Shown here piece after piece: positions 1 through 64,000 of a stretch of DNA of 64,000 nt (position 1 is the stretch's first letter; the number at the start of each line of letters is the position of its first letter). The stretch is from Romanomermis culicivorax (Eukaryota > Nematoda > Enoplea > Mermithida > Mermithidae), in NCBI GenBank assembly GCA_963922205.1, contig CAWUHX010000425.1, positions 122,341 to 186,340 on the forward strand, read 5' to 3'. The notes under the pieces are model-generated. The model was not told the origin of the DNA. It made no database searches and saw only the letters and a list, made by a program, of their open reading frames with translations. Made by a program: the position numbers and the translations under genes.

Positions 1-210
1 AAAATAGTCAAGATTGTACCCGTGACCGGCGCGAAGTGCCGGAAAATTTTGAGATTTTGACCCTTTCAAGTCCACCAAAATGAATCTTTTCGGTTTTGAA
101 TTCCCCAAAAAATTTTCCACAATGAGAACCTTACCCAAAATTTTTTTCCTCATTTCGAAATTTTTTTTCTCAAAAGACCCCATTTGAGGAAAAAACGGTG
201 TGCCCAACTG
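1..210. repeat. dispersed repeat, near-identical to 18017-18221
   Basis: The first 200 bases recur almost base for base at 18017-18221, including the hairpin core at 26-42 and the tract of fused A/T and pyrimidine runs ending in a GAGGAAAA stretch. This directly shows a recent duplication or two young copies of one repeat. No coding potential is visible. The copy probably continues left of the window. Confidence 0.8.
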
Positions 211-2500
211 ACCATCGCATGGGGGAGGGTATGGGGGGTATTACCTCAATCTTAGATTTGGAAATTCATTTACTACATCCGTAAAAACAGCTCACTATTG
301 CAAAAAATTTTGGCAGACCTCATGCTCAGTAGGGTACGTATAGTAATTCGAGAAAAATGGCAGATGATAATGGAAAATTATTCAACTTCTGTGCCATATA
401 GCGATTTTTAGGAAAGGATATCAGCACATTTATATATACTACTATCATTTTATATATAATTGGGAGATCAAATAATGGGTTATGTAAATATGTCATTTAT
501 CCAAAAATCGCCCGTTGGGAAGAGAAACATTATGTTCTTAAAATTCGTCCCCTGCTTTCCTTTTTCCAGCTTCTGCTTTTCTGTGGTTATATTACTCCAC
601 CCAAGGTGTGGCATACATTCCAGTTTTGAGTTGAGACAACCGAGGTCCGTTGAACGCGGATGCACATGAGTGCAGGAATGGTACTTGGCTTCAAACTCGT
701 GATTCATAATCAATTGTGATTGATAATACTAAAGCCCCATACGGCATCAGCACTTCCAATTAGAAGCACTGTTGCTACCGTTATTAGCGATGGAATGTAC
801 TCATACTCCTGATGATGCTGGTCCAAATAATGTTTCCAAAAATAATTTGTGCCCAATTTTTGAAATGTGAAGGAATCGGATGACAATGTTCACAAGTCTG
901 CCCATTCTCTGCGTATAATTAGTACATCCAAGTTGCATGATTGGGAGGTGGAAAATGGGGTAGAAATAATAAACGTTTTTTGACCGTAAAAAGCGTAAAG
1001 TAGGGGCATGATTCATTTTGTAGGTTGTAAATGAGAATTGTTTTAGTACACCCACACCTCCCCCTCCGCAACAAAGTTGAGAGCGAAAAAAAGGTCATGG
1101 CATATGTGAAGTACTACCCTTACAATTTACGATTTTACCCCTACCTAAATTTATTGGGGACCTCTGATGCCCAACCTATTTTTCAGCTGAAACATGTCAG
1201 TGAGATAAGAAAAAATTGTGCAAGAAAATGGTTCACGACGACTCTAAAAGAAAAACAAAACAATTGAACAACAATGTAAAGACTAGAGGAAATGAAGTAT
1301 AAAATTGTAATGATTTTCGGTCGAAACATTGCACCATTGCCAACGATATCGATTTTTCCATTTGAATCAATCAAAAACAAAAAGTAAGAATTTCAGTTTT
1401 GAATCCAAATCTGACTGAATTAACAGGGAATATTCAGAATTTCTTCTCATTCATCAGTCATTGACAGCCTATAAAGTTTGCTGCAACGATACTGATACAC
1501 TGTTTGAAGAGAAATCCTTCGCGTTCGGGTCAAATATACGAATAGGAAATATTATATTCATTGACTCGGCGCGAAGCGCCGAAAATTTTTTGCATTTTCA
1601 ACCCCTAAAACGTCTAATAATCAATGTAATTTAATGTTTAACCAGCCAAAAATTTTGTGCCACTTGGCACAAACGCTCAAAATTTGTTGTGCCATTTCAA
1701 ACTTTTCTGTGCCAAAAACCATGTTTTGGCAAAAAACACTGATTCTGATCATATATCTCAAAAATTAGATTTAAATTTTGTGTTCATAAATCGTCATTTC
1801 TAGAAATTGATCATTCGAAAAATTTTAAAATCATTAATTTGTTTGTAAGCTTTCATAAATTTGGCCGAAAAGCTATGAGTCAGAAGCGTAGAAATTTTCC
1901 AAAAATACTTCCATGAAGGTTTTGAATTGAATTTACGTTAAGAAAAGAACAAAGACTTTTCAAAAAGTTGAGAAAGTTGACGCGTTGATCATTTTAAAAA
2001 AATCTATAAAGTAAAGAATGCGGATCTTCATTAAATATAAAGATATAATATGAAAGATTGCCAATTGAACATGAAATAATACGTTTAAGATGATGGAAAC
2101 TATCAAAGATTAAATGGTAAGTGAAGGTAGACATGCTAAAAGCCGCGCCTGAGCTAGATAATAAATAATAATGATTATTAAAGTTTAACCGGCGCGATGC
2201 GCCAGAAAATTTCGAGATTCGGACCTTCTAAAATGCACCATAATGCATCTTTTCAATATGAAAACCCCACATTTTTCTTACACATTTGTGGAAAGACCTC
2301 AAAAATTTTCTCCACATTCCAGATTTTTTTTCCACATTATAGTGCAAATGTGGAAAAATCAGTTCCCGGCAGTGTCTATTGACCAGATCCGGTCCATATT
2401 TTTCTATCTGTTGACACGGTCCAAGCAATAGACACTGCCTATCTCCTCCTGTGCAGACAGACTGACTCTCAGTGTTGCCTCTAAATCTGGCATAACGTTC
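211..2500. other. gene-free mosaic of dispersed repeats
   Basis: No supported gene. Stretch 1190-1610 resembles 61390-61870 in the same orientation, and 1740-2230 resembles 59345-59870. Hairpin cores lie at 1567-1581 and 2191-2203. The short open frames are not conserved between copies, and their composition matches the surrounding repeat, so I read them as chance frames. Confidence 0.7.
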
Positions 2501-3800
2501 TGATCTTTGGCATGTTCTGATTTTTGGCATAATTCTGGTGCACTGTTTTTCCCCTGTGCCTTTTCTCCAATAGGGAAAGAGGTCAAAAATTTATTTTTCT
2601 ATTTTCCCCAGATGTTTTTTTCGCTTAAAAATGCTCATAGACGCATTATTTACTTAAGAAAACCTGTAAGAAGTCTGACCAGTTGGGGGGGGGAGGGCAA
2701 AAAAGTCGAAAACTTTCTCCAAAAAGGGCTAAAAACGGCACTTTTTTGCCAACTTTTTCTAGTTTTTTCAAGTTAGGGGCCCTCAACTAGAGGTATATAC
2801 TTGAGTGTTTTCAATCTTTTTCAAACCTTCTGGCGTTTTTAACACTGTTTCTTTTTTTCCCGCGGGCCTTTTCCCTTTTCTTTTTTCCCCCAAAGAGCAT
2901 GATTTGGGGAACAAAATAACAGTGTTTTAGAGCCGTTAATTCATTAAAATTGAAAAAAATTGAAATTTTCGACTTTGAAGTCTAATTTACAAGCATTGTG
3001 GAACAATTTTTCCCGGAAGCTTTGCAAGAGCATATTGACTTTGCATTAAATAATTGACGGTTAACTCCTCTATGATGACAAGTGAGATTTCAAAAGAGAT
3101 TTTTTGGCTATTGACATTTTGGGACGTTGGAAAATCAATTTTCGGAACATATTTCAAGAATTGAATTAAAATTTTCTGTTAAAAATCCGAAATTTCTAGA
3201 GTTTTATTATTTGAAAAATTTTAAAACCAGTAATTTATTTCTCAGTACTTGGCCGAAAAGATTAAGTATTTTTCCCCATAAAGCACGATTTGGGGAAAAA
3301 CGGTGGCTATACTGATCATGCATGCACATAAGGGGTAGGGGGTAAACTCCCTTACCTGAGACCCTGGTCACCCCCATGGCCCGAAAAAAATCGTCAAACA
3401 CCCCCCTGAACTTTTTTCGAGACCTTTTTGGGGAAAATAACCGGTATCTTGCTTTTCATCAAATTCGTCATTAACAACACAGGGTCAACCATTTATCCGA
3501 AATATATGTTGATAACTAGAAGCTACATATAAGCATTATCTAGAATGAAATTTTCTAACCGCGCGCTAGAATAATATAGAAGTATAAATGAATTGAAATC
3601 CAGCGTGAAGCGCGGGGAAATTTACTCTATTTTCTATTTTATAAGGCATAAAAATGCATCTCCGGACTCAGGAAACCCTATAAAATCTAATCAAAAGGGC
3701 AGTTAGGCTTAAGTTGCACTGTGCAACTTGACAGAAAAAATTTGGTTGTACAGCCCGAAAGTGCAAATAAAGGCCTGAGTGGGGTTCCAAAATTTGAGGG
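2501..3800. other. gene-free repeat tract with degraded MITE fragments
   Basis: Segment 2666-2800 is a degraded member of the G-run MITE family (ACCTGTAAGA...GACCAGTTGGGG start) seen intact at 15859-16078. Segment 3140-3250 belongs to the same family as 1740-2230. Segment 3319-3425 is a truncated inverse copy of the ACATGCAC MITE. Around 3705-3760 lies a copy of a repeat with a palindromic GCACTGTGC core. No gene seen. Confidence 0.6.
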
Positions 3801-3809
3801 GGTTGGGTC

Positions 3810-4040
3810 CAGACATGCAGGGCAAGAATTTTCCAGGGGGGTCCATGGACATTTTTCCATGGGGGGATAGGGGAGTGGGTGAGCAAAAAAACAACAAAAA
3901 AGTTCTGCAAGCCTGTTTTTCACACAAAATATGTTTAAAAATCATGAAAAAAAGCTGTCTTGGAAAAAGTTCAGGCGGTGTTTGACGATTTTTTTGGCCA
4001 GGGGGGTGGCCACATAGGGTGGCCCTATGTGCATGTATGG
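3810..4040 (+). repeat. hAT-type MITE, ACATGCAC family (copy 1)
   Basis: Begins CAGACATGCAGGGCAAGAA and ends CTATGTGCATGTA, the terminal inverted repeat (TIR) pair of this family. Four longer copies and one fragment occur in the window. The 8-bp flanks (GTTGGGTC left, GTTGTAAA right) agree only in part, so this is an older insertion than the copies at 4484 and 12210. Confidence 0.7.
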
Positions 4041-4483
4041 TTGTAAATCCTTCAAATTATTTCGTCCGTAAAGATTCTAACATCATCAGCAAAAATAAGC
4101 ATTTTAATATTAATGCTTTCTTTCAATAAATGAAATGAGAAATTTCATTCATGTATATAAGTTATAGGTATAAAACAGGCCCTAAAGCCCACCTCCAGAT
4201 ATAGCTTTCTTGAGCAGGAACCTGTTTTAAAATAATCTTTCTTATTTGACAGAAAATTTGACTCTCTACATTGCGGTAAAAAGTTGGTACAAAAAACAGT
4301 CATTTTTGGTTTAAAAAAGTGTCTATGAGTTTAAACACAATTACTAAATATAAAAATGGACAGCTACTGAAACAGCGACTGCAGCTCAGATCAAATTGTT
4401 GGAATATATACATTGTAATACGAAAAGAAAAAAATGTTCTAACAGTATTGTGAAATCAATTTGATGGATTTTTTCATAATCAT

Positions 4484-4730
4484 CATACATGCACATAGGG
4501 GGGTAAACCCACTTACCTGAGCCCCTGGCCACCACCTCTCTAGCTCAAGAAAGTCGTCAAACACCCCCCTGAATTTTTTCCAAGACAGCCTTTTTGATGA
4601 TTTTTGTGCATATTTTTTAATGAAAAACATGCTTGCTGAAATTCTTTTTTTGCTCGCCCATCCCCCCTTACCCCCTGGATAAAAATTCCAAAGACTTCGC
4701 CCTTGGAATATTCTTGCCCGTGTATGCCTG
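4484..4730 (-). repeat. hAT-type MITE, ACATGCAC family (copy 2)
   Basis: A 247-bp element reading CATACATGCACATAGG at the left and ending CCCGTGTATGCCTG, flanked by a perfect 8-bp duplication ATAATCAT at 4476-4483 and 4731-4738. An 8-bp duplication with short TIRs beginning CA is the hallmark of hAT-mobilised non-autonomous elements. It has no coding capacity. Orientation is inverse to the copies at 3810 and 12210. Confidence 0.88.
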
Positions 4731-6639
4731 ATAATCATTTCTGCATTATAATGTTGTACGTGTTTACCTTGGTCAGTACTGAGAACTAACAGAAGTTCTG
4801 AGTACTAGTCGAAAAATCTCATTTTTGGTTGGTTATCTGATTTCTGAATTTCACTTGCTTTTTTCATGTTTATGTAAAATGACTGTTATTTTTGGTTTTA
4901 TAGTTTGTCGGCGACATTTTTAGCTGATTGGAAACATAAGCACATTGCTCGGGTATTTGATCTAGGAATTATTTAATTTTAGGTCTGGCAAAACCTGGAA
5001 AATTCTTGAAAAAATGACTTGGTAAACCTGGAGAAGTAAGCGAATCTTATTCTAGAAAACCGACCGACACCCTAAGACTGCAAAATTAAATCACTTATCC
5101 GCGAAATAAATGTGGAAAAGATTTATTTTCCAGCATTCTAGTATATATCGAAAACTATAAAAAAACGCTTCGTGCCGGAAATCTATTTACCAATGTTGCT
5201 GTTTCGCCCAAATTTATGAAACGTCGTTGACATCAAGCCGATTTTTTAGCTGGTTAGAAGATTGAAAACATCTGCACATTTTTCAAGCATGAACATCGTT
5301 AGATGGCAAAAATCAAATCTTAACTCATGAAATAAGTGTTAAAAAGATTCATCTTCCAACGTTCTGGAGTTGGCTAAGCACATATATGTCAGCGGTCGAA
5401 TTATGTAATTTAGGTTTTCCTCGCTTTGGCTTTTTGTTACTATTAATTTTGATAGATTCGTGTAATTTTTTTCGACTCAAAAGTCGAAAAATTTTTTTTT
5501 TAATTTTTGAGAAATTACTGACTGCGGGAGCTTGAATATGGTCAGAAAAGCTCGAAAATAGCGAAACAAATTTTGACATCTTCGCCAAATGGCCAAAGGG
5601 TTTCCACAAAAGCGTGTATATAAGGCTAAGTCTAAGCCCAAAGCTATGCCTAAGTCTAAGTCTATGCCTACCGTCTGTAAACCATGCAACCTATGCGTAG
5701 AAAACATAACGAATTCGATAAGCCATGAAGTATAAAACTTCTATAGGCCATAAAGTGAATAAGTGACCATCAGGCCAATGCCTGTATCATTGCACAACTA
5801 CAGCAGGAACTGCCATTACTACTTACCTTTAAGACCTTGGTTGATTGGTATCCCAACGAACAACTTAATTTTGAAAGGCCACAACAGGAAGGGCGTCTCG
5901 TACATACTATATAACGGCCTCCGGCCTGGAAACCACCTCTAAAATTTACGCTTTTTTACACAGGCCAGGTTGTGCAACTTGCGCCAAAAATTTAATTGCA
6001 CGGCGAAATTTTGGTTGCTCTCTGGAAAATTGATAAATTTACTTACTTTTATCAGAAAAACAATTAAACGTTAATTTCCTTGAGCTTGAGTCAAATCGTT
6101 TCAATTCTAAACTTTTGCAACTGGATTCCAAGATTTTTAAAAGAAAATAATCAAAATTCTGGCGAAACTACCTTATTTGGTGTACGCGTCGAATAAATTT
6201 TCATTTCAAGGCTTCTAAAATGTCGGAGAATCCATTTTTCAGCTTGTATTCATCTGCAGCAACCGTTTGTTATCCCTGTTTCTAACACAGATAATCGGAA
6301 TGCATCAAAACAAGTTGTTTTCAGACGATCTAAAGCTCAAGAATGCAGGTCGTAAAGAATTCAACGGTAGACATTCCATCTTTTAGTGAAAGATCGTCAA
6401 TGTCGGCGCATAGCGCCTACTTTCAAATTAATTTTCTTCAGGCTTAGGTTATTATAGAGTACAGTCATCTTCAATTCGATCTTTCCGTTGTTGTCAGAAA
6501 GAAATTCGTAGCCAACAATTAGAGGGAGATATAAACTTACTCAACATTGGGATATTTGAATTCTCGGGGCATTACATTTCTTTTTTCAATTTTAAGATCA
6601 CCCTTTTCAAGATGAAAAAGGGTTGAGCACGATCGTTAC
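4731..6639. other. gene-free tract, dispersed repeats
   Basis: Segment 5165-5700 is roughly the reverse complement of 14380-14640. Positions 5620-5690 hold degenerate 6-bp repeats resembling CCTAAG/CTAAGT. Positions 5950-6080 match repeats at 18480-18600 and 62380-62500 (GTGCAACTT...TTGGTTGC). I see no coding region with conserved domains. Confidence 0.55.
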
Positions 6640-6939
6640 GTACATTAATGGAGATTTTATCAAATTATTGGCCTAAAAAAATTTGTTTTGCTATTAGCAC
6701 AATTTTTTTGGTGTGCCAATTAGCACAAATGTTCGCTCTCAAAAAACACTGCCGCGAGTGTATTTATTCAAATGCATTTCATTGCATTTTAGGAGGTCCA
6801 AGTGTCAGAATTTCCAAGCGCTTCGCGCCGTTATTAATCATTATTCTTCAATATCTGGCTCAGGCGCTGCTTTCATCATGTCTACCTTCACTTTTAATAG
6901 TTTTCATCATCTTAAATGTCACGTGTTAATTGGTAAGGT

Positions 6940-7091
6940 TCGTTTATACTTTTCCAATGGAATGGAATGCAATGAACTGAACATAACAGAAATTTTGGTT
7001 CAGTTGGACGTTACCGTCGGTCGTTTTCTGCAAAATTGCAGTCATACTTTCCAATCGGAAGTTAATTTTCAGGCTAAACGTTTCAAGCTGT
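6940..7091 (+). repeat. dispersed ~150-bp repeat at the Harbinger 5' side
   Basis: This segment (TTTTCCAATGGAATGGAATG ... AAGCTGTTGATGATC) has diverged copies in the same orientation at 12710-12840 and 48365-48535. It precedes the transposase start codon. It may be a non-coding part of the Harbinger element or an independent repeat. The open frame running through it upstream of 7172 looks non-coding. Confidence 0.6.
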
Positions 7092-8097
7092 TGATGATCA
7101 AAAAGTCAGTGATTGTAATAAAATTGTTTATTATTATTTTTAGCTCAGTGTTTTCTGTTTATTCGGAAATAATGGAAAGAAAACGAAAAATTGCTTGTCT
7201 CTTGCTGGCCTTAGCGGGCGAAGAATTTTTTCAAAGTCAAAAGAGGCGCCGAGTTCGCCGATTCTATGTTCGAAAATCGAACACTTCCAGATCAACAAAA
7301 GGCGACTTCAATTCACTAGTTCATGAAACGCAACGATTAAATGATCCAAGTTTCGAGGCAATTTTCCACATGACAAAAACCGTGTTTGCTGATTTACTAC
7401 AACTGGTTGCTCCAAATTTAAGTAAAAAACTGACGCATCGGTATCCAATTTTCCCCGCTGAACGGCTTGCATTGACTTTGAGGTTGTTATTATTATTTTT
7501 AAAAATGATATATTTGTTATGTATTTTTTTGTTTTTAAGACTATTAAGCACAGGTGATCAACAGAGTTCTGTTGCAGCCAGTTATGGAATGGATCGTTCC
7601 ACACTCAATATTATTTTTAATGAGACGTGTGACGTTTTGTGTACGGTTCTAAGCGAACAATTTATGCCTCGTCCAACAAAAAACCGTTGGAGACAAATCG
7701 CCCAAGAATTTCAAACTCAATGGAACTTTCCATTATGCCTTGGAGCTGTCGGTGCGAAACAAATAAGGATCCGTGCTCCAGCAAACAGCGGTAGCCTGTA
7801 TTACAACAATAAAGGCTTTTTCTCCATTATTCTTTTGGCTGTTGTTGATGCTAACTACAGGTGAAAATGCTTGATTTCAAATTAAAAATACTGTAATAGT
7901 TATCGATATTTAAAATTTTAGCTTCGTCTGCATTGATGTTGGTGCTTACGGACGTCAAAGTGATGGAGGAGTACTGGCTACTTCGAAATTTGGCCATCAG
8001 CTTCGGGCAGGATTATTAGATTTGCCTAATGTTAACGAAGCTGAAAATCGGTTGAAGCACTATGTATTTTTAGGTTAGTTGAGTTGCTATCAATTAG

Positions 8098-9693
8098 TAG
8101 GGATGGGCCGGGTATCTGGATCCGCGTATATCCGCCTAAATTTTTGGATCATCCGGATCTGCTGAACTAAACTTTATTGGATCCAGATCTGCTGAACCAA
8201 ATTTTTTTGGATCCGGATCCGCTTCTAACAAAGATTAGATCCGGTCATAATCGGATGTTTATTCATTCCAATTTCATTAAGTTTTACAAAAATTTCAAGT
8301 CAAGGGTAGCTAAATTATACTTGACAAACAGCAATTTTTCTAGAATATCACCCAGGGGTTTTTTAGCACATGTCAGCACAGTTAGCATGGTTGACAAATG
8401 GTACTTTGTTGCTCTCAAATTAACGTGTGAGTTTGTCAATTCTAATAATCTGCTTTTGCTGTATTATCGACTCATGAAACGATGCTTGATGTTGGTGCTT
8501 TCAAAAGGAATAAGACTCTCATCTGATTCTATTTAAATTAGCTCATTCTTACATTGTGTACTTAGTTAGTTGACCGACAAGTAAATATTCAGCAGTTAGT
8601 TTGACACTTGACAGTAATACTTTTAGGAATCACTAAATTCGCGTTTTGTTTGGAAAAAACTTTTTGCTACTCACTATTACTGATAAGCAAAAACTTCACC
8701 ATATATCAAAATAGCAGTTTTCAAATTATTTAAGTAGTGTGCAGGAGGTTAGAGCCAAAGCTGATACAGATTCCAGCATCAGTCGTTCACTCATCAAAAG
8801 TCATGAAGAGAGTTAATATATTGACGAAGTTGTTATTTGTGGTAACAACGATTTTTCGATTTTTCACCACAGTTTGGTGATCTGTTTATCAAACTTTCTC
8901 CTCGAGAATTTTTCAGAAATTCTTCTCTTTCGGTCATTAGCACATGTTTTGACATCAAAAAATTTCCATTTGCACGGCTCTAGTTTCATTAGCACCGTGC
9001 TAAAAAAAACCCTAGTATCAACCTTCAAGCGATTTCTGGTAGGATCATAAATTTGACCAGCACCACTGAATAATTCTTGAGGGGAGATAATCTTTGCTAA
9101 TGCAGACAACAATTTTTCGGCTATCAATGACAGGTTCGGTAGCAATGTTTGATTTGGGTGGTGAAATTATTTTTATTTTCTTCATGTATATTTCGATTTT
9201 CTATCAATCCTACAACTTAGTATAAATCAACAAAGAGACAATACAAAAGATACTTTGTTTATTGCATTTATATCCTCTAGTTCAATTTGATCTTCCTCAT
9301 CCCCACTGCTGCCTGCTATGAAATCATTAAATGAATCAATTTCGCGCTTATTTTCGGTCTTTTGCTTTTTAGCTGTTCACCTGTAATGCTTCAACAAATG
9401 AACTGATTCCTCTACTGTCTAAATTTTTGAGTATATATATCATCAATAATTTGACACAAAGGAAATATAAATTCATAGAACTTAATTTTAGAATAATTAA
9501 ACGTAATAATACATAATTATTCATGAGTATATACACATATATATGCTATCATATAAGGTCCGGATCCGGTCGGATCTTTCATTCAAGATCCAGATCCGTC
9601 GACGCATATTTTTTTGGATCCGGAACTGCTAAACCAAATTGGTTAAGATCTGGATCCGCTATCATCAAAAAAAGTCTATCCGGCTCATCCCTA
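8098..9693. mobile_element. hAT remnant nested in the Harbinger intron
   Basis: Ends are inverted: TAGGGATGGGCCGG at the left and CCGGCTCATCCCTA at the right. Both ends carry clustered GGATCCGGATCC-type subterminal motifs (8115-8240 and 9556-9670) in inverse orientation, as hAT transposases bind. On the minus strand 9145-8990 a fragment reads PNLSLIAEKLLSALAKI then LFSGAG and RNRL, the hAT C-terminal dimerisation block, so the element derives from an autonomous hAT. Length is 1,596 bp. Flanking octamers CAATTAGT and ATATCAGT agree at five positions, suggesting an old insertion. The host intron is otherwise about 60 bp. Confidence 0.8.
8990..9145 (-). pseudogene. hAT transposase C-terminal (dimerisation) fragment
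   Basis: A minus-strand frame contains the hAT dimerisation signature in order: an L-A-x-K-L-L-S-A helix, SPQELFSGAGQIY (counterpart of the family's S-x-ER-x-FS-x-A-G) and TRNRLKVD. The invariant Glu-Arg is altered to Gln-Glu. The frame continues beyond 8990 into sequence with no family resemblance, and no catalytic core is visible in the element. It is a broken remnant. The N-terminal two thirds of the gene is missing. Confidence 0.75.
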
Positions 9694-10658
9694 TATCAGT
9701 GCATAGTTTGATCATGAAAACTTTACTTTTATTCAGGCGATGAAGCATTCACACTTCGTAAAGATGTTATGAGGCCCTATCCAGGATCAGCATTGGACAA
9801 AAATCAACGAATTTTTAACTATCGGTTGTCGAGGGCTCGAAGAGTAATTGTTACTGGTTGTTAACACTTTATTTTTCTTGATTAGATTAGTTGTTTTTAA
9901 GGTCGTCGAAAATGCGTTCGGAATCTTGGTTGCCCGATGGGGCATTTTTAAAAAGTGTATCAATTCGGAGCCTCAAAACATCGAAAAAATTGTAGCGGCC
10001 GCTTGTTGCTTACATAATTACTGTATGGCAATGTCTAAAAATTTGTACAGTCCCGAAGGATTTGTGGATTCAGAAGACTCAACGGGTAAGTACGATATTA
10101 ACAGGAAGAAGTTTTTTGGGGTCCACAAAATTGTATAACTTTAAGAATCTGATGCATGTACTATGGTCAGCCTTCATTTTCGAATCTCAGGAATAATACA
10201 TGTAACAGTTCCCAAAGTTGGTGGAGGGCCTGGAGGAAATTTCCAAAAGTTGGGGGTGCGGAGAGCCATTATTCCGAGGCAAGGTTTGCTGAAACATCAA
10301 CTTGACAAAAATCTCGATTTTTGACCAAGAATGTTCAAAAAATGTCAATGTATTACCAAAAATAACCATGAAAACATCGGTTTTCCATCAAAATTAACCA
10401 AAAAATGTCAATTTTTCACCAAAATGTTACAAAGTGTCAATTTTTTGCTAAAACTGTCAATTTTTAACCAAAAAATGTTTCAAACATGTGAATTTTTGAC
10501 CAAAAGGTTGAAAAATGGCACCTTTTTATAAAAATTTGGACCCAGAGTAGCATACCTTGAGGGGAATCAGCGATTTTGGCTTGGGATCTCCCCACCCATC
10601 CTCCTCTCACATGTATGCACTAGCCTATGTGGGGCTCTGAACAGTACATTGTCCAAAA

Positions 10659-10910
10659 CAGACATGCACAACAAGAATTTTCTAGGGGAGAGGGTCCTCA
10701 AACTTTTTATCAAGGGGGTGTGAGGGCAGGCGAGCAAAAAAAGCTCCAAAAGCATGTTTTTCATACAAAGTACACATAAAAATCATCAAACATACTGTCT
10801 TCGAAAAAGTTCAGTGGGCGTTTGAAGATTTTTTTCAGGCCAGGGAGGGTGTGTACAGGGTCCCAGGTAGAAGGATTTACCCCTCTCACACCTTCCTATG
10901 TGCATATACG
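10659..10910 (+). repeat. hAT-type MITE, ACATGCAC family (copy 3), in Harbinger intron 5
   Basis: Runs from CAGACATGCACAACAAGAA to CCTATGTGCATATACG. The octamers outside it are GTCCAAAA and ATCCAATG, an imperfect duplication. It sits inside the last intron of the Harbinger transposase, so it arrived after that element. No coding capacity. Confidence 0.75.
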
Positions 10911-11312
10911 ATCCAATGACAGCACAAACTTTACATTTCATGTTTTTAGGTCATATTCAACAAGGATCATGGCACGAAACTGCTGCCTTTCCCGACCTCT
11001 TGCCATCGGGGTCAAGATCTACGGAATATGCAAGACAAGTTCGAAAATCATTTTTGACTTATTTTATTTCTGAACAAGGCGAGTTATCGTTCCAACATAA
11101 CTCGATTTAATGTACATTCCTGTCGTTCTTGTATATAAACGAAGTAAAATTCACAAATCAATAAAATTGGGATTCAATTTTGTCCATTAAATCTTTGAGC
11201 ATGGGTAAAACGCGACTGGGGTATTTGTTTTCCAATCGCCTAGTTTTGATCATCATCAATTCGACTTAAAAGATAAAATTCCAAGAATTTTTCTGAAAAT
11301 AAACTTGTTATT

Positions 11313-11993
11313 TCACTTACAAGCTGACTCAATTTCATCATCATCTCGCTTGGTCAAATTTAAGGCTAAATTTGTCACTGATTTATAAAAAAATAATTGA
11401 TCATGTTCAAAATATTTCCTTTTACGATTTGACGAACTAAATTTTGGCGCTTCTTTTTCATATGTTGGCCCTGGGATCACACCTTCTGCCATTGACGTCT
11501 GGTCGAATTCGCTTTTTCCATCATCGCTAGTTTCTACTTCTGGAACTGTACATCTTGACGCAGTATCAAAATTTGAAATTGATCTAAAAGTTAGATTCAA
11601 AAACAAATATTAATTTTCAAAACCAATTTACCTTTTTTCGACTTTAACAATATTCAGGAACGTCATTGACTGGAAATCTTCGTCTTTTGTGGCGGCAGAA
11701 CTCGACGGCATTTGCTCGATTGTCTTATTCTTTTTAACGTTTTGATGACGTAGATTTTTCCAAAAATTTTGGCATTTTTTAACTGAAAAAACCGAAAGCG
11801 CAATAGTCGAATTGAGAAAAATATGCAATTTTATTTTACCTGATGTATTCAATTTTTTGCTGATATCCACCCAAGCCTTTTCTTTTAATATTTTGTTTTT
11901 TGACGTCGGATCCCACAAAACTGATTTGGCTTGTATTTCAGAAATAAAACTTTCATGGTCAATATTGTTGTTCTCGAACGCCTGATTTTCCAT
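11313..11993 (-). CDS. MADF/SANT-like DNA-binding protein, Harbinger accessory gene
   Basis: Exons on the minus strand are 11993-11840, 11782-11632 and 11583-11313, splicing in frame to about 191 residues. The first two exons encode a MADF (Myb/SANT-like) domain: FISEIQAKSVLWDP, EKAWVDISKKLN and the helix-3 block CQNFWKNLRHQNVKK. The third exon is acidic and Ser-rich and ends FFYKSVTNLALNLTKRDDDE, resembling the C-terminal helical tail of MADF-BESS proteins. Established pattern: PIF/Harbinger elements carry a second gene for a Myb/SANT-like protein that helps the transposase enter the nucleus and bind TIRs. It is convergent with the transposase, with stop codons 200 bp apart. No frame defect seen, unlike its partner. 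Confidence 0.8.
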
Positions 11994-12102
11994 TTCTAAA
12001 CAGAAAGAAAATTTTATTACTTCTCTAGAAGTAGATTAGATCCAACGATATACTTTTTCTGGACTTGGACAACTTGCGAAAAAATTAAAATTCAAATAAA
12101 AA

Positions 12103-12203
12103 TTGCGCAATTCAATCAAGTTATTTTTCTTAGCACAGGTCTTTGATTTTCATTTGAGATGGATAATGACAGTCCGCAAAAACTTAGGTTTCATTTTCAG
12201 GCT
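12103..12203 (+). repeat. dispersed repeat interrupted by a MITE
   Basis: Resembles 12850-12960 (CATTTGARATGGATA ... TTTTCAGGCTGGTTTT). In the second copy CAGGCTGGTTTTTTCTC is uninterrupted. Here the MITE at 12210-12463 splits the same sequence. That makes 12945-12960 a natural empty site for the insertion. Confidence 0.75.
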
Positions 12204-12209
12204 GGTTTT

Positions 12210-12463
12210 CAGACATGCACGGCAAGAATTTTCGAGGGGGGGGTGGTCCTTGAAGATTTTCATCCAGACGAGGGTGTGGGACGGGTGAGCAAAAAACAAA
12301 AAAGATCCGCGAGCACGTTTTTTTAAAAATGCGTAAAAATCATAAAAAATGTCTTTGAAGAAAGCTTATGGAGAGGTGTTTGACGATTTTTTTCGGGCGG
12401 AGGGGTGTCCAGAGCCCCAAGTAGGAGAGTTTACCCGCCCCTGATCCCCTATGTGCATGTACG
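12210..12463 (+). repeat. hAT-type MITE, ACATGCAC family (copy 4), perfect TSD
   Basis: A 254-bp element starting CAGACATGCACGGCAAGAA and ending CTATGTGCATGTACG, flanked by a perfect octamer CTGGTTTT at 12202-12209 and 12464-12471. The interior shares with the other copies a G-run, GGTGAGCAAAAAA, a GTGTTTGACGATTTTTTT stretch and a C-rich 3' side. Non-coding. Confidence 0.9.
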
Positions 12464-12471
12464 CTGGTTTT

Positions 12472-15400
12472 TTCTCAACTCCAACGGGAAATTTCGTATT
12501 TATTTATGAGAACAAGAAAAATTGACAGAAATTAGCTTCAGCTCGTTAAATTCACTAAAGAGAATTTATAACATCAAAAAACAGACAAAATTCGCTCAAG
12601 TCTTGAAAATAAAAATTTACTTTTTCTATCGAAATTAAGAAACTGATGAACGACCTCGCATGGGATTTTTTTGAATGACGGAACTATAATTTTTCGGATA
12701 ACTGAGGCCCATTTATGCTTGCTTTTTCTGACAGAACGGAACGGAATTCAATCTACGGAACCGAGATTAACGTTGGTCGTCGTTTTCCACCAGATTGCAA
12801 TTATACTTTCCGACCGAAAGTGGAAATTTTTCTTAAAAAAAACTTAAAATCTATCTAAAAAATTTTTTTTGGCACGCATCTTTGAATCCCATTTGAAATG
12901 GATATCGACAGCCTCTTAAAACATAGATTTAATTTTCAGGCTGGTTTTTTCTCCATTCCGACCAGTGCTTTTTTCCGAAATCGTGCCTGTTGGGGGAAAA
13001 AATTCGGAAAAGTAAAAAAATTTTGGTGCTAGGAAAAAATGCATTTTAGAGGGTCAAAATCTCAAAATTTGACTTTAATATTCATTATTATATAACCCAG
13101 CTCAGGCGTGGGTTTTAGCACATTTTTGAGAAAAATCAACTCGTCAACTTTCTAAAAAATTTGGAGCGATTCTACCTTCCCTAATTTAAATTGAATTGAA
13201 AAGCTTCATGAGAGTAGTTTTCGGAAACTTGTTCTCATAGCTTTTCTAAATTTCTAGCACATAGAATTTTCGAATAGAAAATTTGATTCTAATTCTTGAA
13301 ATAAATGTTCGGAAAATCGATTTTTCAACATCGCAGGACGTCGATACTCCACTCTACAAGCTATCGATTTCTCATGTAATGCAAAGTCATTATGCTTTTA
13401 TAGTTAACCATACACAAAATTGTGATTTTCCAAAAATTTTCTACATTTCAAAAAACGTTTATTTGACCGCTATTACTTTTTCCTGAAATCTTGATGTACA
13501 CGCAAACGTTCTGATGTTTTCAGAGAGGCTAAGTTGCAAAAATGAGGAAAAAATTAAGAAAATTCTAGTCAGGTAAATCACATTGAGCTAATGAATGTAT
13601 TTTTTTTATATTCTACTATAGTATTTATGACTTATATATTATAATTTATATTCTACAACAGTAAAGCATCCCGTGAATTCATCTGCTATTAACATTTTTG
13701 TGATTCTGATTGAACATATCGAATTTTATTTATTTTTTGTGCCGGGGTGGAAAAATTTCCAGTTTTTACTTTCCAAAACGATGGAAAATTAATCTTCACA
13801 ATATCGAAATTTGAGTTAAAATCAGACCAATAGATCGTAATTTGCTGCCGATTACGGCGCGAAGCGCCTGAAAAGATTTCGAATTTTTACATCCTAAAAC
13901 GCCGCAAAATGAATTTTTGCAACAAACATTGTTGAATAGAAGTTCTTGATTTTTAGTTTGGAATGTTTTCAATCTTCATCGTTTATAAACGCAAAATTTC
14001 ACGTTAGAAACGTTTGAAAAGTTCCAAGACAGGATAGAGAAAATTGATAGGATTGATGAAAAAGCTCAATTTTCGGCAAAATACTGACTCTTAACGAATA
14101 AAAAAAAAGAGATAGGGTAATTCAATTGATAGAAATAGCGGTAGGTTAATTAAAATACACTTGAATGAAGCGTCTCGGAGAATTTTTAAGCGAAAGGAAC
14201 GACTTGAGGAAAACGGGGAAACAATTTTGACTCCTCTCCACATTTGGGGAAAGGCCGACGGAAAAAAAACAGTGATTACGATCAGTGTTTTTTTCGCGAA
14301 GACCGTTTCGCCATTTAGCGAAAGAGGTCAAAATTTGTTTCGCCATTTCCGCCATGTCATTTTTTCGCTCGAAAATGCCGTCACATGCCTCATTTATGCA
14401 TTTTTAAGCTTTTACGAACATATTCATGCTTCTGCAGTTAATTATTAGCTAAAAATTAAAAAATAACAAATTTCGACTTTTGGGTCAGATTATGATAAGA
14501 ATATATCAAAATTAATTGTTACAAAAGGTCAAAATGTGGACTAGATGGTATGTATAACTGGCATATGTGCTTAGCCAAAATGAAGAATCATAGATTGTAT
14601 TTGAATCATTCTCCTTCCGGCGCCGAGCGCCGGAAAATTTTTTGGATCCATAGGGTAAAATTAATTTCGGGGGTGAAGCAGCCGAAATGAATTTACCTAC
14701 TGTTCATACCATAAATAGTTACTTTTCAATTAAGACAGGCAAGATGGAAGAGCGGAAAAAATGACGAAATTTGAACGAGCGGTTCAAATTCTGCAGGGTA
14801 TTCTGCCATAAGATTCACATAATTTTCAGAATTTTATATATATAATGCAAATTTTCAGGCCATGTTGGAAATATTACCCTTTATCGTCAAAAGTCAACGA
14901 ATTTGGAAATCTAATTTGAGTAAGTATTTTAATAATTTCGATTTTCATCGATTTCTGTGATTAGTGAGTAAAACATTTCCTAGGGCGCAGCGCTGTTGAG
15001 GCTCTTCCAAATGCTCTTAAAGGAATATAAAGGGGAATTTCTGGGGAAATTGTGTACACGCGTTAAGTACACGCATTAAGTCCATAGGCTGGTGGACCAG
15101 GTTCTATTAACTTGATGTAGGTAGGATTTTTCTGTAGGGGTCATTCCGCGCTTTGAAAATGTGCTGGTTGGCTTTCTCAAGTATCAAACTACTTGAAAAA
15201 GCCCAATTTGAGAAAATTTGAGAGTTTCAGCTAAAATATACTCGTTCCGGATTCCTATACTCTTTCATCATTTAAAATTTGATTCTTCTGACCTAATCAT
15301 GTTCAGACTTTAATGACGTGCGGATGTTGTCAACCAACTAACCAGCTAAAAATCAGCTTGAAAGTCAAAGATTTCATAAAAAATGTTTCATGAATTTGGG

Positions 15401-15858
15401 CAAAGCAGCGAAATATATATATTAGACTCCCGGCGCGGTGCGCCGAAAATTTTTTTGAATTTTGATATTCTAGAATGCTGGCAAATGAATGTTTTCAACG
15501 TTTTCAAAAGTGTTCTAATTTTGCAGTCAATTCAATCATTTTTCATAGCCGGACACAAAATGTAAAAAATCATTTTGAAAGCCAAAGCATGCGACTAAAA
15601 TAAAATCAGGCAAACAACCAAAAATTAGGATTTTTCAACCGGAAATATCTATCAAAAATCTCGACTTTCTTCAAATAATTAAACGGATTATTAAATATAA
15701 ACTGATTAAACTACGAGGTGACACAGTCTAACTGGCAAACAACTATTGAATGCTAACTAGTAAGTAGAGTAGACGCGCCTACGGTCGCCCTTGAGCTGGA
15801 TTATAGCAAACAACGGTCAAAATGATCATTACCGGTGCGAGGGTTTTGAGGTTTCGAC
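12472..15858. other. gene-free tract of diverged repeats
   Basis: Segment 12490-12630 resembles 16510-16640; 12710-12840 is a copy of the 6940 repeat; 13540-13700 resembles 16828-16985. Hairpin cores lie at 13856-13868, 14617-14633 and 15431-15445. Segment 14380-14640 is inverse to 5165-5700. No coding frame with recognisable domains. Confidence 0.55.
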
Positions 15859-16078
15859 CATACCTGTAAGAGGTCCGACCAGTTGGGGGGGGGGGGGTAA
15901 ATCCGAAATTTGGGAGGAGGGGGTCGAAAAAAGTCGAAATTTTTCCCAAAAAAGGCCAAAAAAATACACTTTTTGCAAATTTTTAAAATTTTTTTCAAAC
16001 TGGGGGGGGGGGGTTGGGTATATGGTTGGCCAAGTTGGGGGGGGGGGTCCCTCCCCCAACCCCCCAAGTACAGGTATG
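15859..16078 (+). repeat. G-run MITE, CATACCTGTA family, perfect TSD
   Basis: A 220-bp element with perfect 10-bp TIRs, CATACCTGTA at the left and TACAGGTATG at the right. It is flanked by a perfect 8-bp duplication GTTTCGAC at 15851-15858 and 16079-16086, so it is hAT-type. The interior is extreme: runs of 9-12 G alternate with A/T runs. Glycine- and proline-rich open frames across it are products of those runs and are not genes. Confidence 0.9.
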
Positions 16079-16120
16079 GTTTCGACGTTCAAAAGAGGAT
16101 ACACCTTTCCGACTTGAAAA

Positions 16121-16408
16121 TCGTACCTGAAGGAGGTCCAACCGGTTGGGGGGTATAAATACAAAATTTTGAGGTGGGGGTCCCAAAAATCCTAGAAGTC
16201 GAAAAAATTTGGGAAATTTTCTCAGAACAGGCCAAAGAAGCTATTTCGTTCCAAACTTTTCCGAGTTGGGGAGGGGCGGTTTCGGCATTTCGGTATAGGG
16301 TTCGACCAGTTGGGCGGGGGGGTGGGTGGGGCTTCCGACATTTGGGTTAAGAATAGGCTTCGACCAAGTTGGGGGGTCCCCCCAACCCCCCCGCCCCAAA
16401 TAAAGGTA
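16121..16408 (+). repeat. G-run MITE, degraded second copy
   Basis: Starts CGTACCTGAAGGAGGTCCAA and ends CCAAATAAAGGTAAG, a decayed form of the CATACCTGTA TIR pair, with the same GACCAGTTGGG-type inner motif near 16308. No clear target duplication. It lies 42 bp from the intact copy. Confidence 0.6.
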
Positions 16409-16923
16409 AGTATATTGGAAATCCCAGATTTGACAAGAGAGCTCAAAATTTTTTCCGCATTTCTAGATTTTTTAAACCAAAAACGCTGATTTGGCGGTAA
16501 AAACAACAGCCTGACGGAAAATTGCGTATGAGAACAAGAAAAATAGCTTCAGCACGTTAAATTGTCTAAGAAAATTTTTACAGCACAAAAAAACATGCGA
16601 AATTCGCTCAAATCATGAAAATAAAAATTAAATTTTCCCGCGGGAGTTTGGATCACCGTTTTTTTTCCTCGAAGATTTTTTCCACATGAGAACCGGACCC
16701 AAAATTTTTTTCCTCATTTTCCAAAAATTTTCCACATTTTTAAAAACGCTTATAATGTGGCTACGGATGCTTTTTTATGCATTTTAGGAGCATACCCATG
16801 CATTTTTTTGTATTTGGAGTCAGAAACCTGCAAAAATGAGAAAAAAATTGATAAAATTCTAGTTATATTAGCCAACATGAGCTCATGAAGAATATATTGG
16901 TGTTCTACAGGAGCGGGTGAAGC

Positions 16924-17397
16924 ATGTTAACGAATAACGATAGAGTTCTCAGGAATTTATCCGCTATTAACATTTCTATGGCTCTAGAAAATACTAAATT
17001 GGTAGAAAAAGTTCAACGAAGGTTTACAAAAAGACTTTTTGGATATAAAGATTTAAGCTATAAAGAGCGCCTCAACAAATCTGGCCTTGATGACCTTGAA
17101 TTTAGACGTACGTGTATCGACCTATCTTACATGTTCTTAATTTTGAAATTTAAAGTTATTCCACCCGACTTATTTTTCACTTTGAGTCCATTCAATTATC
17201 GCGCGTCTAACTTATTTAAATTGTATAAATCGAAACATAACTCTAACGCTTTAAAACATGATTTTTGCTCGCGAAATATTGATGTTTGGAATTCCCTACC
17301 CAATGATATCATTCATTCAAACAACATGCCCTGTTTTCGGTCTAAATTGAGTCGTTTTTTAAAGCTCAATTCGCACGTGCTTTTGTCACGTCCATGA
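16924..17397 (+). pseudogene. CR1-like LINE, C-terminal fragment
   Basis: About 157 residues of open frame. From about residue 22 it matches the region after the reverse-transcriptase core of CR1-like non-LTR elements: LVEKVQRRFTKRLFGYKD, SYKERLNKSGLDDLEFRR, FCSRNIDVWNSLPND and an F-R-S-K-L end. The RT core and endonuclease are absent, as expected for a 5'-truncated LINE copy. The first 20 residues belong to upstream sequence, so the ATG is not a real start. AATAAA lies about 45 bp past the stop, followed by a TTTC-rich tail. Confidence 0.85.
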
Positions 17398-17460
17398 GCT
17401 TTTCTGTATTAGTTGCATTTACTCGTGTATTTATTCGCATTTAATAAATTTCTTTCTTTT

Positions 17461-18016
17461 CTTTCAAAATGATTTGGAAATTTTATCAAATTGGTCAGAA
17501 GTTTTGCAAAAATGAATATATCAAGAATCATCTAATTTTATTTAGTTCTTGGTCCGGCGCGGAGCGCCGGAAAAATTTTTGGATTTTCACTTTCTACAAC
17601 GCTGGAAATTGAAACTTCACAACGTTGGGAAATAAACTAAAATCCGACTCATGAAGTATAATTTGTTTCCCATTCCGGCGCGAAGCGCCGGGAAAATTTT
17701 TCAGTTTTTATATTCTAAAACGCTGGAAAATAAATCTCTCCAACAGATATTCATACACAGAAGTTCTAAAATCGCAGTCTAGAATGATGTCTTCAATTTC
17801 TATCTTCAATAAACGCAAAAGTTCAGGTTGCAGACGTTTAAAAAATTCCAAACATCTCGAGAGAAAAAATTGAGAAAATTGATGAAAAATCTCAATATTG
17901 GGCGACATAATTGACTGTTAACGATTAGAAAATGAAACGAGCTAACTTGATTGACAGAAACTGTTGAGCATTAATTAGTAAGTCGAAGTAGATATGCTAA
18001 TGGCCGCGCCTGATAG
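17461..18016. repeat. repeat cluster with two perfect hairpin cores
   Basis: Contains hairpin cores at 17554-17570 and 17675-17691, each a 7-bp perfect stem around a 3-base loop, followed by A4T4-type tracts and a TTCTA(A/C)AACGCTGGAAA motif. No gene seen. Confidence 0.7.
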
Positions 18017-18221
18017 AAAATAGTCAAGATTGTACCCGTGACCGGCGCGAAGTGCCGGAAAATTTTGAGATTTTGACCCTTTCAAGTCCACCAAAACGCA
18101 TCTTTTCGGTTTTGAATTCCCCAAAAATTTTTCCACAATGAGAACCTTACCCAAAGTTTTTTCCTCATTTCGAAATTTTTTCCCTCAAAAGACCCCATTT
18201 GAGGAAAAAAAAAACGGTGGT
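18017..18221. repeat. second copy of the window-start repeat
   Basis: Matches 1-205 nearly exactly, beginning AAAATAGTCAAGATTGTACC and including the hairpin at 18042-18058. The few differences are in A-run lengths and isolated bases. Confidence 0.85.
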
Positions 18222-20175
18222 TTGGATACAGACGGACGCACTGTTTTTTTTTTTCCCCAAATCGTGCTTTTTCGGGAAAAAAAATCTGGAAAGGGGAAAA
18301 AAATTTTGGCCTCTTTCCCCATTTGGGGAAAAAAAATTCAGAGATCCAAGTTTTAATTTTTTTACTTTTTTCTGCGAGATGTAGTAGTTTACTGTAGAAA
18401 GTAATCGTGCATGAAATGAAATTACGTCTCTCTTCTGGCATCTGGCGGCGTTGGCCACGCAACCCAACTGCAGGTCAGGGTTTTTTTTGCACAGGCCAGG
18501 TTGCGATGTGCAACTTGGAGAAAAATTTTGGTCGCACAGATGAATTTTTGGTTGCTCACTCAAAACTCGATAAATTTGCTTAATTTTACCCGAAAAACTA
18601 TCGCAAACTCGTTTTCTTGTATTTCATCCTTCGATCCACGTCAGTTTTAGACATTTAAAACCCAATTTGCTGAGTTATCGAGAGAAAATGAAAAGATTAA
18701 TATGACTAGACTGGAGTATTGTGTTCGGTGCGTAGCTCAGCGCCAAAAATTTTTTCTCGATTTCATTATTCTAGAGCGCTGGAAAATGAATCTTTTCACC
18801 TTTTATTTCCCAGACAGAAGGTTTGATTTCTCAGTGAATTTAATGAATTTTCAGTCGGACAAACTAAAATTCAAAAACTAGGCAAGCCACTAAGAATTTG
18901 GATCTTTCAACCGGCAAAAATTTCTATACTCTAAATATTTTAATCACATGAAAGTCAAAATTTTGTATAAAGACCGGAAAAAATTTTTGGGAAAATGACC
19001 GAGAAAAATGTTAGTCTTCATCAAATTCGTCAGCAAAGAATACAGGATCAAACATTTATCCATTGATAATTAGAACCTATAAGTACCAACTAGAATGACC
19101 TTTTCTAACCGCGCATTAGAATAATATGAAATTGAAACCCGGCGCGAAGCGCTGGAAAGTTTTAATTTTTTTCCATTTTAGAATGCATAAAAATGCATCT
19201 CCGGACAGAAAACCCTATCATCTAATCAAAAGAGCAGTCAAGCCTCAAGTTGCACTGTGCAACTTGGCAGGAAAAATTTGGTTGCACAGCCCGAAATTTG
19301 GTTGCTGTGTGCAAAAAAGACCCCGGCAGGTCAGTGTTTTCTTGCGCACGGACATTTGTGCCAATTGGCTTGGATTCATTGAAGGGACAGCAGTGCATTA
19401 ATTACTTGTGAGTCTGACTTACCTCTGATCTACATTGTTTAATTATCAAGCTGAATCAAGCTTTCTTAACTTATTGCTTGGTTGTAGTGATCATATGGGG
19501 TCTCCTGTTAACTGGGGGTGAGATATAGGAGGCCAAACCTTGGATGGGATGAATGGAGTTCTAGTAATGTCATCTGTGATGACTTGTTGTCATTAGCTAA
19601 TTAGAAATTTTGAAAATCGATTGATGTCAGGATTAGGAGGCATAAGGAGTGGTACCTGAGTTTTCCCTGTGAATGATCAGACTTGTAACAACTACGATTT
19701 ATTCAATTTTCGATCAGTTGAGCTGAAATTGTTAAAAAGATTCCCTGTTATCAAGTTTCCTGATATAGGTTTATTGAGAATCTGTTAATATTTTTTTGCA
19801 CAAAGATGGCAGTTGAACTACTATTTTTCGAGTAATCTGTGTAGTATAAAATATATATGTGTATTATACAAGTCTATTCTATAGTATATATGTCTCCCTA
19901 TCCCTATCCCTGAAAGAATGGGGAAAAACTTATTCCCGAAAAAAAACTGTCTCCGTACAATCACTACTTAGTTGTTTATGAACTATTAAGTGCTGTTATT
20001 TTCAGATCAGCTATTTAAGTCTGTCTGCTGTGTTTGTTTATCTCAACTGTTTTTAATTTCTATGATTCTATTTCAAGCAATCACCTTGCATGCTTATTTT
20101 ATCTATTTGCACTAAATTCTCGAAGATTTGGTGGAAATAATTAAAATTACGATTGACGTTTTTTGATAATTAAAT
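18222..20175. other. gene-free tract upstream of the hAT gene
   Basis: Holds a purine/pyrimidine-run repeat at 18238-18350 (CACTGTTTT start, GGGGAAA blocks), a GTGCAACTTGG repeat at 18500-18600 and again at 19243-19315, and a hairpin at 19139-19155. Segment 19400-20175 is unique-looking AT-rich sequence that may include the hAT 5' end and promoter. I could not find a convincing TIR there. Confidence 0.5.
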
Positions 20176-22980
20176 ATGGCAAAAATTACCGATTTTTTTG
20201 TCAAGACTATTCCAAAAAGTGGCCCCTCAATATTGGAAGTTATTGATACTGATGATCAAGAAAATCAATCATTTATGAACAATATCGATGCTATGGATGT
20301 ATCTGTGAATAATGGGAATAATAGTACTGATAATATAGCAGATTTGGACAATACTGATAAAAGTACTGATCAAAATAATAATCAAAGTAATTCGAAATTA
20401 AGAAGAAGCTTTGTTCGAAATTGGCTCTCCCACTTTACCTGGTTGGTTAAAATTTCAGACAATGAAGTCAAATGTTCAATTTGTGAAATGAATCGTTCAG
20501 ATAGAAAAAATGATTGGGCTTCAGGAAAATTATTGTCCGAATGGCATAAAACGACATTTAAGCGACATGCCAGAAGTAAGAAACACAGGGAAAATTTATT
20601 AATCGCTCCTCAACAAAAAAACTTGATAAAAGCGACAAAGAATGCCAACTTGAAAGCAGAAGCTCAAACGCAAGGACTCATGTTGAATGTACTGGCAGCT
20701 ATCCAAATGGAAATGAGCATCAATAAAGTCAATTTTTTGCATTCATTATCCGACTTGCATATTGAAAGAACATTGCAAAATTGCAATGGTGTGACTGACA
20801 GTTCCACGAAATTATCTAGTAAACACCGTTCGCTATATTCAACTTACAAGATTATTAATGCTCTAAATTCGGCTGTAACAAGAGATGAAATCCACAAATT
20901 CAAAAATTGCCAGGCATTCTGCCTCCATGTTGACGAATCAACTGATTTTAACACCAATAAATATTTACTTTTGTATTTGACAATCGTCTCTTGTTATAAT
21001 TCACAATCTAGTGAAGAACATTATGGCGTTACTTTACCATTGGAAGACAGTTGTGATGCAGAAACAATTGCCAGAAAAATTGCGTCATGGTTGGAAAATA
21101 TTGGCATCAAAAAGCGACAGCTACTCATGTTTACATCCGATGGTGCGTCTGTTATGCTCGGTCGGCGACAAGGTGTAGCTGAAAGGCTTCGATCGAACTA
21201 TGGTTATACTCACTTGTTAGACTTTCATTGCGTCTGTCATCGTGAAAATCTTGCCCTCAAAGATGCCTTTGAAGTGAGTTCAATATGTATTCAATCTTTA
21301 TATATTCTAAAACTTCTTAGATCTCGACCTTGAACATCATATTGATTCCTTTACTATTTTAGATGAGTGACGAATTCCGGAAGTTGGAAGTTTTACTACG
21401 TGAAACAATAAGTTTTTTGTCCAATTACAAAAATCTGGCTCAACTGAAAACTGTCGCTGAGGTGCTGCAGCAAGACTTGTATATGCCTCGACGCATATTT
21501 GAAATTCGGTAATAAAAGAATAGGAAGTATTCTCAGTCAAAATTTACATATCTTTTTTTAGATGGTTGTCTCGATTTCAAGTTATATCAAATTTTGTGAA
21601 ATCAATCGAAATAATTTTGGCTTTTTTTGAAGAAAAACGTGAAAATGATATTATTGGTGAAGTAAATAATAACCTATTAAATATCATAAGCATTTCTTTA
21701 TTTGATTTATGAATTGCAGACATTATATAACCATTTGTCCAGCTGCAAAAACTTGATCTTATTACACCATCTGCATGATTTGTTGAATCCATTAGAATTA
21801 TTGATGGTCCAATTGCAAAAGAAAAATTTACATCCTTTTGATGCAATGGTGATTACTAAGTAATTAATTTTGGTTCATTCAATTTAATGAAAGCTTTTTC
21901 AGGTATTTACTAAATCAGCAATTGATCAAATTGAAGCAAAATGCATGTGTGCATCTATTGCTGGACCAACGTTTATTTCGCTAATGAACAAAATTGAACA
22001 AAAGAAGATCCAAGTTTCAGACCAATTAAGTGCCTCAACTCGATTCGAAATGGAAGCAGAAATAAGAAGTAAATACTTTATGTAAAATTAGGATTTATCC
22101 AATTGTATAATTACCATCTGTTATTCAGAACTGGCAAGCAATATCATCACAAATTTGAAAGATCGATTGTGGAACAATCATAAAATATTGAAGTACTTCC
22201 AAATCTTCAAAGATTGTCATGTCTCCAGCTTGGATAAAGAATCATTATTGTCCTATGGGCACAAAGAACTTGAAAAATTGACCAAATTTTACAAAACTGC
22301 ATTTGATTTAGATGAAAGTCAAATTAAGCATGAATGGGATGCTTATAAGGTGGGTAGCAATTTGTTTAAAATTTAAATTTTTAAGCCATTTTCAATGATT
22401 TCAGTTTACATATGTGAAAGCTTCAACATCAGCTGGCGAAAATTGGAAAGACACATTGAAAAAATGTGTCAATGATCCAGAAGTGTTCCCAAACCTTTCT
22501 CAGTTAGCAGCTGCAGGTAGAACAAGTTAATATGGATGTCTTATTTAAAAGTTAAGAAATTATGAGAGAGTCTTTCATATAGGAGATGTGTTTAATGACT
22601 ATTATGTATGATTTATGCTTTTTTGTGTTTCAGTTTTATGCTTTAATGCTCAAAATGCGACGGTTGAATGAGGTTTTTCACTCTTGAGCAGAATCAAAAC
22701 AAAACTTCGCAATCGTTTAAGTGTTCCAGTGATCGACATGCTTTTGCGGCTGCGATTGTCAACAGTGAATTATCAAGACTTCGATTTCCATCAAGCTTTC
22801 CAATATTACGTAAAAAAGAGAACATATTCTTTGGGAATCAAACAGAAGCATAAACAAAATTTAGAAGGTTAGAACTGACAAGAAATTTTAGAAAATACAG
22901 CTAGAATTCCAATATTTTCAGATGCAGACAAAGATGCCGGTTATAATTGTTTTACAGATCTGGTCGAAAATGATTTTTAG
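20176..22980 (+). pseudogene. hAT transposase (ZMYM6-like), nine exons, one in-frame TGA
   Basis: Exons: 20176-21273, 21363-21508, 21562-21661, 21720-21848, 21903-22068, 22129-22349, 22405-22516, 22634-22867 and 22922-22980. All junctions are GT..AG and keep one frame. Residues about 75-140 form a zinc-finger-like unit (CSICEMNRSDRK ... HARSKKH). The RNase H-like core shows FCLHVDESTDF (first Asp), LLMFTSDGASVMLGR (second Asp) and DFHCVCHRENLAL. Exon 8 carries the dimerisation region (SRIKTKLRNRL). The invariant Arg of the family's E-R-x-F-S motif is replaced by TGA at 22669-22671, explained by a single C-to-T change. Everything else is open, so the copy died recently or is read through. AATAAA near 23104 could end the transcript. 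Confidence 0.85.
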
Positions 22981-23440
22981 TCAAGCTTATTTTTTATTGT
23001 TAAAATGTGTGCAGTTATTAAAGCTTTATATGTAGGAATTATCTCTTGTTGTTGTTGTTGATCTGGATGTGCCTAATATAGAATGTATTATAATGTTGAT
23101 TTTAATAAAATTTTATCTGTTCATCCCGTTTTTAACAAACAATTGTGTCTCGCGAAAGTGCACTATATTTGGTAATATTTTATATGTCAAAACTTCAAAT
23201 TTTGCCTTTATTTCAATAATTTTTGAGATCACAGTACATCAAAATGATGAGTTGAATTAAAAAAATGCATTAATTAAGCATTATGATAATTTTAGAGCAA
23301 AAAACACATTTTGGGAAAATGGGGAAAAAAATTTTGACCTCTTTCCCCATTTGGGGAAAAGGCCCGCGGGAAAAAAAAAAACAGTGGACGGACGATTTTG
23401 AACGGAAATTTATAGCGCGACGCAATTGGAATTTTCTGGT
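22981..23440. other. 3' flank of the hAT gene and a G/A-run repeat
   Basis: AT-rich, with AATAAA near 23104. Segment 23300-23385 is a reverse copy of the CCCGCGGGCCTTTTCCCC / GGGGAAAGAGGTC repeat also seen near 2860 and 58750. No gene seen. Confidence 0.5.
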
Positions 23441-23581
23441 TCGGTCGATTTAGAAAGCATGGCGGAGCGAGATCCGTCATCAATTTGATTCGTCGAAAAA
23501 ATTTGAAAGGAGTACACTACAATTTTTTGATCAATCAAATTGATGACAGATCTCGCTCCGCAATGCTTCTTAGTCGATTTC
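23441..23581. repeat. long foldback (inverted repeat)
   Basis: Arms of about 60 bp are nearly perfect reverse complements, including GGCGGAGCGAGATC and CATCAATTTGATT in the left arm and their complements on the right. They are separated by a loop of about 15 bases around AAAGGAGTACACTAC. Transcription would give a long hairpin RNA. No transposase is recognised nearby. Both strands are open across it only because of the symmetry. Confidence 0.8.
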
Positions 23582-23599
23582 GATTGACTACAGTTATAC

Positions 23600-23965
23600 T
23601 CTCCGCCGTCTGTTCGGCTGTTATACTTGCTCATCGGTCGGAGAAAGTGGTTTCGTTCCCAGAAGGTTCCCTTTTTCCCCAGAGAAAGGCACGTATACGA
23701 TCAATTATAAACTTAATGCTTTTAACTATTATTCCTGATTTTACAATGAATAGCCCGAAATTCGGCCATCGACGAAAAAAGCGTTGGAATCGTTGTACAA
23801 TCGCGATTCCATGACGGCCGATTTTGAGGACGAGCTGAACTACTATAATAACGATTACAAATGGTCGAAAAATATCGACGTCACGAACATTTAATATTAG
23901 CGACAGCGACAGCGATGGCTGGCGTTAAAGCCGCCACGGCGCCGCGAACAATCAAAATGACGAGG
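23600..23965 (+). other. possible decayed coding remnant, unrecognised
   Basis: GC content and codon-like texture rise here, with a SDSDSDGW-type acidic stretch near 23900. The sequence would continue after the solo LTR, at 24847-25020 (residues like NFEIWQFLGNMELWDKIG). Several stops break it in every frame. I do not recognise the family. It could be an old transposase. Confidence 0.3.
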
Positions 23966-24842
23966 TGTAACGACCAGATTTTGTGAAGCACTTTACTTTA
24001 ACCAATTGGACGTTACGGCGGCAAAGGGGCGCGGGGCGTGGTAGCTACAATAATACAACGGATGGTCGACGGTTGCTTGAACATCGACTACACAAAATTG
24101 AACGGCGCGTTCGCTTGCAAATAAATATATGACTTGGTTTAACTGCTTTCGAAAACGGCTGCTTGCAAATATAAACGAAACGAGCGCAGCAACGAAAACT
24201 GGAAACTACGAATAATAATCAAAATCACGCTTTGCTTCTCTTTAAATACGACGTTTTTGGCTACTCCCTGGGCGTCACGGGAGGTCGTGCTTCTGTCCAT
24301 CTTCTTCCGCCAATCGTTGCTTCCTGTTTTACTATTCATGCTTATTTAGTCACGCCCTTTAACGCTTTTCTAATAAGGCATGCTTTTCATGTCTTGCTTG
24401 CTTCCTACGGTGGGCTTAGCCACACCTTTGTGCTTCTGTGCATGCTTCCTGTATTTGTTTCTCTGAATACACATGTGTTGTGGGGCCGTCGCTACCGTTG
24501 CACTTGAGACTACTGTCTGGCAGGGCTTTTACTTATTTTACTGTGTGCAGGTGTTGTTTACAATTTTTACGGGGGATGACAGTAGCCGTGGAATGTGTAG
24601 TTTACTGTAGATTCTAGGGGACCAGCTGCCATTTGTGCAAATTAATTGGGGCATCTTAATTGGGCTACTGGGGTGTGAACGGATCAAAATAAAGTACTTC
24701 ACGTAATTTTATAGGAATGTTTGGGTGTGAATCCCAGACACCCTTGAGAGGATAAAATGTGTAAATGAAATAATATTTAATAAATGTCTATCACATACAG
24801 TATGCTACATATTTACAGTACTGCTTTAGCAGGTACCTTACA
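23966..24842 (+). mobile_element. solo LTR, TGTAACG family, TSD GAGG
   Basis: Begins TGTAACGACC and ends GTACCTTACA (TG..CA), flanked by GAGG at 23962-23965 and 24843-24846. Length 877 bp. An 890-bp copy in inverse orientation lies at 56433-57322. AATAAA near 24779 and a TTTAAATACG promoter-like motif at about 24241 suggest plus orientation. No internal region is present, so it is the product of LTR-LTR recombination. Confidence 0.88.
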
Positions 24843-24846
24843 GAGG

Positions 24847-25330
24847 AACAATGAAGTTTTTTGGATTCAGCCTCTAGCACCACGTCCAAAATAGCCAATT
24901 TCGAGATATGGCAATTCCTGGGAAATATGGAACTCTGGGACAAAATCGGTGGACTATTTCATTTAGAATTCGAGGATGATAAGACGATGTTAACACCAAA
25001 CGAAGACGAAGGTGCATTATAAATTGAATGAAAAATTACATTTATTGGCAGAATGGGGAAACCACACAACGATTTTTCTTTTCTTCACTCCCCAGCATGA
25101 ATGTTGAACAATATTCGAAGATTTTTAACTCCAGGAGTGTTTTTGGCTGAATTATTATTTCTGCACGAAATAGCGAAACAATAGTTTAGCCTTTCACCTT
25201 GTTCAGAAAATTATGCTGAGCATTTTCTATCTATGATGATGATTTTATTCGCAATAGCACTAAGCAATATTAAGATGATACAATAAAAATGAACGAATAA
25301 CTTTAACGGGGAAAAATGCAGTATATTTGC
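24847..25330. other. gene-free flank between solo LTR and LINE
   Basis: Contains the continuation of the possible decayed coding remnant (to about 25020), then AT-rich sequence running into the LINE 3' end. The sequence near 25290-25400 recurs, inverted and diverged, at 57406-57470 and 56270-56325, marking it as LINE 3' untranslated region. Confidence 0.45.
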
Positions 25331-26406
25331 GAATATGCTGTGCATGGTCAAAAAGGCGTTGTTAGCTCTTACAGTTGACCAAAATTGAATCTATCCAATT
25401 TAGAGCGAAAAAATTTACTATTTCTAGATGTGATTATCGATTCAGGAAGTTTATTCCAGATAGGAATAACTCTATTTGTAGAAAAGTATTTCTTAATATC
25501 ATGCCTTCGGAATATCTGTTTTTAACTTCCAATTGTGGCTGAATCGGGTCTGAGAATGTGTAGCGGTGCAGACATCACTCAATTTTATGTCTACTTCATG
25601 GTTAATTATCTTATATAACATAACCAAACCATTCAAAGGTCTCATACTTTCAGGTGTCTTCAACTTTAATAACAGTCAAACGATCATTATAAGAAACCTC
25701 AGAATAGTTGAGAACCTTTTTGTGAAGTATTTCTCTACTTTTTCAATGGCTCTGATGTTCTTAGTTGAGTGGGGTGACCAGATGGCAGTTGCATATTCCA
25801 GAATAGGTCTGACATACGTTTTGTATGCATTAGTCAATAAAAATTTATCTTTGCTTACGAATCGACGGAATATAAGATATAATCTGTAATAAGCATTCTT
25901 TATAATATGGCCCATATGTTCATCAAATTTACAGTCTTTGGTTAGAAAAATACTAAGATCTTTAACATAATTATTAGTATACTCAATTATTTTATCATCA
26001 GTTTTGTACTTCTTCATTTTGTTATTAAATCCAAAGTGTATTACCTTTCTTTTTGGAGTAGAGAGAGTTAGCTGAGATCTTTCAGACCATCTGACAATAG
26101 ATTGTAGAATTTTTGGAGGTCCCCCTGTTTTCAATATGGCTATAAATTTTTACATCATCAGCGAACAAAAACATGCTTACTTCAGGTGACTGTTGTCGGT
26201 TATCTATATCATTGACATATGAAAAGAATAATAAAGGACCCAAAACACTGCCCTGGGACTCCACTTGTTACACTTTGAAAAGTAGACAGGGTATTCTTTA
26301 ACTTGACTCTCTGTCCTCTATTACAAAGAAAATCAGTAATCCAGGACAATAAATTTATTAAGACCATATTTTTCCACTTTTGCAATAGCTTTGAATATGG
26401 TACTGT
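25330..26406 (-). pseudogene. CR1-like LINE, piece 5 (RT motifs and C-terminus)
   Basis: The 3'-most piece of a LINE dissected by later insertions. Minus-strand frames give VPYSKLL, LLSWITDFLCNRGQRVKL, VTSGVP, QGSVLGPLLFFSYVNDID, the catalytic FADD box (MFLFADDVKIYSH), YVRPILEYATAIWSP and a C-terminal ...VIPIWNKLPESI block. Frameshifts separate them, so it is dead. The protein reading stops mid-motif at 26406, exactly where the LTR element is inserted, and resumes at 42640-42958. Confidence 0.88.
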
Positions 26407-27857
26407 TGTCACATTTTACGCCCTGTCATGTGTATGACATGTTTATCTTGGGAGAGCTGGGGAGGTTTGGGTATCTCATCAGGTAATACCGTGTTTTAGA
26501 CGTCACATTGATGGTGAACCATATCAGATTGATCCTATTACAGTGAGTAATAGGCTGTGACTCCTGATGGATACTGGCATTTTCCCCAGGCTTCCCAAGT
26601 TGGCCTTGGGGGCCTAACCTGGCAATTGGTGGCTATAGAGAGGTCTATAGTTGGTTCTCTTGTGTTGTCCTTGGGGTCTTGCTGTAGGGTAATGGACAAC
26701 GCCGCCAGGCTAGGTGCGACAATCCCCGAGTCCTACTCAGTGAGAGTGGGGACAGGGTCACCCGTAAAATGACCTAATTTATGGGACCCGATTATGAACC
26801 AGACAGCCCCTTTTAGCCCGAACCTGAGAGGTGGAGGCCCTACTTATCTGTGGAAACCTTGGGAAACCGACTTAGGAAGGATTTCCCAACAAATAACCCA
26901 CAAATAACAATAATCCCCTGAGAAGACTCACCTAGTCCTGTTTCTCAAGCGATTACGACGCAACGGGCGGCAAGTCCCTGGATGCTTTCGGTCTTCTGGC
27001 ACTAGGAGCGGGGATACGATCCTCAAAACGTCCTAGTGGCGAGCGGCGGCGAGCGGCGGCGAGCGGGAGGGAGCGGGAGGCGAAACTCCAACGGTTAATT
27101 CACGAACCGGGGCGGTCGGACACCTGGCACTGATGGGCAGCGGGGTACTGTAGGCGGTGAGCGGCGGACGCAATGAACAAGGGTAAATTTATGCAAATTT
27201 ATTGGTAGCGAGGCGGCGGACGCACGGGTGTACAATAAAAATATGCAAATTCGACGAAGGGCGGCGGACGCGAAGTTACAACCGGACGAAAGCTTGGTGA
27301 ACCCAAGAATGAGCGAAAAATTAAAGAAACATGTCCTTTTAAGGACATGTTTGGCTACAGCTGCAGCTTGGGCGGAGTTTCTCGGCGCTCAAGCTAACTT
27401 CTGCAGCTAGACGCGATGCAGAAGATGCCTATGAGCACATAGACATTTTTTCGTTCACATGCGTTTAGCACTGAGGCCGACTGCAGTGCCTATGCTAAGC
27501 ATATGAACGTCTTTAGCTAAAACTTCTTAGCTAGTCGTTTTTGCGTAACAAAAACGACGCTAATTTTTGATGATAAGAGGTGCGTGAGCGCACCAAAAAT
27601 AGCCATTTGCTCGTGGAGCATGACTGGCGGAAGTTTTTTAGCTAAAGGGCCTACTGTAGCCCGCGTTTGTAAAGAAATAAAAATACAACAAAACGAAACA
27701 TAGAAATGCATGAAAAATATAAAAAACGAACGCAAAATGCATGTGTAAAAATGAAATAACAAAAACATGATCGAGTAATAAATGAAACATGAAAAAATAA
27801 CAAAATGTCGGCATGATCAGGATCACGTGACGTTGGAGAATTGAGCGGCACGTGACA
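26407..27857 (-). repeat. 3' LTR of the 16-kb element
   Basis: TGTCACATTTTACGCC...CACGTGACA as read on the plus strand. Contains a GCGAGCGGCG tandem array near 27040-27085, absent elsewhere except in its twin. About 15 mismatches to 41189-42639. Small open frames inside are shared by both LTRs but show no domain. Confidence 0.95.
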
Positions 27858-28375
27858 CGGCGGTCCTTCGAAAAAGGGCGTCCTCGTCCTTGCAGTGGTC
27901 AGTAGTGAGGTTTTGTACGGCGTGTCCGTGGTCGTAGGTCATTCCAAGGTGTGACGGCGGAAGTGGTCGAATAGGTCCGTTGGGTTGTCGGCGGGTGGCG
28001 CCTTCTTTGATCGTAATTCGTTCGGCGGTATGGTGACCGGAGGTTGTTGATGTGTGGGGTTGCCGACATTGAATATCCTGTGCGACAGTCTAGAACACAG
28101 AAAAGAAAAATTTTCAGGGCAAGATGTAGGCTATCGCAGAGGATGCGCCCAGTGAGGTACAGATTGTCGGGCTATCGCAGGGGATGCACCCAGTGAGGTG
28201 TAGGCTATCGCGTGAGGATGCGCCTAAGGCGTGACGCTTAGGTTGCTGAACGCTCTCTTCTATCCACTAAGATCCAGCATGGACAAGAGTGGATACTTCG
28301 TGAGGGGCACGGCGGTCCTTCGAAAAAGGACGTCCTCGTCCGTAAGCGGGGACAATGAAGAGAATGTATCTTGAG
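27858..28375 (-). other. 3' region between integrase and 3' LTR, with repeats
   Basis: Contains a duplicated hairpin motif GTCCTTCGAAAAAGGAC at about 27864 (abutting the LTR) and 28317, and three tandem units built on GGCTATCGCAGGGGATGC at 28128-28220. No clear purine tract of the usual kind borders the LTR; the expected position reads as the hairpin instead. Confidence 0.7.
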
Positions 28376-30004
28376 TTACGGGTCGGGGACCTCTGCATCA
28401 AGATGTGGGTCAATCAGATTCGGTGTAAAGTCCCGGCTTATTGAGGGATACAATAAGGGTGCCGAACCTGTTGCCTGTGAAGTGGGAGGTGTATCCTCTG
28501 CTTCACTCGGTTGTTCAGGGGACACGTAAAGTCGAAGCTGGTTGACATGTACCGTGTCTTCCTGATCCATCTCGAGACGAAGTGTGACATTGGGATATGC
28601 CACACTTGTTACAAGGTAGGGCCCATCGTAGATGGGTAGCAATTTAGGAGTGAGTCCACGTTTGCTGGAGGTGCGCAGTTTGAGCACCTGATCCCCTACT
28701 TTGTACGAGACATCATGTGCCTTCTGGTCGTACGACCGTGCGTAGGCTTCCTGTGCTTTCTCAATCCGACTCTGGATTAAGGTTAACGCATTCGTGAAAT
28801 GACGTTTGACCTCCATATCATATGAGGAAACATTAATGATATGGGCCGGAGGGTTGAATGAGAGCGCGGCATCAACAGGGAGCATGGGTGTGCGACCGTA
28901 CATGAGTTCAAAGGGCGAGTACCCTGTTGACTCATTCATGCTGATATTGACGGCAAACACAGCGTATGGTAGGTGTTCATCCCAATCGGTATGTCCTTGA
29001 TGAACATACATACATAGCCGTGTGGCTAGCGTCTGATTAGCTCTTTCCACTTCGCCGTTGGTCATCGGGTGATAGGCGGTAGAGTGGATTTTCTTCGTTG
29101 CGCAGATCGCAGTGATCTCAGTCATCAGTTTTGATGTGAAATCAGTGCCACGATCTGACTGAAGAATCTGCGGTGCCCCGTGCCGGCAGACAATTTGCGT
29201 TACAAACAGCCTGGCTATGGTGTGCGCAGTGATGTCCGGAGTAGCAAAAGCCTCGACCCATTTCGTAAAGTAGTCGATAAAGACTAGGATGAAACGGTTG
29301 CCAGCTTCGCTAGTGGTCATTGGTCCCATGCAGTCGACACCTACCCGGTGAAACAGTCCCGTGATGGTGATAGGTTTCAGGGTCGCAGTGGTTTTCTGTC
29401 GAGCGGGCTTATTCCGTTGGCAAAGATCACACCGCTGACAGAAGGACTTGACATCCCGACTGAGGGAGGGCCAGTGGTATCTGCGAGCAATGAGCCGCGC
29501 AGTACGTTTAGCACCAAAGTGTCCAGCCAAGATGTCATCGTGATGAGCCCGGATAATGGTAGTAACCATGGATCTGGGTATGACGATCTTTTTGGACTCG
29601 CCTGTCCATTTCTGTAGAACGTTATCCAACAGATGGTAGCCTCGCACATCATTCTGGTCGCCCAGAGGCTTAAGAGAGCGAATGATGTCGGCTAACTCCG
29701 GATCCTCCAGCTGAGCAGCGAAAAGGTCGGGGTGCTGCGCACCGACGGATATCTCGGCATAAGACTCTGATCGTACCGGGTGCTCCGCGCCAACAGTGAT
29801 CAGTGCTGAATTACTTGAACGCGCCAGGTGCTGCACACCTTCGGTCAAGGTCCTTGATCTCGCCAGGTGCTGCGCACCATCGGTGATCATCATGACATGC
29901 CCCTCAGGTCTGTAAAGGGGAGTATCATCAATACTCTGACCGGTGAGGGAGTTAGGATCCGGCAGGTGTGATAATGCGTCAGCATTACCATTAGACTGAC
30001 CTTT
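28376..30004 (-). CDS. Gypsy integrase portion of Pol, in frame after a TGA
   Basis: In the same frame as the ORF ending at 30005 (start codons 5,397 bp apart, a multiple of 3), so integrase belongs to one Pol polyprotein cut by one TGA. The first Met is at 29893, but sequence between it and the TGA reads as the family's ADALS linker. Residues from that Met: four imperfect GAQHLARS-like repeats (5-58), HHCC zinc-binding domain (H118, H125, C152, C155), DD35E core (D187, D247, E283) and a GPY/F motif (YDGPYLV, about 415-425) before a Pro/Ser-rich tail. Integrates cDNA in the nucleus. All catalytic residues are present. Confidence 0.9.
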   Translation of the reverse strand, partial: KGQSNGNADALSHLPDPNSLTGQSIDDTPLYRPEGHVMMITDGAQHLARSRTLTEGVQHLARSSNSALITVGAEHPVRSESYAEISVGAQHPDLFAAQLEDPELADIIRSLKPLGDQNDVRGYHLLDNVLQKWTGESKKIVIPRSMVTTIIRAHHDDILAGHFGAKRTARLIARRYHWPSLSRDVKSFCQRCDLCQRNKPARQKTTATLKPITITGLFHRVGVDCMGPMTTSEAGNRFILVFIDYFTKWVEAFATPDITAHTIARLFVTQIVCRHGAPQILQSDRGTDFTSKLMTEITAICATKKIHSTAYHPMTNGEVERANQTLATRLCMYVHQGHTDWDEHLPYAVFAVNISMNESTGYSPFELMYGRTPMLPVDAALSFNPPAHIINVSSYDMEVKRHFTNALTLIQSRIEKAQEAYARSYDQKAHDVSYKVGDQVLKLRTSSKRGLTPKLLPIYDGPYLVTSVAYPNVTLRLEMDQEDTVHVNQLRLYVSPEQPSEAEDTPPTSQATGSAPLLYPSISRDFTPNLIDPHLDAEVPDP

Positions 30005-33000
30005 TCACGGCCGAATTGTCAGTTTGAATTCGGCGAGCGCGAGTCCCCACCGGGTGATCCGAGCAGAGGGGTTAGGCTTCTCCAACACTGCTTTGACCGC
30101 GGTATGGTCAGTCTGAACGACCACCTCGTGCTGGAAGAGGTATGGTCGAAAGTGCTTGACGAAATGGACAACAGCGAGAGTCTCCAGTTCTGTGATGGAG
30201 TAGTTTTTCTCGGCCGCTGTTAACCCTCGGCTGGCGTACGCGACAGGATGGTCGTATCCATGTTCGTCTAACTGGCTAAGAACCGCTCCTATCCCCGAAA
30301 TACTCGCATCAGTTTGAAGGATAAAGGATTTCGAAAAGTCCGGATGGCGCAGGATAGGAGGGTTGGTCAGCAGGCGGCGGAGTTCATCAAACGCCTCCTG
30401 CTGAGGTTTTGACCACTGGAAAGTAGTTTCCTTCCGTAAGAGCTTGGTGAGTGGCTCGCTGAGCCGGGCACAACCAGGGATGAAACGCCTGTAGTAAGAC
30501 ACGAGGCCTAGGAAGGACTTGATGTCTTTGGCGTTTTGTGGAATGGGTAGGTTTTGGACGGCGGCCAGCTTGGCTTGGTCAGGTTCTAGGCCGCTCTGTG
30601 AGATGCGATAGCCTAGGTATTCTACCTCTGAGTGCGAGAATTTGCACTTGCTCAGTCTGAGCTTCATTCCACCCCGGCGAAGACGGGCGAACACATCTGC
30701 CAGGCGCTCAAGCATTTGGGTGTGAGAGTTCCCGAACACCAAAATGTCGTCGAGATAAGTCAGAACCGTGCGCCATTGGATTCCAGTAAGGAGGAGGTCC
30801 ATAAGGCGTTGCAATGTCCCGGGCGCGTTGCATAAACCGAAAGGCAAATAATTGAATTCGTAAAGTCCAATAGGCGTATTAAAAGCCGTCTTTTCCTTAT
30901 CCGCCTCGGCAATGGGGATTGACCAATAAGCGTTAGCCTGGTCAAGGGTGGTGAAATACTTCATACCCTTGAGTGTGTCGAGAATGTCATCTATCCGCGG
31001 GAGAGGGTAGACATCCTTTTTCGTGACATCGTTAAGACCACGAAAGTCAACACACATACGGTGAGAACCGTTTTTCTTGCGCACCAGGACAGTATTGGTA
31101 GCCCACGGAGACGTGCTCGGCCGAATAATTCCTTTCTCCTGGAGCGCCTTGACCTCCTGCATGATGAGATCCTTTTCCTTAGGTGAGGACCGGTAAGGGA
31201 AACGGCGGACTGGGCGGGCATCGCCCGTGCTGATTTCGTGCTGGACGAGATCAGTGGAACCTGTGTCCTTTTCATCAAGAGCATAAAGGTCGGTGTATGC
31301 AACCAGCAGATTGAGTAAGGCTGCCCGGTCCCGAGGGGAGATGTCGGGTGAGATTACAGCATTGGCCTCGACCCACTGACGATCGAGGACGGCGTCTGAG
31401 TCAACCGGTGATTCCCGTGAGGGCTCACTATGCATCTGCACATGACCGATGGTCGTGTGCGGGTAGAGAACCACGGAATGAGTACTCGGGTTGACTACCT
31501 GAAGTGGTATGTGACCGTTGGTCACGGTACTCACCCTTCCAGCAAAATATACGTGTCTTTGAGATTCGGTGAGGTGCTTCGGAAAGAAGGCCACCTCAGG
31601 CACGTTCGTATAGATTGGTGGGACAGGGACAGTGAATCGTGTCAGGGAGCGAGGCTCCAGAATTACCAAATCCTTCAGGGGCAAGGCGCCGCGGGCAGAA
31701 GGTGGGCTGTGGATGAGACCGTCACAGGGGATTCTACTCTCTTTGAACTGGAGGAAAGATTTCTCCCAGTTCAAACCGACACAATTGAACAGGCCGAGGA
31801 AGTTGGTTCCAAGGACCAGTTCAGCTGAACAGTTCTCCTGTATTTGGACCTGAATCCGTTCAGAGACATCAGCCAGTGTAACTGTGATGTAGGCTGCTCC
31901 TAGCAGTGGGATCGGGGACCCGTTGGCTGCGATAGGGCGTGCCCTGGTTGGTGATAGTGACAAGTTGGGCAGCTGGGCCGCTAACTTGTGGTCCAGGAGT
32001 GAGAAAACAGCTCCTGTGTCGACCAGTGCCTTCGCTTCTACCCAGTTGTTGAGGAGAACTTTGATATGGGGTGTCCGAATATCATTTGGGTAAAAAGCAG
32101 TGACCACATGACGGGAATCAGGTGTGGTGGCACCACAAGCGTGTTTGGTCATACCGGACCGCTTTGGAATCGGCAGTCCCGTACGACATAGTAGACCTAC
32201 TAGAGCGTATCCGACGGAGGGTTCCGGGTCATCCAGAAGGGTGGACTCATCCTGCACCGTTAGTACGTGGTCTGAGCGATCCTTCGGACTCTGAGTAGCT
32301 CCTAGTGATTCAATCTCGGTGTCCGATAGCGGAGGCGCGTTTGGCACGGGTGATGCAGGAGCATCTGAATCACTTGGCTCACGGTATCGGCCTTTCTCTA
32401 GCGTGACTGGAGAGGTTCCAGGCGGAGGTCGAGGGCAACCTGACCCGTGCAAGGTCGACAGATGACGACTTGCCCGTCTAGAAGAGGCTCGGGATCCCCT
32501 AGTTGACCCACGTGATGAGGCAACTGAGGAGGCCCGTGAGTGTGGCCGAGAGGTGGACGAAGCCCTGGACCGCGATCGTGATCCCGACCTGTGTGAGTTT
32601 CGCGAGAGAGCACGGGTGTTCTCCCACCAGGGGTCGATCTGGTCAATCTCCGGCGTGGTCAGCAGGAGGGGTAATTCTACCGCGTCCAGCCGACAAACAT
32701 TACGTTGGTAGTCAAACATAATGTTCTTGAACTGTTCTAAGAAGTCCAGTCCGAGTATGAGGTCAACAGGTGCCCAGAAGGGAGACGTAGTCTTGCACAC
32801 ATGGAGATGTATATCGATCCGTGTGTTCGGCTGGCGGTTTCCGGGCAACATGATTTCATATGGTCCCGAAAGGATGGTATGAACGGCTTTACCATTGATG
32901 CTCATCAATGGGTTAAAGTCGTGATGTTGCTGGAACGCCATGACCGCCTTCGGACTTTCTTTAGCCAAGGCCTTATGAAGACGTTGGCTAATGATAGTGC

Positions 33001-35290
33001 GTGGGCAACCCGTGTCAAGGAAAGCAGGAGTTTCCTTGGTATCCAGCAGCACGACGAAACACGGTGTGATTCGGTCAAGCTGGGAAGGCACATCGTTTTG
33101 CACGTAGTGAAAACCGATCCAGCGTTGGACTTTGCGGTAAAGACCCAACGGGGAGAAACGGCTAGCAAACCTGACCTGTTTGCTCCGCAGACGGTAGCTG
33201 AGATAATAGGATACACCAAGATAGGCAAGGTATCCGGCACCGATCAGCACTGTCAGGGTAATTAGGATGTTAAAGATCAACTGGACCGGCCCGCTCAGGA
33301 CAGCATGCAAGCCCTGGGCGAGGGTGTGTTGTTGACCCGTAATAACATGGTTTGCTGCCAAACCGACACCTTCCAGAGAGGCCTTGATGTCGGTTCCTAC
33401 CCCTGCAAAGGCCTGGTAAATGGCGTCTGGTTGCAGGGATAGACCAGCGGTAAAGTTTACCAGCCGGTTGAGTACCGCTTCAATTTGCTCAGTCTTGTAA
33501 ACGTACTGTTTAAAGAAGGCAAAGTTTGAAGGGGTCATCCCCAACTGGTCATGGAAGAGCGCCGGTGCCTCAAAGTGAGTGATGTTGAAGCGCTGCTTCC
33601 AGAAGAGTTCCAGTGGGATGTGGCTCACATGGACCGCGCCAGACTCAGTAAACCAACCCGAGCGATTTCGGAAAATCCCTGTAAAGTGGTGATGACACGG
33701 CACAATTGGGCTAGATTTAATGAGATCCGGACCACCGGGGGTGGCGAAGTAGATGGTGCCGCCAACCTGTACAGGTAAGTACTTGTAGCAAACGTTTCCC
33801 ACCCGGTACGAGTGGTAAACGTAGGTGGCGTTGGCCTTCTGACACGGCCATATTGTCAGCGCATCGCCTGTGAATTCCGCGGTCAGGTCATTCCTCTGGA
33901 GGAATGCCCGGGCATCCAGGGTAGGGTCGAAGCGAAGCAACTGCCAAGTCAGATCAAGATAGCGTTGAGCGTGAGAGCAGAGCTCAAGCCACGTGAACCG
34001 GAAACCGTTAATTTCCGACTCCTTGATCTGCTGAGCCAGATAGTTCAGTTTGGCATTGACAGGATCGGGACGGCTGTCCGTTGCCACTCTGAACAAGTTT
34101 TGGGTCAAATTGTATCTCCCGTGGATGCGAAGGAGAAGACCCTGATCCGTCCGGACTGTGGTGGAACGTAGTTCTGGGCACAGTTGGAAGACACGGGAGT
34201 TTCCCGGGATCTTGAGGGCAACCTGTAGATCATCGATGATGACGTGGTTCCCTGACATGGACGCAGTGTAATTTCCCTTGGGGTGATAATGACACCGCGC
34301 CGTGAAGTTTTGTGCAGGCCAGACAATGACCCCGTCTAGAGTAGTGCACTGACCTGCAGTGGGACTGCATCCACCTACATCGCCTAAGGTGCTTAGGGCC
34401 GTAGTGCCGTCCCACGAAGCGACTTGTCCCTCCTCGATGAAGAGGTTAGTCACTGTCTTGCAGACGTCGCTGCAGCACCATTCGTACATCACTTCCAATG
34501 TTTGGTTTGTGCTATAAAAGCCAGGGCGAATGCCGACAAGTTTTTGTGAACCAAACATCTTAGTGCGATGTGCTAGCGTGCATGCCGCAGGCGCTAAATG
34601 CTGAGTGGTGATGACGTCTGCAGTGATGCCCCTAGAGCCGAAGAAACCAGTGTTGGTGCAGACTTTGCGGGAGCGCAATGTGCATTTCCACGCTGTGGCT
34701 GTAATCGGGTCTGAGCTAGGGACATACACCGTAACATTCATGCGCCGCGGGCTCCATGAAGATTGCGGTGGTTTACACTCTACACGCTGGGGTAACTCAA
34801 GTGGATGTCCGCTTCTTGAGAGACCGCAAAATTGATACTGAGCCGCCGGTGCTGACAAACTCACCCCTAGAAACAGTGATGCTACCAAGGTCAATTTTAT
34901 TGTCAAAAACAACTGTACAAACGTAATTTGTAAGTGTTCATTCAATTTCACAAATCTGGCCTGAGGGGCAGTGTCAGATTTCTTCTTCGTCGCTGTCGGA
35001 CGAGATTGGTTCCTGGCCGGGGAAATCGAGGACCAATCCACCGCACGGGTGGATTTCCCGGAGGATACCGATTTTCGGCGACCGTGGGGCGACTGCCGTT
35101 GGGAATGGGGATTCCTCAACGATGCTGACATCTTCGTTAACTGGACGTAAGATCTCGTCGACGGCCATGTGTTCGACGACGGGCGACTTGGTCGCAGCGG
35201 TCGGAGATGTCGTTCGGGCTGGTGCCGGCGATTTGACTTGGGCTGTTGCCGACGGTGTATGTTGGGCTGTTGCCAGCGGTGTAGGATCAT
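30005..35290 (-). CDS. Env-like glycoprotein fused to two retropepsins, RT and RNase H
   Basis: One open frame of 1,761 codons. Residues 1-110 are basic, low-complexity and overlap another ORF, so the true start is uncertain. About 115-145 is a signal-peptide-like helix ([15 protein letters not shown]). About 145-665 is a Cys-rich ectodomain with some nine N-x-S/T sites. About 670-694 is a transmembrane helix with basic residues after it (YRLRSK). Then retropepsin 1 (LDTGCPRTI about 758, LILGLDFL about 848), an SR-rich linker (about 897-945), retropepsin 2 ([11 protein letters not shown] about 1089, LVLGTNFLG about 1160), RT (about 1365-1600, YLDD about 1512) and RNase H ([16 protein letters not shown] about 1650). 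Usual Gypsy order has Env after Pol. Expression could involve splicing or frameshift from the upstream ORF. The glycoprotein class is not identified; a class III-like viral origin is only a guess. Confidence 0.9.
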
Positions 35291-35746
35291 TTGTGGGTTC
35301 CTTGGCCGGGGGCGAGAAAGCAGTAATGTCCATTTTCATTGGCGATGTCGCGGCAACAGGTGGCGCTGCTGCCGGTGATGTAGCGGCGGCAGCAGGCAGG
35401 AGCCTCCGACTGGCCTGTTCGACTGCTCGGCGGACGGCATCGACTGAAGGCGAGGATGGCTCCCCGTCCAATAAGAACTTCTCGACGGGCGAGATGGTGA
35501 TAGTCCCATTGGCAATGAACTTGAGTGCCCGTCGGGCGACGTCAGGTCCTAAGAGGCGCATTGAGACGGGTGCTGCAAGCACGACGTCGGCGGCCGTGAG
35601 CGCTTCGACATGCGATGGCTCGTTGAGCAGAGTCCACGGCAAATGCGGGTATTTCTTGGCCAGGTCGACTGACCAGATAGCCAACATCGCGTCTTGGACG
35701 GGCGATGGCGCTGTGAACAAGAAATCGATAGAGTCGTGGACTGAGA
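34974..35746 (-). CDS. overlapping accessory ORF between Gag and Env-like/Pol
   Basis: About 257 codons open in a different frame from gag and pol. It overlaps the last 200 bases of the gag frame and the first 300 of the Env/Pol frame. There is no ATG at its start (it opens after a TAG near 35747), so a frameshift from gag or an intron junction is likely. The first 90 residues look folded ([20 protein letters not shown]), the middle is Ala/Pro/Thr/Ser-rich ([13 protein letters not shown]), and it ends in an acidic SSDSDEEEI tail. Codon texture here looks more protein-like than the gag-frame tail opposite. Function unknown. It could be a Gag C-terminal extension. Confidence 0.65.
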
Positions 35747-37516
35747 TAGATTTCTAGTTCCTGCTCTAGGATCACCTGAAGAAGAAGGTAGTATACCTGA
35801 CAAATTCATGGGCTCGACCTGGTCGGGGACTTCCGTAGCCGAATCCGTGGGGATCGAAGGTGGTGGTCCTGGAGGGACGATGGGGGCCGGTGGCCCCGAA
35901 GACGTCGGATTCGCGGCTGGAGCTGGCTCGGCAGTCTTAATTTTAGGAATGCGATACGATGCGAGGATGTTAGCGTGGCCAACAAACTGCGGTGTCGTCG
36001 AGGGGTCCAGAGTGACCGGCATCGCATACTTTGGTGGTGGTGGTGGCAGCGGTATGTCCGATACGTTTATCAGTACGGGTACCTGGGCTGCTTGGACCAC
36101 TGAAAATCCAATACTGATTACGCAGACAGGATAACACTGTTGTGAAGAATCTGTCAGGTGTTCAGCAAGTGCCTCATCATCCAGGTCAAGAGGATCTGGG
36201 TGAGGAGGGCCATCGGTAGCCCCAACAGCGTTGTTGCGGCGTATGGGCTGCCGATATTGGTTTCCTATCCCGTTAGGAGGGTGATAACCATTTCTTTGAT
36301 GATACACATTTGTCCCCTGGGAAGAATAACCAGTATCTTGGTAGACATTCTCACCCCTGTTTGCCGGATTGCGCTGCGGACAGGCAGTTGATCGGTGCAC
36401 TCGCACTTGACGACAATGAGGGCATGGCCTATCACATCGGTCCGTGGGGTGGGCACGTGTACGGCAAAAATAACAGCGACCACCGTTAGCGGCGTTGTTA
36501 CCGGGAGCGGCACCGGTGGGACGCTGGGCCCGGCAGTCGGTGTCGCTATGTGTACACAGTCCGTGGAAGGAGCACGTTTGAAGGTGTGCTCCCGACGAGC
36601 GTCGCCTGGCGGACTGATTTGGTGTCGACGGCTGTGGAGGCGGCGTCTGTTGGATTGGCGCGGGTGCACGTTGCTGGGCCGTGAGCTTCGCTACGTGGGC
36701 CGTGAGCCTGGCCATTTCCTGTTTCAAGCGGCGAACCTCATGGGCGGAGGATGACGACGTTGGAGCGTTGCTCTGACGACCGTTTGCGCTTCTGTTAGGC
36801 ATATCGGGATTATATCCGGCGTGTTTAGGTTCTGAAGAGAAAACGGTGTTAGATGGAGCAGTGTACCGGATCTCGTCCCGAAAGATTTGGGATTCTGCGT
36901 AACAGGCTGCCTTGAGTGTCTCTTCAAGAGTCGTGAACTCCCTAAACTTGATACTATCTCGGAGGACCGGCTTCAGTCCTCGCAGAAAGATAGGTTTGAT
37001 GATAGAATCTCGGACATCCGTCGCGAGATCTGGATACGCTACCCTGGATAGTCTCTTGAGGTGCTCAAGGTAGACTATCGCGGACTTTGTCGGCTTCTGC
37101 AGTCGATCTTGGATCAGCTGCTGATGCAGATCAGAGTCGCGCCCTACCGGAAAATCTCTCCGTAGAAAAGCCGTAAACTCTTCATAGCCGGTAGGTATTG
37201 GAGTGCTGCTGCTAAAGTCCCGGTAGGAGGCGAGAGCAGGACCCGTGAGGCATGACTCCAGAAAGGCGATTTTATACGCATGATCCGTTTCGCTTACACC
37301 CTGGAGTGTAAAGAAACGAGTAAGATGCGACATAAAATCGGTGATAGACTCACCAAAAGCACCGGAGAAGGTGGGAGGGGCCATAAAGCTGGACACGGGA
37401 GGGTGCCTCCGACCATTCATGGCCTCTAACTTTTGGTTGAGGGGCCCAAGAGCATTCTCAAATGCTGCCTGGACTTTGTTCTCGATCTGTGAAGGGAGAT
37501 CAGCTTCCGACTTCAT
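35549..37516 (-). CDS. Gag polyprotein with zinc knuckles and a PPxY motif
   Basis: 655 codons from ATG at 37516. Residues about 45-215 match the retrotransposon capsid pattern ([61 protein letters not shown]). A coiled-coil segment follows ([19 protein letters not shown], about 260-280), then zinc-finger-like units [14 protein letters not shown] (about 315), [14 protein letters not shown] (about 345, CX2CX4HX4C) and [15 protein letters not shown] (about 365). At about 492 is PPPPKYA, a PPxY-type late-domain candidate. After about residue 585 the frame looks like an out-of-frame shadow of the accessory ORF, so functional Gag probably shifts frame near 35750. Gag packages element RNA into cytoplasmic particles. 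Confidence 0.88.
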
Positions 37517-39249
37517 GTCCGAGGATTCGTTTTCCCGTAAGGTGGTTAGAACAGACGTCCTTGCCCGTGAAGCAATTAAGTCAAATTGAATAGAGAGGGG
37601 CTCACTGGTCTGTACAGGCTGGGTACTGAGATGGCAGGAACGACGGGGTGTCCCTATTGTGTAAAATGAAAGTGAGTACTACTTTTGAATTCGCGGCGAA
37701 AGAGCGTGTGAATTCGGGAAACGCGTGCGCGACGGCGTTTGTGACGTAAACTTGATTTAGCTTAAGACTAGCGACCACGAAAAGGGAGCTAGAATGGAAT
37801 AGGATTATAAGATGCAAGATCAGAGTACATCAGGGTGACGCAGAAGGGAATTTATCTGGTCGCCCGTGATGGACAGAGGCATGGCCTGAGGTATGGGGGA
37901 ATCGATCCCGACCAAAATGTAGAGTTGGGGCCTGGACCCGGCAATGGCAATAGCTGAAGTGGATGGAAAATCAGAGATAAGAGGGGAGAAGAGGCGGTTT
38001 TTCCTGCCGAAAAGATAAGTTGACGGATGAACCCGCTCAGGAGGGATTTTTCCTGGAGGCTCGACCGCTGTACTAGTTTACAAACCTTGGGGCGAGGCGG
38101 ACTCGTAGCCGGCAAGATCCTACTCACCAGGAGTAGCACATAAAGTGGCATAAGGTGAAAAGGATGGGGTCAACTGAAAATGAACTTAAGAGGGAGCAAT
38201 AAATAGGGACAAAACTAATTTACAAACCCAGTTACGCAAAGGGGTCGCGCAGTTACGCAACAGGCCTCACTCGCCAGGAGCGATTGCGATCTCTGCATAG
38301 TGAGATGGACTATACAGGAGGTTCCGTGTTTAACGACATTCGCAAGTAACTTACAGCCGTGTCCGAAACGGGAGCCCGCATTCCGAACAGAACGGACACT
38401 CTATAGGAGTATTATACACAGCTGGTGGCCGGGTTTGCCGATCACTGAGATGAAGTGAGGTTCGCAGGTCACACAGTAGAAGAGGGAAGGAGCACGGGTA
38501 CCAAGGGTGCTATTCTGACACACTCAGTCAGTTAAAATGAAATACTCTGGATGTTTTGAGGGTGCACCCGAAAACATCTAAGGGATCACGGGTACAAGGT
38601 GTCCCTGGTTGAATATGAGTGTAAAATAACTGAGGCAGACGCAGTTATGTATCGAGGCGTACTCAATACCTTCGCTGAGGCGGACTCAACGGTGCCTATT
38701 ATTTACATGACTAACAGGGGGTGGACCGCGGAGGGGGACTCTGGGTCAGTGGCGACTCTAGCGCGGGCATCGTTAAGCCAGTTAACGAAGGCGTTCGAGT
38801 GAATGGAATATGACAGGGGGTCCTATACACTCTAGGCCCAACCGGAGGCTGTGCCGCGGTCCCTTGGGAACCACTACGGCGGGGACACTAAAGAAGATCT
38901 ATGTATGACAGCTCGATGAGATGAAAGAGAATGAGTGAATTTAGATAAGAAATTTACAAGAAGATTGCCGAACCCTTGCAGACGTCAGACACAGGCAGTA
39001 TCGACTGCAAATGCCTGCTGCCTGCCCGAGTCAGACAACCAACCCAGCTGAGGCCGAGTGTAACTCGTTCAAACCTGCAGCTAAAGCTTGAAAACAGCCA
39101 CGTGCTGATCAACAGTGCCGCTACCCGGGCGGACAACCTGATCAGTACGCAGGCTAGTGAGCATCTCAGGTGGTGTATATATGTGGACTGATGTTTCCCA
39201 GGCATCAGCCCCCAGACACACACAAACCCTTGGACAAGAGAGGTAGGTG

Positions 39250-40050
39250 ATAGGACCATGTGCCAACGACCACCTACAACTCAAGTGGAATACTCATAGG
39301 GCCGACAGTAACCTGGTGCGGACGTCAAAAGGTAGGGGTATTAACCAACACATGACCTTGGTGCTGACTGCAGGTGCCTGGGATAAGAGGATTCAAGTAT
39401 CATGTCGCAGTTGCAGACGCCAGGGGTGCGTGCCTAAGGCCGACAGAACCCCTGCAGTAGCACGTAATGTTACCGTTGCGGACATCAGGAATAGGATCAT
39501 GTAGTCTCAACTCCTACTGCGAGAACATGATACGTTGTCGTTGCTGACGTCAGCAATAGGGCCCTGGAGCCAACTATCTGTATACAGTAACACGTGATGT
39601 TGCCGTTGCTGACGTCAAAAGGTGGAACCGAGGGTCCGATACCTTAAGTCAATGACATGAGATGCAGTTGTTGCAGAAGTCAGGTATGGGATCCGTGAGA
39701 CCTGCACATCTTTGAATAGTGACACCGTGCGTCACCATTGCTGACGTCACAGATGGGGTGCAGAGAACCAGCCGACCCTCTTGCAACAACGTTGGCTTCA
39801 CCTGTTGCAGACGTCAGAAGTCATTACTGCTGGAGTGTTAACTTAAACAACAACACGTAATGTCGGTTGCTGAGGTCAGGAGTAGAACCCGGAGGGCTAC
39901 CCACCCCTTAAAGCAACAGCAAGTGAAGCGGCTGTTGCAGACATCAGTGGTTGCATCCGTGAGGCTGAACCACACAACAATAACAACCCGTAACGTTGTC
40001 ATTGCTGACGTCAAAGAGCATGACCCGTAAAGTCTATGTTCGAGATGCAA
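39250..40050. repeat. degenerate tandem array with TGACGTCA boxes
   Basis: Diverged units of about 60-100 bp built on AACACGTAATGTTGCCGTTG followed by CTGACGTCA. Exact TGACGTCA palindromes occur at 39545-39552, 39610-39617, 39742-39749 and 40006-40013, with near matches near 39321, 39811 and 39870. TGACGTCA is the canonical CREB/ATF-type bZIP site. Whether it is bound here is inference. Confidence 0.75.
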
Positions 40051-40147
40051 CAACCGGAAAATAGGAGAATCAGACCTTACAGTAAGTAGAAATGAAGAAG
40101 ATAGAGGAACTTATGTAAGGGTGTCATACTGTAGCGGTGGCGTCCGA

Positions 40148-40188
<41 letters not shown>

Positions 40189-40679
40189 CAACGCTCAGAT
40201 GACCGAGAAAGGAAAAGGGAAAGGAAATAACCAAAGACGGGGAATACGAGAGTTGGACATACGAGTGTTAAATGTGTAAACAGTCGGTGTAAAATTTTGG
40301 GGCCGGAAAAGTGAGCAATTCCGACAGTTTCCGCCGACAGACAAAAATACTGTACACAATTAACAAATCGCAGCCACGTATGACGTCCAGAATCATACGT
40401 GGAGGGTGTACGGTATCATGGGGTCATGGACCACCAACAGTCAGGAGAGGCCGTAAACCCCTACAGCTGTGATACCAGTACCCGCGTATGGGTATACTGT
40501 AGTTACAGTACGGGGGATGGGCACAGGCGTACTGTAATGGCACCCACCCGGAGGGCTACAGTATACCAATCAGGATTAGGGAAGAGGGGGGGGATAAGGG
40601 AAAAGAAAACAGATAAGGTAGTTTACAACACAGATTAAGTATGCAGAATGTACAGAATGAATCAGAGGAGAAATACAGA

Positions 40680-41165
40680 ATACTCGATATATAACTCAAC
40701 TCTGGGACAAATAACTCGACTCTGGGGATAAATAACTCGACTCAGGGGAAATTTATTACTCATAGGGGGGTTATATATACGCATGAGATAATTATTTACA
40801 CATATAGATCACATTTAGATCACTCGTAAGGGCAAATCCCGTCTTACAGTAATTAAATTCGATGTTCAGGGATAAATTCCCGACCTACAGTAATAACTCT
40901 CGGTGGCACGGGAAAAATTCCGACTTACAGTAATAATATGCGACTTGAGGGGAGGTATCCGACCTACAGTAACGGTAATCCGAAATAAGGGACATTCCCG
41001 ACCCATTAGGCAGTAAACCCGAATCTGGGGGGTCTCCGACTTATTGGATGGCTAGTGCCCAATTTTAAGGGGGCTTGTCCGACTTAAAATGGGAGTTGAC
41101 CCGACCTGGGGGTAGTTCCGACCCAAGGGTAAAGTTTTTGCACTTAAGGGCGAGTGCCAGACTTA
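40680..41165. repeat. degenerate short repeats next to the PBS
   Basis: Units such as AACTCGACTCTGGGGATAA (40680-40750) and CCGACCTACAGTAATAA (40840-40975), then CCGACTTA / CCCGACC blocks to 41160. Order and spacing drift, as in decaying minisatellites. They sit between 5' LTR and leader, where packaging signals often lie. Confidence 0.6.
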
Positions 41166-41170
41166 AGGTC

Positions 41171-41188
41171 GATTTTCCAGCCTCGCCA
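41171..41188 (-). promoter_or_regulatory. primer binding site
   Basis: Directly after the 5' LTR the minus strand reads TGGCGAGGCTGGAAAATC. PBSs begin TGG to pair with a tRNA 3' CCA, so reverse transcription here is probably tRNA-primed. I cannot name the tRNA without a database. Confidence 0.75.
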
Positions 41189-42639
41189 TGTCACATTTTA
41201 CGCCCTGTCACGTGTATGACATGTTTATCTTGGGAGAGCTGGGGAGGTTTGGGTATCTCATCAGGTAATACCGTGTTTTAGACGTCACATTGATGGTGAA
41301 CCATATCAGATTGATCCTATTACAGTGAGTAATAGGCTGTGACTCCTGATGGATACTGGCATTTTCCCCAGGCTTCCCAAGTTGGCGTTGGGGGCCTAAC
41401 CTGGCAATTGGTGGCTATAGAGAGGTCTATAGTTGGTTCTCTTGTGTTGTCCTTGGGGTCTTGCTGTAGGGTAATGGACAAGGCCGCCAGGCTAGGTGCG
41501 ACAATCCCCGAGTCCTACTCAGTGAGAGTGGGGACAGGGTCACCCGTAAAATGACCTAATTTATGGGACCCGATTATGAACCAGACAGCCCCTTTTAGCC
41601 CGAACCTGAGAGGTGGAGGCCCTACTTATCTGTGGAAACCTTGGGAAACCGACTTAGGAAGGATTTCCCAACAAATAACCCACAAATAACAATAATCCCC
41701 TGAGAAGACTCACCTAGTCCTGTTTCTCAAGCGATTACGATGCAACGGGCGGCAAGTCCCTGGATGCTTTCGGTCTTCTGGCACTAGGAGCGGGGATACG
41801 ATCCTCAAAACGTCCTAGTGGCGAGCGGCGGCGAGCGGCGGCGAGCGGGAGGGAGCGGGAGGCGAAACTCCAACGGTTAATTCACGAACCGGGGGGGTCG
41901 GACACCTGGCACTGATGGGCAGCGGGGTACTGTAGGCGGTGAGCGGCGGACGCAATGAACAAGGGTAAATTTATGCAAATTTATTGGTAGTGAGGCGGCG
42001 GACGCACGGGTGTACAATAAAAATATGCAAATTCGACGAAGGGCGGCGGACGCGGAGTTACAACCGGACGAAAGCTTGGTGAACCCAAGAATGAGCGAAA
42101 AATTAAAGAAACATGTTCTTTTAAGGACTTGTTTGGCTACAGCTGCAGCTTGGGCTGAGTTTCTCGGCGCTCAAGCTAACTTCTGCAGCTAGACGCGATG
42201 CAGAAGATGCCTATGAACACATAGACATTTTTTCATTCACATGCGTTTAGCACTGAGGCCGACTGCAGTGCCTATGCTAAGCATATGAACGTCTTTAGCT
42301 AAAACTTCTTAGCTAGTCGTTTTTGCGTAACAAAAACGACGCTAATTTTTGATGATAAGAGGTGCGTGAGCGCACCAAAAATAGCCATGTGCTCGTGGAG
42401 CACAACTGGCGGAAGTTTTTTAGCTAAAGGGCCTACTGTAGCCCGCGTTTGTAAAGAAATAAAAATACAACAAAACGAAACATAGAAATGCATGAAAAAT
42501 ATAAAAAACGAACGCAAAATGCATGTGTAAAAATGAAATAACAAAAACATGATCGAGTAATAAATGAAACATGAAAAAATAACAAAATGTCGGCATGATC
42601 AGGATCACGTGACGTTGGAGAATTGAGCGGCACGTGACA
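41189..42639 (-). repeat. 5' LTR of the 16-kb element
   Basis: Same length as 26407-27857. Differences include C/G, C/T and A/G changes scattered through it and a small cluster near 42388-42406. Transcription would start here and run leftwards into the leader. Confidence 0.95.
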
Positions 42640-42958
42640 CTGTATCTAAAGCTTTAGAAAAATCCAAATATATTACACCACCTGCCGTTTTTTGTCAATG
42701 TTGTCAATTATGTATACAGAGAACAATAGAAGATGGGTTTCACTGAAACTTTTCTTTACAAAACCAAGCTGATGATCAGAAATACAATTATTAACACTAA
42801 GCAAGTTTGTCACTTGAGCTTTTATGATTCTTTCAAGAATCCTACAATAAACACAAGTTAAAGATACAGGCTGGGCTAAAGATACAGGTAGTTGGATTTT
42901 TCACTCATGATTCCTTTCATGAAAACTGGAGTCACGTGAGCCATTTTCCAGATGCTTG
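42640..42958 (-). pseudogene. CR1-like LINE, piece 4 (N-terminal RT motifs)
   Basis: Minus-strand reading gives WKMAHVTPVF, then the RILERIIKAQV, ISDHQLGFVKKSFSETHLL and VVYLDFSKALDT motifs of CR1-like RT. The last motif is cut by the LTR element and continues in piece 5 at 26402 (VPYSKLL). The other end is cut by the solo LTR at 42959. Confidence 0.88.
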
Positions 42959-44256
42959 TGTCACGTGCCACTCAATTCCCCAATGTCACCTAATTCCTAT
43001 CATGTTGATACTTTATTTTTTCGTCACTTTTTGTTTTACAATCATTTACTTTAATTTTGTTCCATTTATTGTTTTGCACATGCATTTTCATGTTTCGTTT
43101 TATTGTATTTTTCGTTTATTTTATTTCTTTATGCACACAGGCTACAGTACGCCCTTTAGCTAAAAACTTCCGCCAAAAGGTGCTTCATGGGCACATGGCT
43201 ATTTTAGGTGCGTTCCATGCACCTCTTATCACCTGAACTAGCATCATTTTTGTTACACAAAAACGACTAGCTAAGAAGTTTTGCAATGTTCATATGCTTA
43301 GCATAGGCACTGCAAGTCAGCCTCAGTGCTAAATGCATGCGAGCGAAAAATGTCTATGTGCTCATAGGCATCTTCTGCATCACGTCTAGCTGCAGAAGTT
43401 AGCTTCGGCATTGAAAACTCCACCCAGGCTGGTGCTGTAGCCAACAAAGTCCTTAAAAGGACATGTTTCTTTAGGTTTTTGCTCATTTTTGGGTTTACCA
43501 ACTTTCGTCCATTTTTCTTTAGCCTTCACATCGGCTGCCCTTATTTTACATATTTTTAATATATATATACATTGCATCCACGGCCCCCTAATTTACATAT
43601 TTCTACCTGTCGCTTGTGCCAGGTCACCACCCATACATATTATTCAATAAAGAGAGTCGCCACCAGCCTCCATCATTGCCTTCAGTTGAGAAACTGAGTG
43701 GGTACATCCCCACTTATTCTCCAACAGAAACACCAAACCAGGGAGCCCATCGCACCTTGTCAAATTGTTTGAGAAACAGGACTAGGTGATTCTTCTTACG
43801 GGGTTTTTAATTGTTGTGGGATATATTTTGGGGAACAGTTCTTAAGTCCGTTTTTCCCCTGAGTCTCCCTCAGATAAGTAGGGCTCTTTCTTTTCCGTTT
43901 TGGGCTAAAAAGAAACTTTCTGGTTCATAATCCGGTCCCAGAGTTGGGTGATTTCACCAATGACCTTGTCCCCATTCACACTCGGCAGGACCCCCGGATT
44001 GTCACCCCTAACCTGGCGGCGTTGTCCATTATTCTACAGCAGCACCCTCAGAACAACACCAGAGAACCTATGGGAATCTCCTATAGCCAGTACTAGACAG
44101 GTTAGGTTTCTAACAAGCAGGAAAAGTCTCCTAATGGGGTCACAGCCTGTCATTCACTGTAACAGGATCATATTGTCTAACAATATGATATGGTTTTTCC
44201 ATCAATGTGATGTAAATTCCACTCAATGAGTGATCACTTTTCCACTTGATGTGACA
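42959..44256 (+). mobile_element. diverged solo LTR of the 16-kb element's family
   Basis: Starts TGTCACGTGCCACTCAATTC and ends GATGTGACA, matching the reverse complement of the 16-kb element's LTR along its length with many changes and some deletions. Flanks CTTG (left) and CTCA (right) fit a 4-bp duplication of CTCA with two later changes. The reconstructed LINE reading across the site supports this. Older than, and opposite to, the full element 315 bp away. Confidence 0.85.
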
Positions 44257-45424
44257 CTCAGAAGGCGCCCAGTCAGTACTGAAATATTGAAATTTTTTTT
44301 CAATGGAGGAACTAAATAATTAGCTAATCTTTTAAATATTATTATTGGTAAATTGGTATTATTATTGGTGGTATTCGTATTATTATTGGTAAAATTATTG
44401 ATTATTATTGGTAAACTTAAGTTTCCAAATCTTCTAATTTGGAGCAAAATATCATCATCTGAAATTCTTATTTCTGCTAATTTTTATTTGAATTAAAATT
44501 TAAATCAGTCTGGATTCCATTATCATTTGTGAAGACTGAGGAGAAAAAATTATTAAAAGCTTCTTGGGGGTGGGGGATGAAGTCGACTTCGAAGGAATTT
44601 GAAAGAGAAGAGAAATAAGTTTTTATAATATTTTTATGAAAGTATGATTAATTCGTTTTTATGTTACTTTCAAAGAAATAAAAGTTAGATAAATTCGAGA
44701 GATAATGAAATAAATATTGTGTGCATAATAAAAAAGATGAAAGGTACAGTAGGATCGGCTATAGCAAGGAAAAGCTCATAAATTCTGTAGGTCTGTAATT
44801 GTCTGTAACTGTAGGAAAGGTATGTAGAATGACAAATTGTACTGTATGTTGTTTCATTTTTTTGTATTTTACACTAGGATGTCTTCAGCTTCTATTAATA
44901 ATTTATCATTTTGTCTTGGGAATGAGATTTCTTGCCTATTATTTATACCCTGGCTGACGTAGTTATAAAATAATTCAAGGTTTGCTTGTCTAACAAGCTT
45001 AGCTTGTCTTTCAATATGAAACTGTTTTATTGCTTGCTCAAGTTTTTTTGGAATGACTGAGAAGTGATTCTTTGACACTTGGTTTTTATTTTGCTTGTAT
45101 ATCTTCCAAGATTTTAATTTCTTATTCTGAAGGTGTCTTATACTTCTGGGATTTTGTTTTTGTGATTTTTTCTTGTATGGAACAATCAAAGAAATTCCAG
45201 TTTGCCCAGAAACTTATCATAGAAATCATCTATGGTTGTACAAGGCGAAAATAAGATGTCCCATTCTTGAGTACTCAAATAGGCAGCAAAAAAATCAGAA
45301 TTTGTCGAGTTAAAATGTAGAATTTTTTCATCCTTGAGTTTTCCCTTGGGTCCTAACATATCAAAAACAATGGTAGTATGGTCACAAGAATGTTATAAGT
45401 GTGGTTAAACTTCAAAATTTCTAT
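44257..45424 (-). pseudogene. CR1-like LINE, piece 3 (EN-RT linker)
   Basis: Minus-strand frames resemble the spacer between endonuclease and RT: FDMLGPKGKLKDEKILHFN, YLSTQEWDILFSP, KKKSQKQNPRSIRHLQ and, just before the solo LTR, ISVLTGRLLS (the L-x-x-G-x-x-P/L-S block that precedes WK-A-V). A TAATAATAA-rich microsatellite (44330-44410) disrupts it. Several frameshifts. Confidence 0.75.
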
Positions 45425-46417
45425 TAGGGATGCAGGTGCCATGGTGTCAGGCACCAACCCGTGCCAAGAGTTTTAGCATCGACAATTACTTTGAATATTA
45501 TATACATGTTGATGAAAATAATACATACTTAGATAGAAAAATAACAAAATGATGTTGAAATTGATCTATTTTCATGATTCTTAGTCAACTTTTATAATCC
45601 TCAAATACACTAACATTCCAGGTTTTTCTGGCAATAATCTTGTCCTAACATCAGAGCAAATAATGCTACTTGTGCTGAATAAATGTTCGCTGGATACACT
45701 TGTCGGTGAGGTACATAAAAATTTTTGTGCGAGGTTTGAAAGTGAACAATATTCATTCTTCTTGATTTTCTAATAGTCCATTGGATCTTTGATTTTTGTT
45801 GTTGGCAGCTAAGATGAACTGGTAATCCCACAGCAAAAGTCGTTGGTCACCTTGAAGCATGGCTATTATGGGAAGCTTTTGTTTGATTAAATGGTTCAAC
45901 ATATAATACTGCATTTTCCAGCCAGTTGGTTCAGCTTGCAATAAGTGACGTCATTTATTCCTCAGTAAACATGCTTCTTGAAACTTTTTTAAATTTTCTG
46001 TCGCCTTTTGGTGAATGTTCGAAGTGGCTGTTAATCAGAGGATGCGTCCCCAAATGCTTTTTCAGGCTGCTGTGCCCTAACCCATGTTTATCTGGACCAC
46101 CCGGGCTAATGTCTTTAGCACAATACTTACATATTGCCATTCATTAATCAGTTGTCGAAATTATAAAAAAAATCCAAATAATAGCAGAATGATTAGAAGT
46201 CACAGTTCTTCAAAATTTGTGTATAATTTGACTAAATTAAAGAATGAAATCTGCAAAAAATAGAAAAATAAATATTGTACATAATGATCCAGAACTTATT
46301 TATATGTCAATTACATTAATGGCAAATATAGAAGGACACAAAATTCATAATGAATAGGTAAAAAACATGTATGATTGGCACTCTCACTGGCAAAAAGGTG
46401 GCACTGGGACATCCCTA
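45425..46417 (-). mobile_element. non-autonomous hAT-like element with BED-finger remnant
   Basis: Inverted ends TAGGGATGCAGG and GACATCCCTA, with GGTGCCA/TGGCACC subterminal motifs. The minus strand at 46140-46040 reads CKYCAKD ... SSLKKHLGTH, the Cys2-His2 spacing of a BED finger, which opens many hAT transposases. The remaining 700 bp hold only short fragments with no catalytic core, so it is internally deleted. It interrupts the LINE between endonuclease and linker. No clean target duplication found. Confidence 0.75.
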
Positions 46418-46624
46418 ATTCTACATAGACCTTCTTGATTTGTTAGAACAAAATCTAAAATGTTTGTGCCACGAGTAGTTTGAATGACTAATTGGGAGAA
46501 ACCACATCTAGTAACATAATTCCAATGCATCAAACTCACATCATCATTTGGTATGCTTTCAGTTTTTCAATCTATTTTAGGTAAATTAAAATCGTCAAGT
46601 ACGATTGTTGGTTTATTATTCAGA
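46418..46624 (-). pseudogene. CR1-like LINE, piece 2 (endonuclease C-terminus)
   Basis: Minus strand gives NNKPTIVLDDFNLPKIDW, WNYVTRCGFSQLV and TRGTNILDFVLTNQEGL. This is the terminal part of an apurinic-type endonuclease domain of LINEs (family pattern GDFN-P-IDW; the Gly is changed to Asp here). Confidence 0.85.
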
Positions 46625-47047
46625 CTACACTACCAGGCGAAACTAACCGCCTATGCCAGTCGTGTCCAGGATGCATCAGGAACGCATCCGGGATGCACCC
46701 AGGACGCAAAAAGCACACTATACCAACAATAAAATTGACAGGCCATGTGCTTATGTTACATAAAGCCAAAGAATTTTGCTGATGCTTCCTTCTTACTTTC
46801 CTATAGAAAGCACACATTATTTACCAGATATAAATGAAAGGTCAACTGTTGTCATACTGTAGGTCAAAACAAAGTTCATATCCACTACACATTATGAAAA
46901 AACTATGATTGACAGTTATTGCATGAATGTCAATTACAAAGAAAGATGAAAGTTTTCTTTGTGCTGCCCAAAAAGATGCGTTCCGGACGCGACCTGGACC
47001 CGTCCTGGACACGAATTTTTGAGGGTTAGTTTCACCTAGTAGTGTAG
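46625..47047. repeat. 423-bp TIR element inside the LINE
   Basis: Left end CTACACTACCAGGCGAAACT and right end GTTTCACCTAGTAGTGTAG are inverted repeats of about 24 bp with two mismatches. The interior has GGGATGC/GGACGC blocks and no frame with homology. It interrupts the LINE endonuclease between pieces 1 and 2. Target duplication is ambiguous (possibly ATTATTCA/ATCATTCA). Confidence 0.8.
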
Positions 47048-47790
47048 ATCATTCAATAAATTGACATGATTTCACATTAGTTTCATAATCAGTTGAAGGA
47101 GCTTTATATACTAAAATACATTGAATCCCAAGATTTAGGACATTGATTGTCATGGTTTCCAAGTAGTTGAAACACTGTGGTATATCTACCACTCTTATTA
47201 AATGAGATTTTTGCACCAGTACACATATACCACCTCCATGATGGTTTCTATCTTTTCTAAAAATCTGGAACAACAAATCAGAGTCAATTATATTATTTTT
47301 TATGCTCTCATCTAGCCATGTTTCTGAGAGAAATATAAAATCATAATTACTAAGTATTGAATTTAGATAAATTATATTATTTTTTATACTACAAACATTT
47401 ATGAGAATAGATTTAATCAGGATTTCCTCTATATTTTCAGGTGCAACTTTTTTACCAGCACAGCTTTCATCTCAAACAGGCAGACTGTGATTATGATGCC
47501 AAATTTCCTTTACTATTTCACCTACACTATAAATTATGAAGAAATTATCTTCATCTTCCAATTTTTCAAATTTTGCATGTAGTTTTTGACCCATTTCTCT
47601 TTGTAAAAATGACAAGTCTAGTCTCCCTGTCATAGCTTCACCTTTCAAATTCATGATTATCATTTTGATGAACGGTGTTTTCGATGTATTGTCTGTGAAA
47701 ATAACTTTATTAAATTTTAATTTGTCAGAAATTTGTGGACTGTCACAAAATGTATGTATGAATGAATTAGCATCAGGCTTCAAATTTGCT
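47048..47790 (-). pseudogene. CR1-like LINE, piece 1 (5' part, endonuclease N-terminus)
   Basis: Minus strand shows ILINVCSIKNNIIYLNSIL, DFIFLSETWLDESIKN (catalytic E-T-W), FRKDRNHHGGGICVLV and an ILVYKAP block of the AP-like endonuclease. Before it, a 103-codon frame (47783-47472) rich in Lys/Asp could be the end of ORF1. Beyond about 47800 no LINE sequence is evident. Confidence 0.82.
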
Positions 47791-50700
47791 CCATAATAGT
47801 CAAAACTTCAAATCTGCTCCAGAATAGACAATTAATTTGATCTGAGTCTGACATATTGTCTTTTATTCATAGGCTGAACAAGACAACATTATTTTTTTTG
47901 TTTCAATTTCGAGGGTATCTTTTATTAATGTTTGCATTGATGGACAGTTGCTCGTTTGATTGATGCTGGATTTTTGTTAAACCGAGGTCATCAATTGAGG
48001 GTCAAATAATCCAGCTGACAATTTGGGCAAGGCTGGTGGTTTAGCTAATGATTCAATTTTTGCGGATAACTCAACAATTTTTGAGGATAAATCTATGTTG
48101 ATATTGTTTATCAATTTATCCTGGATGTTGAGTCAGTGGAAACGATTCCTAAAGATGTGTGATGCTGCCGGAGATTGACCAATTTCAATACAAGGAGTGT
48201 GTTTCTAAAAATAAAAGTAACATAAATGAACACAAGCAACATTTACCTTAAGTTAGATTAGCTTGGCTTAAGCTTTCATTTAGGCTTGGGGTCAAGCTGA
48301 AGCACAGGCTACTTAGACTTACACTTGGGCTTAGGCTTAGGTCTAGGCATGACCTTAAGGGTCATTTATACTTGCTTTTTCTGACAGAATGGAAGGCAAT
48401 TGATGGAATATAACCAAAGGAAAGAGAAATCTTCATTCCATTCGGTTCAGTTGGAGATTCATTTTCTGCAAAATTACTGTTATCCTTTCAAACCAAAAAT
48501 GGATTTTCAGGCTGAACGTTGCAAGCTGTTGATGATCCGTTCCATTTCATCAAAAAATTCAAGTATGAATGACTTTTTAAGCTTAGGCATATACATAGTT
48601 ATACATTCAGGCTTAGACTTAAACTCAGGCAATTCTGTGATTTTTTGGGTGGAAGCTGATGGTTCTGGTAAAAAATTTGGAATCAATTTGTATATTTTTC
48701 AGTCTAAAATTTGTATAAATTTGTTGAACTTATCTGCTGCTTTTTTCATCTGCATTAATCATTGCAGGTGATGAGTTCTGGAAAAATATCCATGTTGAGT
48801 TTTGGACTTAATTGCAAAAAAATATTCCGCCCTTGTATGAGTACAAATATCGGCCGAAATGTTATGTTAAGATCTCTGGTTAGATCAAAAGACGTCAGCA
48901 ATGTAACTAAAGGTTATTGCTAGTACAAGACTGATTACTGTAGGTCACTCAAAATGGTTTCCTATAAGCAAAGGCCAGTACACTGCAAAATATTTCTAGC
49001 AGATTAAACAGAACTTTCAGCTACTGCATAAACACAAGTTACAGTAACTGACAACTAACAAAAGCTCACAATAGAAAAGTGTGTCCAGTTTCCCTGTGCT
49101 TCCTGTGGGCTCTACTTAAAACTAGAAACTCACTATGCTCTACGTTCACAAACGATAAGATCCTTGAAGAGCCAGTGGCCAACATCGATGCCCATGTCCA
49201 CTTACAAGGCGAAAAATAAGTAATAATAAAATATGTAGTTGATAACAAACATAATATCGAATAATAACGTAATATGTAAAACGTAATAAGTGTAAGAAAA
49301 TATGTAAAAAACAAACAGGCAGATGCACACACAATAATACTAAACTATGAAAGGAGAATGAATCTTTCTCAAACTTTCTTCCAATGTTGGCGTCCTTCCG
49401 TCCACAGAATTTTGCATAGATGGGATGACTGCTACGGTAAGTACATACACTGCAAAAAATTTTAATGCGAAAAAAATGTTTTTTATTCATTAAAAACCCC
49501 CACCATTTCGCGTCTATTTCTGAAAAACCTTTTTTACAAAGCACAGTCCATGTCCTTCGTACAAAAATATAAGGTAGGTATTCTGAGATGCTACTTCAAT
49601 TCAAACTTCAAATTTCTCGAAAATTGCTTCTCTTAATTCAGAGTTGGCTCTATGTTTAAGGGTACAGCTACAAAGTCGCAAAAATTGAACCAATTGAGAT
49701 TTTTACCCTCTAAAATTCACCGAAATTTATCTTTTTCGTACTGAACCCCCAACATTTTTACGTTCACCAAAAGTTTTTTTAATGGAATATTGTATTTTTT
49801 GCATTTAAAAAATTTTCTTTGCTGCACAAAGATTTCTTGGTCGATCTTTGTACATGTAGAAAGAGGCCTGTACGCGAAAAACGCTGGTTGCAAATAAAAT
49901 TCTGAACAGTAATTTTCTTGAACACCTATCAGCTGATTGAATATCCATATATATTTTAATTATATACATTCCACAGTGTGTTTTAAGCTCATTTTGCAAT
50001 ATTCTTCAATTAAAAATTTTTGGCTCCCAGAATTTCAATTTGGCTCCTAAAAATTTAGGTGTAGGAGCCATTTGGCTCCTGGTTTTCAAACCAAGGAAGC
50101 CTGTGTGCATACATGGAGAGCCATCGATTGCTCAAAATTTAAGGGAAGTCAATGAAGAAAAAAATTTTCGATTTTTTCGCCAAAAACGTATGTGAAAAAT
50201 GGTTGCAAAATAGTACTTTTTGTCTAAAAAACCGTAAAAATGTATTTATGACGAGAAGCGCCGAGAACATTGACATTTTTGATCGTTATTGTTCAAAAAT
50301 GACTACTTTTTATCAGAAAATGGGCATTTTTCAGTTTTTTTCTTTGACCAAAAGTTCCTCGCGGTTGACTTCCCACGATTGCATGTATATATGCCTATAT
50401 CACACCCGAAAATGACACCGGGGGAGATTTGAGAATCAGCCAAATTTCAGGGTTAATGGCAGAAGATTAAGCTTTATGAAAAATCCTATATTTCGGTCAA
50501 TTTTCTATTGTTTTTTTAACGCGAAATTTGTATGACTTTTGTTGATTTGCTCGAACTTGTCGAATTGTAACTGATTTTTTTGTATTCTATCTGGTTGACT
50601 GACCCAATTTAGAAATCAACAATCTGGCTTTCCCCTATATGCATATTTGTTTGAGTATCAATATTTGTATTTTTATCACCGACCCTATATAGTTGAGCAA

Positions 50701-52024
50701 TTTTTTGAAGTGATCTGGAAATGCCGAACTGAAATACGAATTTCCTTTTGTATGGTTAATATCAATTGATTGGAAACCGAATAGATTTCCGAGTCATTAT
50801 TTGAATTTACATGAATGTTGCAAGAAAATTTATTGAAATCTTGAATTTATTTTCAAAAATTCCATTATCGAATAAAAATATCGTTTTAAAAGTTTTTGAA
50901 AGTTCAAAAAACACTGCACAAACTAGAACTTCCATCGAGAAACTTTACGTACTTCAAAAATGAGTAAAAATCACCTTTATGACCATCTCGGTTAATCGAT
51001 CGGAAATAAGAAGGACATTTTCGATAATTTTTAATTCGATTTGTCGAGTTTCATTACATAATTCTTCTAATATATTACACCAAAATGATTGACTTAAGTT
51101 CTTGACTTTTTTAAGTGGTACGATGTCTTGCGTTTAAAATTGCACTGCAGCAGCAGAACAAGAAAAGGTAAAATAAAGTAATAATTTAAACACTCAAAAA
51201 ATCTAAGCAAGTCTTTCATCAGCTACTAAACCTGGGTCATGAGTTTTGGTCTACAGTATAACACAAGTTGACCTTTCCTTACTTTCGATTCGACCAATTT
51301 CACTATGTATGAATATAAAAAAATTCATGAGTACGTATGACATGAACTATATAAACTGGTCGTTAAAATACACCGAATGCGCCTAGCATGGATCATTCAG
51401 GAAGTGCAAGTGTGTTTGACTCCACGCAGAATTCTGGCGGATGCCACGCTCTATAGCTATAGTTTACCATAATCTGTACTCTTTCATAATAAACCACTGC
51501 TTTTTGATGTCAATTTTTACTTTATTCCTTTTAAAATTGAGTAATCAACAATATTCAGCTGTTGGCAATCTGGGTTAACTGTAAAAAAAGTCGTCAAAAC
51601 CACTGAACAATGAACAGGCTAAACAATAAACGTCTGGTTTCTAAGCGACAGTATTTAATTTTAAGAATCACGAGCAAAAGTATTATTTCCAAGCAAATTT
51701 GAATTTTCTAAAATTTTCTATACTTCCTTGATTGAGAGCTACAAAACCATCAGAAATTTTTTTAAAAGCAAATTGCAATCAAATTTTCATAGATAACGGT
51801 CTCATTAAAGCTTTATTCACTGGAACGGAAGGCGATATCTGTCAAAAAATAATCCTTGTGAAAAATCAAAAATCACTGATTTTGTCTAAAGCTATACCAA
51901 ACTTTCTATGATCCTAAACATGCATAAAATATGTGACAGTAGACTAATTTTGTTATCGGAAGCCAATGATTAGAACCCCAGATATGCTCTGGTTATTGTA
52001 TGCTTGGTCAAGATAACGTGATAG
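47791..52024. other. gene-free AT-rich tract
   Basis: Holds a copy of the 6940 repeat at 48365-48535 and degenerate TTAGGC-like runs at 48240-48360 and 48585-48635. Nothing else could be assigned. Open frames at 48400-48771 and 49146-49544 have no domain-like pattern. Confidence 0.5.
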
Positions 52025-53171
52025 TGTCACATTAAGTAGATTAGGAGCCATGTCACATTAAACGAATGGGTGATGAGTCACATTGATGGGAAAACCCATA
52101 CCATATCCCATAGGAAAAACGGCCATGACACTGTAGGTGACATGCTGTGACCCCGTTGGGTGGCTCCGTGAGGTTATCTACTTCGGGAACCTAACCCAGC
52201 TGGTACTACCACAGGAAAACCTATGGTGTACCTCGGCCTTGTCCTAGGGTTCAGCTGTAGAATAATGGACAACGCAGCCGGGTCAGGGGTGGCAATTCCT
52301 AGTCCTCATTCACTGAGAATGAGGGACTGTGCCATTTGTGGAATGGCTTACTGTAGGGGACCCGATTGTCAACCTAAATCCCCTAATTGGCCCTGACCTT
52401 AAGGGTTCAAGGGCTTCCTCAACTGAGGGTACTCTCAAGGGAAAACTGGCTTAAGGAGGATTTCCACAAATATACCCTCAACAATAATAACCCCTGAGAA
52501 GACTCACTAAATCCTCTTCTCAAAGTACTCGGCGCTGGGCGATGGGTTCAAGGGTCAAACGTGGGTCCTACGGATGGCGGGGAAGCGGGTTCAATAATCC
52601 GAAAGCGATTCGGCGTGGAGGGTAGGCAAATGTGAGTCAGCGGGCAAAGATATCAAAACGTTCCTCCGGGAGGCGACTGGGGTTCTCAATCAACAGGCGA
52701 GGGGGTAAACTCCTAAGGTTGGGTTACGGTAACTGGCAACGCAAGGGAGACCGAAGGCTAATATGTAAATTTAGTAATGAAGGGTGGCAGATGCAGGCAA
52801 AATATGCAAATTTATAATAAATGATGTTGACGAACGCCAAGTTGTAAGCTAAAAACGCAGAAGACGGTTTAGGCCCAAAAATGAGTGCAAAATTCACCAA
52901 ACAAGCCCTTTTAAAGGGCCCCGTAATCTACAGTATGCCTTGGGCGGAGCTAAGACACACCCAAGCTAACTTCTGCAGCAGAAATCGCTGCAGAAGATGC
53001 CTATGGTCACATAGACATTTTCCAGTTCACTACGTTAAGCATTGGGGCGAGTTTTCACTCTCCATGCTTAACATATGAACGTCATCTAGTGAGAATCTCC
53101 AAACTAGTCGTTTCACGTTGCGAAACGTCGCTAGTTTTTACTGATAAGAGGTGCATGTTGTGCTCCAATTA

Positions 53172-53484
53172 TGTTGTAGTGTGTTTTCCGCTGATTTTCG
53201 TCGTTTTTGTCAAAGCGCGTGTGAGGCCCGCAGGTGGCAAGTGGAGAGAGCAACACGGACCACTAGCAGCCATCTTACTGTAGAGCACGTCGGTACGCGT
53301 ACGCTGGTCTCTCTCATTTATTATTGTTGTTATATTTTATTCGTTATATACACTAGTTGTGCACCCCGCTGGCCACCACTAGTTCATTATTAGTCGCCTC
53401 CCACCACGCAGCTCTTTTCTCGTCTCGTCCCAGTGCGTGGGAGTAGATCATTGTATTATTATTTTCTCGCCACGGTTTTCGCCA
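53172..53484 (+). repeat. 5' LTR of the gag-only element
   Basis: TGTTGTAGTG start; shares CGCGTGTGAGGCCCGCAGG and CTTTTCTCGTCTCGTCCCAG blocks with the copy at 55351-55659. The 3' boundary is approximate, near TTTTCGCCA. Confidence 0.85.
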
Positions 53485-53607
53485 ATCACCACTGAAGTTG
53501 ACGGATTATATTAGTCCGTTGCATAGAGACGCTGAAATTCACTGACGTCTGGAAGCCTTGAAGAACCCGCCGAAAGACGTATTCAAGGCTCCGCTCCCCC
53601 GCCACCT

Positions 53608-54798
53608 ATGGATGTGGAACCCGCCACGTCCGCCGCAACTACGATTCCGCCTACGGTAACATCGCAGCCCCTTACGGCTCCAACACCCGCCACGACAACT
53701 ACTGTAACTCACACCACGTCGCTGCCGCCCACGGCTCTGACGTCAGTACAGTGTACTGCACAGGCCCAACCCCAATTGGCTATCGCAACTCGGCCGGTCC
53801 TCCGAGTCCCTCCGCCACCAAGTTCCGCGCCAACTATCGAGCCCCGGTTGCCTAGCAAAGCTATGCGATTACCTAACTATACCCATTTCTGAACCACCGA
53901 TTCGCCACATTGTGTTACGCTAGTGATGCCCCGCTATCTGCCGCGTATCGAACCCGCCATTGAATTTTTCATGCCGCGTACGTTGCACCAAATGGTCTTG
54001 ATCAACTTTTTCGGCTGCCTTGGTATTCGCATCACCATGGCCATGCATATCCGTGCAACGAACGCTTCGCTCGCTTTGTATCAATATTTTCGAGAACATT
54101 ACCATCCCGCGTATTGAGAACAACAACCATCCGTCTCGCATGACGTGGCCGCACTGATATTGCGATGGGTCGCTGGCCTTTGGGCTGAGGAGCTCGGCGT
54201 TGTTGATGCCGTCCACACCCCCCACCTGGCCCTTTTCCTCTATGAATCCCGCGGTTTGGATAACCCCTCGTGTTTGCTGCAAGCCTATAACACCCCTGTC
54301 GGTTTGATCGACAGCTGGAAGGCTTATCTGCGCTACGCCCCGTTTCCCCAACTGCCGGAAATTGCTGACATTCAGCGAATTTATTTGCAGTACCATAGCG
54401 AAACAGATCGCCCCGCACCCCTGTTGCGTCGGCACGACTTCTCTGCCCGGTGGAATTTGTTGCCACCACGACCATTGCCACCAACAGGTCTGCCCTCTGA
54501 TCATCCGTCATTGATCGCCACACAATTGCCCCCTAGAGGCGTAAATCCACTGTCCCCGCTTCAATCGCAAACGTATACCTCGTCTTCATGCCGCCACGAC
54601 AACACCGATTATGGTCGAAACTGCAGCTCCCGTAATGTTCGTTTTGATGGCCACGATGACCCTCAGGATCCACATGGCTACCACAACGACCAATACTGAC
54701 AAAACGAGCGTGACTGCCGCGATCATCAACGAAACTACCGATCTGCCTCCGATACTCGCCAACGAGGCCGCCATTGAAAAGAAGCTTTTGTACAGTAA
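53608..54798 (+). pseudogene. Gag-like ORF with four in-frame TGA codons
   Basis: From ATG 53608 to TAA 54796-54798 one frame of 397 codons is interrupted only by TGA at 53890, 54115, 54697 and 54775. The N-terminus is Pro/Thr-rich and disordered ([15 protein letters not shown]). The middle looks like a helical capsid-type domain ([30 protein letters not shown]). The C-terminus is Asn/Asp/Arg-rich and basic ([14 protein letters not shown]). No zinc knuckle is evident. Each TGA could come from CGA by one C-to-T change, and the flanks are Arg-rich near the last two. Most likely a decayed Gag; recoding is less likely. Confidence 0.75.
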
Positions 54799-55350
54799 TT
54801 TTTGTTTCCCTTGTATTTTGTTTTATTGACCTCGTCGTATTCCGGTTGTTTATTTTCTAATCTCTTTTGTGCTTTATTTTTTGTACTAGTATTTCCAGCC
54901 CACGTGCAGCCGACGCTAAGACCACACAGTAAGGCGACCGCCTGTGGCCCACCACACGCCCCCACTTCCACCGTTCTTTGTCCTTGCCTCCGCCGCCAGA
55001 TTCCACTGTTGTCGCCGCCCTCATAGTGGCCGACCTCACCCTCCCATCCGTATGGCATCATATGCTGGTGTACTCCAGTATATCGGTACGGACGGAGTGA
55101 TGACGCGAGCTGCGGCGTCGCTGAATCTACAGCCCCGCTAATTGCACTTCGCCTTGGGAGGTCTCACCCTATGCACTGCTTCCAAAATCGGCTCAAACAA
55201 ACCCCAACAACTCCGCCGGCCCCACTGTCTGATACCGAAGAACCCTTCGGCAACCCCGGTGACGGCCTGTAGTGGCGGAGCCCTTCCCCTTGCATGTTTT
55301 GATTATTTCTCGACGTTCGCTTAAGGCGATCTACCGCAAGGGGGGAGGGG

Positions 55351-55659
55351 TGTTGTAGTGTGTTTTCCGCCGATTTTCGTTGTTTTGTCAAAGCGCGTGT
55401 GAGGCCCGCAGGTGGCAAGTGGAGAGAGCAATGCGGACCACTAGCAGCCGTCTTACTATAGCGCACGTTGGTACGCGTGCGCTGGTCTCTCTCATTTATT
55501 ATTGTTGTTATATTTTATTCATTATATACACTAGTTGTGCGCCCCGCTGGCCACCACTAGTTCGTTATTGGTCGCCTCCCACTATGCAGCTCTTTTCTCG
55601 TCTCGTCCCAGTGTGTGGGAGTAGATCATTGTATTATTATTTTCTCGCCCGTTTTCACA
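55351..55659 (+). repeat. 3' LTR of the gag-only element
   Basis: Directly follows a GGGGGGAGGGG purine tract. It ends near GTTTTCACA and is followed by the resumed solo LTR (TTGTGCACG). Target duplication not resolved. Confidence 0.85.
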
Positions 55660-56244
55660 TTGTGCACGTAAGTGTTTTTCTTGTTTCTATTGCGTAATAT
55701 TAAAAGGTAGAAAACTCTCGCCTTTCGATTTTGCGCAATAAGGGAGACAATTAAGGAAATTAGACTTTCCTTAATTGGTGGGATATTTTAGTATTGGGGT
55801 TTAAGTACAAGTAATTAGGCTATCGGGTAAACGTGGGTGTGGGAAACACGTACATTAAGGATGCAACCTCGGAATCCCAATCCTGCCACGATACACCAAT
55901 CGCCACCCGGCCTACAAAATACAACAATTACAGCGATGAGCTTGGAGAGCTTATCTTTAATGGAAATTCTGACTAGCGGTTACATACCGTAGTCTACGTG
56001 CCTAATGGAAAAATAACAAGTCGTAACGGAAATAAAAGTAGGAAAGTAAAACAGAAATGAAACACAAACAGTACACACAAAAATTGCACCTAAAAATTAT
56101 AAAAAACGGAACGCAAAATTAATGCAAGTTACTGTAGAACAAAACGTGGCGAAAAACATAACGGAAAAATATGATGTGAATCATGTGACGCTGGGCGAAA
56201 TTTGTCGGCACATGACGATAGTATATAGTGTAAAAAATCTACTT

Positions 56245-56328
56245 TCCCATCAGGAATCTCTGACCTCTTCTAGAAATTGAAAAAATTTTCGCTCTAAATT
56301 GGATAAATTCAATTTGGTCAACTGTAAG
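56245..56328 (+). pseudogene. LINE 3' end fragment, left half
   Basis: CTAGAAATTGAAAAAATTTT through GGTCAACTGTAA is the reverse complement, with few changes, of 25375-25435 in the dissected LINE. It continues after the inserted MITE at 57406. Confidence 0.8.
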
Positions 56329-57405
56329 GGGCCAACTATACTTCGCCATACGGTACCACAGGGCGCCATACAGTGCCGTATGGCATGTGAGTATAGCAGC
56401 CACTTATCATTTTTATTTACTTATTATCATTTTGTAACGTACCTGCTAAAGCAGTACTGTAAATATGTAGCATACTGTATGTGATAGACATTTATTAAAT
56501 ATTATTTCATTTTCACATTTTATTGTCTCAAGGGTGTCTGGGATTCACACCAAAACATTCCTATAAAATTACGTGAAGTACTTTATTTTAATCCGTTCAC
56601 ACCCCAGTAGCCCAATTAAGATGCCCCAATTAATTTGCACAAATGGCAGCTGGTCCCCTAGAACCTACACTAAACTACACATTCCACGGCTACCGTAATC
56701 CCCCGTAAAAATCGTAAACAACACCTGCACACAGTAAAATAAGTAAAAGCCCCGCCAGACAGTAGTCTCAAGTGCAATGGTAGCAACGGCCCCACAAAAT
56801 ATGTGTATTCAGAGAAACAGATACAGGAAGCATGCACATAAGCACAGAGGTGTGGCTAAGCCCACCGTAGGAAGCAAGCAAGACACGAAAAGCATGCCGT
56901 ACTAGGAAAGCGTTAAAGGGCGTGACCAAATAAGCATGAATAGTAAAGCAGGAAGCGACGATTGGCGGAAGAAGATGGACAGAAGCACGACCTCCCCCGA
57001 GGCCCAGGGAGTGGCCAAAAACGTCGTATTTAAAGAGAAGCAAAGCGTGATTTTATCGTTATTGTTGTAATTCTCAATTTTCGGTTCCCGCGGTCGTTTC
57101 GTTTTTATTTGCAAGCAGCTGTTTCTTCGAAAGCAATTGAACCGAGTCGTATTTTTATTTGCAAGCAAGCGCGCCGTTATTTTTGTATAATCGACGAATC
57201 AAGTGATCGTCGAACCCGCCGAAACCGTATTGTTGAATCGCCCCGTTTCCCCCGCTCCGTTGTAGCCGTATTGACCGTCCAATTGGTTAAAGTAAAGTGC
57301 TTCACAAAATCTGGTCGTTACAATTTACCACCGTGATGTTTAGCAGCCACTCATCAGGCGCCGTACGGCACCGCATGGCGCGTGCGGCGAAGTATAGTTG
57401 GCCCC
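56329..57405. repeat. PIF-type MITE (TSD TAA) split by a solo LTR
   Basis: Ends are inverted: GGGGCCAACTATACTTCGCC and GGCGAAGTATAGTTGGCCCC, a perfect 20-bp TIR. The 3-bp duplication is TAA at 56326-56328 and 57406-57408, and the paralogous LINE site near 25365 has a single TAA without the insert. Removing the solo LTR leaves about 183 bp. GC-rich palindromic GCCGTACGGC-type motifs lie inside. A 3-bp TAA duplication fits PIF/Harbinger mobilisation. Confidence 0.88.
56433..57322 (-). mobile_element. solo LTR, TGTAACG family, TSD ATTT
   Basis: 890 bp, TGTAACGTACCTGC to CTGGTCGTTACA, flanked by ATTT at 56429-56432 and 57323-57326. Inverse of the copy at 23966-24842, with which it is collinear. 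It is nested in the MITE at 56329-57405. Confidence 0.9.
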
Positions 57406-57470
57406 TAAGAGCTATGTGCCTTTTTGACCAACCATTATATCCCGAGTAAAATCATCATCATTCATTCAAT
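57406..57470 (+). pseudogene. LINE 3' end fragment, right half
   Basis: TAAGAGCTATGTGCCTTTTTGACCA resumes the LINE 3' sequence interrupted at 56328 (compare reverse complement of 25290-25370). It fades near 57470. Confidence 0.7.
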
Positions 57471-58964
57471 TTTAAATAATCGATGTAGCAATCCCATAAA
57501 AGTAAGTTCAATGCTGGAAAAACTAGTAAGCTTATTATTGTACAGAACAGCTGAATTTTTTTTTCAATAACCTGATTAAGTGATCAAAATTTGCCGAATA
57601 GGCATAGTGAATGAGCATTATATTTTTTCAAGGATTTTATCTTTTCCAATTCTCGAGAACAAATTTAGCATTTTTCTACACCATTGCTTTTTAACGAGTG
57701 AAAATTGCGTATCAAATTGAACTTAATTCTTGGGTTTTCGCGGCATTTATCATTTTAAATTAAATGGGATAGTTTCACCTGTCAGTGTTGAGCGCTGTTT
57801 GAAAAAGTGTCATGTCAATAATTGCATAGAGTTTTAGTTTAAGGAATATGAGGCCTACTGGATGCGGACAAATGAAAACACAATCATCGACATTATCGAT
57901 TGTGCAGTTCGGGATGAATTATCTTGGAATCATTGTACAGATCGTATTGATTTGCTAACGATATTTCTTTCTATGAATAATCCGTCGTGGAGTTGCTAGA
58001 ACAACAAGTAGGCTCCAGAGTATGATTCGTCACTTCTAAAAATGGAAATGTATATAGTTTACTGTATCATCACTGCGACGATCGAAATACGAATAATTTA
58101 GTGTTTTTTCTCGAAAAACTTTAACCCCATTTGAGGAAAAACCCCAAAAACTTTATACTCATGAGAAAAATCAATTTTTTAAATTTCTTTGCTTAAAAAT
58201 TGTTCAAAATCATTTCTGATGTGTTTTTTGAACGTTTCTCATTAACTTGCATCTTATTCCACCAAAAAACCGACATTTTCTTTGCAAAAAGTTTCGTTTC
58301 GAGCTATGACCTGCTTAAGTATAACTAAATATTTAAGTGAGTTTACAAGAGCCGATCAACAGCATAACTTTTATTTCTTGCATTTCTTTGATGATATAAA
58401 ACAACTAATAATTTTGACATAACAAGTAATTCATTGTCATCATGAATTTCGAGTTCGGCTTGGGCAGATGTTCCAACTTCCATTTGATCGTCAAGTCAAA
58501 ATTGTCAGAATGTACATTTTCATGACTACTGAGCTTCTAAGCATTCCTCTTCTTTTGGTTAATACAGAAAAGATCTGTTAATTTTCGTGAAGTTGCCATA
58601 AGAGGTCCGACCAGTTGAGGGGAGTTGTAATCCGAAATTTTAGGGGGGTGGGTCGAAAAAAGTCGAAGTTTTTCCCAAAAAGGCCAAAAACATACACTTT
58701 TTTGCCAATTTTTTCTGGTTTTTTCCAAACTGGGGGGGGGGGGTCACTGTTTTTTTTCCCCCGGGCCTTTTCCCCGAATGGGGAAAGGGGTCAAAATTTT
58801 TTTCCCCATTTTCCCGGAGTCGTTTTTTTCGCTTAAAAATGCTCACAGACACTTTATTTAGGTGTTTTTGAGCATTTTCAAGCCTCCTGGTGTTTTTAGA
58901 CCCGTTAATTCATTAAAATTGAGGAAAAAATTGAAATTTTCGAGTTCAAAATTTAATGTACAAG
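57471..58964. other. gene-free tract with truncated G-run MITE
   Basis: Mostly AT-rich unassigned sequence. Segment 58600-58740 is a truncated G-run MITE (AAGAGGTCCGACCAGTTGAG start). Segment 58742-58860 is a CACTGTTTT / GGGGAAAGGGGTC repeat. No gene seen. Confidence 0.5.
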
Positions 58965-59189
58965 CATACCTGTACTTGGGGGGGACCCCCCCCAACTTGG
59001 CCAACCCAGTACCCAAAATGATTCCCCCCCCAACCCCCCCCCCCCCCCAGTTGGGAAAAAATTAAAAAAATTTGCCAAAAAGTGTATGTTTTTTGGCCTT
59101 TTTTGGGAAAAATTTCGACTTTTTCCTACCCCCCCCCCCAAAATTTCGGATTTACCCCCCCCCAACTGGTCGGAGGTCTTACAGGTATG
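58965..59189 (-). repeat. G-run MITE, inverse copy, perfect TSD
   Basis: 225 bp, CATACCTGTACTTGGGG to GTCTTACAGGTATG, flanked by a perfect octamer TGTACAAG at 58957-58964 and 59190-59197. Inverse to 15859-16078; C runs up to 15 long. Confidence 0.92.
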
Positions 59190-59197
59190 TGTACAAG

Positions 59198-62100
59198 CAT
59201 TGGAACAAATTTTCAAGCAAACTATCCAAAAGCATAATGACTTTGAGAATTACATGAGAAATCGATGGTTAAGTTCTCTATGATGACAAGTGAGAACCCA
59301 AAATGAATGTTAATGTTTCCGGCGCGAAGCGCCGGAAAAATTTTTTGGGTATTGATATTCTGCGACGCTGGGAAATCAATTTTCCGAACATTTATTTCAA
59401 GAATTAGATTTGAATTTTGTGTTCAAAAGTCGTAATTTCTAGAATTTTACTTGAAAAATTTTAAAACCAGTATAATTTATTTGTAAACTCTCATACTTGG
59501 TCGAAAATATATGAGTAAGCAGAGTATAAATTTCCGAAAGATATTTCCATGAAGCGTTTGAATTGATTTTACGTTAGAAAAGAAATAATCGCATCAAAAA
59601 GCTTAGAGACTTGACGTATTGATCTTTCTCAAAAGGAAAAAATGTGAATCATCTTCATTAAATATCATGATAAAATATTGAAGATGACAAATGAAAACAT
59701 GAGATAATACGTTCAAGATGATGAAAACTATGATAAATGAAGGTAGACGTGCTAAAAGCCGCGTCTGAGCTAAGTAATGCATAATAATGATTATTATAGT
59801 TATAATCGGCGCGAAGCGCCGGAAAATTTTGAGATTATGACCTTCTAAAATGCACCAAAATGCATCTTTTCTGTATCCGATCCCCGAAATTTTCTTCCCC
59901 AAATGGGGAAAGAGCCAGTGTTTGTTTTTTTTGCCGTCGGCAAATGAAAATTTCTAGCGGCAAATGAACTTTGAGTCGTCATTTGTACATGTACAAACGA
60001 GAAGAATCCAAAATTTTGCCGAAATTTGTAACAAAAATTGAGATTTCCGCTTGTCTCAGCGGAACTGTGCTGCATGTTGTGAACCGCGCCTTATTACTGT
60101 GGTATAAATTTTATGATTTTCCAAATATTGAAAATTTTGGAATTTTTTGGATGGAAATAATAAATTGAGTCTTAATTGAATTGAAGTACTTAGATAAATC
60201 AGTAGGTTTAACTTTGTCGTCGTTGTCAATTTTTATTAGTTTTTACCTCACTCGCAATTCTTCAGATATCAAGTGGGAAAAATTTTTTTAAAATTCTTCC
60301 CACCAAGCAATTTTGCTCACTTTTTCAGGTGCTAAATATGACTTACTCATGCACTCCTTTTTATAGAAATCTGTTACTTTACTTTGAACTGACCTGATAA
60401 TAATATGGCTACTCGTTGTTACAAATTCAACCCGACGTGGCTAAAAATATTTACTTGGCTTCGTGTAATCGACATCGAAAGCCGAAAGGCTTGTGTTGAG
60501 TATTTTTTTGATTTTATTTAGAGCAGTCTCACTTCTTCTAAAATCATAATATATTTGATTCGATATCTGTACCAATAAGTACCCAAACAAAATCGCTTAA
60601 AAAACTAATATTTTCATTATACAAATATGTACAAATGAAAATTGCCTACTCGTTTGTACATGTGCAAATGGGTCATGTACAAAAAAAAAACACTGGAAAG
60701 AGCCCAAAATTTTTTTCCCCTTTCCGAATTTTTTTTTCTCCAAAAAGCACGATTTGGGGGAAAAAAACAGTGGGGGGGGGTGGGTATATGGTTCGCAAAT
60801 TTGGGAGTGGGTCCCCCCCAATTACAGGTATGGATTTGTGACGTAGTGGTAGAATTGGCAAATAAGGGAGCAATGCAATCGTAATCTGACACAACAAAAG
60901 TATGAACCTGATCATCAACAAATTTTTTCCCCAAAGTGATGCCTAAGCAAGCACACAAAAATTTTCCTCAATTTAAAAAAAAATCTTCAAAACTGTACGA
61001 TTGAGAAATAAACTGTGGGTCAATTGCGGCGCTTGACGGAGCAGAGTTGCAAAAAAATATTTTTATGAATTTCAAATCGCTTTTTCTGGTTTAATTCTTT
61101 GGAATCTTTGATATATCAAAATAACCACGTGAAAAGTGGTGTCTTTCGCCAAGTGGCGCAAAATTTGTTGGGTATTCGAAGTTGGAAACATTACTTCCTT
61201 TTTTCGCACGGACCGGGTTTTTTTGTGTGCACGGACATTTGTGCCAATCGGCGCAAAAAATTTTTTTTCGCCAAATACATACTGCAGACCTTTAAAAAGT
61301 TTTATGCCAAAAGTTTGCCAGAAACATAATTGAAGATATATGCACCTCACTGATTCACATAAAAATCGTGCCTACCTTGGCTTCATCTAATCACGTCAGT
61401 GTGATAAGAAAAACTGATCAAGAAAGCGGTTTACACGATTCGAAAAGAACTCGAACGCTGCGAGAATTCAAATATTCTATAGAATTGATAAGGAAGTATA
61501 TATTTTCCTGTAATTTTTGGCTACCAGTTTCTTTCTAACAACGATGTGAAGATTAAATTAAAGATGTCTATAATTGCTTTCTCCTGAAGAAAACAAAGTC
61601 GAAAGTTGCGTGAATTTTTTTCGAAAAATTGTGCCAACAATGTCAATTTTTCTATTTGAATCAAACACCACAAACATAAATATCAGTTCCCAATCGCACT
61701 AAATGAAAAGAGGAAGTTCAGAATTTCTATTCATTCATCGGTCATTGAGACTCAAAGTTTGTTGCAATAATACAAATATACCATTCGAAGAGAATTCGCT
61801 CGCGTTCGGGGGAAATAAAAGGCAGTGCTATACCCACAGAAAATTTTGCGTTTTCAACCCTTAAAACGGCTAAAATCAAAGCGAATTGAGCCGCGCAAAA
61901 TTGTTCACAGCTGATTCTTTGTTTATAATATGCCTTTTTAAGATTTTTGAAACATTCTTTTTTTTTAAACGGTAATTTACCAAAGAATAGGAAAAATTAA
62001 ATTTCAGGAGTTCTGGGCCGTCAGATAATCATAGAAAACGATAAAAAGGATGTTTTTTCGAATGATCTTATGCATGAAAATGCCCGATTGGAAAAAAGTA

Positions 62101-62737
62101 GTCGCAGATATTTTTGATATGATTGTATCTTTTTTTGAATTTGCATATCATAAATGCGGACTCGAAGAACGAAAAAAATTTATGGATATTCAAATTCTAG
62201 ATCGCTCGATTATTGTCTAATTTTTAAGTCAGTTCAATCATTTTCTATAATCGAGCTGTCATGTCAAAAACATACAAATAAAATTCCATAATCAGACGGG
62301 TAAGCAACCGAAAATTTTGATTCTACTACCACCAAGAACTTTTAATATTCTTTTAAAATGCACCAAATCTTTCCGTTGCAATGTACAACTTGGTAAAAAA
62401 AATTTGGTTGCACAGACAAATTTTTAGTCTAAAATTGATAAATTCGCTTAATTTCGTCCGAAAATTGATAAAAGGCTACTCCCCTTGTATTTTGTTCAGT
62501 TCGCGACAGTTTCAGACTTTTAAAAACTGAATTTCCTGAGTTTCGGAGAAAAAATGAAAAGGCTGTCAAAAGTGACTTATTCGGTGCCCAGCGCGGAAAA
62601 ATTTTGATTTCGAAGCCTCTAAAACGTCGGAAAATTCATTTTTTCAGCACATTGTTCTGCAAATACCGATGATCGATCGTAATCTTTTAGCCATTTGGTT
62701 GCCGAAAGAAATTAAACATTTTTTATACATTTTTGAT
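59198..62737. other. gene-free dispersed repeats
   Basis: Hairpin cores at 59319-59335 and 59807-59822. Segment 59345-59870 matches 1740-2230. Segment 60689-60772 is an about 85-bp CACTG...CAGTG element. Segment 60780-60836 is a truncated G-run MITE end. Segment 61390-61870 matches 1190-1610. Segment 62380-62500 is the GTACAACTTGG repeat. No gene recognised. Confidence 0.55.
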
Positions 62738-62990
62738 CTATACGTGTAATTTGGGGTAGAGTTCTGGGGATCCCCCGCCAACATGGTCGGACCTAGTAAC
62801 CCAAATGTTGGGACCCCCAACTCGGAAGAATTGGGAAAATTAGTTTTTTTTGCTTTTTTTGTTAGAAGTTTTCGGTTTTTTTCGATTTTTTTAAAATTTT
62901 TAGGGATCACCTTAAATTTTGAGACACTGGGTACCCACATCCAACAAATTTGGGGTTGACCCCCAACTGGTCGCACCTCTTACAGGTATG
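62738..62990 (-). repeat. G-run MITE, diverged inverse copy
   Basis: Starts CTATACGTGTAATTTGGGG and ends CTCTTACAGGTATG. TTTTGAT repeats on both sides (62731-62737 and 62991-62997) as part of an 8-bp duplication with one mismatch. G/C runs are shorter than in the young copies. Confidence 0.75.
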
Positions 62991-63724
62991 TTTTGATTTA
63001 ATATATCTAGAGCCAGTATTTCTTAACCACAATTATTTATGAAAAAGTGTTTTCAAATTATCTGAAGTATAAAAAAAGCGATGGGTTTACCTCAGACTTG
63101 AATAATCGGTGATTAAATTTTTTAAAAATTAAAAAACGCAAAAATTTGTATTGGGAGCGCGAAAAAGTACTCAAATTTTTTTTGTCAATTGTCTGAAACG
63201 TCTAAAAAAAATTATAGTCAAAAAAGGTCATTTGGCTAAAAAAAACACTGTCGGCGCGTAAAAAATTTGGGATTTTGATATTCTATAAAGCTGGAAAATG
63301 AACCTTTTCAATATCTATTTCCTGGATGAAAGGTTTAATTTTTGAGCAAATTCAATAAGTTTTAAGTCGGGCAAACTAGAATTCGAAAATCACGCCAGCA
63401 ACCAAGAATTTGGATTCTTCGGCCAGCAAGAACTTCTGCCCTTTTCGCATGCTGATGATATTTTATTCATTTTCGAAATGCAAAAAATAACTTCACGTAA
63501 TTTTTTTTGCATTTGGAGTTTTGTGGAATTAATCGAGAAAATTCTTTACTTTCGTCAAATACGTCAAAAACCAATACAAGATCAAACATAAGCAAGCTGC
63601 AGCAAATTCTGTACAAAGTGCGCTATAGAAATATGGTCGATTTTCTATTTTGCAGTGAAGTCAATTCGAATAATTGACAATTTCGGTGGTTAGATATACA
63701 TACCTTATATATAAGTATTAATAG
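62991..63724. other. AT-rich tract, no gene seen
   Basis: Segment 63250-63420 resembles 18730-18900 (a repeat with AGCGCTGGAAAATGAA-like and TTTTCAACNTTTATTTCC-like motifs). Nothing coding is supported. Confidence 0.45.
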
Positions 63725-63840
63725 TGCTTCACATCGGGTACCCGGGTATTTCGGGTACGCACCCGGGTAGACCCGGGTACCCAAGTCAATTTTCTGAATG
63801 AAACCCGGGTGCTACCCGGGTACCCGGGTCTCAACAAGAT
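63725..63840. repeat. CCCGGGTACCC-type palindromic motif cluster
   Basis: About nine copies of CCCGGGT/ACCCGGG-type motifs lie within 110 bases. This resembles the GGATCC-rich subterminal ends of the hAT remnant at 8098-9693 in density and palindromic design. It may be one end of an element continuing past the window. Confidence 0.6.
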
Positions 63841-64000
63841 ATTGTATAAACGGAATATTTATATATTACTTGTATTTATGTGCAGTTACACTGAATGAAC
63901 GTATTTTCCTTTATTAATTCAGTGCATTTACCTGCTCAACGTGTTAACAAGGCCGCTTATGGCTCTCAAAAAGTCACTGTAGCGTATTTTTAGCAACAAA

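Follow-up and report, generated by a model that had tools for sequence, protein, structure and literature searches.

In the nematode Romanomermis culicivorax, a family of Ty3/Gypsy-type LTR retroelements carries an envelope glycoprotein (Env) between Gag and Pol, in one open frame with both. The reading that we consider probable is that a captured class III fusogen sits between nucleocapsid and protease (PR), in a single Gag-Env-PR-RT-RNaseH-IN polyprotein that would span the membrane. The same order of domains recurs in distantly related elements.

The window, that is, the whole stretch of 64,000 nucleotides that was analysed (contig CAWUHX010000425.1), contains one such element of 16,233 bp on the minus strand, on which all features given below are located. 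Its 5' LTR (TG..CA; 41189..42639) and 3' LTR (26407..27857) are 1,451 bp long and align with 15 mismatches in 1,452 columns (98.97% identity); the element is flanked by a 4-bp duplication, ACAG. Such termini and target duplication, examined here in one copy, are those of Metaviridae. A 3.5-kb leader with short tandem repeats (37679..41188) follows the 5' LTR, and its start (TGGCGAGGCTGG) is read as PBS-like by position only. The GC content is 47-55% in 2-kb segments wholly within the element (28001-42000) and mostly 33-37% in the flanks of the window. Scanning of the window gave no Rfam match at gathering score and no gene with ARAGORN.

The original prediction described a frame of 1,761 codons with a signal-peptide-like helix, a cysteine-rich ectodomain bearing N-glycosylation sequons, a transmembrane helix, protease, reverse transcriptase (RT) and RNase H, and each of these is present in the 1,761-residue open reading frame at 30005-35290. 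It had Env fused to Pol, which holds, but it overlooked that Gag belongs to the chain: Gag (35549-37516) and integrase (IN; 28376-30004) are in the same frame as well. In the window copy this frame is split by stops at 35551 (TAG), 35338 (TGA) and 30007 (TGA), ahead of the final stop (TAA, 28378); with its three in-frame stops, this copy is a decayed member of its family. The span bounded by the stops ahead of Gag and behind integrase measures 3,100 codons, and translation does not have to begin at the ATG at 35290.

The other copies in the host genome (359 Mb, 595 contigs) indicate what an intact member looks like. All 59 copies scored, out of 4,316 candidates, align over the full length of residues 1-763 (linker, Env and the start of the protease) with 97-100% identity, and thus share the joint between Env and protease, in agreement with the predicted position of Env between Gag and Pol. 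The glycoprotein is neither absent nor downstream in any of them, in a list that was made with an Env-containing query and hence leaves Env-less copies outside. The Env-containing query part is free of stops in 47 of the 59, and 17 have a single open frame of 3,098-3,100 codons. These frames, assigned to the Gag-to-integrase span by their length and not by end-to-end reading, match that span, and the intact product is therefore expected to be one Gag-Env-PR-RT-RNaseH-IN chain. Seven sibling loci were read across 1,763 codons spanning both joints: six are stop-free, and one (L007) is no longer in frame from codon 1,584 onward. Env is thus joined to both Gag and Pol in intact family members. The Pfam E-values and the match of all scored copies to residues 1-763 show that the frame is real and not a product of chance.

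The Gag part (35549..37516), ending at the in-frame TAG, consists of a Ty3-type capsid (36902-37348; PF19259, E=1e-7, above cut-off) and two CCHC-like knuckles found by motif search (36434-36475 and 36380-36424). It is followed by a Gag-Env linker (34961..35548), which is partly tandem-repeated and contains the second in-frame stop. About 110 residues at the N-terminal side of the first membrane helix in the 1,761-residue frame look like part of this linker, since the DNA is partly tandem-repeated and the copies, with few changes to judge by, give no sign of constraint. Behind Env, a first retropepsin-like stretch (32681..33073; DTG at 33008-33016) has a weak Pfam match below cut-off (E=0.007), and a second aspartic protease domain, also with DTG (31796..32059), matches PF13975 above cut-off (E=5e-10). 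Then come RT with YLDD (30602..31084; PF00078, RVT_1, E=6e-34), RNase H (30026..30415; Pfam E=4e-36), which is followed by the third in-frame stop, and integrase (28376..29893), with H2C2 at 29405-29581, rve at 29066-29299 and a GPY motif at 28616-28624.

The PR-RT-RH-IN order and the Ty3-type capsid of the window element are those of Metaviridae, and the RT-RH-IN order is found in all five single-chain relatives described below. In a comparison with solved structures only, among which no BEL/Pao RT is known to be, an RT profile from six elements has Ty3 RT as its closest match in the PDB (7e-71), followed by the 'enzymatic polyprotein' 8r0s (1e-51), the RT of A9-protease (foamy-type) proteins (2e-37), MLV-type RT (about 2e-26) and HIV RT (about 1e-16). 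A GPF/Y motif is present at the integrase C-terminus in four of six elements (the window, P0007, P0008 and P0010), with GVF in P0005 and GPK in P0009. By its RT, as judged against these structures, its domain order, its LTRs and the GPF/Y motif, the element is assigned to Ty3/Gypsy.

The Env part begins with a putative internal signal/anchor helix, TM1 (34856..34912; residues 127-145; hydropathy 2.1-2.2), and ends with a C-terminal transmembrane helix, TM2 (33224..33280; residues 671-689). Between them lies an ectodomain (33284..34843) with 16 cysteines and nine N-glycosylation sequons. Pfam finds PF24664 (Monjiviricetes_fusion) within it at 33626-34060 (E=5.7e-13). With phmmer, the window Env alone gave four weak matches in the PDB, all to bacterial adhesins; a profile from seven relatives reached cytomegalovirus gB at 2e-9. 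In the structural search against fusion proteins by which the original prediction was to be checked, gB accounts for all 50 of the Foldseek PDB matches listed. The predicted structure is of modest confidence (pLDDT 57, pTM 0.33), and an earlier model from three sequences (pLDDT 36) was set aside. By homology and predicted fold the ectodomain belongs to the class III (gB-like) fusogens, an assignment that the original prediction did not make, and it would be expected to have fusion activity.

The order Gag-Env-PR-RT, for which related genomes were to be searched, exists elsewhere. Protein searches retrieved Gag-Env-RT-RH-IN single chains in P0005 (2,535 residues), P0007 (2,327), P0008 (2,293), P0009 (2,847) and P0010 (2,486); in each, PF24664 precedes RT and integrase comes last. 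A sixth protein, P0006 (1,186 residues), is Gag-Env only and stops after Env, so that the chain may be split in its element. In four of the five single-chain relatives, a protease with the DTG motif lies between Env and RT; Pfam places it above cut-off in P0007 and P0008 and below it in P0005 and P0009, and P0010 has DCG at this place and no Pfam match. Ahead of Env, Gag passes the Pfam cut-off in P0009 (by a zinc knuckle) and in P0010 (by Retrotrans_gag) and falls below it in P0005, P0007 and P0008; six of six proteins have a CCHC-like motif. Pairwise identities are 31-39% for Env and 37-54% for RT-RH, and hence the plan is either ancient or was disseminated in the distant past. That at least five distantly related elements have it suggests a functioning design of some age and not an accident.

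The window element groups with P0009 as its sister in each of the three trees, for Env (84/92), RT-RH (94/97) and IN (93/95); no branch reaches the starred level in any of them, and most other branches are unresolved. Over 15 pairs, Spearman correlations of distances are 0.45 for Env-RT (p=0.095), 0.08 for Env-IN and 0.61 for RT-IN (p=0.016), and co-inheritance of Env and Pol is thus not supported by this test. The weak Env-RT and absent Env-IN correlations leave room for a later exchange of Env between elements. An Env-only profile had no match at E<=0.001 among the 8,000 best candidates scored from proteins of about 350-1,100 residues, so that a stand-alone donor of Env was not found by sequence. 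Neither the viral contigs, scanned with two Env queries (A1 and A3) and one RT query (A2), nor the genome contigs, scanned with Env query A1, yielded a confirmed relative.

Several features of Env are shared by the window element and P0005 to P0010. The ectodomain has 16 or 17 cysteines in all seven, 16 of which are invariant in the alignment, and TM2 is clear in all seven. The membrane topology originally predicted is plausible throughout, but TM1 is its weaker part: it exceeds the 19-residue threshold in five of the seven, while in P0005 and P0009 the hydrophobicity is lower (1.5-1.6 over 15 residues). The flank after TM2 carries a net positive charge in all seven, and the flank before TM1 does so in six (P0007, -2). 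An R-X-K/R-R motif, which we take to be a furin site, occurs in the 150 residues that precede the conserved core of P0005 and P0010 and is absent from this stretch of the window element.

Among seven copies, changes in Env are mostly silent: N/S is 0.34 versus 2.08 expected, a ratio of 0.16. PR-RT resembles Env (0.22), while the adjoining linker gives 1.71, a value based on about a dozen changed codons. These copies were the best protein scores to an Env plus linker query, which favours few replacements there; however, replacements are not scarce in the linker, which is inside the query, but are scarce in PR-RT, which is outside it. As pairs of copies share history, their counts are not independent of each other.

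On this basis, the following course of events can be proposed. A Ty3/Gypsy-type LTR retroelement would have captured a class III glycoprotein of the type found in negative-strand RNA viruses (Monjiviricetes). The full-length genomic RNA would be translated once, starting with Gag in the cytosol; TM1 would then lead the chain into the ER membrane and the ectodomain would fold in the lumen, until TM2 halts transfer and Pol is synthesised in the cytosol, the chain crossing the membrane twice. Signal peptidase may cut after TM1, and cuts in the cytosol may be made by the element's own protease. The output would thereby be Gag, Env and Pol in a 1:1:1 ratio, obtained without splicing or frameshifting and delivered to one patch of membrane, where budding of particles with Env, able to fuse, could take place. 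With more reserve, we lean towards a lineage of enveloped, possibly infectious Ty3/Gypsy elements that obtain all their proteins from one such twice-membrane-spanning Gag-Env-Pol polyprotein.

It could also be imagined that the single frame is real, yet Env or Env-Pol is made separately from a spliced RNA, and that the fused chain is a by-product. Gypsy Env is reportedly made in this way. Retroviral Env is described as the product of a separate spliced RNA (PMC10309623), and the 3.5-kb leader has space for splice donors. A separately spliced Env, however, could do without an open frame through both joints, and the presence of such a frame in 17 of the 59 copies and in five distant elements makes this explanation rather unlikely. 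A slightly less likely one is that Env is no longer a fusogen and that, in an intracellular element, its sole task is that of a membrane anchor when assembly takes place at internal membranes. This is compatible with a single chain, and the fusion of Env to Gag and Pol, by which it is always co-delivered, speaks for it; a mere anchor has no need of 16 invariant cysteines and a gB-like ectodomain, kept in all seven elements. The joints of Gag with Env and of Env with Pol in the database proteins might be artefacts of gene models or assembly, as P0005 to P0010 come from contigs of 8-19 kb and are known here as proteins only, but this is very improbable because in the window and the sibling loci the frame is read directly from DNA and is free of introns. 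A recent, functionless rearrangement in this copy or one family, to which the three stops of the window copy might point, is the most far-fetched of all and is refuted for the family by the joint common to all 59 scored copies and by the distant relatives, six other proteins with 31-39% Env identity in which the placement recurs. The few replacements in Env also speak against it.

The single Gag-Env-Pol chain sets the element apart from known systems. Herpesvirus gB and the Monjiviricetes glycoproteins (PF24664), with which Env shares its ectodomain profile and fold, are separate proteins and not internal segments of a polyprotein. Atlas virus and the hookworm belpaoviruses are likewise LTR elements with a fusogen captured from an RNA virus and an intron-free polyprotein (2,828 residues), but they are described as BEL/Pao elements of Gag-Pol-Env order with a C-terminal class II (phlebovirus Gc-like) fusogen (PMC9094657), an order not found in the window or in P0005 and P0007 to P0010. 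Dingle, a Ty3/Gypsy element of Dimorphilus, has a gB-like Env too, but downstream of integrase (PMC7854359). In the mosquito element Anakin, an LTR element has captured a chuvirus glycoprotein; it belongs to BEL/Pao, and the parts of its description at hand mention no Gag-Env-Pol chain (PMC7642597). The errantiviruses, such as gypsy, are also Metaviridae with Env, but according to the ICTV Metaviridae profile Env, where present, is downstream of integrase (PMC7879559); instead of an env gene of its own 3' of integrase, Env precedes PR/RT in the window, P0005 and P0007 to P0010. Troyka is described as lacking an envelope (PMC12440569), and no Gag-Env-Pol chain was found in the text at hand on bdelloid elements (PMC5408684) and Drosophila sORF2 elements (PMC11952523). 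Within the accessible text of the open-licence PMC literature, no description of Env between Gag and PR was found, which does not prove its absence from print. Set against the descriptions of known elements, the gene order is apparently undescribed.

The separate expression of Env is commonly ascribed to its need for the secretory pathway, Gag and Pol being cytosolic. A conserved Gag-Env-Pol chain may represent another way to reconcile a secretory Env with cytosolic Gag and Pol, by means of an internal signal and a stop-transfer helix, and it places the capture of a class III fusogen at a new position. It also makes the co-assembly and dosage of Env, Gag and Pol directly testable in one gene. 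If this is true, both the retroviral genome plan and the route of assembly would be new, with neither splicing nor frameshifting in use, the three products fixed at 1:1:1 and Pol anchored to the fusogen.

The protease region of the Ty3/Gypsy-type element (31796-33073, minus strand) contains a pair of DTG retropepsin-like stretches, separated by a linker rich in Arg and Ser. The second of these stretches has a clear Pfam match (5e-10) and the first a weak one (0.007); it is possible that together they constitute a single-chain protease pair.

The linker that joins Gag to Env harbors a 24-bp tandem repeat (35216-35283, minus strand). In this linker, replacement changes exceed the expectation in the comparison between copies of the element, which is based on few changes. 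The distant relative P0009, which pairs with the window element in trees, bears an RNA recognition motif (RRM_1, 1.8e-8) at residues 419-475, C-terminal to the Gag zinc knuckle.

The leader of the window element is 3.5 kb long, lies between LTR and Gag (37679-41188, minus strand) and contains tandem repeats of 21 bp and of 40-41 bp. Elsewhere in the window, the stretches 42958-44213, in inverted orientation, and 52078-53157 display about 70-78% similarity to the LTRs of the element and, as judged from sequence, are remnants of related LTR families.
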